A stretch of DNA of 64,000 bases, taken from the NCBI GenBank assembly GCA_030432695.1, contig JAUILN010000003.1, forward strand, positions 1 to 64,000, read 5' to 3'. The notes under the pieces are model-generated. The model worked only from the letters and a program-made list of their open reading frames with translations, was not told where the DNA came from and did no database searches. Made by a program: the position numbers and the translations under genes. Origin of the DNA: a bacterium (GTDB lineage Bacteria > Planctomycetota > UBA1135 > UBA2386). Each line of letters opens with the position of its first letter. The first letter of the stretch is position 1. Below are positions 1 to 64,000 of this stretch, piece by piece.

Positions 1-1
1 G

Positions 2-94
2 CCGGCATCGAGGGCCGCCGGCGGTCAGGTCGCCGTCAGCGACGTGCTACGCGATCTTGGCTTCACTCCGCCGGGAGAAAACCGCGGGTCGTGA
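2..94 (+). CDS. 3' end of an unidentified gene
   Basis: Only the last 30 codons lie in the window, so the product cannot be named. The frame is open from base 2 to TGA 92-94, has strong G/C at third codon positions, and ends VLRDLGFTPPGENRGS. Its stop overlaps the GTG at 91 of the following gene (GTGA), the usual sign of translational coupling, so the two probably form one operon. No domain can be assigned from this fragment. Confidence 0.55.
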   Translation, partial: PASRAAGGQVAVSDVLRDLGFTPPGENRGS

Positions 95-1943
95 TCGAAG
101 GCCCGCGCTTCTTGGTGATCGCCAACAACTCCGGGCAGGCGGCGTCGAGACGCGGCCCACGGTGCTGTCGTTCGGGTGGACGTCGGATCAGGTTCGGGCC
201 TGGTGGAGCCCCACCGCCGAGGACGCGCTCGCCAGCCTGGCGGCCGACCCCGCAGAACCGGAGCTGCTGCGTGGTCTCGCGGTCCGGAGCTTGTCGGCGT
301 GGGTCGGCCTGCCGGTGCTTCCGGGCCTGCTCGTTCGCGAGCGTGATGCCGCGGAGTTCCTCACACGGCGCGGTGCCGCGGCCCCCGGCATCGTGAGTCG
401 TTGGCGTCAGTGGCGAGCACTGTCACCGGATGCTGCCCTGCGAACGAGGATCGATGCGCTGCTCGAGGACGCGGCCCATGAGTCCTTCGGCTTCCCTGCC
501 AACGAGACGTGGAGCATCCGGAGCACGCTCGCCCGATGGCTCGGCAACGAGAGTCTGGGGCGCGCCAGCGACCTGGAAGCGGCGCGCACCTGGTGGGCGG
601 TCCGTCGCGAGCGGCCGGTGGAGGAGTGGATCCGTGAGGATCTCGGGATCGCTGCGGAACAGGAGATCAGCTACGCGGACGCGCTGAGTGCGGCCGTAGA
701 CGTCCCGAGCGACCGGGCACTCTTGTGGCGCCACTTCGCGTCGCTTCGCCTACGCGCCGGTCTACGGGTTCCGGAGATCGTCGCCTGCTCCGACGACTTC
801 GCACTGACGTCGGCCTGGTTGCCAGCGTGGCGCTCCGCCGCCGGCATCGATCTGCCGCGTCAGTACGTCGCTCGCCTCGCCGTGCTGATGTTCCGCGAGG
901 CGGGCACGCCGCCCGAGCTGATCGGCGAGGCCTTGCAGGAGATCGGCTCCGGGGAGCAGGTCCAACTGAAGTGGCGCGCGCCGATTCCGATGACGTTCGG
1001 GCCGCGCGTCTGGTGGCGGTCGTTCGGCGACGACGCGCGCGATGCGCTGCAGATGCGCGAGTTCCCCGAGCTGGTGATCCCGCCGCGTTGGGTCTCGGCC
1101 GAACTCCGGTGCGAGCTGTCTGTCGGAAAGGACCGCCCGTCGCTGAACTGCACCGTGTCTCAGGTGAATGCCCGGGTGCCGATGGACGGCGGTACGCGGG
1201 CGGGTCACAGCTGGGGCTCCCGCGTCGGACTCGGCGAGGCCCGCGCGCTCGATTGGGAGACCTTCTTCGGTGGCTCACTGTCGGGAACGACCGAGTTTGC
1301 GCTGCTGGTCCGCCTCGATCCGGTCGAAGCTCCGTTCTCCCATGGGGACCTCGAGGCCTGGCGCATCGCGAGCGTGCAGGCGCTTCGCCGTGACCTGGCG
1401 GAGCGGTCCGAACTTCTCCTGTCGACCGACCAGATGTTGCCGGCCCGTTGGCAGATGCCGGAGATCGCGGACGAGCTGTCGAGGCTGGCTCCGGATGTGT
1501 CGGCCCCCTCGCGGGAGCCTGCGGGCGCCAGCCTCTCCCCCTGGCTCGGCGGGAAGTTCCTCTTCGGCGTCGCCCTCCTGCTCGGTGCGGCCGTCTCGCT
1601 GTTCTTCGCCTTCTCGAAGCCCGGCGTCTCCGGCCGCGCCGCCTGGGTGGCCTGGCTCTGTGCCACCGCCCTGACCTTCTTCCGCTTCGAGACCGACTGG
1701 TTCACCGGTCCACCGCTCTACGTCTTCCTGCTGGTCGCAGCCGTCGCGGGCAGCCGCGTGCCGACGCCGCAAGGGCGCCGTGCGCCGCGCGTCTTCGCCG
1801 TCGGTATCCCACTCGCGCTCGCGCTCTGGTCGTTCGCCGCGGTGCAGGGCTGGACCGCGCCGCCCGCCGAGGGAGCGTTCTGGTCGATGCTGCTGCCGCT
1901 GTACGTGGCGATCGCGGCGGCGCTACGACCAACGCGACGCTGA
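91..1943 (+). CDS. Multi-pass membrane protein of unknown function, probable one-base frameshift near 135-150
   Basis: No family recognised. Coding starts at GTG 91 (IEGPRFLVIANNSG) in one frame, but from about base 145 the G/C-rich third position moves to another frame (VETRPTVLSFGWTSDQV), which runs to TGA 1941-1943. The span of 1853 bases is one short of a multiple of three, so one base seems to be missing near 135-150. The repaired protein would be about 617 residues: roughly 480 soluble residues with several Trp-rich stretches, then four or five hydrophobic segments near the C-terminus (for example FLFGVALLLGAAVSLFF). A TTG at 57 would give an uninterrupted reading, but that stretch has poor third-position G/C and would bury the GTGA junction with the upstream gene. 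The 3' end overlaps the convergent small membrane protein by 21 bases. Confidence 0.65.
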
Positions 1944-2243
1944 CAGGGCCTTCCGCTGCCAGAGACCGAGCAGGAGACCGCCGAGCGGGACGGTCACGAT
2001 GCCGCCCACGATCGTCGAGCCGAGGAGCAGGAAGAGGGCCATCACGAGTATTCCCTCCCAGTCTCCCGACGAGACTCCGAAGCAGACGCTGAAGGCCACC
2101 ACCGCTCCTGCGGCAGCCGCGGGCCGCAGCGCGCACGCCAGGCGCTCACCCGCGATGAGTCTGTCCGCCCCGGTGCCTGGCACCGAGGCGGACAGCAAGG
2201 GTGAACGATCAGGCCGGGTCGAACTGTTCACCCTCTCGCTCAC
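1923..2243 (-). CDS. Small two-helix membrane protein
   Basis: Predicted 106-residue protein with two hydrophobic segments (about residues 46-61 and 66-94, the latter LFLLLGSTIVGGIVTVPLGG), so probably an inner-membrane protein of unknown function. The GTG at 2243 follows the TGA of the upstream LamG gene by one base, which favours translational coupling. Odd points: the N-terminal third contains a 35-base palindrome (2161-2195) translated as LLSASVPGTGADR, and the C-terminal end overlaps the convergent gene by 21 bases. The true start could therefore lie downstream of the palindrome. Function cannot be inferred. Confidence 0.5.
   Translation of the reverse strand: MSERVNSSTRPDRSPLLSASVPGTGADRLIAGERLACALRPAAAAGAVVAFSVCFGVSSGDWEGILVMALFLLLGSTIVGGIVTVPLGGLLLGLWQRKALSASRWS
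2161..2195. repeat. REP-like palindrome, type A
   Basis: A 35-base near-perfect palindrome: 17-base arms starting CTGTCCGCCCCGGTGCC around a single central T, with one mismatch between arms. Its core GGTGCCTGGCACC recurs in the elements at 36903 and 39451, so this is a dispersed repeat and not a local terminator. It lies inside the 5' part of the small membrane protein gene. Confidence 0.75.
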
Positions 2244-2244
2244 C

Positions 2245-3378
2245 TCACGGCTGGATCGCGAAGGCGATCGCGTTGGAGGCGGTGAGGCCCTGCGGGCCGC
2301 AGGCGTCGAGCGAGATGAACTGGGCGGCGATGGTGATGCCGCTCGGGACGGTGGCGCCGATCGGCAGCGGGAAGTGGGCGGTGCCCAGGGCGTCGACGGT
2401 GGCCGCGTAACCGCCGACCAGCAGGGTCAGGTCCAGCCAGATGTCGATGCCCTGCAGCGGGAACGGCGAGCTGACGGCGTTGCCGGAGAACGCGCAGATC
2501 GTCGAGCTGCCCGGGGCGCCGGGGTGGGCGACGAGGCCGAAGCCCTGGTTGCCGACCTGCGGGATCGAGGTCGGCGCGACCTGGATCGCACCGCTGCAGC
2601 CCGCGGTGCTCATGCCGAGGACGGCGCCGGGGAACGGCTGCGAGGTCAGCGTCGGCACGTTGTTGGTGTAGGTCACCGAGCCGCTCATCGTGGCGTGGCG
2701 GCCAGCCGACGTGTCCATCAGGTTGTTGTCGAAGCTCCAGGTCGACACACCACCGGGCACGGTGTTCAGCGCCTGGTTCATCGTCGCCTGGATCTCCGCG
2801 GCGCTACGCGCGTAGGGCCACAGCCGCACTTCGTCGATGCTGCCGTTCCAGACCTCGATCGGAGTGGCAACGTCGGAGCCCTTGCCGATGCGCAGCACGT
2901 TGCCCTGGTCACGCAGCGCGCCGGAGCCGTTGGCGGAGCCGACTTCCATGCCGTTGACGAACAGCCGCGAGGTGCTGCCGTCCCAGGTGGCGGCGAAGTG
3001 GGTCCAGGCGAGGAGCTGGCCGGGAGTGAACGGCCAGGTCACGTTGTAGGTGCCGTTGGTGGTCTGGACCAACCAGCGGATCGCCGTGTTGTTGTTGTTG
3101 CCGGCTTCGACGCGCAGGAAGTACGACTCCTGGCCGGCATTGCCGTTCTGGCGGAGGATCGTCGGGTAACGCCAGCTCGGACCGATCGTCGCGTCGTCGT
3201 AGGTCGCCCACGCTTCGACGGTGATCCCGCCCTGCGGGACGATCTCCGGCGAGTAGGGCACCTCGACGTAGCCGTCGACGAGGTTGCTGAGGGTGATGCC
3301 GGCGTTCTGGGCGGCGAGCGGAGTGGAGAGCGCGGCCAGCCCGGTCAGGGCGGCGGCGAGGGCGATGCGGTTCGACAT
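2245..3378 (-). CDS. Secreted LamG-domain protein with C-terminal GC module
   Basis: A 377-residue secreted protein. The ATG at 3378 gives a clean signal peptide (MSNRIALAAALTGLAALSTP, cleavage near LAAQ, residue 24). Residues about 30-215 look like a concanavalin A/LamG_3 jelly roll: GGITVEAWATY, a W-x-HFAATWDGSTSRLFVNG strand pair and GSIDEVRLWPYARS, the standard series for this fold, which usually binds carbohydrate or protein ligands. From about residue 258 (GCSGAIQ) it carries the C-terminal module shared by seven other secreted proteins of the window, including the late Q-rich strand (SGITIAAQFISLD) and a terminal SNA motif. Ligand unknown. The small membrane gene follows after one base. 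Confidence 0.85.
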   Translation of the reverse strand: MSNRIALAAALTGLAALSTPLAAQNAGITLSNLVDGYVEVPYSPEIVPQGGITVEAWATYDDATIGPSWRYPTILRQNGNAGQESYFLRVEAGNNNNTAIRWLVQTTNGTYNVTWPFTPGQLLAWTHFAATWDGSTSRLFVNGMEVGSANGSGALRDQGNVLRIGKGSDVATPIEVWNGSIDEVRLWPYARSAAEIQATMNQALNTVPGGVSTWSFDNNLMDTSAGRHATMSGSVTYTNNVPTLTSQPFPGAVLGMSTAGCSGAIQVAPTSIPQVGNQGFGLVAHPGAPGSSTICAFSGNAVSSPFPLQGIDIWLDLTLLVGGYAATVDALGTAHFPLPIGATVPSGITIAAQFISLDACGPQGLTASNAIAFAIQP

Positions 3379-3494
3379 CTGGTTCGGTGGAATTGGGGGG
3401 GGGAACACGAGCCGGACAAGGCTAGCGATTCGTCGATCGGCGTGGGCGGTCCGAGTTGCCCGGGTCGATCGTTCCGGACCGACTTTCCGATCGG

Positions 3495-4004
3495 TCAACT
3501 CGCGTCGGGGTCCTGCGCAGCGAGCCGTTCCCGGTGGGCTTCCCAGGCCGTGCGTGGTGGCCGGCTCTGGCGCCCCGCGCGGTTCCACAAGAGCAGTCCG
3601 TAGAAGGCGCCAACCGCCGGGACGAAGACGCACTGGCCGGTGACGAGCAGGATCCACAGGGAGCCGAGCACCAGGTAGAGGAACCCGTCATTCGTTCCGC
3701 GCGCCGCCGCGTCCCATTCGCTGAAGAGCAGGGCCACCAACCATGCGGCCACGAGGAACTGGGCGGCACCGAGAGCGACCATCCCGACCTGGAGATCGGC
3801 CAGGCGCCGGTAGTTCCCGGCGAGCAATGCTCCCAGAAGGGACGTGCAGAGAGCCTGGGCCGCGACCGGTCCCGAGTGGGTCGTCACGTCCAGGTCGTCC
3901 GCAGCACCGACGACGACCCACAGCACCGTGGAGAGCAGGCCCGATCCTGCCGCGGCGAAGAACGCAGTGACCGCGCAGGTCGACGTGCTCGGACGGTCAC
4001 CCAT
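3495..4004 (-). CDS. Multi-pass membrane protein, unknown function
   Basis: A 169-residue protein with four hydrophobic stretches (for example AVTAFFAAAGSGLLSTVLWV, MVALGAAQFLVAAWLVALLF, LVLGSLWILLVTGQCVFV), so an inner-membrane protein, followed by a basic cytoplasmic-looking tail. ATG 4004 (or GTG 4007) overlaps the TGA of the aldo/keto reductase gene, so translation is probably coupled to it. No family recognised. It is the last gene of the operon running from 6243 down to 3495. Confidence 0.75.
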   Translation of the reverse strand: MGDRPSTSTCAVTAFFAAAGSGLLSTVLWVVVGAADDLDVTTHSGPVAAQALCTSLLGALLAGNYRRLADLQVGMVALGAAQFLVAAWLVALLFSEWDAAARGTNDGFLYLVLGSLWILLVTGQCVFVPAVGAFYGLLLWNRAGRQSRPPRTAWEAHRERLAAQDPDAS

Positions 4005-4957
4005 CACTCATCCCATAGATTCGCCAGCGTGTAGGGCCCGTCCTCGAACACCCAGAACTCCCCATCCACGTAGCGGCGGTGCCGGTCGAGCCCATCCAGC
4101 TCCTGCATCGCCACTGCGTCGAGCCGCACGTCGCACGCCGCCAGGTTCTCGGCCAGTCGCTTCGGGTTCACCGACTTGGGGATCACCGAGGTGCCGCGCT
4201 GCAGCGCCCACGCGATCAGCACCTGGCCCTTGGTCGCCCCGACCCGCGCCGCGACGGTCGCCAGCGTCGGGTCCTCCAGCAGCACCGGCTCGTCGGCGAG
4301 CCGCATCCCGTCGGGTCGGTCGGGCGAGCCGAGGGGCGAGTAGGCGGTGATCGCCACGCCGAGCTCACGGCAGCCGTCGACCAACTCCTGCTGGCGCAGG
4401 TAGGGATGCATCTCGACCTGGTTGATCGCCGGCTGGATGCGAGCCTCGGCGCACAGGCCGCGCGTCTTCTTCAGGCTGAAGTTCGAGACGCCGAGGTAGC
4501 GGGTCAGTCCCTGGTCGACGCCGGCCTCCATCGCCTGCCAGGTGGTCGTCACCGGCAGGTCTCCGAGGTCGATCATCTGGCGGCCGTTCTCGGGCACCAC
4601 CACGTCGTTGGGCAGCGCCACCGGCCAGTGCATCAGGTACAGGTCCAACTGCTCGAGCCGCAATTCGCTCAGGGTCTTGCGCAGCGCCGGCAGCACGTCG
4701 TCCGGGGCGTGGAAGCTGTTCCACAGCTTGGAGGTGATCCAGAGGTCGTCGCGGGTCACGAGGCCGTCGGCGAAGCACTTCGCCAGCGCCTCGCCAACCT
4801 CCGCCTCGTTGCCGTAGATCGCCGCGCAGTCGATGTGGCGGTAGCCGAGGCGGATGGCTTCGGTGACGGCCGTGCCGACTTCGCCGGGCTTCGACTTCCA
4901 GGTACCGAGTCCGAATGCCGGAAGCTTGCCGCCGTCGTGCAGGGTGAGGGTCTTCAT
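4004..4957 (-). CDS. Aldo/keto reductase
   Basis: A 317-residue NADP(H)-dependent oxidoreductase of the aldo/keto reductase family, cytoplasmic, reducing aldehydes or ketones to alcohols. The four catalytic residues sit at the canonical positions: D43 and Y48 (YRHIDCAAIYGNE), K77 (ITSKLWN) and H110 (LYLMHWP). GVSNFS, the AYSPLGSP turn and the NADP-binding IPKSVNPKRLAEN segment near the C-terminus are all present. Length and start (ATG 4957) fit the family. Substrate cannot be read from sequence. It follows the beta-helix gene by 35 bases and overlaps the next membrane gene, so it sits mid-operon. Confidence 0.95.
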   Translation of the reverse strand: MKTLTLHDGGKLPAFGLGTWKSKPGEVGTAVTEAIRLGYRHIDCAAIYGNEAEVGEALAKCFADGLVTRDDLWITSKLWNSFHAPDDVLPALRKTLSELRLEQLDLYLMHWPVALPNDVVVPENGRQMIDLGDLPVTTTWQAMEAGVDQGLTRYLGVSNFSLKKTRGLCAEARIQPAINQVEMHPYLRQQELVDGCRELGVAITAYSPLGSPDRPDGMRLADEPVLLEDPTLATVAARVGATKGQVLIAWALQRGTSVIPKSVNPKRLAENLAACDVRLDAVAMQELDGLDRHRRYVDGEFWVFEDGPYTLANLWDE

Positions 4958-4992
4958 ACTCGCGTGCACGCTAACCCGGATCGCTCCCGACT

Positions 4993-6243
4993 TCAGCGGA
5001 GCACCAGCGGGTGTGCCGTGCCGAGCACCAGTTCGTCGTCGGGCGTCAGCACGATCGGCTGGAACACCACCGGCACCGGTCGAGCGAGCGTTGGCCCGGC
5101 GAGCGAGAAGCTCCGGAAGCCGGAGCCGGGCACGCTCCCCGAGTCGACGACCGGTGCGGTGAGGACCACCCACAGCGGGCCGAACGGCGTGCTGCTGGGC
5201 GTCCCCTGGACCTCGACGACCGTCGCGACCAGGTCGTTCGGCCGGGCCGCCACGCGCACGTCGATCCGGCCGGTCTGCGCGTGCAGGCTCGCGCGCACGC
5301 TCGGCACCGGCACTTCGACCACCGGCGCGTCGCCGACGATCGCGGTGGTGGCGTCGCTGCGGATCTCCACCCGCTCGCCGATGCGCACGGTGCCGTTCCA
5401 CGCCGAGAGCGCCGGCCCGGGCACTCCGTAGAGACTGCCGCCGGTCAGCAGCGTGTCGCCGGCCAGCGTCAGGTCGCCGCCGCGGATGCGCACCGCGGGG
5501 AACAGGTTCGGTGCGGAGATCGAACCGGCGCTGCCCTCGATGGTGCTGTCGGTGATCGACAGGTTCGAGTCGTCCACCCGCAGCGACGGAGTGCGGATCA
5601 CCGCGCGGATCGTGACGCCGGCGAGTTCGAGATCGCTGCGCACCGCGTGGATCGGCAGGAGTTCGGCGCTGTCGACGAACGCGATCGATGCACAGTCCTC
5701 GGTGGCGAGCAGGTACTCCTCCGGTCCGAGCGCCCCGCGGATGCCGAAGTCGACGAAGCAGACCGCGCCCGCGCAGGCCCGGACCCGCACCTGTTCGCCG
5801 GTGAGGTAGACGCCCGGTCGGCGGATCACCAGCCGCGTGCCTTCGACCACCACCACTCCCGCGCAGTCGTGCAGTACCAGCGACGGTTCGCCGCGGGGGA
5901 ATGCGTCGGTGACCAACACCTCGCCGCCGCGGAACTCGACGACCTCGGCCCGCGGCAGATCGGCGATCTCCACCGCGGTCTGCGGACCGCCATCGAGGAC
6001 TACCCCTGCATCGCAGTCGATCGTGAGGCCTTTCGCGATCCGGCAGCCGTGGTAGCGCGCGGCGCGGACCTCCAGCCGGTCGCCGGGTGCGGCGGCATCG
6101 ATCGCCTGCTGCAGCGCGTCACCGCCGCCGGACACCACGATCGTGTTCTGTGCGGCGATCGCGCCCACGCAGCAGAGCGCGCAGAGGATCGCGGCGAGCC
6201 GGATCCACCGGTCTCGGAGCTGTCGGGGCATGTGCGTGCTCAT
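4993..6243 (-). CDS. Secreted right-handed beta-helix-like protein
   Basis: A 416-residue exported protein: hydrophobic signal segment (RLAAILCALCCVGAIAAQ) after a short basic N-terminus, then short strand/turn units such as GGGDALQQAIDAAAPGDRLEVRA, TIDCDAGVVLDGG, LVLHDCAGVVVVEGTRLVI and VDDSNLSITDSTIEGS. This periodic pattern and the opening ALQQAIDAA..GD are typical of right-handed parallel beta-helix proteins (NosD/pectate-lyase-like fold). No enzymatic residues can be pinned down, so a structural or binding role is as likely as a carbohydrate-active one. First gene of a minus-strand operon with the aldo/keto reductase and a membrane protein. Confidence 0.75.
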   Translation of the reverse strand: MSTHMPRQLRDRWIRLAAILCALCCVGAIAAQNTIVVSGGGDALQQAIDAAAPGDRLEVRAARYHGCRIAKGLTIDCDAGVVLDGGPQTAVEIADLPRAEVVEFRGGEVLVTDAFPRGEPSLVLHDCAGVVVVEGTRLVIRRPGVYLTGEQVRVRACAGAVCFVDFGIRGALGPEEYLLATEDCASIAFVDSAELLPIHAVRSDLELAGVTIRAVIRTPSLRVDDSNLSITDSTIEGSAGSISAPNLFPAVRIRGGDLTLAGDTLLTGGSLYGVPGPALSAWNGTVRIGERVEIRSDATTAIVGDAPVVEVPVPSVRASLHAQTGRIDVRVAARPNDLVATVVEVQGTPSSTPFGPLWVVLTAPVVDSGSVPGSGFRSFSLAGPTLARPVPVVFQPIVLTPDDELVLGTAHPLVLR

Positions 6244-6371
6244 CGTTTGGTTTCCGGCCGGACGCGTCTACGTCGCGGCGGAGGGAAGGGGCTTGCCGAA
6301 CCGCAGCTCGGTCCGGTCGGCAGGACTGCGCGGATTCCGCTACAACCGGACGGAGCCTCCGGAGCGCCCGC

Positions 6372-8090
6372 ATGCCTTGCCGACCGCTGATCCTCCCCGT
6401 GCTGCTGTGTGTCAGCGGGACCCTCGTCCAACCGCGAGCCGTTCATGCCCAGCGCTGCCGTCTCGTGCGCGACATCGCGCCGGGTGGTAGTCCGGCGTCT
6501 CCACAGGCCTTGGCCTGCGCGTTCGGCGATCGGCTGTTCTTCTCGGCGAGCGACTCGCGCCACGGCCTCGAGTTGTGGGTGCTCGACGATTCCACGGGAG
6601 CGCTGACCGGCATCGACATCGACCCGGCCACGGGCTCCGATCCGCGCGGGTTCGCCGAGCTGGGGCAGCGCGTGGTGTTCTCGGCGCAGACGGTCGCCGA
6701 GGGTCGCGAGCCGTGGATCAGCGACGGCACCGTCGCGGGCACCCTGCCGCTCGGCGACCTCGTGCCGGGCAGCAGGCCGTCGGATCCCGACGAGTTCGTC
6801 TCCGCTGGCGGCCGCGTGTTCTTCACCGCTACGGAGCCCGCGGCCGGGCGCGAGCTGTGGATCACCGACGGCACGCCAGCGGGCACTCGGCGAGTCGCGG
6901 ACATCCGGCCCGGCACGCTCGGCAGCGACCCGCACGGTCTGACCGCCTACGGCGGCGGCGTGCTACTGTCGGCCAACGATGGGGTGGTCGGCTCCGAGTT
7001 GTGGATCACCGACGGTACGACCGCCGGCACGCGGCTCCTGCGCGACCTGAACCCCGGCACCAACAACGGCTCGCCCGCCGGCTTCACCCTCCACGACGGT
7101 TCGGTCTGGTTCAGCGCACGGGACCGCAATGCAGGGATCGAGCTCTGGAGCACCGACGGCACGTCGAGCGGCACCTCGCTCTACGCCGACATCCATCCGT
7201 CGGGGGACTCGCGACCCTCCGATCTGGTGTCGTTCGGCTCGCGCCTGCTGTTCGCGGCCAATGGGCCCGGAGTCGGCATCGAACTATTCGGCACGCTACC
7301 CGGCGGCGGAGTCGGGCTGATCCACGACATCCGGCCGGGCGGTCCGAGCAGTTCGCCACGCGAGCTGGTCGCGGCGGAGGGCCGGGTGTGGTTCCGCGCC
7401 AGCGACGGTCCACAGGGCAACGAGCTGTGGTCGACCGACGGGACCTCGGCCGGCACGGTCTCGTCGGGCGACCTCCGCGCGGGCGGCACCGGCAGCCAAC
7501 CGACCGGGCTCGTCGCGTTCGGCGCGCATTGCTACTTCGTGGCCAACGACGGCGGTGGTGACGGGCTCTGGACGGCGGAGCTTCCGGGTGTGCTGCCGCG
7601 GCGGGTCTGCTCGCTCACCGCGCCGCGCGGCCTCGCACTGTGCGGTTGCCGCCTCTACTGCGGTGCGGTCTCCGACCCGTTGCTCAGCGTCGAACTACAC
7701 GTGGTGGAGGACCTCGGTGCGGCGGTGCGCGGAGTCGGCGCGGGCTGTCTCGCCAGCATGAGCTTCGAGGCTTCGCTGCCACGACTCGGCAACACGACGA
7801 CGCTGCGGGGTCGCAACGCGCCGCCGGGCACGCTCGGCCTCTTGGTCTTCGATGCGGCGTTACGTGCTCCGCAGCCGTTGCCGGGACCGCTCGCCTGCGC
7901 AGGGCGCGTCCAGCCGCTGATCGTGCTCGGCCCGGTCGCCGGATCGCCCACGTCGTGGTCGTTCGGCCTGACGATTCCGAACGACCCGACCTTGCAGGGC
8001 GTCTGCCTGCCGACGCAGTCGTGGTGGATCGCCCCCACACCGCTGGCAATCGCCACCACGCGGACGTTGCTGCTGTCGCTGGGTCGCTGA
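6372..8090 (+). CDS. Secreted ELWxxDGT-repeat protein (short form)
   Basis: A 572-residue exported protein (signal peptide ending VHAQ near residue 27). It contains about seven repeats of the ELWxxDGT type (ELWITDGTPAGT, ELWITDGTTAGT, ELWSTDGTSSGT), spaced roughly 45-50 residues apart with intervening DIxPGxxxSxP and FxAxDxxxGxELW strands, probably a beta-propeller-like surface domain. From about residue 455 (GAGCLASMSF) the shared C-terminal module follows, with its IPNDPTLQGVCLPTQ motif. Start ATG 6372 is the first in frame before the signal segment. It faces away from the beta-helix operon (129 bases between starts) and converges on the ATP-grasp gene with a 4-base gap. Confidence 0.9.
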   Translation: MPCRPLILPVLLCVSGTLVQPRAVHAQRCRLVRDIAPGGSPASPQALACAFGDRLFFSASDSRHGLELWVLDDSTGALTGIDIDPATGSDPRGFAELGQRVVFSAQTVAEGREPWISDGTVAGTLPLGDLVPGSRPSDPDEFVSAGGRVFFTATEPAAGRELWITDGTPAGTRRVADIRPGTLGSDPHGLTAYGGGVLLSANDGVVGSELWITDGTTAGTRLLRDLNPGTNNGSPAGFTLHDGSVWFSARDRNAGIELWSTDGTSSGTSLYADIHPSGDSRPSDLVSFGSRLLFAANGPGVGIELFGTLPGGGVGLIHDIRPGGPSSSPRELVAAEGRVWFRASDGPQGNELWSTDGTSAGTVSSGDLRAGGTGSQPTGLVAFGAHCYFVANDGGGDGLWTAELPGVLPRRVCSLTAPRGLALCGCRLYCGAVSDPLLSVELHVVEDLGAAVRGVGAGCLASMSFEASLPRLGNTTTLRGRNAPPGTLGLLVFDAALRAPQPLPGPLACAGRVQPLIVLGPVAGSPTSWSFGLTIPNDPTLQGVCLPTQSWWIAPTPLAIATTRTLLLSLGR

Positions 8091-8094
8091 GCGA

Positions 8095-8988
8095 TCAGCT
8101 GCACCGCGCCAGCAAGGCTCTCGCCAGGGCCTCGCCCGCCGCCGGCGCATGCCGGAAGAACAGCGAGGGCTCTACCAGCTCGAGTTCGTTGAGCAGCAGC
8201 TCGCCCGCCGCATCGCGCAGGAAGTCGACGCGCGCCAGCAGCAGCGGCGCGTCGACGCCGCAGTGCTGCTCGGCGGTCCGCACGATGCGCAGGGCCAGCT
8301 CGCGTTCGGCGTCGCCCGCGTCCCAAGGTTCGTCGGTCGCCCCGAAGTCGTCCTGCACCCGGTAGTCGCCCGGCGGCGGGATCTTGCGGACGCCGTGGGT
8401 CACCTGGCCGTCGACCACGATCAGCGAGTACTCGCCCTCGCGCTCGACGCTGTCGAGATACGGCTGGACCATCGCGTCGCCGGCGGCGAGCAGCGCGTCG
8501 ACGTGGCGCTGCGCCGCGGGCAGCGCCGCCGCGGTCGCGTCGAACCGCAGCGTGCCCTTCGAGGTCGCGCCGACCATCGGCTTGGCGAAGGCGCGCTGCC
8601 AGCCGCGGGTCGCGCAGAGTTCGGCCACGTCCACCCGCGTGCCGCGGCTCAGCCAGGCGGTGGGCGTGACCGGGACACCGAGGCGCTGCAGGTCGTGGAG
8701 GTAGGACTTGTGGACGTTCCAGAGGACCACCGGTGCCGGGTTCCACAGCCTCGTGCGCGCACCGACCTCCTCGACCCAGCGGGTGAAGGCGTCGATCTTC
8801 GGCACGTAGTCCCAGGTGGTGCGGATCAGGCAGGCGTCGAACGACGACCAGTCGACCGCGGGGTCGTCCCAGACGGGGTGCTCCAGCTGGGCCCCGGCAT
8901 GGCGGAGGGCGTCGTGGAACGGGCGGTCGTCGTGCTCCCACGACGGCAGGGAGGCGCAGGTGGCGAGGGCGATGCGGGGTGCGGGCAC
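8095..8988 (-). CDS. ATP-grasp domain protein (glutathione synthetase/RimK-like)
   Basis: A 297-residue cytoplasmic ATP-grasp ligase-like protein. N-terminal part has the LIRTTWDYV motif typical of an uncharacterised ATP-grasp subfamily, then WNVHKSYLHDLQRLGVPVTPT, the lysine-bearing FAKPMVGATSKGT strand, MVQPYLDSVEREGEYSLIV (acidic ATP-grasp edge) and metal-binding RVDFLRD...LLLNELELVEPSLFF. Such enzymes join a carboxylate to an amine or thiol using ATP; the substrates here are unknown. GTG 8988 is the chosen start because the family's opening strand (PRIALATCAS) begins there. Confidence 0.85.
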   Translation of the reverse strand: MPAPRIALATCASLPSWEHDDRPFHDALRHAGAQLEHPVWDDPAVDWSSFDACLIRTTWDYVPKIDAFTRWVEEVGARTRLWNPAPVVLWNVHKSYLHDLQRLGVPVTPTAWLSRGTRVDVAELCATRGWQRAFAKPMVGATSKGTLRFDATAAALPAAQRHVDALLAAGDAMVQPYLDSVEREGEYSLIVVDGQVTHGVRKIPPPGDYRVQDDFGATDEPWDAGDAERELALRIVRTAEQHCGVDAPLLLARVDFLRDAAGELLLNELELVEPSLFFRHAPAAGEALARALLARCS

Positions 8989-9140
8989 GCGGTGATTGCG
9001 GCACGTCGTGGGCGCCGAGTCCAGCCTGTCTCGCGGGACATCGCGGGTGGGCCGATCGCTACCCTGGAGCGCTTCGCAGGAAACCGTCTTCGTCTGCAAC
9101 GCGAAGGCCCGAGCCGGGACACGTCCTGCCCAGATCACCC

Positions 9141-10238
9141 ATGAAACACTTTCGACTTCCCGTCTCATCCGGCCTGCTCGCGTTGCTCGCCGCCGCCGTC
9201 CCGAGCCTGCAGGCCCAGCCGCTGGTCCTGCCGCGCGGTGCGGCGACCGCCGACCAGCCCGGCCGCGCCGTCTTCGGCGAACCGTTGCCGCTGTCCCCGC
9301 TCGGCACCCGCCTGCATCAGATCCTGTTCGGAGCCGGCGAACTCGCCGGGCAGCCGGCCGCCACCTGGACGTCCCTGAGCCTGCGGCCCGACGCGATGGG
9401 CTATCCACAGGCCGACCCGGTCCGGCTGGTGGTCCAGCTCAGCTCGATCGGCCTGCCCGAGCCGGGCGCCATGGCGGCCCTCGATGCGCAGGCCAACCGC
9501 GGCAGCGACGCGACCCTGGTGGTCCGTCCGCGCGTGCTGCAGCTGCCGCCGGTCGCTCCGCGGCGCGACGGTCTGCCGCAGCCGGAGATCGTGATCCCGT
9601 TCGACGTGCCGTACCGCCATCCGGGTGCTGGTCACGGGCTCCTGGTCGAGATCGGCTGGGAACGGACGGTCACGGGTGCGACCGCGCCCGAGGTCTTCGA
9701 CGCGCTGCGCGTGCCGCGGCAGGACTGGGCCGTCGATCGCCAGGTCGTGGTGCGTGGCTGTGCGCCCGCCGGCCAGCTGTCGATCACCGCCGGCACCACT
9801 GCGGTGGCTCGAGACCTGTCGTTGGTGGTCGAGTACGCCGGCGCTGCGGTCGACCCCGGCAAGACCACGCTGTTCGCGCTCGGTGGTCTGGCCGCGAACC
9901 GACCGCTCGACGGCCTCGGCGCGCCGGGCTGCGTGCTGGGCCTCGTGCCGGATCTCTTCGTCGTGCCTTTCGACTACTCCGTGCCGACCGGCGGCCTGTT
10001 CTGGATGCCCTTCACTCTCGCCCGCGACCCGGCACTGCTGCAGACCGACCTTCTCGCCCAGGCCGTGGTGCTCGACCCGCTGGCGAACCCGCTCGGTCTG
10101 GTGGTCTCCGATGCGGTCGCGGCGCGCGTCGTCGCCGGCCCCGCCGCGCCGCGGGCCCAGTGGTTGACCTTCGTGGGTTCGTCCGCGCGCGCCGCTTCGG
10201 ACCAACTCGACCTCCTGCCGGTCGTCGTGCTGCGATGA
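9141..10238 (+). CDS. Secreted protein of unknown function with C-terminal GC module
   Basis: A 365-residue exported protein (signal peptide MKHFRLPVSSGLLALLAAAV, cleavage near LQAQ). The first two thirds are an all-beta region with no family I recognise (GTRLHQILFGAGELAG, TSLSLRPDAMGYPQADPVRL). From about residue 255 (LGAPGCVLGLVPDLFVVP) it resembles the shared C-terminal module, ending in a LARDPALLQTDLLAQAVVLD motif. Its TGA overlaps the ATG of the sigma-fusion gene (ATGA, 10235-10238), so the two are very probably translationally coupled and functionally linked. Confidence 0.8.
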   Translation: MKHFRLPVSSGLLALLAAAVPSLQAQPLVLPRGAATADQPGRAVFGEPLPLSPLGTRLHQILFGAGELAGQPAATWTSLSLRPDAMGYPQADPVRLVVQLSSIGLPEPGAMAALDAQANRGSDATLVVRPRVLQLPPVAPRRDGLPQPEIVIPFDVPYRHPGAGHGLLVEIGWERTVTGATAPEVFDALRVPRQDWAVDRQVVVRGCAPAGQLSITAGTTAVARDLSLVVEYAGAAVDPGKTTLFALGGLAANRPLDGLGAPGCVLGLVPDLFVVPFDYSVPTGGLFWMPFTLARDPALLQTDLLAQAVVLDPLANPLGLVVSDAVAARVVAGPAAPRAQWLTFVGSSARAASDQLDLLPVVVLR

Positions 10239-12700
10239 CGGGTGGAGACCGTTCGGCCGAGATCGACGCGGCGTTCACGCGCTTCTGCGCCGACGGTTCG
10301 CCCGAGAGCCTCGCCACGGTCTTCGAGGCGGTCGCCGGCTCGCTGCGCGACGAAGCGCGGCGGCTGGTGCGCGACCACGTGGTCGCCGAGGACCTGCTCC
10401 AGTCGACCTTCGTCGCGGCGATCGAGCTCCGGGACCGGTTCGACGCCGAGCGCGGCGGTGCGCGCGCCTGGCTGCGGGGACTGCTGCGCAACCGTGCGCT
10501 GCACGTGGTCCGCGACCGGCAGGTCGAACGGCGGCGCGCGGCACCCGGCTTCGAACTCGCCGAGGCGGCGCGTTCCGATGATCGTGGCGCGCGGCACCGG
10601 ATGGAGCTGGTCGAGCTGGTCCGCGAGGTCGAGGACGCGGTCGCTCGCCTGCCGGAGCCGTACGCGACCGCGGTGCGGCGTGTGGTCCTGCAGGGCGAGA
10701 GTCCGCAGCGCATCGCCGAGGAGACCGGGCAACCGCCGGCGACGGTGCGCAGCCATGTGCGGCGGGGGATCGAGCGACTGCGCCGGATGCTGCCCGCGGT
10801 CGCGTCGGCGCTGGCGCGGGCGATGGCCGGACGCGGCGTGGCGGCGGTCGGGGTCGCGGCGGTGCTGGTGATCGCCGGCCTGGTCTACCTGGCGCTGGCT
10901 GGCGGGATCGACCAGTCGACTCCGGAAGGCGGGGCGCGTCGCGCTCCCCTGACGGCGCTCGAGGGCGCTGCCGGCCGCGAGGCATCCTCCGCGGCGGGCG
11001 AGCGCCAGCTCGTCGAGTCCACGCAGCTCGCCACGCCCCCTCTGCTCGACCCGTCTTCGGAGCTCCGGCCGGGCGCCGGTTGGTCGCTGGTTCGCGCCGC
11101 CGACCGCACGCCGCTGGCCGACATGCCGGTGCTCTGGGATGCGGGTGCCGCCGGCAGTGGGGTCGTGCGCAGCGACGACGCCGGCCGGCTCGCGACCACC
11201 GGCCTGCCACCGTTCGACGCCCTGCGCCTGCCCTGGGCGCGGCTCGAGGTGACGGGTGACGAGGTGGCCGCGGCGCCGATCCTGGTGCCGCCGGGCTTCC
11301 GGCTGGTCGGGCAGGTGGTCGACGCCGCCGGCCGTGCGGTGCCCGGCGCCGTCGTGCACTGGCTCGATCCCGACGCGCCGCGCGCCGCGCCGCTGATCCT
11401 GGCGCGGGCCGACGGCGCGGGCCGCTTCGAGGTGCCGGACCTGGCGGCGTCGTGCGTGCATCGACTCGTGGTCCTGGCGCCCGGACTCGCGCCCTCGCTT
11501 GCTCTCGGCGACGTCGCGTTCGACGCGCACGAGGTCGCTGGCTCGACCGGTGAGGTGGTGGAGCGCTCGTTCGAGATGTCGGCGCTGCGTGGCGAGTCGA
11601 CCACTCTGGGCGCCGACCCTCTCGGAGTTCTGCGCGCGACGTCTGCCGATGGGCCGGCGATCGTCCTGGACCTGCCCGCGGGTCTGACACCCGACCTCCG
11701 GGGCTGGTCGATCGCGTTCTTCGATCCTGGCGACGACGTGGTGCTCGCGGCGGGGCGCTGCTCCGCCGTCTCGGTCGACGGCCTGTCGGGTGAGCTGTCG
11801 GGTCCTCTGTGCGCGGTCGTGTTCCCGCCGGCGGTCGGCACGGTCGCAGTCGGCTCGCGGCCACTGTCGCGTCGGCCGTGTTCGCGTCGCGTCCCCCTGC
11901 TGCGCGATGGCGACGGCTACCGACTGAGCTTCCGCACCGACGACCTGCCGAGCTGCTGGCTCGACATCGTCACCGCCCCGCGCGACGCGACCGTCGTGGT
12001 CCTCGACGACGCGGGTCATCCGACCATCGTCCTCGAGCGCGGCGGCGCAGTGGTCGGCCCGCTCCCGCCCGGTCGCTACACGTTGGCGGTGCAGCGCCCC
12101 GCCGATGGACTGTGGCTGCATCGCGGACCGTTCGAGTTGCGGGAGGCCGGGACGCGCGCAGCGGTTGCGGTTGGCGAGATCGATGGCGTCGCGGCCGTGA
12201 CCTTCCGTCCACCGCCCGGCGTCGATGCGCGTGATCTCACGATCCACGTCTCGGCCGGCGGCGCACCGATGCTCGCCCGGCCGGAGGTCGTCGACGACGG
12301 CCTCACGCTGCGGTTGGTCCCGGGGGACTACATGCTCCACTGGCGCGCACCGGGTTTCGCAGCCCACGGGTGGCCGCTCGCGGTGGAACCCGGGCGGCGC
12401 AACGTGCAACTCGCCGGCGTGCCCGGTGAGAACGTCGCGCTCGAGATCACCTTCGAGCCCGGCCGCCGACCGCGTGACGGCCGCGTCTCGGCCGACCTGC
12501 AACTCGTCGACGCCGGCACCGGGGCGATCGTCTGGCGTGAGCGGATCAGCGAGTCGCTCGACGACCGGGGAGCGGTGCTCCTGCAGCGTCGCTTCGAGCC
12601 GGGCACCTACCGGCTGCGGGTCGTCGAGCGACGTGGGGCGACCGGACTGGTCGAGCTGCGGGTGCCGTCCGACGAAGGGCTGCGGATCGGGTTGCGGTAG
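10235..12700 (+). CDS. ECF-type sigma factor fused to a transmembrane segment and extracytoplasmic beta domains
   Basis: An 821-residue fusion. Residues about 12-185 are an ECF sigma-70 factor: region 2 (DHVVAEDLLQSTFVAAIEL, near 45-65; later WLRGLLRNRALHVVRDRQVE) and region 4 helix-turn-helix (PQRIAEETGQPPATVRSHVR, about 156-176). A single hydrophobic helix follows (VAAVLVIAGLVYLALAGG, about 205-222), then about 600 residues of beta-rich domains with carboxypeptidase-regulatory-like units (LVGQVVDAAGRAVPGAVVHW). Topology therefore puts the sigma factor inside and the long tail outside. Planctomycete ECF factors with C-terminal extensions are known as a class; what this one senses is not visible. 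No separate anti-sigma gene is adjacent, and the upstream overlap is with a secreted protein. Confidence 0.9.
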   Translation: MTGGDRSAEIDAAFTRFCADGSPESLATVFEAVAGSLRDEARRLVRDHVVAEDLLQSTFVAAIELRDRFDAERGGARAWLRGLLRNRALHVVRDRQVERRRAAPGFELAEAARSDDRGARHRMELVELVREVEDAVARLPEPYATAVRRVVLQGESPQRIAEETGQPPATVRSHVRRGIERLRRMLPAVASALARAMAGRGVAAVGVAAVLVIAGLVYLALAGGIDQSTPEGGARRAPLTALEGAAGREASSAAGERQLVESTQLATPPLLDPSSELRPGAGWSLVRAADRTPLADMPVLWDAGAAGSGVVRSDDAGRLATTGLPPFDALRLPWARLEVTGDEVAAAPILVPPGFRLVGQVVDAAGRAVPGAVVHWLDPDAPRAAPLILARADGAGRFEVPDLAASCVHRLVVLAPGLAPSLALGDVAFDAHEVAGSTGEVVERSFEMSALRGESTTLGADPLGVLRATSADGPAIVLDLPAGLTPDLRGWSIAFFDPGDDVVLAAGRCSAVSVDGLSGELSGPLCAVVFPPAVGTVAVGSRPLSRRPCSRRVPLLRDGDGYRLSFRTDDLPSCWLDIVTAPRDATVVVLDDAGHPTIVLERGGAVVGPLPPGRYTLAVQRPADGLWLHRGPFELREAGTRAAVAVGEIDGVAAVTFRPPPGVDARDLTIHVSAGGAPMLARPEVVDDGLTLRLVPGDYMLHWRAPGFAAHGWPLAVEPGRRNVQLAGVPGENVALEITFEPGRRPRDGRVSADLQLVDAGTGAIVWRERISESLDDRGAVLLQRRFEPGTYRLRVVERRGATGLVELRVPSDEGLRIGLR

Positions 12701-12703
12701 CCG

Positions 12704-14152
12704 TCACACCCACGGGTAGACGTTCACCGACTGGATCACGACGGTCGAGCCCGCGGGCACCGGCAGTTGCCAGGTCGCATTGCCGCCGACGAAGCGCACG
12801 GTCGGGGTGAAGACCTGCCGCTGGCCGTTGACCGTGGCGATCACCATCGTCTGCTGCGGGCCGTTCAGCGGGCCACCTCCGGCCGGGGACACGTTGTCGA
12901 AGTTCACGACGTCGACCCCGCGAGCCGAGGTGAGCCGATAGCCATTGGCCGCGGCATTGGCGGTCAGCCGGGTCGTGACCCAGGCGATGCGGATGTCGCT
13001 CTCGAGCGGGTTGGTGACCTGCCAGGAGTCGTTCGTCGCCGGTGACGGCGGCACCACGGCCTGCAGCGCCAGCTCGATGCCACCTGCGTCGGGCGGGATC
13101 GGCAGGGCCATGCTCGAGCTGCCGAGCGGATCGGCGGGCGGCAGGATGCCGAGGACGAAGTCGGGGAGGATGTCGAGCGTGAGGCCCGGGATCGAGACCG
13201 GCTGCGGGTCGGCGAAGCTGCACAGCACCCAGGGGCTGGTGCCGGGGACGATTCCGGAGGTGCCGACGATGCACAGCTCGCCCTCGAACATCGGCGTGTG
13301 GGTCAGGGTCGGCAGCGGGAGCAGCGAGGGGTCGAAGCACTGCACCGCGTCGAGGTCGTCGCTCGGCAAGAGGCCGAGGAGATCGGCGTCGCACCACGGG
13401 AACGGGCCGTTGCAGAACAGGCCGGCGCCGCCGAGGGCGGGGAAGAGCTGCGCGGTGGGCGAGCTGGCGGTCAGCGAGAACAGGATGCCGGCGGGGCCGA
13501 CCGACAGCGCGTCGATGTCGTCGCTGGCGTCGAGGCCGAGTTCGTCGAACAGCAGGAAGGGCCCTGGCTGTGCACCAGGTGCGGGAACCCACAGCACGTC
13601 GGCCGGGTGGCAGTGCATGAGCTGTGCGGTGGCCGGGTCGACCGAGAAGAACAGCGGGTAGCGGGCGGTGTGGGGGAGCGCGCCGAGCAGGGCGTCGAGG
13701 TCGGAGGCCGGCGACAGGCCGGAGCCGTCGAGGTCGAGCTGCGGTTGGCGCGGGCCGCTCTGCAAGTCGAGGAGGAACAGGTCGCTCGCGGCGCCATTGC
13801 CGAGCACCTGCTGGCGCACGGCGTTGGCAGCGCCCTGGCTCCGGCGGTCGACGCTGAAGCGCAGCGCGGTGGGGCGGGCGTCGGGACGCGCGGCGTCGAA
13901 CAGCTCGATGCCGGTCGAGAGGGCATCGACGTTGCCGAAGTCTGGCACGCCGAGGCTGCCGGCCTGGAAGAACACGGCGAGCGAGCCGTCGAGGGCCACC
14001 GCAGCGCCGGGGCTCTGCGCGCCGCACTCCGGCGAGCGCGGGTCGAAGCTGCCGAAGGCGGTGGGGGCCTGGGCATGGACATGGGCGACGCCGAAGCCCA
14101 CGGCGACGAGGCTGGCGGCGAGCTGGACGGTGTGGCGGATCGAGGCGTTCAT
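12704..14152 (-). CDS. Secreted protein with repeated DxDAL units
   Basis: A 482-residue exported protein (signal peptide to about VHAQ, residue 28). Four loosely repeated units contain an acidic DxDAL motif, most followed by a beta strand (NVDALSTG, SDLDALLGALP with LFFSVD, DDIDALSVGP with ILFSL, DDLDAVQCFDPS), roughly 60-70 residues apart. The last 150 residues are beta-rich (SDIRIAWVTTRLT, TWQLPVPAGSTVVIQSVNV). No family name is secure. It ends three bases from the convergent sigma-fusion gene; the 130 bases between its start and the divergent gene at 14283 should hold both promoters. Confidence 0.75.
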   Translation of the reverse strand: MNASIRHTVQLAASLVAVGFGVAHVHAQAPTAFGSFDPRSPECGAQSPGAAVALDGSLAVFFQAGSLGVPDFGNVDALSTGIELFDAARPDARPTALRFSVDRRSQGAANAVRQQVLGNGAASDLFLLDLQSGPRQPQLDLDGSGLSPASDLDALLGALPHTARYPLFFSVDPATAQLMHCHPADVLWVPAPGAQPGPFLLFDELGLDASDDIDALSVGPAGILFSLTASSPTAQLFPALGGAGLFCNGPFPWCDADLLGLLPSDDLDAVQCFDPSLLPLPTLTHTPMFEGELCIVGTSGIVPGTSPWVLCSFADPQPVSIPGLTLDILPDFVLGILPPADPLGSSSMALPIPPDAGGIELALQAVVPPSPATNDSWQVTNPLESDIRIAWVTTRLTANAAANGYRLTSARGVDVVNFDNVSPAGGGPLNGPQQTMVIATVNGQRQVFTPTVRFVGGNATWQLPVPAGSTVVIQSVNVYPWV

Positions 14153-14282
14153 GGACTTCTCCGGGTCGGTGGATCGCGGGTTCACCACCTCCCGCGGAAA
14201 GCCACCCCGCGATGTGCCTGGAATCCGCTCGGAAACCCGTTCCCGGTCAACCCGCCGGCATCGAACTGCCGATGACCAGGGG

Positions 14283-15476
14283 GTGATCCCCCTCACGCTG
14301 GCAGCCCCCCTCGCGGCGCTCTGTGCGCTCGCCCCCGTTCCGCAGGAGCGGGGACCGCAGGATCCACGCGATGCGAAGTCCCTACCCACGCCGCAGCTCT
14401 CGGTGGTGACCGGTGCGCTCCGTGGCACGCTGGTCCACACCGGCCGGCTCGGCTACGGCGACGGTGGCTTGGAGGAGGCCGCGCCGGGCACCACGCTCGA
14501 GAACCTCGGCGACGGCTACCGCACCCCGGGTGGTGCGCGGGTCCGTGCGCGGCACGTCGGTCTGCAGGTCGCTTGTCCGAACGGCATGGACCTGGCGATC
14601 GACGACCGCGGCTCTGTGGTGCTGCGCGACGGCTCGCGCACCCGCGAGCACCCGCGCGGCGTGCGGCTGTGGCTGACCGATGGCTCGTTCGTCGAGGCGC
14701 TGGTGGACCGGCGCCGCGACGAGCCGCTGCGACGGGTCCGCGTCGGCGACGGGATCTCCAGGCCCGTCGTGTTCTGGAAGGGGCGCGACGGCGACAAGGT
14801 CCGCGAGCGCGAGGAACAGGGCGCCGACGACCTGCTGGTGCTCGGCGACGGACGGGCGATCTACCGCGCCGTGGCGATCGGACCGTTCCTGGTCCTCGAG
14901 CGGGTGCTCGCGCCGCGCGCGCTGCTGCAGGACCGCACGCCCCACGCGGTCGAGCCCCTGCCCGAGCGCGCCGTCGTGTTGCTCGGCGACGTGCTGGCGA
15001 TCGGCCAGCTCCGCGTCGGCCAGCACGCCCGCGTCGAGGCTGCCAATCGGCCCGAGCTGTTCCAGCGCGCCGAGGCCCTGTCCGGTCTGACCCAACGGAT
15101 CCTGCCGCCTGGCCAGCGTTTCGTCCGTCCGGAGACCGGCCGCGAGGAACCGATCGTGGCGGTCGGCGCCGGCTTCCGCCTCGAGGTCCGTACCGAGATC
15201 GGTCGGCCGCTGGCGGTGAACCTGTGGGCACCGAACCAGGACGCGCCGATCCTCGAGTGGAGCTACACCAACGAGACCATCGTCCACCTGATCACGGTGG
15301 AGAGCGATCAGCGGGCCCACTACGCGATGCAGGGGCTGCGGCTCGGCAGTCTCGGCCGGCGGACCTTGCCCTACCCCACCACCTCGACCGTGCAGGGCCG
15401 CGCGCGCCGCGTCATCCACGACCTGGAAGGTCCGCCGCTCGAGATCGCGACGACGCCCGCATCCGCCGGACGGTGA
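14283..15476 (+). CDS. Probable secreted beta-rich protein, unknown function
   Basis: A 397-residue protein from GTG 14283, preceded by an AGGGG stretch. The N-terminus (IPLTLAAPLAALCALAPVP) is a short hydrophobic segment compatible with export. The body has many short beta strands (VVLRDGSRTREHPRGVRLWL, AIYRAVAIGPFLVLERVLAP) and a final strand pair. I recognise no family and no catalytic motif. It runs divergently from the DxDAL protein and is followed after 32 bases by the DUF4003 gene, possibly in the same transcript. Confidence 0.7.
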   Translation: MIPLTLAAPLAALCALAPVPQERGPQDPRDAKSLPTPQLSVVTGALRGTLVHTGRLGYGDGGLEEAAPGTTLENLGDGYRTPGGARVRARHVGLQVACPNGMDLAIDDRGSVVLRDGSRTREHPRGVRLWLTDGSFVEALVDRRRDEPLRRVRVGDGISRPVVFWKGRDGDKVREREEQGADDLLVLGDGRAIYRAVAIGPFLVLERVLAPRALLQDRTPHAVEPLPERAVVLLGDVLAIGQLRVGQHARVEAANRPELFQRAEALSGLTQRILPPGQRFVRPETGREEPIVAVGAGFRLEVRTEIGRPLAVNLWAPNQDAPILEWSYTNETIVHLITVESDQRAHYAMQGLRLGSLGRRTLPYPTTSTVQGRARRVIHDLEGPPLEIATTPASAGR

Positions 15477-15508
15477 AGATCGAGCGCCGGTGCGGGTAGG
15501 CTCGCGCC

Positions 15509-16480
15509 GTGACCGCCTCCCGATCCGTTGCCCTGTCCCGCTACCTCGAACTCGCCCGCGCTCTGGAGTCGCAGCGACGCTGGTTCCAGCAGTCGATGAC
15601 CCGGCGCTACGCCTCGCTGCTGCTGGCCGGTGTCGACGGCTCGCCGCGCGAGATCGCCACCCGGGTCGCCGATGTCGCCGGGCAGCTCCGCACTGGCGCG
15701 CGCTGGTTCAGCGTGCTGCGCGGCGAGCTGCGGTTCCTGGTCGCGGCACTGTTGGTGCGCGAAGACCTCGGCGTGCCGCAGTTCCGCGGCGAGATCGAGA
15801 CGATCCGCGCCGGGCTCAGGAGCATGAAGCTGCGCCGCGGCGAGGCCGGCGAGATCGGCGCGGCCCTGCTGATGCGGATCGCGACCGGCGCGATGCCGGG
15901 CGAGCAGCAGCTGCGGCGGTTCCGGGATGCCTACGACCGGATGCGCCGCGACCATTACTGGCTCACCGGCGTCGACGACTACCCGGCCTGTGCCCTGTTC
16001 GCGGTCAGCGACCAGTCGATCCATACCGCCATGCGCCGCGTCGAGGCGATCTACCAACGCCTCGTCGAAGGGGGCGTCGGGCGCGGTGGCAAGACCCAGC
16101 TGGTGAGTCACCTGCTGTGCTTCGGGCCCGGCAGCGACGAGCAGGTCACGCGCCGCTTCCTGGCGTTGCGTACCCGCTTCGCCGCCGAGGGCGTCGCGAT
16201 GTGGCGGACCGACTACGACGAACTCGGTCTGCTGGCCTTCCTCGACGGACCGTCGGTCTCCGACGTGGTGCGCACCGTGATCGACCACCGCCGCGCGGTC
16301 CGCACCCTGCGCCCCAAGCCCGGCCCGGTGGAGTCGTTCTCGCTGGCGACCGGCACCGCGTTCACGGAGCTGGCGGGGCGCGACGGCGAGCTGCTGCGCG
16401 ACGCGCAGGTGCTGGTGCAGGTCCAGGAGATCTTCACCCAGCAGCAGGCGGCTGCTGCGGGTGGTGCGGGCGCGGCGTGA
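15509..16480 (+). CDS. DUF4003-like protein
   Basis: A 323-residue soluble, mainly helical protein. Several features match what I recall of the DUF4003 family: an early RWFQQSMTRRYASLLLAG helix, then HYWLTGVDDYPACALFAV, IYQRLVEGGVGRGGKTQLVSH and a LGLLAFLDGP helix, in that order and at family length. The biochemical role of that family is not established to my knowledge. Start is GTG 15509; no ATG lies upstream in frame near it. It converges on the following minus-strand operon with a 10-base gap. Confidence 0.65.
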   Translation: MTASRSVALSRYLELARALESQRRWFQQSMTRRYASLLLAGVDGSPREIATRVADVAGQLRTGARWFSVLRGELRFLVAALLVREDLGVPQFRGEIETIRAGLRSMKLRRGEAGEIGAALLMRIATGAMPGEQQLRRFRDAYDRMRRDHYWLTGVDDYPACALFAVSDQSIHTAMRRVEAIYQRLVEGGVGRGGKTQLVSHLLCFGPGSDEQVTRRFLALRTRFAAEGVAMWRTDYDELGLLAFLDGPSVSDVVRTVIDHRRAVRTLRPKPGPVESFSLATGTAFTELAGRDGELLRDAQVLVQVQEIFTQQQAAAAGGAGAA

Positions 16481-16490
16481 TCCGGTCGGC

Positions 16491-17465
16491 TCAGCGGTTC
16501 TTCTTCTCGAGCACCTGCAGCGCCCGCCGCGAACCGTGGGCCCGCAGCGCTGCGTCGATCGCGGGCGAGGGGCCGAGCTGCTCGCGCATCCGCAGCAGCC
16601 GGGTCAAAGCCGCCTCGGTGCGGGTCGCGCCGAGCGTGTGCAACACGCGGTCGCGCATCGTGCCGCGCGCGGTCTCGAGGAACGGCGCCAGCATCGCGTC
16701 GGCCTCCTCGCCGTGCACGTGGGCGGCGAGCCGACCGAGCACGTCGCAGAACGCCGGGTCCTTGCACTCGCCGAGCGACAGCAACAGCGCGCGCACCGCG
16801 CCGTCGGCACCCGACTCGACCGCCAGCGACGCCAGCGCGATCTTCACCGGCAGGTCGTCGTTCTCGCCGACCGCCGCCAGCAGGATGCCCTCGCGTTCCA
16901 CCGTGGTGAGTTCACCGCGCAGCACCGGGCTCTCGCGCAGTGCCTGGGTGGCCTCGAGGCGGGCGGGGCCCGGGGCTCGCAGCGCGATCGGCACCAGGCG
17001 GTCGGCGGTGCGGGCCGGGCCGGCGCCGTCGCGCGAGGCGACCATCACCTCGACGAACTCGCGCAGCGAGCGCCACGCCGGAGAGTCGTCGACCAGCGGC
17101 TGGTCGCCGCGGTAGCCGGTCGGACGCCACGCCGGCCGCAGGCGCTCGGGGATCTCGGCGCCGCGGTCGGGCACCAGGCACAGGAGACGTGCGGGGCCGG
17201 GGCGGGCGTCGGCCGGCGCGGGTCCGTCGGCGACCTGCTTGCGGACCACCATCGAGAACGTGGCGCCCGGATTGCCGAGCAACGTCTCGATCGTCTCGAA
17301 GCGGTGCACGAACAGCTCGTTGCCGAGCGGCTGGATACCCACCTGCCGCGCGATGCACACGTGCTCGGCGCTGGCGAGGCCGCGGCGCAGGTCCTGGGCC
17401 ACGAGGGGGGCGGTGAGGGCCGCGGCGAGGGCGGCGACCGTCAGGAGTCGTGGTGGGGCCATCAT
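16491..17465 (-). CDS. Secreted protein with HEAT-like C-terminal helices
   Basis: A 324-residue exported protein (signal peptide MMAPPRLLTVAALAAALTAP, cleavage near LVAQ). The middle part is mixed alpha/beta with Cys pairs (VCIARQ, LLCLVPD); from about residue 195 it is made of repeated helical pairs (LRESPVLRGELTTVEREGIL, VKIALASLAVESGADGAVRA, GEEADAMLAPFLETARG) that look like HEAT repeats. No enzyme motif. Its ATG overlaps the TGA of the upstream lipoprotein peptidase gene (ATGA), so it is probably made with it and may be its partner. Confidence 0.7.
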   Translation of the reverse strand: MMAPPRLLTVAALAAALTAPLVAQDLRRGLASAEHVCIARQVGIQPLGNELFVHRFETIETLLGNPGATFSMVVRKQVADGPAPADARPGPARLLCLVPDRGAEIPERLRPAWRPTGYRGDQPLVDDSPAWRSLREFVEVMVASRDGAGPARTADRLVPIALRAPGPARLEATQALRESPVLRGELTTVEREGILLAAVGENDDLPVKIALASLAVESGADGAVRALLLSLGECKDPAFCDVLGRLAAHVHGEEADAMLAPFLETARGTMRDRVLHTLGATRTEAALTRLLRMREQLGPSPAIDAALRAHGSRRALQVLEKKNR

Positions 17466-19282
17466 CGGTCGTCGTAGAGGACGTGCTCGCGCAGGTAGGC
17501 GAGGTTGAGGTTGTTGAAGGCGGTGCCGAGGTCGAGGGCGGCGTCGAGGCTCAGGGCCGGGCTCATCACGTTGGTGGCGAGGCCGGGGAACAGGCTCTGG
17601 TTCTCGATGTGGTTGTTGGCGTTCTCGGGCGGCTGCGAGCCCGACAGCGGGAAGTTGACCGCGTCGCCGCCATAGAGACCGCGCGGCATCGCGCCGTTGG
17701 CGACGAGACCCATCGAGTGACCGCACTCGTGCGCGGTGACGAGCGCGGTGAGCGCGGCCAAGGCGTCGATCGCGGCATCGATCTGGTCGGCGCGCGGTCC
17801 GGTGCGGGTGCCGAGCAGGCGCTCGCCATCCAGGGGATCGGCGCCGATCGGGTTGCCGCCGAGGATCGGCGCGAAGGGTGCGAAGCGGGTCTGGAAGGCG
17901 CTGGTGCCGCCGCTCTGCAGGCCGATGCGTGCCGCGGTCTCCAGGAACACGCCGAGGCGCAGGCCCTGGAAGTCGGTCTGGCAGTCGTCTTCCTGCGACT
18001 CGTTGCGGGCGTCGAGGAGTGCCGCGCCGAGGGTGCCGGTCGGTGTGGCGCTCGCGGCTCCGGCGATGCAGATCTGGCTGAAGGCGAACGAGGCGTAGGG
18101 CACGGTCACCCGACCGCTGGGGAAGGTGCCGGGTCGATCGAACCGGAACCAGAACCCGGAGCGGCCCGTCAGTTCGGCGAGGCGGGCCAGCACGGCGGCC
18201 TCGAAGAGTTCTCGGACCACGTCGTTGCTCGATCGCCCGTCGCCGACGTCGGCGATCCCCATGTCGGTCCAGAGTCCGAGCACGTTGCGGACGTCGTCGA
18301 AGTCGCTGCGGCCGTTGGCGCCCTCGGTCACCAGAGTGGAGCGAACCCCGCCCTGCAGCGTGACGGCCTCGATCGACTCGATGTCGCGCGACAGGTCGAG
18401 GAACCAGGTCTGGCCGTTCTCGAAGGGGCGCAGCGAGTCGTCCGCCGCGACCACGAGGAATTCGAAGGTGACGGGCTCCGAGGGAAGCCCGGACTCGTCC
18501 ACGAGCATCACCGTGGCGGTCTGGCTGCCCGGTGTGAGCCGAACGCTCGCGTTCACGTCGAACGAGATGGACTCGCCGGGCTCGATGATCTTGGTCATCC
18601 AGGGCGTGATGTCCGCTCCCGCGGGAAGGGAGCCGCGCTCGGTCGTGACCGGTCGGTCCAGGTTGAACGCCCAGGCGATCGGCGCGTCGGGCTGCGCGCC
18701 GTCGTCGTAGGCGGCCCAGAAGTAGGGCACGAACTGCGGAACCTGCAGGGTTCCACCGGCGGCGCCCCGGCCGTTCAGCTCGTCTTCGATCCCAGCGATG
18801 GTGAGGGCGCTCACCGTCGGCGGTTGGCCATCGCTCTGGCGCAGCGACACGGGGAACTCGCTGGTCGTGGCCGGCTGCATGGCGATGCCGAGGGCCGCGT
18901 CCTGGTCGGCCGAGAGGTCGAGCGTGGAGCTGTTGGGGCTCAGCGTGACGCCGGGGCCCAGGGTGATCTCGATGCTGTGCGTCGTGCGCACAGCGGGCGC
19001 GGAGGTGATGGTCCCGAGCGAATCACCCGCCGCGAGCAGCACGTCCTCGTCGTCGAACAGCGCCGCCGCCGCCAGCGTCACCGCCTGATCGAAGGTCAGG
19101 ACCAGAATGTCACCGGCCGCCGGCTCTGCGCCGGCCCCGATCCACGACGCCGCGATCACCCGTGCCGTGGGCGGTGGAGGTGCGGAGCCGCCACCGCCGC
19201 CGCACGCCGCCAATGCGGTCATAAGGAAAGCCCCGATCGAGAGGCTCCGGGGGGGTGGTCGAAGCGGGAGGTGAGAAGTCAT
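17462..19282 (-). CDS. Lipoprotein zinc metallopeptidase-like protein
   Basis: A 606-residue lipoprotein: signal peptide with lipobox ALAAC, lipidated Cys at residue 27, followed by a Gly-rich linker and a stretch of prolines. Residues about 40-420 are beta-rich, Ig-like domains (ILVLTFDQAV...; PSEPVTFEFLVVAADD). Near the C-terminus is a zinc-peptidase motif AHECGHSMGL with H518, E519 and H522 (HExxH plus a following G), preceded by a helix rich in Ala and Leu; this is metzincin-like, though the third His ligand is not obvious. Probably a surface-anchored peptidase. It starts the operon with the HEAT-like protein. The ATG at 19282 was preferred over upstream starts because it gives the clean lipoprotein signal. 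Confidence 0.8.
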   Translation of the reverse strand: MTSHLPLRPPPRSLSIGAFLMTALAACGGGGGSAPPPPTARVIAASWIGAGAEPAAGDILVLTFDQAVTLAAAALFDDEDVLLAAGDSLGTITSAPAVRTTHSIEITLGPGVTLSPNSSTLDLSADQDAALGIAMQPATTSEFPVSLRQSDGQPPTVSALTIAGIEDELNGRGAAGGTLQVPQFVPYFWAAYDDGAQPDAPIAWAFNLDRPVTTERGSLPAGADITPWMTKIIEPGESISFDVNASVRLTPGSQTATVMLVDESGLPSEPVTFEFLVVAADDSLRPFENGQTWFLDLSRDIESIEAVTLQGGVRSTLVTEGANGRSDFDDVRNVLGLWTDMGIADVGDGRSSNDVVRELFEAAVLARLAELTGRSGFWFRFDRPGTFPSGRVTVPYASFAFSQICIAGAASATPTGTLGAALLDARNESQEDDCQTDFQGLRLGVFLETAARIGLQSGGTSAFQTRFAPFAPILGGNPIGADPLDGERLLGTRTGPRADQIDAAIDALAALTALVTAHECGHSMGLVANGAMPRGLYGGDAVNFPLSGSQPPENANNHIENQSLFPGLATNVMSPALSLDAALDLGTAFNNLNLAYLREHVLYDDR

Positions 19283-19762
19283 GGTGAGGTTGCGAGCCAG
19301 CTCGAAGGCCACCGTGTGGTGCACGGGGGTGGCTGTCGTCACGGCGGGGGTGCCGCGGTCCGCGGGGGTGCGCCCTGGACGAGGGCGGAGCTTCCGTCAT
19401 TCCCATCGACCGATCGAGGCCCCGGTCTCGATCCGGAACCACCCGGGGTGTCGAGAAACCGCGCTCTGTCGAGGCATCAGACAACGACTGGTAGAGCGTA
19501 TGGACCTATCGCGGATCCGGGACATGAATGCGCCATGCCGAAGCCCATGGTACGGCCGGAAGCCTGTCGCCCCTCGCATCAGGCCCGCCGCCCGAGGCCC
19601 TCGACCGTCGCGATCCTCGACGCTGGTGTCGCGGAATCGATCGGGACAATCTCAGGTCCGCATTCCCCCACGGCATCGGTTCGTCCCACCCAACCAATTG
19701 CGAGACTACAGTTTGCGATCGCGCGCGACGATCCCGTGCCTAGCACCTTGGAGAACGCACCG
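19283..19762. other. 480-base divergent intergenic region, no gene seen
   Basis: This stretch separates the divergently transcribed lipoprotein peptidase and the soluble kinase, so both promoters must be here. Reading frames that cross it have poor third-position bias and no recognisable protein. I see only a weak inverted repeat (TCTCGA ... TCGAGA, about 19425-19456) and no tRNA, terminator or repeat shared with the rest of the window. Confidence 0.5.
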
Positions 19763-20695
19763 ATGATGAAGCTCGGGGTTGGGGAGATCGTGAGGGGATA
19801 CCGCGTGGACCAGTTCCTGGGCCGCGGGGGGTTCGCCTCCGTCTATCTGGCGGTCGACGACAAGACCGGGGAGAAGGTCGCCCTCAAGATCGGACACCCG
19901 TCCGGTGGTGGGCGGCAGGTCACCAGACTGATCGATGTCACCTCGCGGCGCACGCCCGAGGGGATCAGTCCGGATGAACTGCCGGCCGAGGCGATCTTCA
20001 TGGAACGCGACGGCGCACGCATCGACCTGCTCGACGGCGAGGAGGTTCGTGCCTGCCTGAGCGACGAGGCCGATCTGCTGCGAGCCATCGACTCGCCGCA
20101 CATGGTCCGCTGCCGCGACGCGGTGTTGGACGACGGCCCGCCGATCCTGGTTCTCGACCTGGTCCGCGGCAAGACGCTGCGCGAGAAGGTCCGGAGCCTC
20201 GAGGGGATCCACCTGAACTGGTTCCTCGCGATCGTCCGCGCACTGCAGGAGATGCGCGAGAGCGGCCAGCTCGAATACCACGGCGACCTGAAGCCGGAGA
20301 ACATCGTCGTCAAGCCGAGCGGCAAGGTGGTGATGCTCGATCCGGGCATGCGGTTGGTGGACGGACGCGGCGTGATGACCGCGACCCCGCACTACAACCC
20401 GCTGCTGCTCACCGACTCGAAGGCCGACGTCACCGCGATCGGGATCATGATCTACGAGATCCTGACCGGCACGCTGCCCTTCGACGACGTGCCCTGGGAG
20501 TACGCCGGCCACCCGACCGGTGGCGAGACCGTGCGCCTGTCGCTGTCGTTCTTCTACAGCTACTGCCCGCCGCAGATGCTGAACCCGAAGACGCCGCCGG
20601 ACCTGGAGCGGATCATCTACCGCTGCATCACCGTGCCGACCTACGGGTTGGACGAACTCAAGAACGACCTGGAGGAGTTCATCGGCCGGGCCTGA
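19763..20695 (+). CDS. Soluble Ser/Thr protein kinase, atypical active-site loops
   Basis: A 310-residue cytoplasmic protein kinase without transmembrane segment. The glycine loop is LGRGGFASVY (residues 19-28), the ATP-anchoring lysine is K42 (KVALK), and the catalytic loop reads YHGDLKPENIVV with D175; the usual HRD is HGD. The metal-binding DFG is replaced by DPG (MLDPGMRL, D193), keeping the Asp. The lobe continues with ADVTAIGIMIYEILTGTLPF. The activation-segment APE motif is not evident. The core Lys and Asp residues are kept, so activity is possible. It stands alone, followed by a strong hairpin at 20725-20766. ATG 19763 is preceded by GGAG. Confidence 0.9.
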   Translation: MMKLGVGEIVRGYRVDQFLGRGGFASVYLAVDDKTGEKVALKIGHPSGGGRQVTRLIDVTSRRTPEGISPDELPAEAIFMERDGARIDLLDGEEVRACLSDEADLLRAIDSPHMVRCRDAVLDDGPPILVLDLVRGKTLREKVRSLEGIHLNWFLAIVRALQEMRESGQLEYHGDLKPENIVVKPSGKVVMLDPGMRLVDGRGVMTATPHYNPLLLTDSKADVTAIGIMIYEILTGTLPFDDVPWEYAGHPTGGETVRLSLSFFYSYCPPQMLNPKTPPDLERIIYRCITVPTYGLDELKNDLEEFIGRA

Positions 20696-20724
20696 GGGCC
20701 ACGATCCGATTGCCGAGGTGCTGC

Positions 20725-20766
20725 ACCGCGGCCGCCGACACCTGGGAGGGGGTCGGCGGCCGCGGT
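20725..20766 (+). terminator. Hairpin terminator after the soluble kinase
   Basis: A perfect 15-base inverted repeat (arms ACCGCGGCCGCCGAC, 20725-20739, and 20752-20766) with a 12-base loop, starting 30 bases after the kinase stop. There is only a short T run after it (GATTT), as is common in GC-rich genomes. Confidence 0.7.
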
Positions 20767-20840
20767 CGATTTCGGGGCGTCTACGTGGTCTTGATCTCCG
20801 GTTGATGACTGGGCGCGGGTGGCGCGCTTCGCTGCCCCGG

Positions 20841-21998
20841 ATGAGCAGATCCCCGGGCGACGGTCGGGCGCGGTGCGCGGCCGTCTGGTTGGTGCTGACG
20901 GCGGTGCCGGCCGGCGCGCAGAGCGTTGCGGAGCACGCGGTCGTGAAGGCCTATGCCGCGCACGTGCACGCCCGCTACACGGCGTGCGTGGAGCTGGCCG
21001 GCAACCTGCGCACGCGCATCGAGCAGTTCCTCGACGCACCCGACGCGGAGCGACTCGACGAGGCGCGCTCGGCCTGGCTCGCGGCGCGCGAGGTCTACGG
21101 GACCACCGAGGTGTTCCGGTTCTACGAGGGACCGATCGACAACCGGCGCGACGGGGTCGAGACCTGGCTCAATGCCTGGCCGGTCGACGAGGCCTTCATC
21201 GACCGGGTCGAGGGCGCGCCGGCGCGTGGCATCATCCAGGACACCGAGCGCTTCCCGAACCTCAGTGGAGCGTTGCTCACCCTCGCCAACGAGCGCGGCG
21301 GCGAGGCCAACATCTGCATCGGCTGGCACGCGATCGAGTTCCTGTTGTGGGGGCAGGACCTGTTCGACGACGGTCCAGGTCGTCGACCTTTCACCGACTA
21401 CGTGATGGGGGAAGACGTCGACGCGCCGCGGCGCCGCCAGATGCTCGACGTGACCAGCGCGCTGCTGCTCGAACACCTGCGCCAGCTCGCAGCCGCGTGG
21501 GCGCCCGATGCCGACAACTACCGGCGCGGGTTCGAGCAGGCCGCACCCCGCGACAGCCTGCAGAAGATCCTCACCGGCATGGTGGTCCTCAGCGGCTTCG
21601 AGATGGCCGGCGAGCGGCTGGCAGTGGCCTACGAGACCCAGGGCCAGGAGGACGAGCACAGCTGCTTCAGCGACAACACCCACCGTGACTTCGTGGCCAA
21701 CCAGCGCGGGGTCGTCGCGGTGTGGTGCGGCGCGGGCGACCGACCCGGATTCCGGACGTTCGCGCGAGGGCGCGCTCCCGAGGCCGCAGCGGAGATCGAC
21801 CGGCTGGTCGCGGCGAGTCTGGCCGCGGTCGAAGCGATCCCCGCGCCGTTCGACCAGGCGGTGCAGGGTGACGACAACGCGCCGGGTCGGCAGGCGATCC
21901 TGGAAGCGATCGAGGCGCTCGAGGTCCAGGCCGAAGCACTCGCTGCGCTGGGGCTCGAACTCGGCTACCGGATCCCCCTGAAGCCGTCGGGAGTCTGA
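20841..21998 (+). CDS. Imelysin family (peptidase M75-like) protein
   Basis: A 385-residue exported helical protein of the imelysin family (COG3487 type), which sits in the cell envelope and is linked to iron uptake or iron-regulated functions. The signature GxHxxE is present as IGWHAIEFLLWGQD (H163, E166). The flanking helices match the family, including GTTEVFRFYEGPIDN and HSCFSDNTHRDF. An in-frame ATG at 20805 would add 12 residues; either start leads into the signal segment (CAAVWLVLTAVPAGAQ). The DUF1111 cytochrome gene follows after 5 bases, the classical pairing of these two families, so they probably work together. Confidence 0.92.
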   Translation: MSRSPGDGRARCAAVWLVLTAVPAGAQSVAEHAVVKAYAAHVHARYTACVELAGNLRTRIEQFLDAPDAERLDEARSAWLAAREVYGTTEVFRFYEGPIDNRRDGVETWLNAWPVDEAFIDRVEGAPARGIIQDTERFPNLSGALLTLANERGGEANICIGWHAIEFLLWGQDLFDDGPGRRPFTDYVMGEDVDAPRRRQMLDVTSALLLEHLRQLAAAWAPDADNYRRGFEQAAPRDSLQKILTGMVVLSGFEMAGERLAVAYETQGQEDEHSCFSDNTHRDFVANQRGVVAVWCGAGDRPGFRTFARGRAPEAAAEIDRLVAASLAAVEAIPAPFDQAVQGDDNAPGRQAILEAIEALEVQAEALAALGLELGYRIPLKPSGV

Positions 21999-22003
21999 GT
22001 CGG

Positions 22004-23374
22004 ATGCATACCCATCTCCTTCTCGTCGTCGCGCTGACCGCGACGTCGCTCGGCGCGCAGGACGTCGCCGAGCCCGATCCCCGCTTCGCGATCCCGCTGG
22101 GTGGACCCGCCACGGTCACCGTGGTCGGCGCGGACGCCTTCTCCTATCCCTCCCCGTCGCTGACCCGCACCGAGCGCCGCGCGTTCATGGTCGGCAACTC
22201 GTTCTTCAAGCAGAACTGGGTGCAGGCGCCGGCCAGCGCCGCGGAGCGCGACGGACTCGGCCCGCTGTTCAATGCGCGCTCGTGCAGCGGCTGCCACTTC
22301 AAGGACGGGCGGGGCCGACCGGCAGAGAACGGCGAAGACCTGCCTGGGCTGCTGCTCCGGTTGGGTATGCCCGGCGACGGCGCCGACGTTCCGCATCCCG
22401 TCTATGGCGGTCAGTTGCAGGACCGCGCGGTGCTGGGAGCCAGGCCCGAGGCGCGGTTCGTGGTGCGCGAAGACGTCGTCGAAGGCACATTCGCCGATGG
22501 CACCCCCTACGAACTGGTGCGACCACGCTACGAGCTGACCGACTGGAGCGGCCCCGAGCCGAGCGACACCCTGCGCATCGGGCCGCGCGTCGCCAACCAG
22601 GTCGTCGGCCTCGGCCTGCTCGAGGCGATCCCGGTGGCACGGCTCGAGGAACTCGCCGATCCCGACGACGCGGATGGCGACGGCATCTCGGGGCGCATCC
22701 ATTGGCTACCCGGCGAAGCCGGCGAAAGCGTCGCCGGTCGCTTCGGTTGGAAGGCCACCCAGCCGACCGTGAAGCACCAATCCGCCGCCGCCTTTGCGGG
22801 GGACCTCGGCATCACCTCGCCACTGTTCCCGAGCGACGACCAGACCGACGTGCAGCGAAGCCGGATCGACCTGCCGAATGGCGGCACTCCCGAGATCGAC
22901 GACCAGAAGCTCGACCGCGTGGCCTTCTACAGCGCGACCCTCGCGGTGCCCGCCCAGCGCGATGCCGACCTGCCGGAGGTCCTCCGCGGTGCCGAGCTGT
23001 TCGACCGCTTCGGCTGCGCGCGCTGCCATACCCCGGTGCAGCACACCGGCGATGCGGCGATCACGCCATCGTTCCGCGACGTGTCGTTCCGCCCCTACAC
23101 CGACCTCCTGCTGCACGACCTGGGCGAGGACCTCGCCGACCCCAAGCGCGACGGCGACGCCGAGCCGGCCGAATGGCGCACCCCGCCGCTGTGGGGCATC
23201 GGCCTGTTCGAGGCGGTGAACGGCCACACGCGGTATCTCCACGACGGGCGGGCGCGGAACCTCGCGGAGGCGGTGCTCTGGCACGGCGGCGAGGCGGCGG
23301 CGGCGCGGGCGGCGTTCGTGGCCTGTTCCGCGGCCGAGCGCGGGGACCTGTTGCACTTCCTCGAGTCACTCTGA
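22004..23374 (+). CDS. Di-haem oxidoreductase, DUF1111/COG3488 (putative thiol oxidoreductase)
   Basis: A 456-residue exported c-type cytochrome. After a short signal peptide (cleavage near LGAQ, residue 19) there are two haem-attachment motifs: CSGCH (94-98) and CARCH (338-342). Other DUF1111 landmarks are VGNSFFKQNWVQAPAS, DGLGPLFNARSC, GRIHWLPG, FGWKATQPTVKHQSAAAF and the C-terminal RTPPLWGIGL...HTRYLHDGRARNLAEAV. Located in the periplasm, probably passing electrons or acting as a peroxidase-like enzyme on a metal or thiol substrate; the family's reaction is not settled. It forms an operon with the imelysin gene just upstream. Confidence 0.95.
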   Translation: MHTHLLLVVALTATSLGAQDVAEPDPRFAIPLGGPATVTVVGADAFSYPSPSLTRTERRAFMVGNSFFKQNWVQAPASAAERDGLGPLFNARSCSGCHFKDGRGRPAENGEDLPGLLLRLGMPGDGADVPHPVYGGQLQDRAVLGARPEARFVVREDVVEGTFADGTPYELVRPRYELTDWSGPEPSDTLRIGPRVANQVVGLGLLEAIPVARLEELADPDDADGDGISGRIHWLPGEAGESVAGRFGWKATQPTVKHQSAAAFAGDLGITSPLFPSDDQTDVQRSRIDLPNGGTPEIDDQKLDRVAFYSATLAVPAQRDADLPEVLRGAELFDRFGCARCHTPVQHTGDAAITPSFRDVSFRPYTDLLLHDLGEDLADPKRDGDAEPAEWRTPPLWGIGLFEAVNGHTRYLHDGRARNLAEAVLWHGGEAAAARAAFVACSAAERGDLLHFLESL

Positions 23375-23438
23375 TCTACGACTTGCTGAAGTCGTCGCGG
23401 CACGCGGCGGAGTCCGGGACGAATCGATGCCAGGACGA
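23371..23438 (+). repeat. Bipartite repeat after a stop codon, copy 1 (with hairpin)
   Basis: CTGATCTACGACTT (23371-23384) includes the TGA stop of the cytochrome gene and recurs exactly at 31360, also over a stop codon. A second shared block GATGCCAGGACGA lies at 23426-23438 (one mismatch with 31386-31398). In this copy the first block extends into a perfect 7-base hairpin (ACGACTT gctg AAGTCGT, 23378-23395), which could end transcription. Confidence 0.5.
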
Positions 23439-23546
23439 GCCGCTCTGCCGTCGGAGCCGACGCTTCGCGAAGCACGTCCGGAAACGTTTGCCGAGTGGGT
23501 GACCCATGCGCCGGGGTGCCCGGTTCGCCTCGCTACCCTCTGCTCC

Positions 23547-25816
23547 ATGCGCCTCTCCGCGATCCTCGTCGCTGTCTGCCTCCTTCCCCTGCCGATCACG
23601 TCGCAGACCCGATGGACGCCGGCGGCGGGTGCGCCCACCGACTTCGCTCCCCAACTCGCCTTCGATCCGATTCAGGGTCGGATGATGTCGTTCGGTCCAG
23701 GTCCCGGTCTCGGGACCTTCAATGAGACCTGGGCGGAGATCGGAGGGGCGTGGCGACGGATCGAATCGGCACACATCCCCTCGGCTCGAGCCCATCACCG
23801 CATGGTGACCGACTGGACGAGGAGCCGCGTCGTCTGCTTCGGCGGCGCGCTCGAGTTCCTTGCCTCGCCGCCGGCGTCGGACGAGACCTGGGAATGGGAC
23901 GGCGTCGATTGGCAGCGGCGCACGACGCCGAACCGTCCGGCCGCTCGGCCCACGGCATGGCGTTCGACGGCGGTCGATCGGTCACCGTGATGTTCGGTGG
24001 TGTCCTCTCGAACGGTGGCTTCGCCGGGGATCTGTGGGAATGGGACGGCGTGACGTGGAGCCAGCGCCCTTCGCTCAACGGTCCGACACCCCGCGCAGGT
24101 CACGGCATGGTCTTCGACGCGCAGCGGCAGCGGGTGCTGCTGTTCGGTGGCCAAGACGCTTCGGGCCACTGCGACGACCTGTGGAGTTGGGACGGCACGA
24201 CTTGGTCCTTCCTCGTCAGCGGCGTCGTGCCGGCGCGGAGTGGCTTCGGGATGGCTTTCGACGGTGCGCGTGGCGTGGCGTTGGTCCACGGCGGCGTCGG
24301 CGCCGGAGCGACGCCGCTCGACGACCTGTGGGTCTGGAACGGTTCGACGTGGTCGTCGGGTCCGTCCGGTCCCCCGGCCCGCTCCCAGCACGCACTCGCA
24401 TACGACCCGTCGCGTGCGACGACCCTGCTGTTCGGAGGTCGGGACGATAGGGGCTCGTCTTCGGCGATGTGGCAATGGGACGGCGTTCGCTGGATGGATC
24501 TGCGGACCGAATCACCGCCTCCGTCGTTCGATCCGGCGATGGCGCGGAGTGCGGGTGGGAACCGCGTGGTCCACTTCGGTGGCTTCTCGACCGGGATGCT
24601 CGACGACACCTGGGAATGGGACGGAGCGCAGTGGCTGCTGCGTTTGCCGTCGAACCGGCCACCGGGACGCTACCGGCATGCGATGGCCTTGGATCGGCTC
24701 CGCGACCGCGTGGTCCTGTTCAGCGGCGCGGATACCAATAGCGTGCTGTTGTCCGATACCTGGGAGTGGGACGGCAACGACTGGTGGCCGCTCTCACCCG
24801 ACCGGTCACCGCCGCCGCGCGAACTGCACGCCATGGCGCCGAGCTCGGTGCAGGGCCGGGTCGTGCTGCTCGGCGGACTCGCGAACTACGGCTCGGGAGG
24901 CGTCCTCGACGACTTCTGGGAATGGGATGGTGCCGCGTGGCGGCGTCTGCCGTCTCGGCCGGTGGCGCGCTATGGACACGGCATGGTGTTCGATGCCCGG
25001 CGTGGCGTGACGGTGATGTTCGGCGGGCGCGGATCTCGAGCGGTCCTGAGCGACACCTGGGAGTGGGATGGAAGCTCGTGGTCCAATCCACAGCCCGGCG
25101 TCGCGCCGCCGGCCCGGTTGCGGTTCTCGATGGCCTACGACGATGCCCGGGAGAGGGTCGTGGTGTATGGCGGAGAGAGCTATGACTCGCCGACCTCGTT
25201 CGATGACGTCTGGGAGTGGGACGGTTCGAACTGGCTGCAGCGATTGCAGACCGATCCACCCGGCGCGCGCGTCGCGGCACCCGCGTCGTTCGATCGGGTC
25301 CGTTCGCGCGTCTTCCTGCACGGCGGCTATCTCACGCTGAACAGCCCGTTCGTGACCTCGAACACCGGCATGCAGTCGTGGCACTACGGAGCCGTGCATC
25401 AGGCGAGCACACGCGCGTTCGGCACCGCCTGCGCCGGGTCGGCAGGACTCCCGAGCCTCGCGGTCGAAGGCCGGCCATGGCTGGGCGACGTCCTCACGTT
25501 CGACGTCTCGCCGCTGCCGCCGACCGCGCCGGTCGCGATCCTGTTCGGGGTCTCGGACGCGCACTGGCAAGGTGTCCCACTGCCGCTGTCGCTGGGATCA
25601 CTCGGTATGCCGGGCTGCGAACTGTTCACGAGCGTCGACGTGGGGGTCGGGATGACGACCCTCGGCACGCACGCGACCCTGTCCCTGCCCATTCCGATGG
25701 TAGCGTCGTTGGCCGGGTCGACGGCCTTCGCCCAGGCGTTCGTCGCCGACGCGATGGCGAACGCTGCGGGCGTGGTCGCCACGCATGCGGTCGCGGTCAC
25801 CTTGGGATCGCGCTGA
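23547..25816 (+). CDS. Secreted Kelch-repeat protein, frameshifted near 23942
   Basis: Signal peptide MRLSAILVAVCLLPLPITSQ from ATG 23547, then about ten Kelch-type blades of the form R..HGMAFD..R..V.MFGG.....DDLWEWDG..W (for example VLLFGG, VTVMFGG, TWEWDGSSW), making a beta-propeller. The reading frame breaks at about 23942: the first frame ends TTPNRPAARPTAW, while the blade continues in another frame as RSAHGMAFDGG. The 2270-base span is one base short of a multiple of three, and restoring one C in the GGCCGCTCGG stretch joins the two frames exactly. The end (FGTACAGSAGLPSL onward) is the shared C-terminal module. This is either a recent inactivating mutation or a sequencing error. Confidence 0.8.
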
Positions 25817-26119
25817 TCCCGCGATCGCCCAGTACGCGGTCTAGGAGGCCGGGTCACGGGACACGTTCCGATCCAGTGCGTGACCTCGTGCCCGGGACGA
25901 AGCCGTGAAACGCAGCCGAATCGGTGGATTCGGCGAGGCTTCACGGCGATGTCCTGGGTGCGAGGACGCGTGCTGGGCGGAATGGTCTCCCGTGACCCTG
26001 CCTCCTCGGTCCGTTCCTCGACTCCTCTCGCCGACAGAGCTGCTCGTCCCAGACCGCCGGCTGCCGCGATTTCTCCAGGTCGGCGGCAGCAGCGGGGGCG
26101 GTCCGGGACGATAGGGGGC
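25817..26119. other. 303-base intergenic region holding the long-hairpin element
   Basis: Between the Kelch gene and the second sigma fusion. Most of it is the 164-base hairpin element at 25843-26006, described separately. The remaining 113 bases (26007-26119) lead to the GTG start at 26120 and end in an AGGGGGC ribosome-binding-like stretch; any promoter of the sigma fusion should be here or in the element. Confidence 0.6.
25843..26006 (+). ncRNA. Long-hairpin element, copy 1 (candidate structured RNA or MITE)
   Basis: 164 bases bounded by 19-base inverted repeats (AGGAGGCCGGGTCACGGGA at 25843-25861; partner 25988-26006, one mismatch). Inside, further arms pair in order: 25866-25870 with 25978-25982; 25872-25875 with 25974-25977; 25876-25898 with 25951-25973; 25902-25909 with 25940-25947; 25915-25922 with 25927-25934, leaving a GGTG loop. 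The whole element therefore folds as one hairpin. In the 23-base arm, six of the seven non-Watson-Crick positions are G.U pairs when read as plus-strand RNA, which argues for a transcript. A miniature inverted-repeat mobile element is the alternative. A second copy lies at 52936-53116. Confidence 0.6.
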
Positions 26120-28858
26120 GTGCCGACCACGTCCGAGATCCCGAAGTCCCTCGACCGCGCGTTCGACGCCTACCGTCGGAACGGCGATCTGCAGGCGCTC
26201 GGGCGGGTCTTCGATGCGACCGCGCAGCGACTCGTGCTGCTCGCCGCGCGCATCGTCGGCGATCCGCACCTCGCCGAGGACGTGCTGCAGCGCACCTTCG
26301 TGACAGCGATCGAGAAGCGGGAGGCCTGGGATGCGCGGCGCCCGCTGTGGCCCTGGCTGACCGGCATCCTGGCGCGTGAGGCTCAGGCCGTGCGTCGGAG
26401 TGCTCGCCGTGCGCCGGACGTGGCGCGGCTCGGTGGGTCCGGAATGGTCGAGGCTCCGGACGACCAACTCTGTCGGCGCGAATCGATCGAGCACGTGCTG
26501 GCGGCGATCGAGGCGCTCGGCCCCGCCTACCGACAGGTCCTGGTGCTGCACCTGGTCCATGGCCTGCAGGCCGCGCAGATCGCGACCGCGCTGGATCTGC
26601 CGGGTGGAACGGTGCGCAGCCGGCTCACGCGCGGGCTCGCTCGACTGCGCGCGAACCTGCCCGCCGCGCTGGCGGTGGCGTGGCTGCCGACGGAGCCGGT
26701 CGGCGCGGGAGTCGCCGAGGTCGAGGCCGTGCGGCGCGCGGTGCTGGAGGTCGGTGCCCGGGCCGTGCCCGTGGCGGGCTCGGGGATCGCCATGGGAGCC
26801 GTGGCAGGACTGTTCACGACGCTGCTGATGAGCAAGACGCAGATCACGGTGGCCGGCATCGCCCTCGCGCTGCTCGGCCTGTTCTTGCTGGTCGGACCGA
26901 GTCCGCTGCGCGGTGGCGAGGTCGAGCCTGCGCAGGTGGAGATCGTGCCGGCCGCTGGGCGGGTCGACAGCGACGCGCCCGAGCCCGAGCCCAGGTCGTC
27001 GCGCGTGCTCGCGGTCGCGGAGCCCGAAGCCGAGCCAGCACCGCAGTGCCTGGTGACCGGCCGGATCCACGACGTGCAGGGTCGGCCGGTGCCGGGCGCG
27101 GAGGTGCGGATCGTGGCCCACCACGGCGGGTTGAACGATCCGGTGGAGGTCGCGGCGTGGACCGACATCGAGATCGCAGCCGACGGGTCGTTCGCGGTCT
27201 CGCTCGCCAGCATCTTCGAACTGCCGCCGTCGGTACGGAGGACGGCGAAGCTGGTGGCGTACCCCCGAGCCGTGGGGTTCTGGACCTACACCTACAACAT
27301 CCCCGACCACCGCGAGCCGTGGCTGCCGGGGCGAGATCCGGAGTACCACTTCGACATCGAGATGGAGCCCTACCGCAACGTGATCCGGGGGCGGGTGGTC
27401 GATGCTGGTGGCTTGCCGGTCGAAGGCGCGAAGCTGGTGCTGAACGGGCCCGAAGACCACGTGCGGCATACCTGGCTCGGTGCCGGGTCGTTCGCGATCC
27501 GTGCACACGAGGTGGGGACGTACCACATCGCGGCGACGCATCCGGATCTGGGGGTGACCGTCGCGCCGGCAACGGTCGAGGTCACCGACTCCTCGGGGGA
27601 ACAGCAGCTCGGCGATCTCGTGCTCCGGCCCGCGGTCGAGGTCGAGGGGACACTGCGGATGGCGGACGGCTCGCCGGCCGCTCACGTCGCGGCTTCCCTG
27701 CGCTCGCTCGAACCGGACCCGAGCGCCGGCTACGCGCTGGCCCGTGTCGCATTCGTGACCGACGAGTCCGGCCGGTTCCGGGTGCGGAGCCTGCGCGAGA
27801 GTCTGGCCGGCTACGCACTGAGCGTTCCCTACCTGCATCGTCGAGGGGATCCCGGCTACCAGACCTTCGCGATCGACCCCAGAGCGGGACCGATCGACCT
27901 CGAGCTGCAGGGTCAGCACCTGGCGATCACGGTGCGCGATCCCGAAGGTCATGTCGTCGGGGACTGGCTCGGCATCCGCGCCTGGCTGCCGCCGGAAACA
28001 CCCGATCCGGAGGCGATGGAGCGCCTGCTCACTCATGGCGACCGCGTCCCGGGGGGCGTCTCCTGCCAGGTGCCGTATGGGTTCGCCGGTCGTCTCGCGG
28101 CGGTCGTCGCGACCGACAGCGTGCTGATCGTGAAGGCCGACGCGGTCGGTTGTTTCCCTGCTGCGGCCTGGCACCGGGCCGACCTCGGCGTAGCCCGCGC
28201 GGCGATCGATCTGACGCTGCAGGCGCAGGTGCCGGGGGTCGGTGGTCGGCTCCGCTTCGACGTGCGCGACGAGCGCGGCACGCCGGTCACGGACTTCGCG
28301 GTCCGGGTGAGCCATCCCGCAGCAGCACTGGTCGTCGAGGACCTCGAGCGGAGCGCGCTCGGTCCGGACGGAGTCAGCGGACCGCTGCCGCCGGGGCGGC
28401 TCTCCCTCTCCTTCCGCAGCGGGCCGCGCGTGCTCGAGGACGCCTTCTGGGATCGCTGCGACGAGCCGGTCGTGGTCCATGCCGAGGTGGTCGAAGGCCG
28501 GATCACTGACGTGCCGGTGCAGATCGTGCGCCGCGGGGTGGTCCGGCTCGCGCTCACCCGCCGCGCGACCGAGGTGTTCCTGAACGATGTCCGGATCCGG
28601 GGTTCGGGCGCGAGCGGGGAGATCGATTGGACCTTCAAGCAGCGCGATCCGGACGGCAGCTACACGGGAGCCGGCTCGATCTGGTTCCAGCAGGGCTACG
28701 CGGGGCCGGTGTTCGCCTACGGCCGGGCGGCGTCCGGGCCGGTGTCGATCAGCATCGAGGTGCCCGGCGAGCGCGTGCGGCAGATCCGTGCCGAGGTCCG
28801 GCCGCACGAGGTCACGGCGATCCCGGTCGACCTGGACGCTCCGCCGGACGAGCGCTGA
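26120..28858 (+). CDS. Second ECF-type sigma factor/transmembrane/CarboxypepD-like fusion
   Basis: A 912-residue fusion. Residues about 12-180 form an ECF sigma factor: region 2 (IVGDPHLAEDVLQRTFVTAI, near 45-65; WLTGILAREAQAVRRSARR) and region 4 (LQAAQIATALDLPGGTVRSR, about 149-168, after YRQVLVLHLVHG). One transmembrane helix lies near 243-262 (ITVAGIALALLGLFLLVG). The remaining 650 residues contain at least four carboxypeptidase-regulatory-like beta units (CLVTGRIHDVQGRPVPGAEV, VIRGRVVDAGGLPVEGAKLV, VEVEGTLRMADGSPAAHVAA, GGRLRFDVRDERGTPVTDFA). Start is GTG 26120 after AGGGGGC. Same layout as the gene at 10235 but with diverged sigma and sensor parts; no anti-sigma gene is adjacent. Confidence 0.9.
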   Translation: MPTTSEIPKSLDRAFDAYRRNGDLQALGRVFDATAQRLVLLAARIVGDPHLAEDVLQRTFVTAIEKREAWDARRPLWPWLTGILAREAQAVRRSARRAPDVARLGGSGMVEAPDDQLCRRESIEHVLAAIEALGPAYRQVLVLHLVHGLQAAQIATALDLPGGTVRSRLTRGLARLRANLPAALAVAWLPTEPVGAGVAEVEAVRRAVLEVGARAVPVAGSGIAMGAVAGLFTTLLMSKTQITVAGIALALLGLFLLVGPSPLRGGEVEPAQVEIVPAAGRVDSDAPEPEPRSSRVLAVAEPEAEPAPQCLVTGRIHDVQGRPVPGAEVRIVAHHGGLNDPVEVAAWTDIEIAADGSFAVSLASIFELPPSVRRTAKLVAYPRAVGFWTYTYNIPDHREPWLPGRDPEYHFDIEMEPYRNVIRGRVVDAGGLPVEGAKLVLNGPEDHVRHTWLGAGSFAIRAHEVGTYHIAATHPDLGVTVAPATVEVTDSSGEQQLGDLVLRPAVEVEGTLRMADGSPAAHVAASLRSLEPDPSAGYALARVAFVTDESGRFRVRSLRESLAGYALSVPYLHRRGDPGYQTFAIDPRAGPIDLELQGQHLAITVRDPEGHVVGDWLGIRAWLPPETPDPEAMERLLTHGDRVPGGVSCQVPYGFAGRLAAVVATDSVLIVKADAVGCFPAAAWHRADLGVARAAIDLTLQAQVPGVGGRLRFDVRDERGTPVTDFAVRVSHPAAALVVEDLERSALGPDGVSGPLPPGRLSLSFRSGPRVLEDAFWDRCDEPVVVHAEVVEGRITDVPVQIVRRGVVRLALTRRATEVFLNDVRIRGSGASGEIDWTFKQRDPDGSYTGAGSIWFQQGYAGPVFAYGRAASGPVSISIEVPGERVRQIRAEVRPHEVTAIPVDLDAPPDER

Positions 28859-29032
28859 TCTGCAGGTTCTCCAAGAAGTCGTGTTCGCTCCCAGGGCCCC
28901 ATGGCGAGTCCTGAGGCAGTGCGCCGCACCGGCTCCCTGCAGCCCGGCGCCCCGCATTCCGGCGCTGGGTTCCCGGCGCCACGAACCGCTGCAGTCCGGC
29001 TCCGGTCGGCTGCCCTCTCAGGAGAACCCGCC

Positions 29033-31363
29033 ATGTCGTCGAGCAAGTTGCCCCGTGTACCCGGGGTCCGTACCGCGCTGTCCGTCGCGGCCATCGCACT
29101 GTCCGCCGTTGCCCAGGATCCCGTCGAGGCCCGGCTTCCGACCGGTCTGTCCGACGGACTGATCGTCCCGCTGCACCGCGCGCCGAGTGACGACGGCGAC
29201 GCTGCACCGCTGTGGGCCGTCGGTCCCGACTACAAGGTGTCGTTCGGGACGACCGCGGAGGACGTCGGGATGCGCTTCTTCCCGGTCCTCGGCGTCGATG
29301 CGCCGCGCAACCTGCCGCTCGCCTGGCGGACCATCGGCGTGACGCGAGGCAGCACCGACCTGCTCGATGCGGCGCGTCAGCCGCGCGAGGCCGGTCCGCT
29401 GTGCTTCGAGATCGATCACGGCAATTGCGTGGAGCGCTACGACGTGCGCGGGGATGGCGTCTACCAGAGCTTCGTCTTCGCCGGGCCGACGGCTGGCGAG
29501 GGCGACCTGGTCCTCCACGGCGCTGTCGAGACCGAGCTGCGCGCAGCGGCCCGCTCCGGCATGCACGCGCCGCTGGTGTTCGCCGACGCGCAGGGTCGCG
29601 AGACGGTCCGCTATGGCGCGGCGTTCGCCTTGGATGCCGCCGGGCGTCGCATGCCGATCGACACCGCCTTCGACGGCACGGTCGTCTCACTGACCGTTCC
29701 GGAGGCCTGGCTCGCCGATGCCGTCTGGCCGGTCACCGTCGACCCGTTGACCTCGCGCAGCCAGACCTCGATCAGCGGCGCCACGCTCGCCTCGCCGGTC
29801 ATCGCGCGCGACGACAACTTCAACCGACGGATGGTGGTCTACCGGCGTGCGAGTGCCGGCAACGACTGGGACCTCTTCGGCCGCGTGATGGCCGACGACC
29901 TGTCGGGCCAGCAGACGATCCTCAGCGAGGTGTCGGCCGCGGTCTCGGTCAAGGCGGCCGATGTGGTCGCGGCCGGCTCCGCGGCGGGACGATGGGTCGT
30001 CGCGATGGAGCGGGAGACCGCGACGATCCGTTCCGTCGGCATCTATCTGCACCCGAAGAGCGACGTGAACCTGAACACCGGCACCAACGGCGCGATCCCG
30101 CGCCCGGCCGGCCGTCACCACGGTGCGCCGAAGCTCGGTGGTAGCCGGACCGACGACCTGGTGCTCGTGGCCTTCGAGAGCGATACCGATCTCGGCGGCA
30201 CCGACCAGACCGAGGTCCTGCTCACCGTGCTCGACGCGGTGAACGGAACCCTGACGCCGCGCCGCTCCGCCAACGACGTCTCGCAGACCCCCTACGATGC
30301 CGAGGCCGTGTCGGTCTCGCAGCGCGGTCTCGGCGGCGACGACCAGTGGGTCGTCGCCTGGCAGGAGTTCTCGCACGCAGTGCCGAACGACGATTGGGAC
30401 ATCCAGATCAACCGGGTGAACCTCGACGGCACGACCGACGGGATGCGCACGGTGACCACCGACGTGCCGGGCAACCGGCATGCGCAGGCGCCGCAGCTCG
30501 CCGGCGAGCGGGGCATGTTCGGTCTCGCCTACCTGTCGCGCGACAACACCGGTGCCGCGGCCTCGGAGTCCGGCGATCGGCTGGTGTTCCGGACCATCGG
30601 CTGGCCCTCGAACAACGTCCACCCGACGGTCTACACCGAGCGGGAGATCGCCACCGACGGCTCGTCGCTGCTGAAGCTCGACCGACGTGCCCGCCTCCTG
30701 GCCTTCGACACCCGCACCGACTCGCACTTCGCCCTGGCCTACGAGCGCCGCGGTCTGCTGCTGCCGGCGGTGAACCACGAGCTGCGCGTGGCGCGTCTCG
30801 CCTGGAGCGGTGCAGTGCTCGAATCCCTGGTGCCCGAAGCCAGCGCCGGCTTCTTCGCCGAGTTCACGCCGATCTCGACGGTGTTCGACGACGACCACCA
30901 GACCTTCGCTCTCTCCTACGCCGATGCAGGTGGCGGGGGCATCCAGCGGGTCTTCGGGCGCGACCTCGAGCACCCCGCCGCGTCTGCGACCACCTACGGC
31001 GTCGGTTGTCAGGGCAACATCAGCTTCGTGAACCGCACCGGTGCGACGCCGCCGCGGGCCGGCTCGCGCTTCACGCAGATCGCCCTGTCCGGTGCGGCGC
31101 CGGGCCATCCGACCTGGCTGTTCGCCGCCGTCGGCCCTGCCGACCTACCGCTGCCGTTGGCTGGCAACGGCTGCCGCCTGCTGCTCTCGACCCAGATCCC
31201 GCTGATCACCGTCGGCAACTGGATCGCGCCGCAGAACGGGGTGATCGAGGTGGATCTCGAGTTGCCGGCCTCGGTCGCGGGGGCGGATGTCTACTGGCAG
31301 TTCCTGCAGCTGGTGGGGCCGACGCTGCGGACCTCGAACGGGCTGCACACGGCGATCCGCTGA
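29033..31363 (+). CDS. Large secreted beta-propeller-like protein with C-terminal GC module
   Basis: A 776-residue exported protein. ATG 29033 has a good AGGAG site upstream, and the signal peptide ends near AVAQ. The first ~240 residues form a module ending WPVTVDPLTS, resembling the leader module of secreted SBBP or FG-GAP type proteins. Residues about 250-640 are repeated beta strands of a propeller type (RRMVVYRRASAGNDWDLFG, LVLVAFESDTDLGG, WVVAWQEFSHAVPNDDWDI, GLAYLSRDNTG). The shared C-terminal module begins at about 656 (GVGCQGNISF) and includes LPASVAGADVYWQFLQLVG and a terminal SNG. Function unknown, likely surface-exposed or released. Confidence 0.8.
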   Translation: MSSSKLPRVPGVRTALSVAAIALSAVAQDPVEARLPTGLSDGLIVPLHRAPSDDGDAAPLWAVGPDYKVSFGTTAEDVGMRFFPVLGVDAPRNLPLAWRTIGVTRGSTDLLDAARQPREAGPLCFEIDHGNCVERYDVRGDGVYQSFVFAGPTAGEGDLVLHGAVETELRAAARSGMHAPLVFADAQGRETVRYGAAFALDAAGRRMPIDTAFDGTVVSLTVPEAWLADAVWPVTVDPLTSRSQTSISGATLASPVIARDDNFNRRMVVYRRASAGNDWDLFGRVMADDLSGQQTILSEVSAAVSVKAADVVAAGSAAGRWVVAMERETATIRSVGIYLHPKSDVNLNTGTNGAIPRPAGRHHGAPKLGGSRTDDLVLVAFESDTDLGGTDQTEVLLTVLDAVNGTLTPRRSANDVSQTPYDAEAVSVSQRGLGGDDQWVVAWQEFSHAVPNDDWDIQINRVNLDGTTDGMRTVTTDVPGNRHAQAPQLAGERGMFGLAYLSRDNTGAAASESGDRLVFRTIGWPSNNVHPTVYTEREIATDGSSLLKLDRRARLLAFDTRTDSHFALAYERRGLLLPAVNHELRVARLAWSGAVLESLVPEASAGFFAEFTPISTVFDDDHQTFALSYADAGGGGIQRVFGRDLEHPAASATTYGVGCQGNISFVNRTGATPPRAGSRFTQIALSGAAPGHPTWLFAAVGPADLPLPLAGNGCRLLLSTQIPLITVGNWIAPQNGVIEVDLELPASVAGADVYWQFLQLVGPTLRTSNGLHTAIR

Positions 31364-31398
31364 TCTACGACTTCCGGGAGGGGTAGATGCCAGGATGA
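31360..31398 (+). repeat. Bipartite repeat after a stop codon, copy 2
   Basis: The same 14-base block as at 23371 overlaps the stop of the propeller gene (31360-31373), and the second block GATGCCAGGATGA follows at 31386-31398, closer than in copy 1. Here ATCTAC can pair with GTAGAT (31363-31368 with 31383-31388), a weak hairpin. Confidence 0.45.
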
Positions 31399-31579
31399 TC
31401 GTCAGCGCGGCCGAGTGCCTCGGGGCGTGGCGAGCGCAGCGAGTCATGCCCATCCCCTGGCGGCAGGAGGCCGCGCTGAGCGGGTGTCGGCAGGTGTCCG
31501 GCCGGCTTAGAGTTCGGGGTGGTCCGGAGCACGACGATCCTGCGCCGGACCCGTTCCGTGCCTCGATCGGTTGTCCGTG

Positions 31580-34528
31580 ATGCCAAGCCCCACCCTGCGA
31601 CTCGTCGGTCGCGCGTTCCTCGTCGCGCTGTCGGTCGCCAGCCTGACCGCTGGTGGGCTCTCGAGCCAGACGCCGATGCTGCTGCGCGACGTCAATGCGT
31701 TGCCGCCGAGCCCGGTGCTCTCCTCGTGGCCCGAGCGATTCAGCTACTTCGGTGGTGCGCTCTACTTCGGCGCGGAACACCCGCAGCACGGTCGCGAGCT
31801 GTTCCGGAGTGACGGCACCGCGGCCGGCACGGGACTGTTCCACGAGTTCACGCCGGGCACCGCAGGCAGCGAGATCGGTCGCCTCGTGCCGGTCGGCAAC
31901 CAGGCCTTCTTCGTCGCGTCCTCGCCCGCCGCGGGGACCGAGCTGTGGGTCACCGACGGGACCACCACCCGGATGGTGATCGACCTCTCGCCCGGACTGA
32001 ACCGGGGAGCCTACGGAAGCATGGCGCCCTTCGGCGGCAACCTGCTGTTCGCGGGCCGCGACCCCGCGCACGGCACGGAGCTGTGGCTGACCGACGGGAC
32101 CGCGGCCGGCACGCGGATGGTGATCGATCTCCGGGCCGGGCTGACTGGCTCGTCGCCGCACGACCTCCAGGAGATCGGCGGTCGGATGGTGTTCGCCGCC
32201 GGCACCGACCAGAACGGCGTGGAGCTCCTGGTGACCGACGGCACGGCGGCCGGCACGCAGCTCCTCGCCGACCCGCGAGCGGGGGTCACCGATTCCGGCC
32301 CCCGGTTCGTGGGTCGGGTGAACGGCAAGCTGCTCTACCGACTCACCGGTTGGTCCGACCGGCTGATGCTGACCGACGGCACGCCACCGGGCACCACCGT
32401 GCTCACCAATGTGGCCTTGGTCGGCGAGTCGTTCGCGGACCTCGGTGGCCTCGGCGTGTTCACCGCCTCGGAGGGCCGGTTCGGCCGCGAACTCTGGGTG
32501 ACCGACGGCACGGTGTCCGGCACGCAGCTGCTGATGGACCTCGTGGTCGGTGCCGAGAGCAGCGATCCCTTCGTGCTCGGTACGGCGGGCACCCGCGCCC
32601 TGTTCGCCGTGGACCGGGGACAGGGCGAACTGTGGTCGACCGACGGCACCGTGGCGGGCACGCTCCTCCTGCGATCGCTGGACGTCTATCCCGGTCCCGG
32701 CAGTGAGTCGGTCCGCGGTCTCGTGTTCCGCGCCGACGATGGCGTGGCCGGCGTCGAGCCGTGGGTCTCCGACGGGACGCTCGCCGGGACCGCCTTGTTG
32801 CGGGACATCCAGCCGGGGCCGGCCGACAGTTCGCCGAGCGGCTTCACCGCGTTCTCGGCGCTGGTCGCCTTCGGCGCCGAGGACGACAAGGGCGTCGAGC
32901 CCTGGATCACCGATGGCTCGACCGCCGGGACCCAGCGGCTGGCGGACGTGGCCGACTACCCGCCGCAGAACACGGCGAGCAGCAACCCAATCAGTGGCGT
33001 CGATTGGCACGGCAGCCTGCTGTTCCTCGCGGAAGGGGGGCGCACCGCGTCGTGGGGTGGGGCCGTCGCCGAGCCGTTCGCGAGCGACGGCACCGCGGCC
33101 GGGACCGGGCTCTATCACCGTTTCCCCGGCGACAACCCGTTCACGAGCCTGAGCTACGGCCGGGAGAACCCGCGGCTGCACGTCTACGGCGGCATGCTGT
33201 CGCTGATCGTCGACGACTTCCCCTACGTCGTGTGGAGCGACGTGGGGAACGGACCCGTGGCGGGCAGTCCGATCGATCTGGACGGTCACGACCCGTTGAC
33301 CGACTACGCCTATGCCGGCGGTTACGCGTGGCTGAAGAGCTACAAGCTGTTCCGCGTGCGAGGTGGCGTGGTGGCCGAGGCCCTCGATCAGTGCTGGGGT
33401 CGCTTCGCGCGGATGGGGACCTGGATGATGGCCTCGGCGATCGACCAGGGGCAGGACGGCCTGTTCCGCTGTGATGGAACCGGTTGCACGCTCGTGGCGG
33501 CGACGAGTCAGGGCGATGTGGCCGTCGTGGGAACGCGCGCCTTCTACTCCGCGAGGGATCCGGGAAACCAGCTCGACCAGGAGTTGGGAGTCTGGGATGG
33601 GGCCACCAACACGGCAGTCGTGCTCGATGTCGTGCCCGGGGCTTCGTCGATCCACCCCCAAGCCTTGGAGCGCTTCGGCGACGGCGTGATCTTCACCGGA
33701 GACGACGGTGTGAACGGTCGGCAGGTCTGGGTCAGCGACGGCACGCTCGCCGGCACCCGTTCGATCTCGAGCTTCTCGAGTTCGGGAGCGCTGTGGAACG
33801 TCCGGTTCCTACCTGTGGGCGCCGACCGCATGCTGTTCGTCGGCTCGGAGCCGAGCCTCGGTACGGAGGTCTGGGTCGCGGACCACAGTGGCGTGAGGTT
33901 GCTCGCCGACCTGGAGCCCGGTCCCGGTTCCTCGCGACCGCGACTGCTCGGCGTCGTCGGCGAGGAGGCCTGGTTCTCCACCGATTCGCCTCCGGCGGTC
34001 TGGCGCACCGACGGCTCCACCGCGGGGACGACGCAGGTCATCACCGGGTCCGCGTATTGGATGACGGTCGTGGCCGGCAAGGTGTACTTCGACCACGACG
34101 ACGGCGTGCATGGCCGTGAGCCGTGGGTCGTCTCGGCGGGTGCGACCGCCAAGACCCTCGGCGAAGGCTGTGGGGTCGGACCGCGCACGCCTTGGCTCGC
34201 GGCGTCGGATCCGGTGCTGGGAAGAGCATGGACGTTCTCCGGCGGCGGTGGCCCGACGGGATCGATCGGTCTCGCCGTGCTCGGCGTTCCGGCCGTGTGG
34301 CCCACCCGGCTGGCCGGTCATTGCGTGGACTATCTGCGACCCGCGTCCCTCTCGGTCGTGAAGTCCACGTCGCGGGCCGACCTGGCGTGGCAGCAGTCGA
34401 CCGCTCTGCCGAACGACCCTGCGCTGAACGGCTTGCAGCTCGGCCTGCAGTACTGGGTCGGACCGTCGTCCAACCCGCTCGGCGTGGAGAGTTCGCCGAT
34501 GGTCTGGCTCAGCCTGGGGGCCTGGTGA
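31580..34528 (+). CDS. Secreted ELWxxDGT-repeat protein (long form)
   Basis: A 982-residue exported protein (signal segment RAFLVALSVASLTAGGLSSQ). About thirteen ELWxxDGT-type repeats (ELFRSDGTAAGT, ELWLTDGTAAGT, EPWVSDGTLAGT, QVWVSDGTLAGT) fill residues 60-850, with strands of the FxAxDxxxGxEPW kind between them; the repeats around 33100-33500 are more degenerate. The shared C-terminal module starts near residue 860 (GEGCGVGPRTPW) with ALPNDPALNGLQLGLQ. ATG 31580 was chosen over TTG 31571. The TGA overlaps the ATG of the next gene (TGATG at 34526-34530), so the glycoside-hydrolase-like protein is translationally coupled. Confidence 0.9.
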   Translation: MPSPTLRLVGRAFLVALSVASLTAGGLSSQTPMLLRDVNALPPSPVLSSWPERFSYFGGALYFGAEHPQHGRELFRSDGTAAGTGLFHEFTPGTAGSEIGRLVPVGNQAFFVASSPAAGTELWVTDGTTTRMVIDLSPGLNRGAYGSMAPFGGNLLFAGRDPAHGTELWLTDGTAAGTRMVIDLRAGLTGSSPHDLQEIGGRMVFAAGTDQNGVELLVTDGTAAGTQLLADPRAGVTDSGPRFVGRVNGKLLYRLTGWSDRLMLTDGTPPGTTVLTNVALVGESFADLGGLGVFTASEGRFGRELWVTDGTVSGTQLLMDLVVGAESSDPFVLGTAGTRALFAVDRGQGELWSTDGTVAGTLLLRSLDVYPGPGSESVRGLVFRADDGVAGVEPWVSDGTLAGTALLRDIQPGPADSSPSGFTAFSALVAFGAEDDKGVEPWITDGSTAGTQRLADVADYPPQNTASSNPISGVDWHGSLLFLAEGGRTASWGGAVAEPFASDGTAAGTGLYHRFPGDNPFTSLSYGRENPRLHVYGGMLSLIVDDFPYVVWSDVGNGPVAGSPIDLDGHDPLTDYAYAGGYAWLKSYKLFRVRGGVVAEALDQCWGRFARMGTWMMASAIDQGQDGLFRCDGTGCTLVAATSQGDVAVVGTRAFYSARDPGNQLDQELGVWDGATNTAVVLDVVPGASSIHPQALERFGDGVIFTGDDGVNGRQVWVSDGTLAGTRSISSFSSSGALWNVRFLPVGADRMLFVGSEPSLGTEVWVADHSGVRLLADLEPGPGSSRPRLLGVVGEEAWFSTDSPPAVWRTDGSTAGTTQVITGSAYWMTVVAGKVYFDHDDGVHGREPWVVSAGATAKTLGEGCGVGPRTPWLAASDPVLGRAWTFSGGGGPTGSIGLAVLGVPAVWPTRLAGHCVDYLRPASLSVVKSTSRADLAWQQSTALPNDPALNGLQLGLQYWVGPSSNPLGVESSPMVWLSLGAW

Positions 34529-36795
34529 TGCAGCGGGTCGGTCCGGTCTCGTCGGTTCTCGCGGTCCTCCTGTTCGTCGCGGCGGCGACGGCGCAGCAGC
34601 CGACCGGAGAATTGCGGCTCTGGCACGGCCTCGCGCTCACCTTCCAGGGCCCAGCCGTCGCCGAGACTTCCACCCCGAACCCGTTCACCGACTACCGCCT
34701 CGACGTCGAGTTCCGTGCACCGAGCGGGCGGCTGGTCGTGATCCCCGGCTACTTCGCCGCCGATGGCAACGCCGCGGAATCGGGCGCGGAGGCCGGTCCG
34801 GCGTGGCGGGTGCGCTTCGCGCCCGACGAGGTGGGGCACTGGGAGTGGCGCGCGCACTTCACCACCGGGTCGATGGTGGCGGTGCTCGGTGGCGGCAGGT
34901 CCACGGCCTTCGATGGTGCCGCCGGCGGCTTCGACGTCGCGCCGACCGACAAGCGGCTGCCCGACTTCCGCGCGGTCGGTTTCCTGCGGCAGGGCGACGA
35001 GCGGTTCCCGCGCTTCGTGGGCACCGGCGAACCGTTCCTGGAGGTCGGCGTGAACAGCCCTGAGAACCTGTTCGCCTGCCGCGACATCGACGGCACTTCC
35101 GACCGCGGCGGGGTGGTCCCGGGCTTCCTGCACGAGTTCCGCCGCCACCGCGACGACTTCGTCCGCCTCGGTGGTGGCCCGGCCTGGCGCGGCGAGGGCG
35201 GACGGGGCGTGCTCGGACTGATCTCGTATCTGTCCGAGCAGCGGCTGAACTCGATGTTCGCATTGACGCTGGGAGTGGACGGGGACGGCGACGACGTCTG
35301 GCCGTTCGTCGCGCCCACCGATCCGTGGCGTTACGACTGCTCGAAGCTCGACCAATGGCAGCGCGTGCTGGAGCACGCCACGCAGCGCGGCGTCCACGCG
35401 CAACTCGGGCTCACCGAGACCGAGAACGAATCGTTGTTCGAGGTCGTGGAGGGGCTGTCCGGCGGTTTCGCGGCGTCGCGACAGCTCTACCACCGGGAGC
35501 TGGTGGCGCGCTTCGCGCACGTGCTCGGCCTGACCTGGAACCTCGGCGAGGAGATCGGCAAGGACCCGGGCTACGGTTCGCCCTTCCGTCGACCGACCAC
35601 CGACTCCCAGCGTCGCCAGTTCGCTGCCCATCTGCGCGGTCTCGATGCGTACGACCACGGCGTGATCGTGCACTCGTACTACCACGGCCGCATCCACGAG
35701 CCGCACCAGGTGCTCGATCCCCTGTCGGACCCCACGAATCCCGCCGTCGACATCACGGGCGTGTCGCTGCAGGGCCCGTTCGACACCGCGAGGTCGGTGA
35801 CCGCGCCGAGCGCCGACCGTTTCGCCAACGACCACGCGTACGTGAGGTATTACGTCGAGCGCTCCTTGCGGGCCGGCAAGCCGTGGAGCGTCGGGATGCA
35901 CGAGCAGGGACCTGCATTCTGGGGCGCGGTGACCGACGGGTTCGCGCGCGATCCTCAGCACGATGTGACGCGGCGCGACGTGCTGTGGGGCACCTGGATG
36001 GCTGGCGGGACCGGCGTGCAGTACTACTTCGGCTATGGCCTGCGCGATCTGTCGGGTGATGACGTGACGGTGGAGTCGCTGCATACCCGCGCCGAGCTGT
36101 GGCGGCAGAGCCGCGTGGCACACGACTTCTTCACCGGCCACCTGCCGTTCGATCGCATGCTGTGCCGCGACGAGCTGGTGGCCGATCCACTCGCCTATTG
36201 CCTGGCATTACCGGGGTCGCACTACGCGGTCTATCTGCGCGGGGGAGGGACCACGACGCTCGATCTGGGGGCCCACCTCACCGAGTTCGAGGTGGCTTGG
36301 TACGACCCCCGTCAGGGCGGCGCGTTGCAGGCCGGATCGGTGACGGCCGTCCAGGGGCCCGGACCCGTCGCGCTGGGCGCACCGCCTTCGGCACCGACCC
36401 AGGACTGGGTGGTGTTGGTGCGCGACACCGGTCGCATACCGGGATCGGGCTGCGCGGGAGCAGCTGCCGTGACGGTCTCTCCCACGCCACGTCTGGGCGC
36501 AACGGTCGTGGCCCGGTTGCCGGCTCCCAGCCAGCAGGGCGCGCCGGTGCTGCTGCTGGGTGCTCCTCTCGCGATGCCCGTGCCGCTCTCGGTCCCCTCA
36601 CCGGCCTGTGGCCCGGCACCGTGCTCCCTCGCCCTGGCGCCGTGGGAAGGTGTCCTCGCGGACCGCCTCCAGTTCACGGTGCCCGCCGACCCCGGTCTGC
36701 TCGGCACCCGCTTCGCACTGCAGGGAGCGCATCTGCGGATCGTGGGCGACTGCCTCGAGGTGCACGGGGCGGTGCTGCCGCTGATCACCGAGTGA
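34528..36795 (+). CDS. Secreted DUF5060/glycoside hydrolase-like barrel with C-terminal GC module
   Basis: A 755-residue exported protein (signal peptide to about ATAQ, residue 23). Residues ~30-110 match the DUF5060 beta domain (HGLALTFQGP, NPFTDYRLDVEFRAPSG, VRFAPDEVGHWEWRA) found at the front of secreted glycosidases. A barrel-like region follows, with GVNSPENLFACRD, LGLTETENESLF, LGLTWNLGEEIGKDP and WGTWMAGGTGVQYYFGYG; E residues in NLGEEIG and LTETENE are candidate acid/base or nucleophile. Residues ~575-640 resemble the putative collagen-binding domain that often ends these enzymes (EVAWYDPRQGGALQAG). The shared C-terminal module begins near 640 (GSGCAGAAAV). Probably a polysaccharide hydrolase; substrate unknown. 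Confidence 0.85.
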   Translation: MQRVGPVSSVLAVLLFVAAATAQQPTGELRLWHGLALTFQGPAVAETSTPNPFTDYRLDVEFRAPSGRLVVIPGYFAADGNAAESGAEAGPAWRVRFAPDEVGHWEWRAHFTTGSMVAVLGGGRSTAFDGAAGGFDVAPTDKRLPDFRAVGFLRQGDERFPRFVGTGEPFLEVGVNSPENLFACRDIDGTSDRGGVVPGFLHEFRRHRDDFVRLGGGPAWRGEGGRGVLGLISYLSEQRLNSMFALTLGVDGDGDDVWPFVAPTDPWRYDCSKLDQWQRVLEHATQRGVHAQLGLTETENESLFEVVEGLSGGFAASRQLYHRELVARFAHVLGLTWNLGEEIGKDPGYGSPFRRPTTDSQRRQFAAHLRGLDAYDHGVIVHSYYHGRIHEPHQVLDPLSDPTNPAVDITGVSLQGPFDTARSVTAPSADRFANDHAYVRYYVERSLRAGKPWSVGMHEQGPAFWGAVTDGFARDPQHDVTRRDVLWGTWMAGGTGVQYYFGYGLRDLSGDDVTVESLHTRAELWRQSRVAHDFFTGHLPFDRMLCRDELVADPLAYCLALPGSHYAVYLRGGGTTTLDLGAHLTEFEVAWYDPRQGGALQAGSVTAVQGPGPVALGAPPSAPTQDWVVLVRDTGRIPGSGCAGAAAVTVSPTPRLGATVVARLPAPSQQGAPVLLLGAPLAMPVPLSVPSPACGPAPCSLALAPWEGVLADRLQFTVPADPGLLGTRFALQGAHLRIVGDCLEVHGAVLPLITE

Positions 36796-36902
36796 GGTGT
36801 GCATCCTTGCGCGCGGCGCACGGTGCTTCGATCCACGCGCGATTGAATCGGTAGTGCAGCGCGCTCGAGATCAGGTGCACGACCCCGTTTGACGATCTGA
36901 TG

Positions 36903-36939
36903 ACATTTACAACCGGTGCCAGGCACGAGTTGTAAGTCG
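36903..36939. repeat. REP-like palindrome, type B, degenerate copy
   Basis: A 37-base imperfect palindrome with left arm ACATTTACAACCGGTGCC, central A, and a right arm that matches best near the centre (GGCACGAGTTGTAA) and poorly at its outer end. Same family as the better-preserved element at 39478-39514. It lies between the glycosidase-like gene and the sigma-less CarboxypepD gene. Confidence 0.7.
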
Positions 36940-37033
36940 AACGACGACGGACTTGGGGGCCCGTGGTGAGCCGGCGAGCTGCACCGCGCGGATACATTCA
37001 GGCGGCCCTGGCGTCCGGAGTCTGTGTCGAGCC

Positions 37034-39439
37034 ATGCCCAACCATCGGATCTGGATCACCATTGCGATTGCCGCGTCCCTGGCGTTTGCCTGGTGGTGGT
37101 TCGCCTCTGATCCGCGGCCCCAGTCCTCCGCGCCGGCAGTCGTGACCGATCGCGGCGCACCGGGGGAAGTCGAGAGCGAACGGACCGCGGACGCACGTGC
37201 CGCTGCGGAGCGAAAGGCGGTGATGGGGCAGGCCTCGGAGCGGGGCGGGTCGACCCCGGTGCAAGCTCTGGGAGCCTTGCTGGTCCGCGTGGTCTGGGAA
37301 GACGACGCGCCGGCGCGCGACGTCGGAGTCGCGGTCGTCCGGCGGCGACCCGGTCGGCTCGACGCGCAGCGGGTCGGAGTCACGGACGACCGCGGCGAGG
37401 TGCGGTTCGAAGACCTGCCGATCGGGACGCATGCCCTCATGGCGTTCGGGGTCGGGCCGGTCGAGGTCGAACTGGCAGCTGCGACGACGACCGCATGCGA
37501 GCTTCGGTTGGTACGTGGCTTCGGCATCGAGGGGAAGGTCCTGGATGCCTTCGGCGCCCCGGTCGCAGACGCGGTCCTCTGGCTGATGCCCGGGGGCGGT
37601 CAGCTCGACCATCGACGTGCCTTGCCGGTGACCCGGAGTCACCACGATGGCACCTTTCGTGTCGACCAGATGGTCTTCGGGCTGAGGTCCTTCCTCGGCG
37701 CGCGCGCCGCGGGGTACGGCCCGTCTGCATGGCGCGCGGTGTTCGCGCGCGACGAGGCGGAGGGAGCGACCCGGCTGCGCGGCATCGAACTGCGCCTCAC
37801 GGGCACGATCGGAACGATCGCGGGGCGGTGCGTGCGAGACGACGGCAGCCCGGTGGCCGCGGCGACGGTGCACGCCGTGCCCCTCGGCGTCGCCTGGTCG
37901 AGCGACGACGGCGAGCGATCCTGGCCCGGCCACGAGCACTGGGTCAGCAGTGACGCCGACGGCGCGTTCCGCTGCGACGATCTGGCCGTAGGCACCTGGC
38001 GGTTGACGGCCTGCGCCGACCACTTCTGGTTCGATCCGGTGGAGACCACGCTCGCCACCGCGCTGGGGGTGCAGGAGCTCGAACTCGTCGGTCGGCCCGC
38101 GGCAACGCTCGTGGGTGTCGTGCGCGACCCGGACGGTGCGCCGATCGAGGGTGCGTTCGTGCGGGTCCAGGGTCGGCACGGTGCGCGCTGTCCGAGCGGG
38201 TCGGACGGGAGCTGGACGATCCCGGACCTTCCCGCAGCGAAGGTCGAGGTGCGCTGCTGGGCCGGGGGATACTCCGAGGCGAGTCCTCGCGAGCTGGAGA
38301 CCGTGGCGGGCCGGGTCACGCAGGTCGACTTCGAGTTGGTGCCGCGGCCGCGGCTGTTCGGGGTGGCGCGGTTCGCGTCGGGGGAGTCGGTGGCTGGTTG
38401 GCGACTCGGTGCCTTACCCGCGGATCGCGAGGATCCATCGTGGGTGCCTTCGGACGTCCTGGCGGCGGACGGTCGCTTCGAGCTGTTCGTCGACGAACAC
38501 GTCCCGCAGGTGTTCCACGTGGCCGGTCCCGACTGCGACTTCCCGATCGCGCTGCGCGAGGCGGGCACTTACCAGCCGAGCGGCGAGGCGATCGAGCTGG
38601 TGATTTCCGAGCGGGCGCAGGCCGATTCCTGGCTGGTCGGTGTCGTGCGATCGGGCGACGAGGACCTGCGCGGTCAGCTGACGCTGGTGCGTGGCAACCA
38701 GCGTCGGCTGCTGGGGCCGGAGGCGATCGATGCATCCTCCGGGGCCTTTCGTCTGGGGCCGTTGCCAGGCGGTGACTACGAGTTGCTCGTCACCTGTCGG
38801 CAGATGGATGGCTCTCGGTACGGGGCCCAGGTGGTCGGCCGATCACAGTTCGGGCCGTTCCACGTTCCGCGCTCGCAGACCATCGACGTCGGGGAACTGG
38901 TGCAGCCTGCCGCGGCCTCGCTCGTCGTGTCGGCGACGATCGCGCCGGGATGTTCCCCGAAGGCGGTGCGGCTCGAGTGGCGCGGGCGGGACGAGGAGAA
39001 CACGGCAGGTCTGCTCGAGCTCGATCCGGCCGAGCCGACCACGATCGCCATCGTCCCCGGGGACTACCACTTCACGGTCTGGGGCGAGGGCTTCCTGTCG
39101 GTCCAACGCGACGTGACCGTGCTCGCACCACCCGCTCCGGCGACGCGACTGGAGGTGAACCTCCGCGCCGGCCAGCGCTTGCCGATCCGGCTGGAGCTCC
39201 CGGAGGGGGAAGAGCGCGCGGCGTTCACGATCCGCGAGGCCGGGAGCGGTCGCGTGGCCTACGAAGACGAGTTCGGCACCGACGAGGCACGGGTCGTTCA
39301 CCGCTATCCGGTGCTCGGGCTGGGTCGGCACCTCGTCGAGTGCCTCGGCGCGAGCGGTGCGCGCTACGCGGGGGAGTTCGAGGTCGAGTCGTTGACGCCG
39401 ACGCGTGAGGTGCTGGGCGTGGAGTTGGGACGGAGGTGA
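37034..39439 (+). CDS. Membrane-anchored CarboxypepD-like repeat protein (sigma-less relative)
   Basis: An 801-residue protein with an N-terminal signal anchor (WITIAIAASLAFAWWWFA, residues ~7-24) and about seven beta-sandwich units of the carboxypeptidase-regulatory type (ALLVRVVWEDDAPARDVGVA, GIEGKVLDAFGAPVADAVLW, TIAGRCVRDDGSPVAAATVH, LVGVVRDPDGAPIEGAFVRV). The units are the same kind as the outer parts of the two sigma fusions, but no sigma domain precedes them. It should be tethered to the membrane and face outward. Both ends are flanked by REP-like palindromes (36903 and 39451-39514). Function unknown; a binding or structural role is likeliest. Confidence 0.8.
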   Translation: MPNHRIWITIAIAASLAFAWWWFASDPRPQSSAPAVVTDRGAPGEVESERTADARAAAERKAVMGQASERGGSTPVQALGALLVRVVWEDDAPARDVGVAVVRRRPGRLDAQRVGVTDDRGEVRFEDLPIGTHALMAFGVGPVEVELAAATTTACELRLVRGFGIEGKVLDAFGAPVADAVLWLMPGGGQLDHRRALPVTRSHHDGTFRVDQMVFGLRSFLGARAAGYGPSAWRAVFARDEAEGATRLRGIELRLTGTIGTIAGRCVRDDGSPVAAATVHAVPLGVAWSSDDGERSWPGHEHWVSSDADGAFRCDDLAVGTWRLTACADHFWFDPVETTLATALGVQELELVGRPAATLVGVVRDPDGAPIEGAFVRVQGRHGARCPSGSDGSWTIPDLPAAKVEVRCWAGGYSEASPRELETVAGRVTQVDFELVPRPRLFGVARFASGESVAGWRLGALPADREDPSWVPSDVLAADGRFELFVDEHVPQVFHVAGPDCDFPIALREAGTYQPSGEAIELVISERAQADSWLVGVVRSGDEDLRGQLTLVRGNQRRLLGPEAIDASSGAFRLGPLPGGDYELLVTCRQMDGSRYGAQVVGRSQFGPFHVPRSQTIDVGELVQPAAASLVVSATIAPGCSPKAVRLEWRGRDEENTAGLLELDPAEPTTIAIVPGDYHFTVWGEGFLSVQRDVTVLAPPAPATRLEVNLRAGQRLPIRLELPEGEERAAFTIREAGSGRVAYEDEFGTDEARVVHRYPVLGLGRHLVECLGASGARYAGEFEVESLTPTREVLGVELGRR

Positions 39440-39450
39440 ACTCCGCCGCG

Positions 39451-39514
39451 CTGTCCGCCCCGGCGCCTGGCACCGGGACATTTACAACCGGTGCCAGGCA
39501 CGCGTTGTAAATGT
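39451..39514. repeat. Composite REP-like element (half type A plus full type B)
   Basis: Bases 39451-39477 repeat the left part of the type A palindrome (CTGTCCGCCCCGGCGCC...), joined directly to a full 37-base type B palindrome at 39478-39514 (18-base arms ACATTTACAACCGGTGCC, two mismatches, central A). It separates two convergent genes (stops at 39439 and 39528), a usual site for REP elements, and may act as a two-way terminator. Confidence 0.8.
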
Positions 39515-39527
39515 TGGGTCGAGTGGG

Positions 39528-42500
39528 CTAGCGCGCGGTGACCGGGCCGAGGACGTGCTCCCCGGTCTCGTCGCTCGCCGTCACCGTGTAGTAGCCGGCC
39601 GGAACGCCTTCCAGCGATGCGGCGCGCGACTCAACTTTGGCGTGTGGAGCCCAATGGATCACCACTCCGTCGGCGCGCTGGAAGACCACGCTGCGGCAGT
39701 CGGGTGGGAGGTCGGTCGGGATGGCGAGGGTGGCTCGGGAGGTGTCGACCCTCATGTGGAGCGTGACCTCGCTGGCGGTACTTGCGTGCACGGGCGCGCG
39801 GCTCAGGACGCAGGACCAGCGGCGGCCGCGGCTCAGCACCTCGACCTGCGCCTCGTCGGGTACGGCGTCGAAATGGAAGGCGCCCTGGGAGTCGGTGGTC
39901 GCGGCGCACACGGAGTGTCCGTCGAGCGAGCAGGCGACGCGGAGGCCTTCCATGGGCGCGCCGCGCTGGTCGACGACGCGGCCTTGCAGCGGCGAGCCGT
40001 CGGTGTGGAAGGAGACGTCGAGTTCCCGGTCGTTCTCGTCGATCACCAGATCACGCCGTTGGCGTGGCTGAGACCGGCCACCCCAGACCAGCACGTACTT
40101 CGCCGCCGCGAGGTTGTGGAACGCGATCGTTCCGGCTTCGCGTTCGCTCCACGTCTCTGCCCAACCCGGTCCACTGAAGGGCCGTACTGTCGTGATCGAC
40201 GCGTTGTCGCCAGCCGGCGCGTGCACGCGGACGGTGCAACCCTCCAGCAGCACCACCGACAGGTCGAGGATCCCGGCGGCCAGGAGTTCGTGGTGCAGGG
40301 CGAAGCCGGGTGCTCGGACCCACAGCGGAACTTCCTTCGCCTCGCAGCCGGCGAGAACGAAGCGACCGTCCGCGTCGGTGGTGGTCTCACGCATGCAGGG
40401 CGCGGCGAAGCGGGTGGAGCGGTGCGGGGAGCCGTAGCCGATTGCGACGTGCGCGTGGGGGATCGGCGTACCGTCGGGGGCGACGACCCGTCCGGTGACC
40501 CTGCGGTTCTCGCCGTGCAGGCGGAGGACGGCCTGTTCGAGGTCGGGGTCGAGCTGGACCGGCACGCTGCGGCCCTTGGTCTCGTGCCAGGCGACCACGC
40601 AGTGTTGCTGGAACAGCTCGACGCCGCGGAGTTCACCCTGCGCGTCGGTGCGGCCTACTGCAGCCATCTGGTCGAAGCCCCAGGCCGACGCGCCGGCCTG
40701 GACCTCGGCGTCGGCGCAGGGCTGGCCTTCGCGGTCGACGACGCGCAGCGAGCCCTGCCAGATCGGTGCGTCGACCTCGATGTCGACCTCGCTGCGGCCG
40801 GGCGGCAGGTCGGTGCGCTGGACGAGTGCGGCGCCGGCGACCTGGATCCAGCAGTCGTCCCAGCCGGTGCAGTCGATGGTGAGTTCTCCGGCGGAGTCGG
40901 TGCGGCGCCAGTCGCTGCTCTGGTTGGCGAGGCGGATCGGGCAGACCAGCGCGCGGTGGTCGGGGAGGGGGCGGCCTTCGCGGTGGACGCGTATCAGGAG
41001 CGACTTGCCGAGCGGTGTGGTGGAGTCGTTCTGCGGATCCTCGGCGGGCGCTGCGACAAGGGGGATGCGCGAAGGTGGGGCGGGTTCGGGGGCGGTGCGG
41101 AGCGTGGGCTCGGCGGAGCGGGCGAAGGTCGAGGGCGGTGCCTCGGGCGTCTGCGGCGTCATCCACCAGGCTCCCGAGATCGCCAGGAGCATCAAGGCGA
41201 CGAGCGTGAAGACCGTCGCGCGGCCGGTCGGTTTCCGGGCGCGGGCGAGCGACGTGAGGATCACGAGTGCGGCGAGCGCAGCGCATCCGCCGAGCCACCA
41301 CGCGGCGGGTGTGGTGAACTCGGGGCTCGTCGCGACGTCCGAACTCGGGCCGGCCGGCGGAGTGGGTCGGGGAGGTTCGAGCGGGGTCTGGATCGGTGAT
41401 TCTGCGACCGGCTCGGGGTCGGGCGGCTCGGCCCGGGCGAAGAGCCGGGCGCCTCGAGAGCGGCGCGGTAGCTCGCCGACTTCGGAGCGGAATCGTCCCC
41501 CTGCCAGTTCCGGCACGGACCATCTCGCCCACCATGGGCCTTCGTCGCTCGAGGGCCAGAACACCTCGACGGAACCGGACGCCTCGGAGAAGGCCAGCAA
41601 CGGTTCGGTCGTCGACAGCGTCGACGCGATCCAGGGCTGGAGGCCGAGCGCTTCGAGGGCGCTTGTCCCCATGAGGTCTTCGCTCGAAGCCGCATCGAGC
41701 GCCGCGCGGACGCTTCGCACGCGTTCCATGGTCGCTCCGCCGTGCATGGACAGAGCTGCGAGAAGCAGCCGGGCTTCGAGGTCGTGTTCGAGGTCGATCG
41801 GGTAGTCCGCCGGATCGACCACGTCGTCGAGGTCTGGCCAGGAGGTCGCTCGATCGATGGGTGGAAGCGGGGATGCGCACTCCCATCCGGCACCGGTCTC
41901 CGACGCACGATGGCGATCGGTGCGCTCGGCCTCGATCAGATCCAGCAGGTGTACGAGCCCTCGTTCGTGGGCGAGGAGTCGTCGCTCGTGACGAAGCAGG
42001 TGCGCGCCTCGCGCGAGGTCGGCGAACCAGCGTCCGTCGAGCGAGGGTGCCGAGACCTCGATCCGGGCGAAGGTGCGGGTCGCATCCGTCGGAGACGAGT
42101 AGCCGTCGAGGCGCATCCGCTTCGCGTAGGTCCCGAGGGTCGTCCGCTCGAAGTCGGACAGCGAGGTCCGGGCGGTCACCCGGCCCATGCGGTTTCCGAA
42201 CCGTTCGAACTCCACGAGACGCCACGGTTCGTCTGGGTCGCCAGTTTCGAGGAGCTGCAGGGTCCAGTGGCCGTGCTCGTCGGGAACCGTGAGCTCGACG
42301 CAGTCCCCAGTGAGCTGCGTCACGGTGCCGCGCTCCAGGCCTTCGAACAGCGATCGGGTGGTGTCGACGCCGAACGCTCGCTGGGGCCAGCACGGCTCGC
42401 CCATGGTCTCCAATGCGGAGACGGAGCGGATCCACGCCCAACGCGGCAACAGGTCAAGGCCGGCCGCCCCCCGGTGGTATTGCGCGTGGGTCAGGAACCA

Positions 42501-42770
42501 GTCGCCAGTGGCGTCGCGCAGGAAGGCGGCAGCGACGAACGAGTCACCTTGCCAGGCGACCGCGACGGTGTCGTCGCCACCGTCCGCATCTTCCGGCGGT
42601 GCCTCGGGCAACCCGGCGACCGGACCGGAGGTCACATATAGCCGTTCCCCGGTGATGGTCGACCCGGCGAAGCTGCTCTGCCACCGCTGCAGCGCGCGGC
42701 CGAGTTCCGCAGGCGACGGCTGGGCGGCGAGGCCGACGCAGAGGAACACCGCGGTGAGGAACGCTCGCAT
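39528..42770 (-). CDS. Large membrane protein with internal transmembrane pair and CarboxypepD-like outer domains
   Basis: A 1080-residue protein. ATG 42770 gives a signal peptide (MRAFLTAVFLCVGLAAQ). The first ~480 residues are an exported domain I do not recognise (RWQSSFAGSTITGERLYVTS; long helices around EARLLLAALSMHGGATMERV). Two adjacent hydrophobic helices follow (WLGGCAALAALVILTSL and FTLVALMLLAISGAWWM), then about 500 residues of carboxypeptidase-regulatory-like units (LRVVDREGQPCADAEVQA, VTGRVVAPDGTPIPHAHVAI, LQGRVVDQRGAPMEGLRVAC). With a cleaved signal peptide both large parts would lie outside. It is convergent with its relative at 37034. A 70-base piece of it is duplicated at 43022-43092. 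Confidence 0.8.
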   Translation of the reverse strand: MRAFLTAVFLCVGLAAQPSPAELGRALQRWQSSFAGSTITGERLYVTSGPVAGLPEAPPEDADGGDDTVAVAWQGDSFVAAAFLRDATGDWFLTHAQYHRGAAGLDLLPRWAWIRSVSALETMGEPCWPQRAFGVDTTRSLFEGLERGTVTQLTGDCVELTVPDEHGHWTLQLLETGDPDEPWRLVEFERFGNRMGRVTARTSLSDFERTTLGTYAKRMRLDGYSSPTDATRTFARIEVSAPSLDGRWFADLARGAHLLRHERRLLAHERGLVHLLDLIEAERTDRHRASETGAGWECASPLPPIDRATSWPDLDDVVDPADYPIDLEHDLEARLLLAALSMHGGATMERVRSVRAALDAASSEDLMGTSALEALGLQPWIASTLSTTEPLLAFSEASGSVEVFWPSSDEGPWWARWSVPELAGGRFRSEVGELPRRSRGARLFARAEPPDPEPVAESPIQTPLEPPRPTPPAGPSSDVATSPEFTTPAAWWLGGCAALAALVILTSLARARKPTGRATVFTLVALMLLAISGAWWMTPQTPEAPPSTFARSAEPTLRTAPEPAPPSRIPLVAAPAEDPQNDSTTPLGKSLLIRVHREGRPLPDHRALVCPIRLANQSSDWRRTDSAGELTIDCTGWDDCWIQVAGAALVQRTDLPPGRSEVDIEVDAPIWQGSLRVVDREGQPCADAEVQAGASAWGFDQMAAVGRTDAQGELRGVELFQQHCVVAWHETKGRSVPVQLDPDLEQAVLRLHGENRRVTGRVVAPDGTPIPHAHVAIGYGSPHRSTRFAAPCMRETTTDADGRFVLAGCEAKEVPLWVRAPGFALHHELLAAGILDLSVVLLEGCTVRVHAPAGDNASITTVRPFSGPGWAETWSEREAGTIAFHNLAAAKYVLVWGGRSQPRQRRDLVIDENDRELDVSFHTDGSPLQGRVVDQRGAPMEGLRVACSLDGHSVCAATTDSQGAFHFDAVPDEAQVEVLSRGRRWSCVLSRAPVHASTASEVTLHMRVDTSRATLAIPTDLPPDCRSVVFQRADGVVIHWAPHAKVESRAASLEGVPAGYYTVTASDETGEHVLGPVTAR

Positions 42771-42919
42771 GCAGAAGGGGCGCAACGGTGTCGAGGGCGG
42801 CAGGTTCAGGATGCGGCGAAGAACCCGATCCGCTGCGCGTTCCGAACCCCGTGCCGCAGCCCGAGCGCTTCGGCACGATACGTCGCGTGCCTTCCAGGCC
42901 ACCCATCTCCTGCAGCCTC

Positions 42920-43021
42920 GATCCGGTCTACCGCGAGGTGCTCGTCCTGCATCTGGTGCATGGCCTGCGGGCCGGGCAGATCGCGACGGCGCGGGGTGAG
43001 CCCGGGGGGCACGGTGCGCAG
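42920..43021 (+). pseudogene. Remnant of an ECF sigma factor region 4
   Basis: The plus strand reads DPVYREVLVLHLVHGLRAGQ followed by IATA, clearly homologous to the region-4 entry of the sigma fusion at 26120 (PAYRQVLVLHLVHGLQAAQIATA). After IATA the alignment needs a one-base shift: GAGCCCGGGGGG then ACGGTGCGCAG would encode EPGGTVR, matching the LPGGTVRSR of the intact gene. There is no upstream region 2 and no start, so this is debris of a third sigma gene. Confidence 0.75.
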
Positions 43022-43092
43022 ACGGAGTATGCGTCGAGCGAGCAGGCGACGCGGAGGCCGTTCACCGGCGCGCCGCGTTGGTCGACGACACG
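43022..43092 (-). pseudogene. Duplicated fragment of a CarboxypepD-like gene
   Basis: About 70 bases closely match 39910-39980, inside the large membrane protein gene. Read on the minus strand, this piece encodes VDQRGAPVNGLRVACSLDAY, against VDQRGAPMEGLRVACSLDGH in the intact gene. It abuts the sigma remnant in opposite orientation, so an inversion or unequal exchange between family members must have created the junction. Confidence 0.75.
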
Positions 43093-43098
43093 AGCGAA

Positions 43099-46000
43099 CT
43101 ACCGGTGGTCTCCTTCGTTCTCCCGCACCAGTCGCTCGATCCGCGGCCGGTCGATGAAGGCCTCCTCCGCGCCCGCCGTCGCCTCGAGGTAGCGGCGCAG
43201 CGCCGCGAGCCCCTCGACCTTCTCACCACTCGCCAGCAGCGCCTCCCCGAGCAGGCGGTCGAACTCCGGGTGGGGTGGGAACGTCGCCTGGGCCTTGCGG
43301 CACAGCTCTGCGCATGCCGCGAACTCGCCGCGCTGCAGCTGAGTCTTGGCGAGGCCGACGTAGGCGGGCAGCATCGCGGCGTCGAGGCGGATCGCCTCTT
43401 CGAACTCGGGCACGGCTTCGTCGAGTCGGTCGGCGCGCAGGAAGGCGAAGCCGAGGTTGCCGTGCGCCGCCGACTCGCTCGGCAACGCGCGGACCGCTGC
43501 CCGGCCGGCTGCGATCGCCATCTCGTGCTGCCCGGCGCGGCTCGCGGCATGGCAGCGGAGGTCGAGGAAGACGCCTTCGCGCGCGAACTGCGGCGGCACG
43601 GCTTCGACCACCGCCAGGGCCTCGGCGGGCTCGTTGCGATTCAGGTGGGTCCGCGCGGCGAGGATGTAGGGCTGCGGGAACGGAGGGCCGAGGTCGATGC
43701 AGCGGTGGATCGCGGCGAGGCCCTCCTCCTGTTCGCCGGTCTCCATCAGCATCAGGTAGCCGATCCACATCCAGGCGCCGCCGTCTTCAGGATTCCGGCG
43801 CACGACCTCGCGCATCGCACGGATGCAGTCGGCGGTCCGGCCGAGCTTGCGGTAGGCGTTGCCGAGCGCGAACCATGCCGGAGTCAGGTCGGGGTTCAGG
43901 GCGACGGCGCGTTCGCCGGCGGTCACCGCTTCTGCGTTGCGCCCGACCTCTTCGAGGAGGATGCAGCGATTGCCGAACACGTTGGGGTCGTCCGGGCAGT
44001 GCTCGATCGCGTGGTCGGACACCGTGCGCGCCTCGTCGCGGCGGTCGAGGCGCATCAGGGCGAGGATCCAGGCGTTGTAGCCCGATCCCAGGTCGGGCTG
44101 CAGGGCGAAGGACTTCTCGAAGCAGGCCGCGGCCTGCTCGGGTTCCTCCCGACCCCAATGCGCCATCGCGAGGCGCAGCCAGGCGGGCGCCATCCGCGGG
44201 TCGAGCTCCACCGCGCGTTCGCCGGCGCGCACCGCCTCGTCGAGTCGGCCGGCGAGCATCAGCGACTTGCAGAGGTTGCCGTGTAGGGCCGCGTCGTAGG
44301 GGTGCAGGCGCACGCCCTCCTCGAAAGCGGCCAGCGCCTCCTCTTCGCGGCCGAGTCCCTCGAGGGACAGCGCCAGGGAGTTGCGGACCGACGGCACGCG
44401 GCCGTGGTGCGGCGCTTCCAGCAGCGAGGCCTGCAGGATCGGCAGAGCTTCCGCGTGGCGCCCGACCCTGGCGTAGGCCATGCCGACGAGGCCGCGCGCC
44501 GAGGGGTTGTCGGCGACCAGGGGAAGGAGGCGGTCGGCGAGTTCGGCACCGCTCTCGTACCGTCCGGCCTCGAGCACGTGGACGGTCAGCTGTTCGAGCA
44601 GCCACGCATCGTCGGGGGACTCCTGCAGCGCCGACTCCAGCATGGTGATGCCCGCCTCGGTCTCGCCGCGGAGGCGCAGCGCGTCGGCCCGGAACGCGAT
44701 GGAGAAGGAGTCCTCTCCGTGCGTCGCGACGAGCTGGGCGATCCGCTCCTCGGCTTCGTCGAAGTGGCCGGCCGTCAGCAGGGTGTGGATCAGGTCCCGT
44801 TCGCAGACCTCGCGGACGTCGTCGCGTAGATCCCGCGCCAACGCTTCCCGGTAGGCCGCGATCGCCGCCTCGTACTGGCGCACGCCCAGACGGAGCTCGG
44901 CGAGTTCGGCGTACGACGAACCGTTGTCGCGGACCTCGGCGAGTCGCTCCAACCAGCGGCAGGCCTCGTCCGTCTCCCCGAGCCACTGACAGATCCAGGT
45001 GAGGTTCCGGTAGTAGTGGTCGGTGCGCGGCTGGGTCCGCACGCCCTCCAGGGTCTGCAGGGCGAGTTCCTTGGCGCGCAGCAGGGCAGTGCGCGACGCC
45101 TCGGCATCGCCGAGTCGCGCCAGGGCCCGGCCGCGCAGGTAGTGGCCGCGGTAGTTCTCGGGGGCCAGTTCGATCACTGCCCCGGCTTCTTCGAGCACCG
45201 CGTCCCAGTCCTCGAGGTCGAGGTGGGCCGAAGCCTGCAGGACCTTGAGCGATGGGTCGCGCGGCAGGCGCGCGGCGAGTGGGCGGATCACCTCGAGCGC
45301 TTCCTCGGTCCGGCGCTCGGCGATGTAGCTGCTCGCGAGGTGTTGGCAGGTGTTGTAGGCGTTCGGATCGAGCTCGTAGGAGCGCTCGAGCAGCGGCAGG
45401 CATTCCTCCTCGCGCGAATCGATCAGGTACTGCACCGCGAGCAGCGTCATCAGCGCCGGCGACTCGGGATGCGCCTCCAGGAGGCGCTCCATCATCGGCA
45501 CCGACTCGTCGGTCTGTCCGGCGTGGCCGAGCGCGCTGGCGTAGAGCTGGCGCACGCTGGCGAGCTCGGGCTCGATCGCGATCGCGCTGCGCAGGCACTC
45601 GAGCGCGGTCGGGAAGTCGCCGTCGAGCTGGCACTGCATGCCGAGACGCAGATTGGGGATCAGCAGTTCGGGACTTCGGGTGCGCAGGCGCGTGAAGCAG
45701 CGCTTGGCGGCGTCCGGTCGACCGGCCCGGTGGAGCGCTTCGGCGAGCACCACCATCACCATCGGGGGCTGGTCGTCGGCCTGTTCGGTGGCTCGGTCGG
45801 TGGCCTGGTCGGCCAGGGCGAGCAGCTCGTCGCGGTCCTTGGCGGGGTCGAGCAGGTGGCCCCGCAGGCGGCGGCGGAACGGGTCGGTGCTGTCCAGCGA
45901 GGTCGCGGTCGCCAGGAGCAGTTCGTCGAGGGGGCCGCTGCGGCCGATCGCGCGGCGGACCAGGATCCAGTGGTCCATCGCGAACGCCACCTCCAGTGCA

Positions 46001-47739
46001 ATCTCGCGGCCGGCGAGCCAGCGGGTCAGTTCGCGGGCGTCGACGTCTTCGAGCGCGCGGCCGGCCAGCTCCTCGGCGAGGTCGTCCTCGAGCGCGACGC
46101 GGTACGCGTCGGCGGTCGTCGCGGCAGCAGCGATCGCCCATTCGACGGAATCGCTGGGGTCGGCCGCCGGGGCCAGCGCGTCGAGCAGGCGGTCGCGCAG
46201 CCGCTGGTCGCGGCGTTGGACCGCGTCGCGCCGGACGGCTTCTTCGTAGGCGGTCTCGGCAGCGGCGCGCGTCCGCTCCGCGCGGTCACGGACGTCGTCG
46301 CCGAGGTCCGGCACGCGGACCAGCGTCGCGACCCGGGTCCACGCGGCGTGGGCGGCCTCCCAGCGGGTCATGTCGGTCCCGCCGTCGGCGAGGGCCTGCG
46401 CGGCGGCGGCCTCTTGCATCGCGGTCTGCAGTAGGCCCTCCGACTGGCTGCGCCGGTTCGCGGCGATCGACTCCGACCACTGCCAGGCGCCGACGCCGAG
46501 CAGCACGAAGACGACCGCCGCTGCCGACAGCAGCACCGCCGAGCGGGCCTTGACGCGCGACTCGGCGGCGCGGATCTCGGCCTGGCGGGCGCGGTCCTCG
46601 ACCGCCGACAGGTGTTCCGTCACGCGGCGTGCGACCTCCTCGGCGTTGCGTGGTCGGTTGCCCCGCTCGGCCTGGATGCAGTGCTTGCACAGCTCGATCA
46701 GCGCCTCGCCCGCACCGCTCGCTTCGAGCGCCGCGACGGCGTCGGCGGTGTCGGCGCGGGCCGCGCGCAGCAGCGCTTCGCTCTGGTCGCCGGGGTAGGG
46801 CGGGCGGCCGGTAAGGATCTCGCAGAGCATTGCGCCGAGCGCGAACACGTCGGCCCGCTCGTCCACCGCGTCGACCTGGCCGAACGCCTGCTCGGGTGGC
46901 ATGTAGGCGGGCGTGCCGATCACCGAGCCGACCAGTGAGCGCGAGCCGTCGTCGCGGGTTCGCAAGGTCTCCACGACGCTGATCAGCTCGCGCTCCTGCC
47001 GCGCGCGGCGTTCGTCGTCGACGCCGCCCTTCTGCAGCACCTTGCCCATGCCCCAGTCCACGACCTGCACCTCGCCGAACGCGCCGAGCATCACGTTGGC
47101 CGGCTTCAGGTCACGGTGCACCACCCCCCGCGCGTGCGCGTAGGCGACCGTCTGGCAGACCTGCTCGAAGATCGACAGGAAGCGGCGGCGGTCGTCGGCG
47201 GGCGACTTGCGTTCGCTCAACAGCCGCGCCAGCGTCTGACCCTTCACCAGCTTCATCGTGAAGAACGGCCGGCCGTCGGACATGCCGAGGTCGTAGACCG
47301 GCACGATCCCGGGGTGCTGGAGCTGTCCGCCGATCTGCGCCTCCTCGACGAAGCGGTGCAGGATCTCCGGGTTCTCGCGGTACTGCTCGTGGAGGAACTT
47401 CATCGCCACGTCGCGGCCGAGTTCCTGGTCGTGGCCGCGGTGCACCGCGCCGACGCCGCCGCGACCCAGCTCGCCCTGGATCACGTACTTGCCGGAGATC
47501 CGTGCGGCGTGCTCACCGAGAGGGCGGAGCATCGGTGTCGCGCCGGGCTCGCCGGCCTCGGGCAGGGAGACCGCGGGCACGCTGCCGCTGATCCGCAGCA
47601 CGCGCCCCAGCACGCTCGGCACTTCCGACCCGGCGTCGCGGTCGCGGGGGGCGGCGAAGGCGTGGTCGAGGCCGCGGTCGAGAGCCCCGTCCTGGGAGTC
47701 CGGTGGCACGTCGGGCCCGGTGTCGTGCGAGTCGGTCAT
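43099..47739 (-). CDS. Receptor-like Ser/Thr protein kinase with long TPR tail
   Basis: A 1546-residue protein kinase. Kinase domain about residues 84-385: glycine loop [16 protein letters not shown] lysine, [11 protein letters not shown] (H208, D210), DWG in place of DFG (VVDWGMGKV) and [11 protein letters not shown] single transmembrane helix lies near 400-420 ([14 protein letters not shown]). From about residue 650 to the end are many TPR repeats with A..P.....L..AY....Y..A spacing ([60 protein letters not shown]), probably exposed outside and binding proteins or peptides. Start ATG 47739 has an AGGAGATCGCC site. The N-terminus carries [11 protein letters not shown], shared with the kinase at 52842. 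Three cytosolic-side residues for catalysis are intact, so it should be active. Confidence 0.93.
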
Positions 47740-47854
47740 GGCGATCTCCTGCCGACCGTGACCTCGGAGCGGGCGACCGGCAAGCCCTGGTTCCGCCGGG
47801 ATCCCGTTTCGGGCACGGGGCGCGGGGGATTCCTCACGGGATCTGCTCCGTGAC

Positions 47855-49048
47855 TCAGGGCGACGGGGTCTTCTTGCGGTCGTCGGCCTGCGGGGCGTCG
47901 ACTTCCGCGTCGATCTCCTCGATCCGGAGCCGCGTGCTCACCACCGAGTGGCGCACCTTGCCGGGGCGGTACTTGATGTAGGTCGTCGCGACGATCGTGC
48001 CGTCGGGCAGGCGCTCCATGCCCGGGTAGCCGCAGTCGCCGCCGGCGTGGCTGTGCAGGAGCTTCACGCGGCACTGGCCGGGGCGGCCTGCGCGGATGTC
48101 GTCGTAGCGGCCGATCCAGGCGACGAAGTGGTTGTGGGTGGGGCTGCCGAGCGCCTTGTCGCGGAACGCGATCACCCAGCGCCCGTCGGTGGTCTGCACG
48201 CCGTAGTGCCGGTCGCCGGTCAGCCCCCAGGGCGTGTCGACGGGCTCGCTCCAGGTCTGGCCCTCGTCGCTGGAGAACATCATCAGGCTCCGGCCTTCGT
48301 GGGTGTTCTCGCGCATCAGGCAGCAGAGCTTCTCGGCGTCTGGCGAGCGCAGCACGAATGGCTCGCAGGGCTTCTTGCCGGCGACGTCGGCGATGACCTC
48401 GGGCTCCGACCAGGTGAAGCCGCCGTCGGCGGTGATCGTCTGCAGCACCACCAGCGAGTCGTCGGCGCGGCGGTGGTAGTAGCCGGCGGTGCGGCCGTCC
48501 TTCAGGGGGAGGATCGAGCTGAAGGTCATCACGCAGCGGAAGTCCGGCCCGAGTGGCTCGACCTCGCGCCAGGTGGCGCCGTCGTCCTCGCTGAGGATGC
48601 GTGGCATGTCGCCGTCCTTCGCGCCTTCCTTGCGGGCCGAGAACACCCACAGCCGCGCGGTGCCCTCGGCGTCGACGATCCTGTAGATGCTGGGGCAGTT
48701 GCGATGGAGGCGGAAGTCGGTGGGGAGCTGGTCGTCGAGGCGGGTCCAGGTGTGGCCGCCGTCGGTGCTCCTGGCCATCGGCCCGGCGGGGCCGCCGTGG
48801 CCGACGCTCCAGACGGCGAACATGGTCTTGCCGTCGGGGAGCAGGAGGGTGGTGGGATGGCCCTGGTAGACGTCCTCGGTGCCTTCGGCGATCACGGACT
48901 GGCGGGCGGTGTCGGCCGAGAGGTCGAGGGTCGGGAGGTCGGGGGTGTCCGGTGCAGAGGTCTTCGGCGTGGGGGTCTGCGCCAGTGCGAGGGAACCGAG
49001 CAGCAGGCTGGAGGCGAAGGGGATGGGCAAATGGGGTGATCTCGGCAT
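47855..49048 (-). CDS. Secreted sialidase-like (BNR/Asp-box) protein
   Basis: A 397-residue exported protein (signal peptide [15 protein letters not shown]). It has four Asp-box motifs S/TxDxGxTW at regular spacing ([32 protein letters not shown]), the hallmark of the six-bladed sialidase fold, plus blade strands such as [39 protein letters not shown] and [19 protein letters not shown]. An arginine triad for sialic acid binding cannot be confirmed by eye (candidates include R in HRNCPSIYR and YHRRADD). It could hydrolyse sialic-acid-like or other glycans, or just bind. It lies between the two big kinases on the same strand, 115 bases before the start of the downstream one. Confidence 0.85.
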
Positions 49049-49090
49049 GGTCGGGATCTCGCGGTGCTGGGTGGGTGCTCGGATGGAGGG

Positions 49091-49204
49091 GGGGTTAACA
49101 ACTCGACCCGGCCTGGTTGTCAACCCCACTTCGTCCGCCGCTACGGCGAATCGGTGGCGCCGCACGGGGGTTAACAACCAGGCCGGGTCGAGTTGTTAAC
49201 CCCC
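49091..49204. repeat. Inverted pair of 37-base REP-like palindromes, type C
   Basis: Two 37-base copies in opposite orientation, 49091-49127 and 49167-49203, identical but for one base, separated by 39 bases. Each is itself palindromic at its ends (GGGGTTAACAAC ... GTTGTTAACCCC) with a CGACCCGGCC core. This is the layout of a bacterial interspersed mosaic element. It lies in the 161-base gap before the sialidase-like gene, on the upstream side, and just after the kinase stop. Confidence 0.85.
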
Positions 49205-49209
49205 TTTGG

Positions 49210-52200
49210 TCAGCGCGGCTCGAGTTCGGCGGCGCGAGCCTGCCAGGCGGCGCGGCGGTCTTCGCAGCCGGCGTCGGGGTCCTGTTCGAGCCACGCGGTG
49301 TAGAAGCGGCTGGCGAGCTTCGCGGCGCTGCGCCGGGAGCTTCCGGGGGAGGCGTCCTGGTCGAGTCCGGTGGCGAGGCGTTCGACCGCCTCGGCATGGC
49401 TCTGGAACTCGCTCTGGAGCGCGCGCACCACGTGCTTGTGCAGTCGCCATTGCCGCACCTGGGGCGGCTCGTCTTCGGTCGCGGGTTGCGCGGCGAGCAA
49501 TTCGGCGAGCAACTCGTCGATGAGCGCCTCGGACTCGGCGAAGGCGTCGTGCCGCAGCAGGAGGGTCGCGAACTCGCCGCGGTAGGTCGGGACGTTGCCG
49601 GGCTGGAAGGTCTCGGCGATCCCGATCATCTCGCGGTAGCTCGCGGAGGCGGCGGCGACGTCTTCGGCGGCGAACTGGGTCATGCCGAGGATCCGCAGTC
49701 CGTAGAGCAACAGCCGCGGCTCGCCGTTGGGATCGGCGTGGATCGTCGCCACGACGTCCTGCACCTCGGCGAGCGCTTCGGCGTTGCGGTCGTCGTAGTG
49801 CCAGGCGGCCGCGCGGTGGATGCGGGTGGCCAACGTATGCATGTGCGTCGGCCCGAGGACCCGGGTCTGTCCCTCGAGCGCGCGCTCGTAGTGTTCCAGC
49901 GCCTCGTCGCGCCGCCCGCTGGTCTGCAGCATCGTGCCGTGGTTGGCGATCGCGAACAGGGTGTTCGGATCGTCCGCACCGCGGGTGGCGATCTGCGCCG
50001 CCAGCACCTCCGCGCCCACGTCGGCGGCTTCGCTGAATCGCCCCAGACGCTGCAGGGTGATCGCGAGGACGTTCAGGGCGTGGAGGGTGCGCGGATGGGT
50101 ATCGCCGAACGACTTCCGCGCCTGGGCGATCGCCGACCGTAGGACCTCGATCGCCTGTTCGTTGTGGCCGAGGTCGTAGAGGACGCCACCGAGGTCCAGC
50201 AGCGACAGCAGCCGCTGCGGATGGTCGTCAGGGAGAGTCCCGGCGGTGGCGAGCGCCTCGCGGAGCAGGGCCTCGGCCTGCCGGGAGTCGCCGCTCTGCT
50301 GGGCGAGGCGCGCTCGGTTGGCCAGGAAGCCGACCAGCGCCGGACCGCCTTCGGGGAACTGGGTGCGGGCCTCGGCGAGGATCTGCCGGAAGCGCTCGTC
50401 GTCCAGGGCGGCACCGCTGCGGGCCGCGTAGAGGTCCTCGAGGGTGCCCAGGGTCATCCGCAGCTTGGCGCTGTCGGCATGGCCGCGGGCGAAGACCTCG
50501 CGCAGTTCGTCGAGCAGCTCGCCGGCCTCGTCCAGGCGCTTCAGCTCGATCAGGCACTGGAGGTAGGCGGCGCCCGACAGGAACGCCGCATCGCTGTGGT
50601 GGCCGTGGATCGCGCGGTCGTCTTCGAACACCTGGGCCAGCAGCGGCAGGGCCTCGTTCCGACGGCCCCGCTCCACCAGGATCCTGCCGAGGGTCTGCCG
50701 CGCCTTGACGATCTCGCTGTGCCGCGGCTCGAAGTGCGCGGAGTAGCGCTCGAGGTACTCCTGCGCGAGCTGCTCGGCCTCGTCGATCCGGCCGAGTTCC
50801 ACGAGCACGGTCAGCGCCGAACTGCGGGCGACGACCGCGTGCGGAGCGAACCATCCTTGCTCCTCGGTGTAGATCGCCTCGGCAATGCGGAACGCCTCCA
50901 GGGCCTCCGCGACGTGCCCCTGGTGGAACAGCATGTCGCCGTGGAAGTCGTTGGCCTGGGCATAGGCGAGGCCGACGGGTGGGTGGTCGGCGAGGTCCTC
51001 CTGCAGCGTGCGGTCGAGTTCCGCGGCGTCGTCGTAGCGCTGCAGCGCCATCAGGGTCCGACCGGTCGAGGACCGGATCGTCATGGCGAGGCCCGCGCGC
51101 TCGTCGGTGGGCTCGAGGTCGTACAGCAGCGTCAGCGCCTCGTCGTAGAGGTCCAGGGCACGCTGTGGTTCACGGAACTGACCGAGCTGCACCGCGGCAC
51201 CGTTCAGGAGGCGCGCCAGCACCTCGGGCTGGTCGACGAACTTCCGGCGCATCTCGTCGATCATCGGATCGAAGAGGTGGCGGACCATCGAGGCGCGGGT
51301 GCTCTCGGTGAAGTCGTAGCCGGCGACCACCTTGCGTGGCGCGTCGTCAGGTGCCCCGTCGATCGACTCGAGCAGTCCCTGACGCAGGTCCGCGCCGACC
51401 ATCCTCGGTCGGAACGCGACGATCTGCGCCTCCTGGAACTCGGCGATCTGGTGGAGGTTCTGCCGCTCGCGCGCTTCGCGGCGTTCGGCTTCCTCGGCCG
51501 CGAGGCGCGCCAGCCGCTCCTTCTCGAGCGCCGTGGTCTTGGCCTGGTTCGCTTCCTCGAGTGCCGTGTTGGTCTCCCCGAGGTCGACGTTGGCCTGCTC
51601 GAGCGCACTGTTGGTCTCGCCGAGCGCGACGTTCGCGATGTGCGCGTTCCACCAACCCAGGCCGGAGCCGATCGCGCCGGCGACGAACAGGACCAGGACC
51701 ACCGCGGCGAAGGCGACGCTGCGGCGGTGACGCGCCAGGAACTTCCGGGTGCGGTAGCTGGCACTCGCCGGCACGGCGTCGACCGGCTCGCCCTGCAGGA
51801 AGCGGCGCACGTCGTCGGCGAAGCTGCTGGCGGTCTGGTAGCGGCGGCGGCGGTCCTTCTCCATCGCCCGCATCACGATCCAGTCGATCTCGCCGCGCAG
51901 CCGGGTGCTGAGGCTCGCGGCGTCGGCGTGGCGGTTGCGCGCGATCGCGTCGGCGGCCTTGCCCAGCGTCGAGATGCGGGTCGAGGGCCGCACCGGGTCG
52001 TCTTCGCGGATGGTCCGGATCAGCTCCTGGTAGCCCTTCTGCAGCACGGCCTGCAGCTCGAACGGCGTGGTGCCGGTGAGCAGCTCGTAGAGCAGCACGC
52101 CGAGCGAGTAGACGTCGGAGCGGGTGTCGACGTCGAGCGCCGACATCTCGGCCTGCTCCGGCGCCATGTACTCCGGGGTGCCGATCATCGCCCCGTAGCG

Positions 52201-52842
52201 GGTGAACATCGTCTTCTGGGTCAGCTCCGCGCTGGTCGCCTTGGCGATGCCGAAGTCGATGACCTTGGGCATCGGCACGCCGTCGTACAGCGTGACCATC
52301 ACGTTGCTCGGCTTCAGATCGCGGTGGATCACGCCCTTGAGGTGTGCGTGCTGGACCGCGTCGCAGACCCTGGCGAACAGCTCGAGGCGATCGCGAAGAC
52401 CCAGCCGCGCCTCGTCGCAGTACTTCGTGATCGGCACGCCACGCACCAGCTCCATCACGAAGTACGGCCGCCCGGTCGCGGTCGCGCCGCCGTCGAGCAC
52501 CTTGGCGATGTTGGGGTGGTCCATCATCGCCAGCGCCTGCCGTTCGGCCTCGAACCGGGCGATCACCTCCTTGGTGTCCATGCCCAGCTTCACCAGCTTC
52601 AGCGCCACCTGGCGGCGCACCGGCTCGTGCTGCTCGGCCATCCACACCGTGCCCATGCCGCCCTGGCCGACCTCCTGCAGCAGCTTGTAGCGGTCGATCA
52701 CATCGCCGGGCTGCTCGGCGCTGGCGGGCACCGGATCGCCGGCCGGCGAGGGCGCGGCGAACGCGTGGTCGAGTCCGCGGTCGAGGCCGCTGTCCATCGA
52801 GGAGTCGGCCGCGTCGCGGCCCGGATCGTCGGTTCGGCTCAT
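49210..52842 (-). CDS. Receptor-like Ser/Thr protein kinase with coiled coil and TPR-like tail
   Basis: A 1210-residue kinase. Kinase domain about residues 49-335: [18 protein letters not shown] lysine, [12 protein letters not shown] (H173, D175), [11 protein letters not shown] and [10 protein letters not shown], all canonical, PknB/Pkn type. A transmembrane helix ([22 protein letters not shown], ~374-395) is followed by a coiled coil ([20 protein letters not shown] and [14 protein letters not shown], ~400-460) and then many TPR-like pairs ([59 protein letters not shown]). Such proteins are abundant in planctomycetes and transmit outside signals by phosphorylation. Its N-terminus has [11 protein letters not shown], as in the kinase at 47739. 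ATG 52842 was chosen because the reading frame upstream runs through the hairpin element. Confidence 0.93.
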
Positions 52843-52935
52843 CTCGGGGTCCTCCCGCCGCGGGCGAGGTCCCGCGTCGGTCGACCCAGGTTCCGGTGTG
52901 CGCCGGATCTCGGGCAGGCCGCCGCGAGAAAAACT

Positions 52936-53116
52936 AGGAGGCCGGGTCACGGGACACGTTCCGATCCAGTGCGTGACCTCGTGCTCAGGTCGAAGCCGCG
53001 AAACGCAGCCGAATCGGTGGATTCGGCGAGCCTGCCCACCGAGGAGCACTGCGCGGCGAGATCCTGGGCGCGAGGGCGCGTGCTGGGCGGAATGGTCTCC
53101 CGTGACCCTGCCTCCT
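52936..53116 (+). ncRNA. Long-hairpin element, copy 2 (candidate structured RNA or MITE)
   Basis: Same element as at 25843, 181 bases here, because the apical part has extra bases at about 53030-53050. Terminal inverted repeats 52936-52954 and 53098-53116 are the same as in copy 1. The main arm 52969-52989 pairs with 53063-53083, and 52995-53000 (GCCGCG) pairs with 53052-53057 (CGCGGC). The corresponding copy 1 pair is GCCGTG with CACGGC, so a U-A pair has become C-G. The loop hairpin GCCGAATC ggtg GATTCGGC is unchanged. It lies between the 3' end of the long ELWxxDGT gene and the 5' end of the kinase, on the opposite strand to both. Confidence 0.6.
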
Positions 53117-53133
53117 CGCGGTTGCTCGACCGG

Positions 53134-56100
53134 TCAGCCGCCGACGACCACCAGCAGGCCCTCGGTGGTCTCGGCCCCGCCGAACAGCGCCCCGCCCGCG
53201 GTCGCGACCACCGCCTGCAGCACGAAGCGCGCACCGCGCAGGGCCGGATCGTTCGGCACGCTCAGCGGGATCGCGGTCGATCCCGAGTTCGCGGTGGTGA
53301 ACAGGCCGAGCGCCATCGGGTTCACCACGTTGATCTCGCAGTCGGGGGTCGGGCTCCGGAACGCCGGATCGATGCCGAACACGAAGCCGGCCGGGCTCGA
53401 GGGTGCGGAGCGGACCGTCAGGTTCAGCGGGCTACCGAGGCGTGGTTCGGCGTTGGCGCGGAGCTGTGCGCCGCAGCCGCGGCCGAGGGGTTCCGCGAGG
53501 CCGATGCTCGCAGCGGTGCAAGGGACGGCGTGCAGCTCGCGGCCGGTGACGCCATCGTCGGCGGTGAACACCATCCGGTCGCCGACCAGCGCCACCGGCT
53601 CCGGGTCCGAACTCGCCGGCCCGGTCCAGGCATCCGCGATCACCCGGGTGCCCGCAGTTGTGCCGTCGCTGGTCCACAGTTCGGCGCCGTGCAGCGGGCT
53701 CCAGACCTCGAACACGATCCGTCCCTGCGAGCCGAGGGCGACCAGCTCCTGCCGGGCGTCGAAGCGCGGCCCCGTGAACGACGAGGCCAGGACGCGGCGG
53801 GTGCCGGCCGGCGTCCCGTCGGTGACCCAGAGTTCCGCGGCCTCCAGCGAGCTGTCGCTCACCAGGAAGAACGCGCGGTCACCGGAGACCGCCAGCTCGC
53901 GCGGCTGCAGGTCGTCGGGACCGGCGCCGGTGCTGTAGAGGTTGACGGTGTTGAACACCGTCCCATCGGTGGACCACAGCCCACTCGGATGCGCATTGGT
54001 GCTGGCCACCAGCAGCACGCGGTCGCCGAACGCCGTGAGCAGGTCCGGCTGACTGCCCGGGCCGAGGGCGGGCTCCAGATCGAGGATCCGGGTGCCGGCG
54101 GGGGTGCCATCGGTGAACCATGGCTCCCGGCCGGTGATCGGGGACTCGGCGACGAACAGCACGCCGCGTTCGAAGGTGGTGAAGCGGACCGGTCCGCTCG
54201 AGCCGGTTCCCATGCTGATGTCGGCGAGGCGGCGCGTGCCCGCCACGGTGCCGTCGCTGACCCAGGGCTCCTGGCCGCCCGCGGCGTCGGTGTTGCGGCC
54301 GACGATCAGGTTGCCGAACGCGGCCTCGGCGACGAACGCGGAGTGCTGGGTCAGGGCGGTGACCGGTCCGGTGCCGGCCTGGGTGCCGTCGCTCCGCCAG
54401 ATCTGCCCGGCGAGGTTGTCGCCGACCCGGAACCACGCGGTCCCGTCGTCGGTCACCACCGCGCCGAGCGGGGCGCCGGGTGCGGGGAGGCTGGCGATGC
54501 GGTGGGTGCCCGAGGCGGTTCCGTCGGTCACGAACAGATCGAGCGGGCCTGCGGCCGGGCGGTACTGGAACAGCAGCCCCTCGGGGATCCCGGCGAGCGG
54601 CGTGAAACCGCCGGCGGTCGAGCCGTTGCCGAGACCCAACGAGACGGTGCCGGCCGGAGTGCCGTCGGTGACGAAGGGCTCGAAGCCGCCCGCGGTGCCG
54701 ACGGCCGCGAACACCAGGAAGTCGTCGTGGAGCAGCCCTGCCTCGGGCCGGCTGTCGCCGCTCCGCGGATCGGGCGCGAGGTTGCCGAGCAGGGTCGCCT
54801 GGCGGGTCGCCGGATCGAACACCCACGGCTCGACGCCGGTGGTCGCGTCGTCGGCCGCCAACACCAGGCCGCGGGGCAGCGAGCCGATCGGGCGGTTGGC
54901 GGCGCCGGCGGTTCCCGGCGCGAGGTCGAGTGCGAGGCGGGTGCCGGCGGAGGTGCCGTCGGTCTCGAACAGCTCGGTGCCGTGCGTCGGCGAGGTGGCG
55001 CGGAACCAGACGCGGCCGGCGTGGGCCACGAAGGAGTCCGCGCGGTTCGGCACTTCGAGCGGCGAGGTCGGCACCAGTTCGTGGGTGCCTGCGGCGGTGC
55101 CGTCGCTGAACCAGGGCCGCGTCGGGGTGGTTCCATCGGTGGCTCCGAACACCAGGCCGCCGAACGCGGCGACGCCCTGGGCGAGCTGCGGGATGCCGTC
55201 TCGCGGTCCCGGCTGCACGTCGGCGACCATCCGGGTGCCGGCGGCAGAACCGTCGGTGACCCACAGCTCTCGGCCATGGTTGCCGTCGGCGGCGTGGAAC
55301 CAGATGCGCTGGCCGCTCGGGTCGACCGTGAGCTGTCCGGGGAACGAGGCCGACGAGCCGGGGCGGATGTCGAACAAGAGGCGTGTCCCCGCGTCGGTCC
55401 CGTCGCTGATCCACGGCTCGAGACCGCTGACGCCGTCGTCGGCGAACAGCAGGACCCGGCCCGCGACCTCGCCGCCGACCGCCGCCACCTGCAGCGGAGC
55501 GCCGTTCACCAGGAGCCGGCGGCTGGCCGTCGCGGTGCCGTCCTTGATCCACACCGGTGCGGTGAAGCTGGCGGACTCGTGCATCCACAGCTTGCCGAGC
55601 CGGGTGTGCAGGGTGGGAAGGAGCGCGCCGGTGAGGCGCTCGTCGACGACGGTGCTGGCGGCATCGCCCTGGGTGCGCCAGATCTCGATCTGCAGCAGGC
55701 CGCCCACCCGCGCGAAGTAGCCGGTGTTGCCGAGCACCGCGAAGTTGCCGAGCACCGAGCCGTCACGACCCGGAGTGAGGTCGCCGAGGAGGAAGGGCGT
55801 CGTGCTGCCGCGCACCAGGGCATGCGGTTCGCGGCCGAAGCGGTCGGAGCGGGTGTCGATCAGCAGGATGCCGCGCGGCAGCAGCGTGGCGGAGCGGACG
55901 CCGGGGATCGTGCCGGTGCCGAGATCGTCGACGGCGCGGGTCCCGGCCACCGTGCCGTCGGTCACCCACAGCTCCCGGCCGCGGTCCGGGGTCTCGGCGC
56001 TGAACCAGCCGAAGCGCAGGCCGTCTTGGGTCAGCCACTGCGGGCCTGATGAGCGGGGGCCGGTCGTCGTGCCATCGCTCTGCAGGTCGACCAGCAGGGT

Positions 56101-56193
56101 GTCGGTGATCGGGCCCTGGGCCGACGGCTGCGCGGCGCAGCAGGCGGCGGCCAGGACGATGGCGCGGAGAGGGGCGCGACGTCGGGTGGTCAT
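53134..56193 (-). CDS. Secreted ELWxxDGT-repeat protein (longest form)
   Basis: A 1019-residue exported protein. ATG 56193 gives MTTRRRAPLRAIVLAAACCA, a clear signal peptide ending near PSAQ. About sixteen ELWxxDGT-type repeats (ELWVTDGTVAGT, EPWISDGTDAGT, RPWFSDGTAAGT, DLFVTDGTASGT, QIWRSDGTQAGT) run from residue 70 to 890. The shared C-terminal module starts near 901 (GRGCGAQLR) with SVPNDPALRGARFVLQAVV. Third such protein in the window; the repeats are probably surface-displayed beta-propeller strands of unknown ligand. The hairpin element lies immediately downstream. Confidence 0.9.
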   Translation of the reverse strand: MTTRRRAPLRAIVLAAACCAAQPSAQGPITDTLLVDLQSDGTTTGPRSSGPQWLTQDGLRFGWFSAETPDRGRELWVTDGTVAGTRAVDDLGTGTIPGVRSATLLPRGILLIDTRSDRFGREPHALVRGSTTPFLLGDLTPGRDGSVLGNFAVLGNTGYFARVGGLLQIEIWRTQGDAASTVVDERLTGALLPTLHTRLGKLWMHESASFTAPVWIKDGTATASRRLLVNGAPLQVAAVGGEVAGRVLLFADDGVSGLEPWISDGTDAGTRLLFDIRPGSSASFPGQLTVDPSGQRIWFHAADGNHGRELWVTDGSAAGTRMVADVQPGPRDGIPQLAQGVAAFGGLVFGATDGTTPTRPWFSDGTAAGTHELVPTSPLEVPNRADSFVAHAGRVWFRATSPTHGTELFETDGTSAGTRLALDLAPGTAGAANRPIGSLPRGLVLAADDATTGVEPWVFDPATRQATLLGNLAPDPRSGDSRPEAGLLHDDFLVFAAVGTAGGFEPFVTDGTPAGTVSLGLGNGSTAGGFTPLAGIPEGLLFQYRPAAGPLDLFVTDGTASGTHRIASLPAPGAPLGAVVTDDGTAWFRVGDNLAGQIWRSDGTQAGTGPVTALTQHSAFVAEAAFGNLIVGRNTDAAGGQEPWVSDGTVAGTRRLADISMGTGSSGPVRFTTFERGVLFVAESPITGREPWFTDGTPAGTRILDLEPALGPGSQPDLLTAFGDRVLLVASTNAHPSGLWSTDGTVFNTVNLYSTGAGPDDLQPRELAVSGDRAFFLVSDSSLEAAELWVTDGTPAGTRRVLASSFTGPRFDARQELVALGSQGRIVFEVWSPLHGAELWTSDGTTAGTRVIADAWTGPASSDPEPVALVGDRMVFTADDGVTGRELHAVPCTAASIGLAEPLGRGCGAQLRANAEPRLGSPLNLTVRSAPSSPAGFVFGIDPAFRSPTPDCEINVVNPMALGLFTTANSGSTAIPLSVPNDPALRGARFVLQAVVATAGGALFGGAETTEGLLVVVGG

Positions 56194-56483
56194 CGTGAGG
56201 CTCGGTTCGGGGTCTGGCGCGCGGGATCGGCGCGGGATGGCCAGCACGTGGGGCAGGCTGACCGTGGTCGTCGCAGGGCAAGGTGCGTGCCTCGGCCTCG
56301 CGTCACGTCACGATCGCCGTTGTTGCCCGTCGGGCGGCGTCCTGCTGGCGCTTCCGCTTCCACGGGGTCATGCCCCCGCCGGCGCGGACCGGCACGGATC
56401 TGCAACACCCGGGCTGCCGGCGCGACGATTCGCGGCGCGGGCTGACCGTGTCGTTCGGATCGACGACTCCCGGAAGGCGCAGA

Positions 56484-57752
56484 TCAGCGCTGCGTCGCGT
56501 GCTTCGGTCGCTCTTCGATGCGCAGCCGGCGGGTGAAGGTCTCGCCGCGACGGTAGATCTCCAGCTCGACGTCGGCGCCGATGCCGGCGAGGTAGAGGCA
56601 GCGCTGGAAGGCGACCGGGGTCTGCACGAACTCGCCGTCGAAGCGGACCAGGAAGTCGCCGGGCTCGAGGCCGGCCTGCTTCGCTGCACTCGGGTCGAAG
56701 ACGTTCTCGATGTAGATGCCGAAGCGGGGCTTCATCAGCAGGTTGTAGGCCCCGGGTCCGAACTCCTTGCGCAGCTCGGCGCGGCTCATCACCGCGAAGC
56801 CGAGCCACGGCGACTTGGACGACTGCACCTTCCGCAGCGACTCGTAGAGGTTGACCAGGATGTTGGAAGGCAGCGCGAACTCGAGGCCCGGGCCGGGCAG
56901 CAGCTCGGTGGTGCCCGGCTTGATCTCGCGCGGCATCAGCAGGCCGACCACCTCGCCCTGCACGTTGAGCAGCGGACCGCCGTAGGCCTCGGGGTGCAGA
57001 CGCAGCGAGGTCTGCAGGTAGGTCGCGGTCATGTTCTCCTGGTAGCAGTCGCGGTCGGGCGGCGAGGTGACGTGGCCGACGGCGAACACCTGCTCGGGGC
57101 CGAACGGTGCGCCCACCCCGATCGCGTAGTGCCCGGGTCGGAGCGCGCCGCTGTCACCCCACTCGGCGACGCCGAACTGCGGCGGGAACGACTCGTCGTA
57201 GACCTCGAGCTTCAACAGCGCGAGGTCGAGCGTCGGCTCGGCGGCGACCAGTCGGCAGATGGTGTTCTGCTGGTCGGGGGTCTCGACGTCGATCAGGTCG
57301 GCGAACGAGCCGTCGGGCTTCTGCAGCGGGTGCAGGCAGGTCAGGAACTCGCCGTCGGCGGTGACCGCGAAGCCGCTGCCGATGCCGATCTTGTGGTAGC
57401 CGGGGTAGAGCTCCTCGCTGGTCTCCGCGACCCAGCCGCCGCCTTCGCGTTCGTCGTCGAGGTCAGTCGCGGTCGCGACTGGAGCGGTCGCGACGGGCGA
57501 GGGCACGGCGAGGAATGACTGGCCGTCGGTGGCCGGCGCGTCCTTGGCGTAGCCGGTGACCGTGACCGTGAAGCGGTAGGCGGTCTCGGCGACGGCCTGG
57601 AAGTGCTGCTGGATCGCGAGCGCGGCCTGCAGGCCGTCGGGGAGGGTGGGGCGATCGGTGGTGCTCGCGGGCGTCGGATCCTGCGCCAGGGAGAGGGCGC
57701 AGAGCGACGCGATCGCCAGCGTCGACCGGATGAGGTCGCGGGAGATGTTCAT
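56484..57752 (-). CDS. HtrA/DegP-like protein lacking the catalytic serine (pseudoprotease)
   Basis: A 422-residue exported trypsin-fold plus PDZ protein (signal peptide ending near SLAQ, residue 24). The protease core aligns with HtrA: GIGSGFAVTADGEFLTCLHP (His at 141), LDLALLKLE (Asp 176), ATYLQTSLRLHPEAYGGPLL. In HtrA the last motif is NPGNSGGPL; here Ser is Tyr (Y257) in PEAYGGPLL, so peptide hydrolysis by the usual mechanism should be impossible. The PDZ domain follows at about 340-410 (IENVFDPSAAKQAGLEPGDF, LVRFDGEFVQTPVAF). It may act as a chaperone, scaffold or substrate-binding protein. Start ATG 57752; it lies 115 bases downstream of the PhoX-like gene, beyond the hairpins at 57792-57853. 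Confidence 0.85.
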   Translation of the reverse strand: MNISRDLIRSTLAIASLCALSLAQDPTPASTTDRPTLPDGLQAALAIQQHFQAVAETAYRFTVTVTGYAKDAPATDGQSFLAVPSPVATAPVATATDLDDEREGGGWVAETSEELYPGYHKIGIGSGFAVTADGEFLTCLHPLQKPDGSFADLIDVETPDQQNTICRLVAAEPTLDLALLKLEVYDESFPPQFGVAEWGDSGALRPGHYAIGVGAPFGPEQVFAVGHVTSPPDRDCYQENMTATYLQTSLRLHPEAYGGPLLNVQGEVVGLLMPREIKPGTTELLPGPGLEFALPSNILVNLYESLRKVQSSKSPWLGFAVMSRAELRKEFGPGAYNLLMKPRFGIYIENVFDPSAAKQAGLEPGDFLVRFDGEFVQTPVAFQRCLYLAGIGADVELEIYRRGETFTRRLRIEERPKHATQR

Positions 57753-57791
57753 GGCTCGGAGAGGGAAGGTGAGAGGGTCCGTCAACGCAAC

Positions 57792-57853
57792 GCGCCGCCG
57801 GAGTGCGGGACCCCGGCGGCGCGGAAGGACTTGCCGGCCCGCGGCGGGCCGGC
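57792..57853 (-). terminator. Tandem GC-rich hairpins after the PhoX-like gene
   Basis: Two perfect inverted repeats within 16 bases of the stop at 57868 on the minus strand: 57833-57853 (GCCGGCCCG, CGG loop, 9-base arms) and 57792-57822 (GCGCCGCCGG arms, 11-base loop). No long T run follows. They probably terminate the PhoX-like transcript before the HtrA-like gene. Confidence 0.65.
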
Positions 57854-57867
57854 GCTTCGACGATCGA

Positions 57868-59766
57868 TCAGAAGTCGAGCGTGACCGCGGGGCCGGCCTG
57901 GGCCGGAGTGCCATCCATCGCGACCTCGAGGGCCACGGTGTCGAGGCGCAGGCCGAGCGGGCAGGCGAGGCCCGGCAGGGTGAAGTCGGCGCGGCCGTTG
58001 CCTTCGCCGTCGAGCAGGCCGACCAGCGGCGGGACCAGGTAGGCGAGTTCGCCCACGGTCACGTCGACGCCGTAGAACCAGCCGAACGGCGCGTTGCCGG
58101 CGTTCTGCACCGCGAGCACGATGGCGTAGCCGTTGCCGGCATTGCCGTTGGTGACGTCGATCGTGATGTCGACGCCGGTGCCGTTGTCTGTGCAGCGCAG
58201 CGCGTGGTCGACGCCCTGGTTGGTCAGGAAGATCAGCTGGCCGCCTTCGTCGAGGAGCGGGTTGCCGCCGATCGAACCGTCCTGGATGCCGTGCGCCTGG
58301 ACCGTCGCCAGCAGCAGGGTCTCGCCGCGCTGGGTCGGGAAGAACGCGGTCACGTCGAGGACGCCGGAGGTCTCGGGAACTCCGAGGGTGCCCGCGCCGG
58401 CGTCGGTGGCGTCGAGCGGCAGGACCACGGTGCGGTTGACCTCACCGATGCGGGTCGGTGCCCAGCCGTTGCTCGCGTCGAGCTCCCAGATCGAGGCGTC
58501 CATGCCCGACACGGCACCGAACAGCGAACTCGGCGAGGTCGAGCGGTCCTCGTTGATGTAGATGTTGCCGTTGTCGGCCCAGCACAGGTTGTCAGGGCTG
58601 CGGACGTCCATGTCGGGGACGGGCTCGCCGTCGGCGTCCGAGATGATCGAGAACGTCGCGACCGCTCCGAGCGCGGCGAAGTCGACCTCGATGATGTAGG
58701 TCGTGCCCCAGTTGTCGGCGGGGAACAGCTGGCCGCGGCCGGTCGAGGCGAAGGCGACCTGGCGGCCGTTGGCGGGGTTGGTGTGCAGGTCCTCGGGGCG
58801 CGAGAACTGGAACGCGCCGGCGGCGACGGCCGCGTCGCGCAGCGTCGAGTCGTCGAGGTAGCCCTGGGCGTCGTAGCCGGGCATGCCGGCCATGCTGGCG
58901 TCCTGCACGTCGATCGCGACGAAGTGACCGCGGCGCGAGTTGCCCTTGGTGTTGAACTGCTGCGGCGAGGTGTCGCCGTTGTCCGCGACCCAGTAGTGGA
59001 GCTGGCCGACCGCGAGGCCGTTCCGGTCCAGGAAGCTGCGGTCGCCGAGGGCGTTCTTCTGGCCGACGTAGAGGTACATCGGTGCGCCCGCGGTGTCGTC
59101 GCCGAGCAGCAGGGCGACGGTGTCCCGACGACCGGTGTCGATCGCGGTCACGTTCTCCCATGCGCCGCGGCCCAGGGCAGGAGCGGCCCAGATCGCGCGA
59201 CCGCGGACGTCGACGACCCACTCGGAGCCGCCGTGCGGGTGGAACGGCGTGCCGCTCTCCTCGCCGGTGAAGTAGAGGTCGTCGACAAAGCCGTAGGTGC
59301 CGCGCTGCACGCCCTGCGACGAGCAGAAGCGGGCGAAGCCGTCGATGGCGTTGCCGTCTTCGTTGACCTGGGCGGGGTCGGTGACCACGTTGCCCTGACG
59401 GTCGTAGATGGTGTCGTAGGCGAGGCCGGCCGAGCGGACCACGCCGCCGTTCCGGGTGCGGCTGATCTCCATCGCGGAGACGCGCGCGCCGGTGAGGCTG
59501 GTGCCGTTGGCGAGGTCGTAGGCGTAGCCATTGCCCTCGTTCAGCTCGTGGTTGACGAGCACGAGCGCCGTGCCGGGGCGACGGCCGGGGAACGCGGCGA
59601 CACCGTCGAGGATGCCGACCGGCTGGTAGCTACCGACGGTCTCGCCGACCGTGAAGATGGCTTCGGTACGCCAGCCGATGCCGCGCACCATGGAGGGGTT
59701 CTGGGCCGAGACTGCCGCGGCGGTGGCCGCGATCGCCAGGGCGACGGAGGAGTTGAGCTTGTTCAT
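57868..59766 (-). CDS. PhoX-like (DUF839) secreted phosphatase-like protein
   Basis: A 632-residue exported protein (signal peptide MNKLNSSVALAIAATAAAVS, cleavage near SAQ). The order of motifs recalls PhoX/DUF839 alkaline phosphatases: TALVLVNHELNEGNG, an SAMEISRTRNGGVV strand, FTGEESGTPFHPHGGSEWVV, NVTAIDTGRRDTVALLLGDD and EDLHTNPANGRQVAFASTGR, DNLCWADNGNIYINED. PhoX enzymes hydrolyse phosphomonoesters outside the inner membrane with calcium and iron; the acidic and His residues here would supply metal ligands, but the exact set cannot be checked by eye. A C-terminal beta domain of about 120 residues (GNAGNGYAIVLAVQNAG) resembles a sorting or binding domain. Phosphate-related regulation cannot be seen in the sequence. 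Confidence 0.75.
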   Translation of the reverse strand: MNKLNSSVALAIAATAAAVSAQNPSMVRGIGWRTEAIFTVGETVGSYQPVGILDGVAAFPGRRPGTALVLVNHELNEGNGYAYDLANGTSLTGARVSAMEISRTRNGGVVRSAGLAYDTIYDRQGNVVTDPAQVNEDGNAIDGFARFCSSQGVQRGTYGFVDDLYFTGEESGTPFHPHGGSEWVVDVRGRAIWAAPALGRGAWENVTAIDTGRRDTVALLLGDDTAGAPMYLYVGQKNALGDRSFLDRNGLAVGQLHYWVADNGDTSPQQFNTKGNSRRGHFVAIDVQDASMAGMPGYDAQGYLDDSTLRDAAVAAGAFQFSRPEDLHTNPANGRQVAFASTGRGQLFPADNWGTTYIIEVDFAALGAVATFSIISDADGEPVPDMDVRSPDNLCWADNGNIYINEDRSTSPSSLFGAVSGMDASIWELDASNGWAPTRIGEVNRTVVLPLDATDAGAGTLGVPETSGVLDVTAFFPTQRGETLLLATVQAHGIQDGSIGGNPLLDEGGQLIFLTNQGVDHALRCTDNGTGVDITIDVTNGNAGNGYAIVLAVQNAGNAPFGWFYGVDVTVGELAYLVPPLVGLLDGEGNGRADFTLPGLACPLGLRLDTVALEVAMDGTPAQAGPAVTLDF

Positions 59767-60004
59767 CACGATCGGATCGCGCGGCACATGGGTGTGCGCG
59801 CATGGGTCTCGAAACGAGGGACCGTGAGTGCTAAGCGGTGCGATCAAGCCCGCGCCGGGTGATCGATCAACACTGGATGAAGTCCAGACGCCTGTTCGGC
59901 AGTCTCGATGCGCGGCATAGGATCGGCCACCGGTGCGAGGTCGAGTTCCATGTGCCTTGCCTCGGCCTTTGCACCCTCCTGACAGAACCCGAAGCGGAAC
60001 CGAC

Positions 60005-60583
60005 ATGCGCGAGACCTGTGCCCGAACCCCTGCAGCCCGCCTCCTCGGACTTGGCGCGTTCCTGACCTTCGCCCTGATGGCGACCGCCTGCTCGGGTGTG
60101 CAGGTCGTCAGCGAGACGAGCGACCCGGACGCCTTGCGCGGGATCGAGACCTACTCCTGGACCTCGCGGCCGGCCCCGCGCGACGTCGAGGGGCGAGCCA
60201 CCTACGAGCCCGACCTCGCGCGCGACGCGCAGCAGCGGATCGACGAGGCGCTGCAGGCGCGTGGCTGGCAGGAGGTCCGCGAGTCGCGCGCCGACGTGCT
60301 GCTCACCGAGCACTTCTTCGTCGAGACGATCGAGCGCCAGCAGGATCCCTACTTCAACTACTACACGTCGGTCGTCGAGGAGATCGGCCGCTTCGCGCTC
60401 GAGGCGATCGACCCAGAGACCGACGAGCGGGTCTGGATCGGCGTCGCCGAGAGCCGGCTGCGGGTGGTCTCGCGCGGCGTCGGCGTCGACTCGGTGAACA
60501 GCGTGGCCTCCGAGGACGAGCGCGATTGGAAGCTGGCGGAGAAGGTGGAAGCGGTGTTGGGGCGGCTATCGTCCGGCCGATGA
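60005..60583 (+). CDS. DUF4136 lipoprotein
   Basis: A 192-residue lipoprotein: signal peptide with lipobox LMATAC, lipidated Cys at 29. The rest fits DUF4136: ALRGIETYSW, RIDEALQARGWQEV (a helix seen in all members), RADVLLTEHFFVE and GRFALEAIDPETDERVWIGV followed by AEKVEAVLGRL. The family is found in envelopes of many bacteria and has no proven function. It lies 52 bases before the isocitrate dehydrogenase gene, so co-transcription is possible. Confidence 0.85.
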   Translation: MRETCARTPAARLLGLGAFLTFALMATACSGVQVVSETSDPDALRGIETYSWTSRPAPRDVEGRATYEPDLARDAQQRIDEALQARGWQEVRESRADVLLTEHFFVETIERQQDPYFNYYTSVVEEIGRFALEAIDPETDERVWIGVAESRLRVVSRGVGVDSVNSVASEDERDWKLAEKVEAVLGRLSSGR

Positions 60584-60635
60584 ACCGATTGCCTGATCGT
60601 CTCCGCGACCGACTCCTGGCCCCGCACCTACCGAG

Positions 60636-62111
60636 ATGAGCGATTCCTCACCGCGTCCCCGTGTCACCGTGGCCCACGGCGACGGCATCGGCCCCGAGAT
60701 CATGGGCGCCACGCTGCGCGTCCTCGAGGCCGCGCGAGCCGAGCTCGAACTCGACGAGATCCAGATCGGCGAGCAGGTCTACCTGTCGGGCAACACCTCC
60801 GGGATCGCGCCGGAGGCGTGGGACGCGCTGCGCCGCTCCCGGGTGTTCCTCAAGGCGCCGATCACCACGCCGCGCGGTGGCGGCTACAAGTCGCTGAACG
60901 TCACCACGCGCAAGACCCTCGGCCTGTTCGCCAACGTGCGGCCCTGCGTCAGCTACTCGCCGTTCGTGATGACCCGGCACCCGGGCATGGACGTGGTGAT
61001 CGTCCGCGAGAACGAGGAGGACACCTACGCGGGCATCGAGCACCGGCAGACCCAGGAGGTCACGCAGTGCCTGAAGCTGATCTCCCGGCCCGGCTCGGAG
61101 CGCTGCATCCGCTACGCGTTCGAGTACGCGCGGCGCGCCGAGCGACGCAAGATCACCTGCCTGACCAAGGACAACATCATGAAGATCACCGACGGCCTGT
61201 TCCGTCGGGTCTTCCAGGAGGTCGCGGAGGAGTATCCGGACATCGAGACCGAGGAACTCATCATCGACATCGGCACCGCGTGGCTGGCCGATGCACCGGA
61301 GCGGTTCGACGTGGTGGTCACGCCGAACCTCTACGGCGACATCGTCTCCGACGTGACCGCGCAGCTCTCGGGGTCGGTCGGTCTGTGCGGCTCGGCCAAC
61401 ATCGGCGCCGAGTTCGCGATGTTCGAGGCGATCCACGGCTCGGCGCCGGACATCGCGGGACGCGACATCGCCAATCCGTCGGGACTGCTGCTCGGCGCGG
61501 TGATGATGCTGGTCCACGTCGGCCGCAACGAGGTCGCGACGCGCGTGCACAACGCCTGGTTGAAGACCATCGAGGACGGGGTGCACACCGGCGACGTCTA
61601 CCGCGAGGGGATGAGCGGCGAGCGGGTCGGTACCCAGGCGTTCGCCGATGCGGTGATCGGGCGTCTGGGAGACGAGCCGCGCCGACTGAACAAGGTCCAC
61701 TACCAGGAGGTCGCGGGCGGCAGGGTCGGCTTCGACACCGAACCGCGGCCGCAGCCGCAGCAGGTGAAGCGGCTGGTGGGAGTCGACGTCTTCCTCGACT
61801 GGGACGAGAGCGGGCGGGATGCGGGCGCGCTGGCGGGCAGGCTGGAGTCCGCAGCGGCGGGCGTGCCCCTGAAGCTCGAGGTCATCACCAATCGGGGCGT
61901 CAAGGTCTGGCCGGGCGGGCTCCCCGAGACGTTCTGCTCGGATCACTGGCGATGCCGGTTCTATCCGAAGGGCGAGGGCCAGCCGGTGCGACACGAGGAC
62001 GTCGCGGCCCTGCTCGGCCATCTCGCGACCGCCGGCCTCGACTTCATCAAGACCGAGCACCTCTACACCTTCGACGGTGAAGTCGGCTACGCGCTCGCCC
62101 AAGGTCAGTGA
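60636..62111 (+). CDS. icd: NADP-dependent isocitrate dehydrogenase (long Thermus-type form)
   Basis: A 491-residue beta-decarboxylating dehydrogenase: oxidises isocitrate to 2-oxoglutarate and CO2 in the citric acid cycle. Family landmarks: GDGIGPEIM at the N-terminus, LNVTTRKTLGLFANVRP, the VRENEEDTYAGIEHRQT loop, TKDNIMKITDGLF with catalytic Lys, and NLYGDIVSDVTAQLSGSVGL with a metal Asp, then AIHGSAPDIAGRDIANPSG. After about residue 340 it carries a C-terminal extension (GVDVFLDWDESG..., LHTY-like FIKTEHLYTFDGEVG) found in the roughly 480-500-residue isocitrate dehydrogenases of Thermus and alphaproteobacterial relatives, which separates it from the shorter enzymes and from IPMDH. Coenzyme choice (NADP) is inferred from that subgroup. 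Confidence 0.9.
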   Translation: MSDSSPRPRVTVAHGDGIGPEIMGATLRVLEAARAELELDEIQIGEQVYLSGNTSGIAPEAWDALRRSRVFLKAPITTPRGGGYKSLNVTTRKTLGLFANVRPCVSYSPFVMTRHPGMDVVIVRENEEDTYAGIEHRQTQEVTQCLKLISRPGSERCIRYAFEYARRAERRKITCLTKDNIMKITDGLFRRVFQEVAEEYPDIETEELIIDIGTAWLADAPERFDVVVTPNLYGDIVSDVTAQLSGSVGLCGSANIGAEFAMFEAIHGSAPDIAGRDIANPSGLLLGAVMMLVHVGRNEVATRVHNAWLKTIEDGVHTGDVYREGMSGERVGTQAFADAVIGRLGDEPRRLNKVHYQEVAGGRVGFDTEPRPQPQQVKRLVGVDVFLDWDESGRDAGALAGRLESAAAGVPLKLEVITNRGVKVWPGGLPETFCSDHWRCRFYPKGEGQPVRHEDVAALLGHLATAGLDFIKTEHLYTFDGEVGYALAQGQ

Positions 62112-62241
62112 CGAGGGCTTGGAGGCCGTCGGAGTCTGCGCGCTGGATTCGTCGCGCCCGATGGTTTGAGCTGAGCGGATCGGCCGCGCAGCCCGGTCTC
62201 GCCTCCATGGGGGCCCGTGCCGCCGGCAACCAGGAGCAGGC

Positions 62242-62745
62242 ATGAGCGACAGCGGATCCGCGGGTGGCCCGAAGGTGGGCGTGGTGATGGGCAGCCAGTC
62301 CGACTGGCCGACGATGGAGCACGCGGTGCAGGTGCTCGAGGAACTCGGCGTGCCCCACGAGGTGAAGATCGTCTCGGCGCACCGCACGCCCGAGCGGCTC
62401 TACGCCTACGGCAGGGAGGCGGTGGCGCGCGGCCTCGAAGCGATCGTCGCCGGCGCGGGCGGCGCGGCGCACCTGCCGGGGATGCTCGCGGCGATGACGG
62501 TGGTGCCGGTGCTCGGCGTGCCGGTGCGGAGCCGGACCCTCGACGGACTCGACTCGTTGCTGTCGATCGCGCAGATGCCCGGCGGCGTGCCGGTGGGCAC
62601 GTTGGCGGTCGGCGAGGCCGGCGCCAAGAACGCCGGTCTCCTGGCCGCGGCGATCGTCGGCAACCACGACGCGGGCGTGCGTGCCCGACTCGAGGACTTC
62701 CGTCGTCGGCAGACCGACGCGGTCGCCGAGGAGCCGAGCCGTTGA
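62242..62745 (+). CDS. purE: N5-carboxyaminoimidazole ribonucleotide mutase
   Basis: A 167-residue class I PurE: converts N5-CAIR to CAIR in de novo purine synthesis. [12 protein letters not shown] (18-29), SAHRTPERL with the catalytic His (47), and the [20 protein letters not shown] strand-helix with [16 protein letters not shown] are all canonical, and length is normal. The PurK gene overlaps its stop, so the two enzymes that consume AIR and bicarbonate are made together. Confidence 0.97.
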
Positions 62746-63902
62746 GCGCATCCAGACCGACCCCCATGCGACTCGCGCCCGGCGCGACGATCGGCATCCT
62801 CGGCGCCGGTCAGCTCGGCCGGATGATCGCGCACGCCGCGCAGCGGATGGGTTACCGGGTCGCGGTGCTGGCGCAGAGCCCGGAAGAGCCTGCAGCGCTG
62901 GTCGCCGACCGGGTCGTCGCCGGTGCCTTGCACGACGTCGCCGCCGCCATCGAGCTCGGCCAGATCTCCGACGTGGTGACCCTGGAGGTCGAGCACGTCG
63001 ATCTCGACGCGGCGCGCGCCGCCGGCAAGCACGCGCCGCTGCGTCCCGGGCTGAAGGCGCTGGAGATCGCGCGCGACCGGGCGCTGGAGAAGACCTTCCT
63101 CCGGAACATCGGTGAGCGCACCGCGCCGTTCGAGCTGGTTGGCAGCCTCGACGGCCTGCGCGCCGCGTTGACCGGGATCGGCTGCCCCGCGGTCCTGAAG
63201 ACCACCACCGAGGGCTACGACGGCCACGGCCAGGCCCGGATCGACGACCCGGAGTTGGCCCAGGACGCCTGGCTGCTGATCGACGAGCGGCCGGCGGTGC
63301 TCGAGGGCTTCCTGCGGTTGGAGCAGGAGGTCTCGGTGCTGATCGCGCGCGGCCTCGACGGCGCGGTCGCGACCTACGGGCCACTGGGCAACGAGCACGC
63401 TCACCACATCCTCGACGTGACGGTGCACCCGGTGCAGGGTCTGTCCGAGGAACTCGCCGCCGAGGCGCTCGCCACCGCGAAGCGCGTCGCCGAAGCCCTC
63501 GACCTGGTCGGTCTGCTCTGCGTCGAGTTCTTCGTGACCTCGGCCGGCGAGCTGTTGATCAACGAGCTGGCCCCGCGCCCGCACAACAGCGGCCACCTGA
63601 CGATGGAGGCCTGCGAGACCAGTCAGTTCGAGCAGGTGGTGCGCGCCATCACCGGCATGCCGCTCGGCGCGGTCGACTGGCGCGGCCCGGCGGCGATGGC
63701 CAACCTGCTCGGCGACGTCTGGTCGAACGGCGAGCCGCGCTGGGAGGAGGCGCTGGCGATGCCTGGGGTGCACCTGCATCTCTACGGCAAGCGCGAGGCG
63801 CGGGCCGGGCGGAAGATGGGCCACCTGACGGCGCTGGCGGCGAGTGCGGCGGCAGCGGAGGAAGCGGTGCGGCGGGCGCGGGGGTTGTTGCCGCGAGGAT
63901 GA
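62742..63902 (+). CDS. purK: 5-(carboxyamino)imidazole ribonucleotide synthase
   Basis: A 386-residue ATP-grasp enzyme that makes N5-CAIR from AIR, ATP and bicarbonate, feeding PurE. Motifs: [20 protein letters not shown] at the N-terminus, [16 protein letters not shown] (ATP lid), [12 protein letters not shown], and the metal- and substrate-binding [20 protein letters not shown] near the C-terminus. The TTG at 62742 overlaps the PurE stop (TTGA) and has GAGGAG eight bases ahead; an ATG at 62766 lacks such a site, so TTG is preferred. Normal family length. Confidence 0.95.
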
Positions 63903-63983
63903 AGCGGCCAGGGTCGAAGCCCGAAGTGCCGATCGGGCGGCCTCGGTCGACGGTCTGGTCTCGCGACGGGGAGAAAGGTCTTC

Positions 63984-64000
63984 GTGAGCGAGGCGGGCGT
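63984..64000 (+). CDS. Possible 5' end of a further gene (truncated by the window)
   Basis: GTG 63984 (reading MSEAG) follows an AAAGG stretch by five bases, and the frame is open to the window edge. Only five codons are visible, so nothing more can be said; the gene, if real, begins 81 bases after PurK. Confidence 0.35.

Follow-up and report, generated by a model that had tools for sequence, protein, structure and literature searches.

A hairpin-forming repeat of Planctomycetota: a putative MITE family with a conserved core, variable arms and one better-folding strand

Bacterial MITEs are usually regarded as decayed insertion sequences bound to one transposase. According to the available part of a review, ERIC, NEMIS/Correia, RUP and YPAL are intergenic MITEs of approximately 100-200 bp that contain no genes, carry terminal repeats and duplicate their targets; their transcripts are predicted to form long stem-loops, and RUP has ends in common with an IS630 element (PMC2229807). 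IS1272, of the IS1182 family, is reported in the excerpted account to target inverted repeats able to form stem-loops (PMC5678879), so a step that depends on a fold has precedent. A study of the preference of IS630 for the TA in CTAG is named in the references of the ISY100 paper, itself available in part (PMC2170065), and GTAG REP repeats with RAYT have been reported in Planctomycetes in a paper whose accessible portion contains no occurrence of CTAG (PMC3733652).

The element considered here occurs in a 64-kb window (the whole stretch of planctomycete DNA that was analyzed). Our preferred reading, to which we give a probability of about 0.7, is that it is a gene-less MITE likely moved in trans by transposases of the IS1182 and IS630 families, and that its hairpin is likely kept for the fold of one strand during spread.

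The element in the window and its dispersal

The first copy is a 160-nt hairpin unit reading GAG...CTC (25845..26004, plus strand), delimited by its fold and by comparison with other copies; its plus strand, which gives the core as CGCAG...CGAGG, is also the better folder. The unit is preceded by CTAG (25841..25844), which occupies the place of the 4-mer found duplicated beside other copies, and followed by CTCG (26005..26008), which is one base off CTAG. Its left terminal inverted repeat is GAGGCCGGGTCACGGGA (25845..25861, plus strand), and the right one reads GAGGCAGGGTCACGGGA on the minus strand (25988..26004). Between them lies the conserved core CGCAG-C-CGAATC-GGTG-GATTCG-G-CGAGG, with a 3x3 internal loop GCA/GAG (25911..25938, plus strand). 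The covariance model R1 matched 25889..25960 of the plus strand with 90.4 bits (E 4.0e-18), a score obtained with a model that includes the sequence of this copy itself. The second copy (52938..53114, plus strand; core 53004..53031, plus strand) measures 177 nt, the additional length being contributed by a small 17-nt branch 3' of the core. It too lies between CTAG (52934..52937) and CTCG (53115..53118), so that the flanks of both window copies represent an imperfect duplication.

A first-pass annotation, made from the letters of the window, had described terminal inverted repeats of 19 bases, identical but for one mismatch, a single hairpin from end to end, and a second copy at 52936-53116 with unlike flanks, all of which the sequence and the comparison of the two copies bear out. 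The minimum free energies are -130.9 kcal/mol for the first copy (z -13.1) and -129.4 kcal/mol for the second (z -11.4), far below those of shuffled sequences, none of 200 shuffles equaling either value. The extent of 164 bases given there is right for the hairpin, but the boundaries of both units are slightly tighter (25845-26004 and 52938-53114). It had also located both copies on the 3' side of secreted repeat-protein genes, which is partly right. The first copy lies 24 nt past the stop of a Kelch-repeat ORF and upstream of an ECF sigma-factor ORF (23750-27022 of the window). The second is separated by about 15 nt from the stop codon of a minus-strand ORF of 1037 aa, whose only domain match is a weak ChW, and is upstream of a kinase-TPR ORF. 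The window has no match in Rfam 15 at the gathering score, the stretch of the element gives one chance-level microRNA match (E 0.9), and no paper on this repeat family turned up in the literature searched, which lies mostly outside the subscription journals. The earlier statement that no named planctomycete family has this sequence is consistent with Rfam and this literature.

That the element is present twice is true of the window but understates the genome, a 10.03-Mb assembly of 37 contigs and 88% completeness. A DNA search recovered about 40 copies there (the best 40 of 111 candidates scored), and the covariance model search that had been proposed, carried out with a model built from 27 varied cores, yielded at least 67 matches at at least 66 places, one of them matched on both strands (best 150 of 19,695 candidates). 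The palindrome CGAATC-NNNN-GATTCG occurs 55 times in this genome, against 0 occurrences of the reversed pattern. By DNA search, 9 of 61 genomes of relatives match, its own genome counted in; of 392 genomes sampled from the phylum, 20 contain the element according to the covariance model, several with 12 or more matches. The complete chromosome of Pan216 carries at least 114 (best 150 of 7,931 candidates scored). The possibility that the annotation had raised against itself, two copies only and pairing without conservation, gives way to many copies with compensatory changes. A chance palindrome or an assembly artefact is scarcely credible in view of the z values of both window copies, the excess of core palindromes over the reversed pattern, and the number of matches on a single complete chromosome.

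An exact-core scan of named genome contigs returned at least 109 stretches, and the titles among the matches listed comprise 108 planctomycete names and one "bacterium isolate bin.15"; with exact-core matches at or above the 109 listed, carriers in other phyla may exist. Plasmid and phage sequences searched for the element gave no match. The element is thus short, dispersed and gene-less, as a MITE is: its commonest length is 158-160 nt, and, by codon-based gene calling, 113 of 129 copies with resolved ends lie clear of called genes (at most 60 nt of overlap), as do all 70 of the Pan216 copies counted.

Target sites and candidate partner transposases

Ends could be resolved for 129 of 199 cores, the other 70 being dropped; noise comes from some evidently wrong end assignments among the 129 (L029, L075, L092, L237). 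CTAG forms the left flank of 66 and the right flank of 72 of these 129 elements. In 38 elements both flanks differ from CTAG, and in 12 of them the left and right 4-mers coincide (TTAG, CTAA, CCAG, ATAG, GTAG, CTTG, CTGG, CGAG), against 1.8 expected, a number reached in 0 of 10,000 shuffles. Since these 4-mers are direct and not inverted repeats, the hairpin itself cannot generate them. By end type, the excess is significant for CAG only (9 of 19, 1.6 expected), with 2 of 13 for GAG and 1 of 6 for TGG (p 0.17 each). The suggested check for target-site duplications has therefore returned 4-bp direct duplications of a CTAG-like target. The miniature inverted-repeat element that was one of the earlier alternatives is now well supported by dispersed copies, duplications and insertion sequences with matching ends and target, and judged on sequence the element is a member of a MITE family of Planctomycetota.

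We find no general preference for palindromic targets (junction inverted repeat 4.40 vs 4.26, p 0.24). Fold energy at the junction is lower (p 0.0015), a difference confounded by flank GC (0.67 vs 0.64). One element (L029, G000:C31:221269-224449) sits in the center of a REP palindrome, GTTGGTGCC|element|GACACCAAC. Tandem copies with a common CTAG, either two elements of unlike arm types or an element and an IS, occur at L020, L030, L104, L063 and L066. In 30 of the 129 resolved elements, the stop codon of a neighboring gene lies within the flanking CTAG-like tetranucleotide; these stops may reflect insertion into a stop codon or truncation of the gene by insertion, the two being indistinguishable here.

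If the element is moved in trans, then insertion sequences with similar ends should be the candidates for its partners, and terminal inverted repeats resembling those of an autonomous element were found in three settings. Genome G021 has, between CTAGs, an IS of about 1.56 kb that adjoins an element and has the 15 bases of its left end in common with it; the ends of the window copies, such as the left terminal repeat of the first, equal this IS end at 12 of the first 15 bases. Its 437-aa transposase matches NF033551 (IS1182) with 373 bits against a cut-off of 270 and contains DUF772 and DDE_Tnp_1 domains, and the portion of the IS sequence inspected has no element core. A second IS start resembling that of G021, with a GAGTCTGCGCCACGGGA end, lies at a contig edge in G014. 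In G395, a broken IS1182-like element has an end identical in 13 of 14 bases to that of the local element (CAGGCTGTGGTGAA vs CAGGCTGTGGCGAA). The host of the window offers an IS630 of about 1.2 kb between CTAGs on contig C28, whose transposase scores 286 bits against a cut-off of 100 and whose ends match the second arm type at 18 of 20 positions. That IS630 end is seen again at one edge each of C5 and C15 (L350, G000:C5 end; L351, G000:C15 start), contigs that are interrupted within this IS630, so its copy number in the host is underestimated. From these resemblances between element ends and intact IS, we propose that IS1182- and IS630-family transposases would act on the element in trans.

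The partner is not in evidence everywhere. A search for IS1182 at E 0.001 in 15 element-bearing genomes matched 7, of which only G021 passes the cut-off, and gave no match in the other 8, Pan216 included. The host genome has no IS1182 gene above the cut-off, only a 37.9-bit fragment, and no partner IS for the arm type of the window copies was found there. Proteins recurring beside copies include no shared transposase, and in the loci sampled, CAG-type ends do not occur in pairs at IS spacing (of 50 pairs, 47 are spaced by 100-199 bp). The target of the IS701 family is YTAR. A DDE_5 search matched 3 of 13 genomes and produced no IS701 partner, and this candidate was rejected; one sub-threshold DDE_5 match pointed to the IS1182 element of G021.

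A repeat of the REP/REPIN type, mobilized by a Y1 (RAYT) transposase, would likewise be palindromic, intergenic and present in many copies, and the host has two Y1 genes. Both, however, adjoin other palindromes, 28 of 30 Y1 loci lack the core and end motifs while the other two have only a CTAGTGG heptamer, four genomes (G009, G025, G042, G017) carry elements without a Y1 match, and the ends of the element are duplicated targets. No Y1 gene is flanked by copies, and RAYT/REP mobilization, a very remote prospect on this evidence, was rejected. The host Y1 (RAYT-like) genes (L123, G000:C7:5103-8351; L141, G000:C11:140029-143352) have palindromic repeats of their own beside them, for example TCTGTCGTAGTTGGTGCCAGGCACCAAC.

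Core, arms and the better-folding strand

Elements are mostly 158-160 nt long, with longer classes of 177 and 192 nt. Their constant part is CGCAG-N-CGAATC-NNNN-GATTCG-N-CGAGG, which folds, in the 26 of 34 cluster representatives that measure 156-163 nt, into a 6-bp stem, an N.N position, a G-C pair, the 3x3 internal loop (GCA vs GAG) and a C-G pair. Identity was compared in 23 clusters found by means other than the exact-core pattern, since a set chosen by that pattern presupposes the core. Across these the 28-nt core is 82% identical and the arms 35%, with 28% for shuffled arms, and the contrast between core and arms is an upper bound because the 23 clusters still came from searches that lean on the core. 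The A.G opposition in the internal loop is present in 23 of 23.

The longer classes (window 52938-53114; L020, L023, L025, L026) have extra modules, either a small branch next to the core or CCAAGACTCCAGGAACACGAG inserted in one arm. One locus (L113, G055:C176:1600-3100) has two core palindromes 31 bases apart, like a duplicated hairpin tip, and three short relics that retain both ends without a core appear to be internally deleted (L352, G000:C30:442200-442700; L353, G000:C35:549800-550500; L354, G000:C15:536000-536700).

The arms pair in spite of their divergence. Paired cells make up 79.9% of the total, compared with 67.8% for shuffled and 30-48% for slid arms, and double-changed cells number 95 vs 47; pairs changed on both sides are unexceptional (18 vs 15.8, with 51 of 500 as high). 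In the 9 of 34 clusters with at least four members, from which variants and substitution rates were counted, variants common to two or more copies comprise 40 double Watson-Crick changes, 4 double mismatched, 28 G.U, 9 A.C and 27 other single mismatches, and variants of single copies comprise 15 double Watson-Crick, 5 double mismatched, 48 G.U, 30 A.C and 90 other single mismatches. It looks as if pairing is upheld in source copies and decays after insertion, and selection would then act on the source copies. G.U:A.C does not, however, shift significantly from the shared to the single-copy group (p 0.15).

Matched arms could also arise without selection, through template switching at the hairpin, that is, palindrome correction during replication. 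This would explain why 40 of the 44 shared double changes that are either mismatched or Watson-Crick are Watson-Crick, and also how arms of unrelated sequence still pair. The same correction would, however, mend the mismatches of the internal loop, whose A.G is kept in every cluster compared, and it does not predict the asymmetry between the two strands described next, so we regard template switching as an unlikely account of the arms.

When the core sequence, and not the fold energy, decides which strand is meant, that strand forms a stabler fold than its complement in every element (129 of 129) and every sequence cluster (34 of 34), in 127 of 129 elements when DNA parameters are used, and in 69 of 70 Pan216 copies. 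(Fold and gene-context counts for Pan216 cover 70 of its 114 matches, of which 6 have no GAATC in the oriented stretch.) Isolated arm mismatches between Watson-Crick pairs, core excluded and with one element per cluster (the same 26 representatives of 156-163 nt), are G.T in 62 cases and A.C in 11. G.T is the more frequent in 16 clusters, A.C in 1, and 9 are equal. It is this 62 to 11 that template switching leaves unpredicted.

If the bias were simply inherited from a few ancestral G.T sites, or mutational through more C-to-T change on one strand, then no selection would be needed. The copies within a cluster are related, and the G.U excess among single-copy variants is weak (48 to 30, p 0.054), both of which suit such an origin. 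In the youngest cluster the excess of G.U over A.C is absent (19 to 17 cells). Against it, the bias holds in all 34 clusters even though their arms are largely unrelated (35% identity vs 28% shuffled), and at unpaired sites C>T (0.040) matches G>A (0.038), which shows no strand bias; at pooled paired sites T>C is slightly above A>G. We therefore consider an inherited or mutational origin improbable. On the reading that we prefer, the far better fold of one strand implies that spread would depend in some way on the folded single strand.

Orientation and relation to known systems

If the core strand acts as RNA, with copies transcribed and the hairpin read or cut as has been proposed for NEMIS and ERIC, then the bias would come from selection on the RNA. 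The preservation of G.U over A.C on the core strand would be expected, the conserved 3x3 internal loop resembles a recognition site, and convergent gene pairs flank Pan216 copies more frequently than divergent pairs do (26 vs 8). Orientation relative to neighboring genes is unbiased, however, both across all genomes (24 sense, 31 antisense) and in Pan216 (19 sense, 15 antisense), while in Pan216 it follows the replication arms, and the element matches no Rfam family. We hold the RNA reading to be possible but doubtful.

In Pan216, where dnaA is at the record start and GC skew changes near 3.4-3.6 Mb, the first half of the chromosome has 46 minus and 18 plus copies and the second 17 minus and 33 plus, which places 79 of 114 in one orientation relative to the fork (p 4.6e-5). 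Hence the strand that folds poorly tends to be the one in the lagging-strand template. Pan216 genes are themselves unbiased (115 of 231 co-directional), so gene direction is not the cause. In the genome of the window, orientations cluster within contigs (p 0.04), but in a manual count over seven sampled contigs only 22 of 35 copies are oriented as the GC skew would have it; the replication-orientation bias is clear in Pan216 only. Copies in the minority orientation in Pan216 do not have weaker hairpins (p 0.08, in the opposite direction). Deletion of copies whose strong strand is on the lagging template is consequently unsupported, and, since the minority copies fold no worse, a preference at insertion is more plausible than the loss of unfavorably placed copies.

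Because orientation in Pan216 follows replication arms and not genes, we prefer, at modest odds, a DNA-level step at the replication fork to one involving RNA. The folded core strand would then be recognized as single-stranded DNA at the fork and not as RNA, and selection would likely act on the single-strand fold during spread, at the fork. A more elaborate version, in which the 28-nt core is the unit of inheritance throughout Planctomycetota, has taken on the ends of IS1182 and IS630, whose transposases are unrelated, and spreads as a folded single strand at the fork with the wobble-kept core strand recognized, seems to us distinctly speculative. In any case, the strand bias and the replication-arm bias together offer a way to ask whether selection on hairpin MITEs acts through a DNA fold, through an RNA or not at all, and Pan216, complete and with its at least 114 copies, is a suitable genome for that question.

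The comparison with described systems shows both kinship and departure. The element is like REP/REPIN sequences in being palindromic, multi-copy and intergenic, but unlike them it ends in CTAG-like duplications and has no Y1 gene beside its copies. It is tied to the IS1182 family through the partner transposase of G021. IS1272 replaces its target without duplication, according to the excerpted account, whereas the planctomycete element shows a 4-bp duplication and, in contrast to the inverted-repeat targeting of IS1272, no general palindromic preference (p 0.24) (PMC5678879). With IS630/Tc1-mariner elements such as ISY100 it shares the second arm type, which matches host IS630 ends between CTAGs. 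IS630 duplicates TA, as stated in the available part of the ISY100 paper (PMC2170065), and the planctomycete elements with TGG ends (n=12 resolved) are too few to tell 2 from 4 bp.

The element is most like ERIC, NEMIS, RUP and YPAL, as the review portion describes them, in that it is short, gene-less and intergenic, with terminal repeats and target duplication (PMC2229807). Compared by description, its CTAG ends and core match no feature given there for ERIC, RUP or NEMIS (PMC2229807). The MITEs tabulated in that review are each confined to one genus or to related genera, whereas the planctomycete core spans a phylum, and, unlike them, its arms and ends change to suit different IS (PMC2229807). 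With a conserved middle and exchangeable ends, the hairpin would be a parasite of several transposases.
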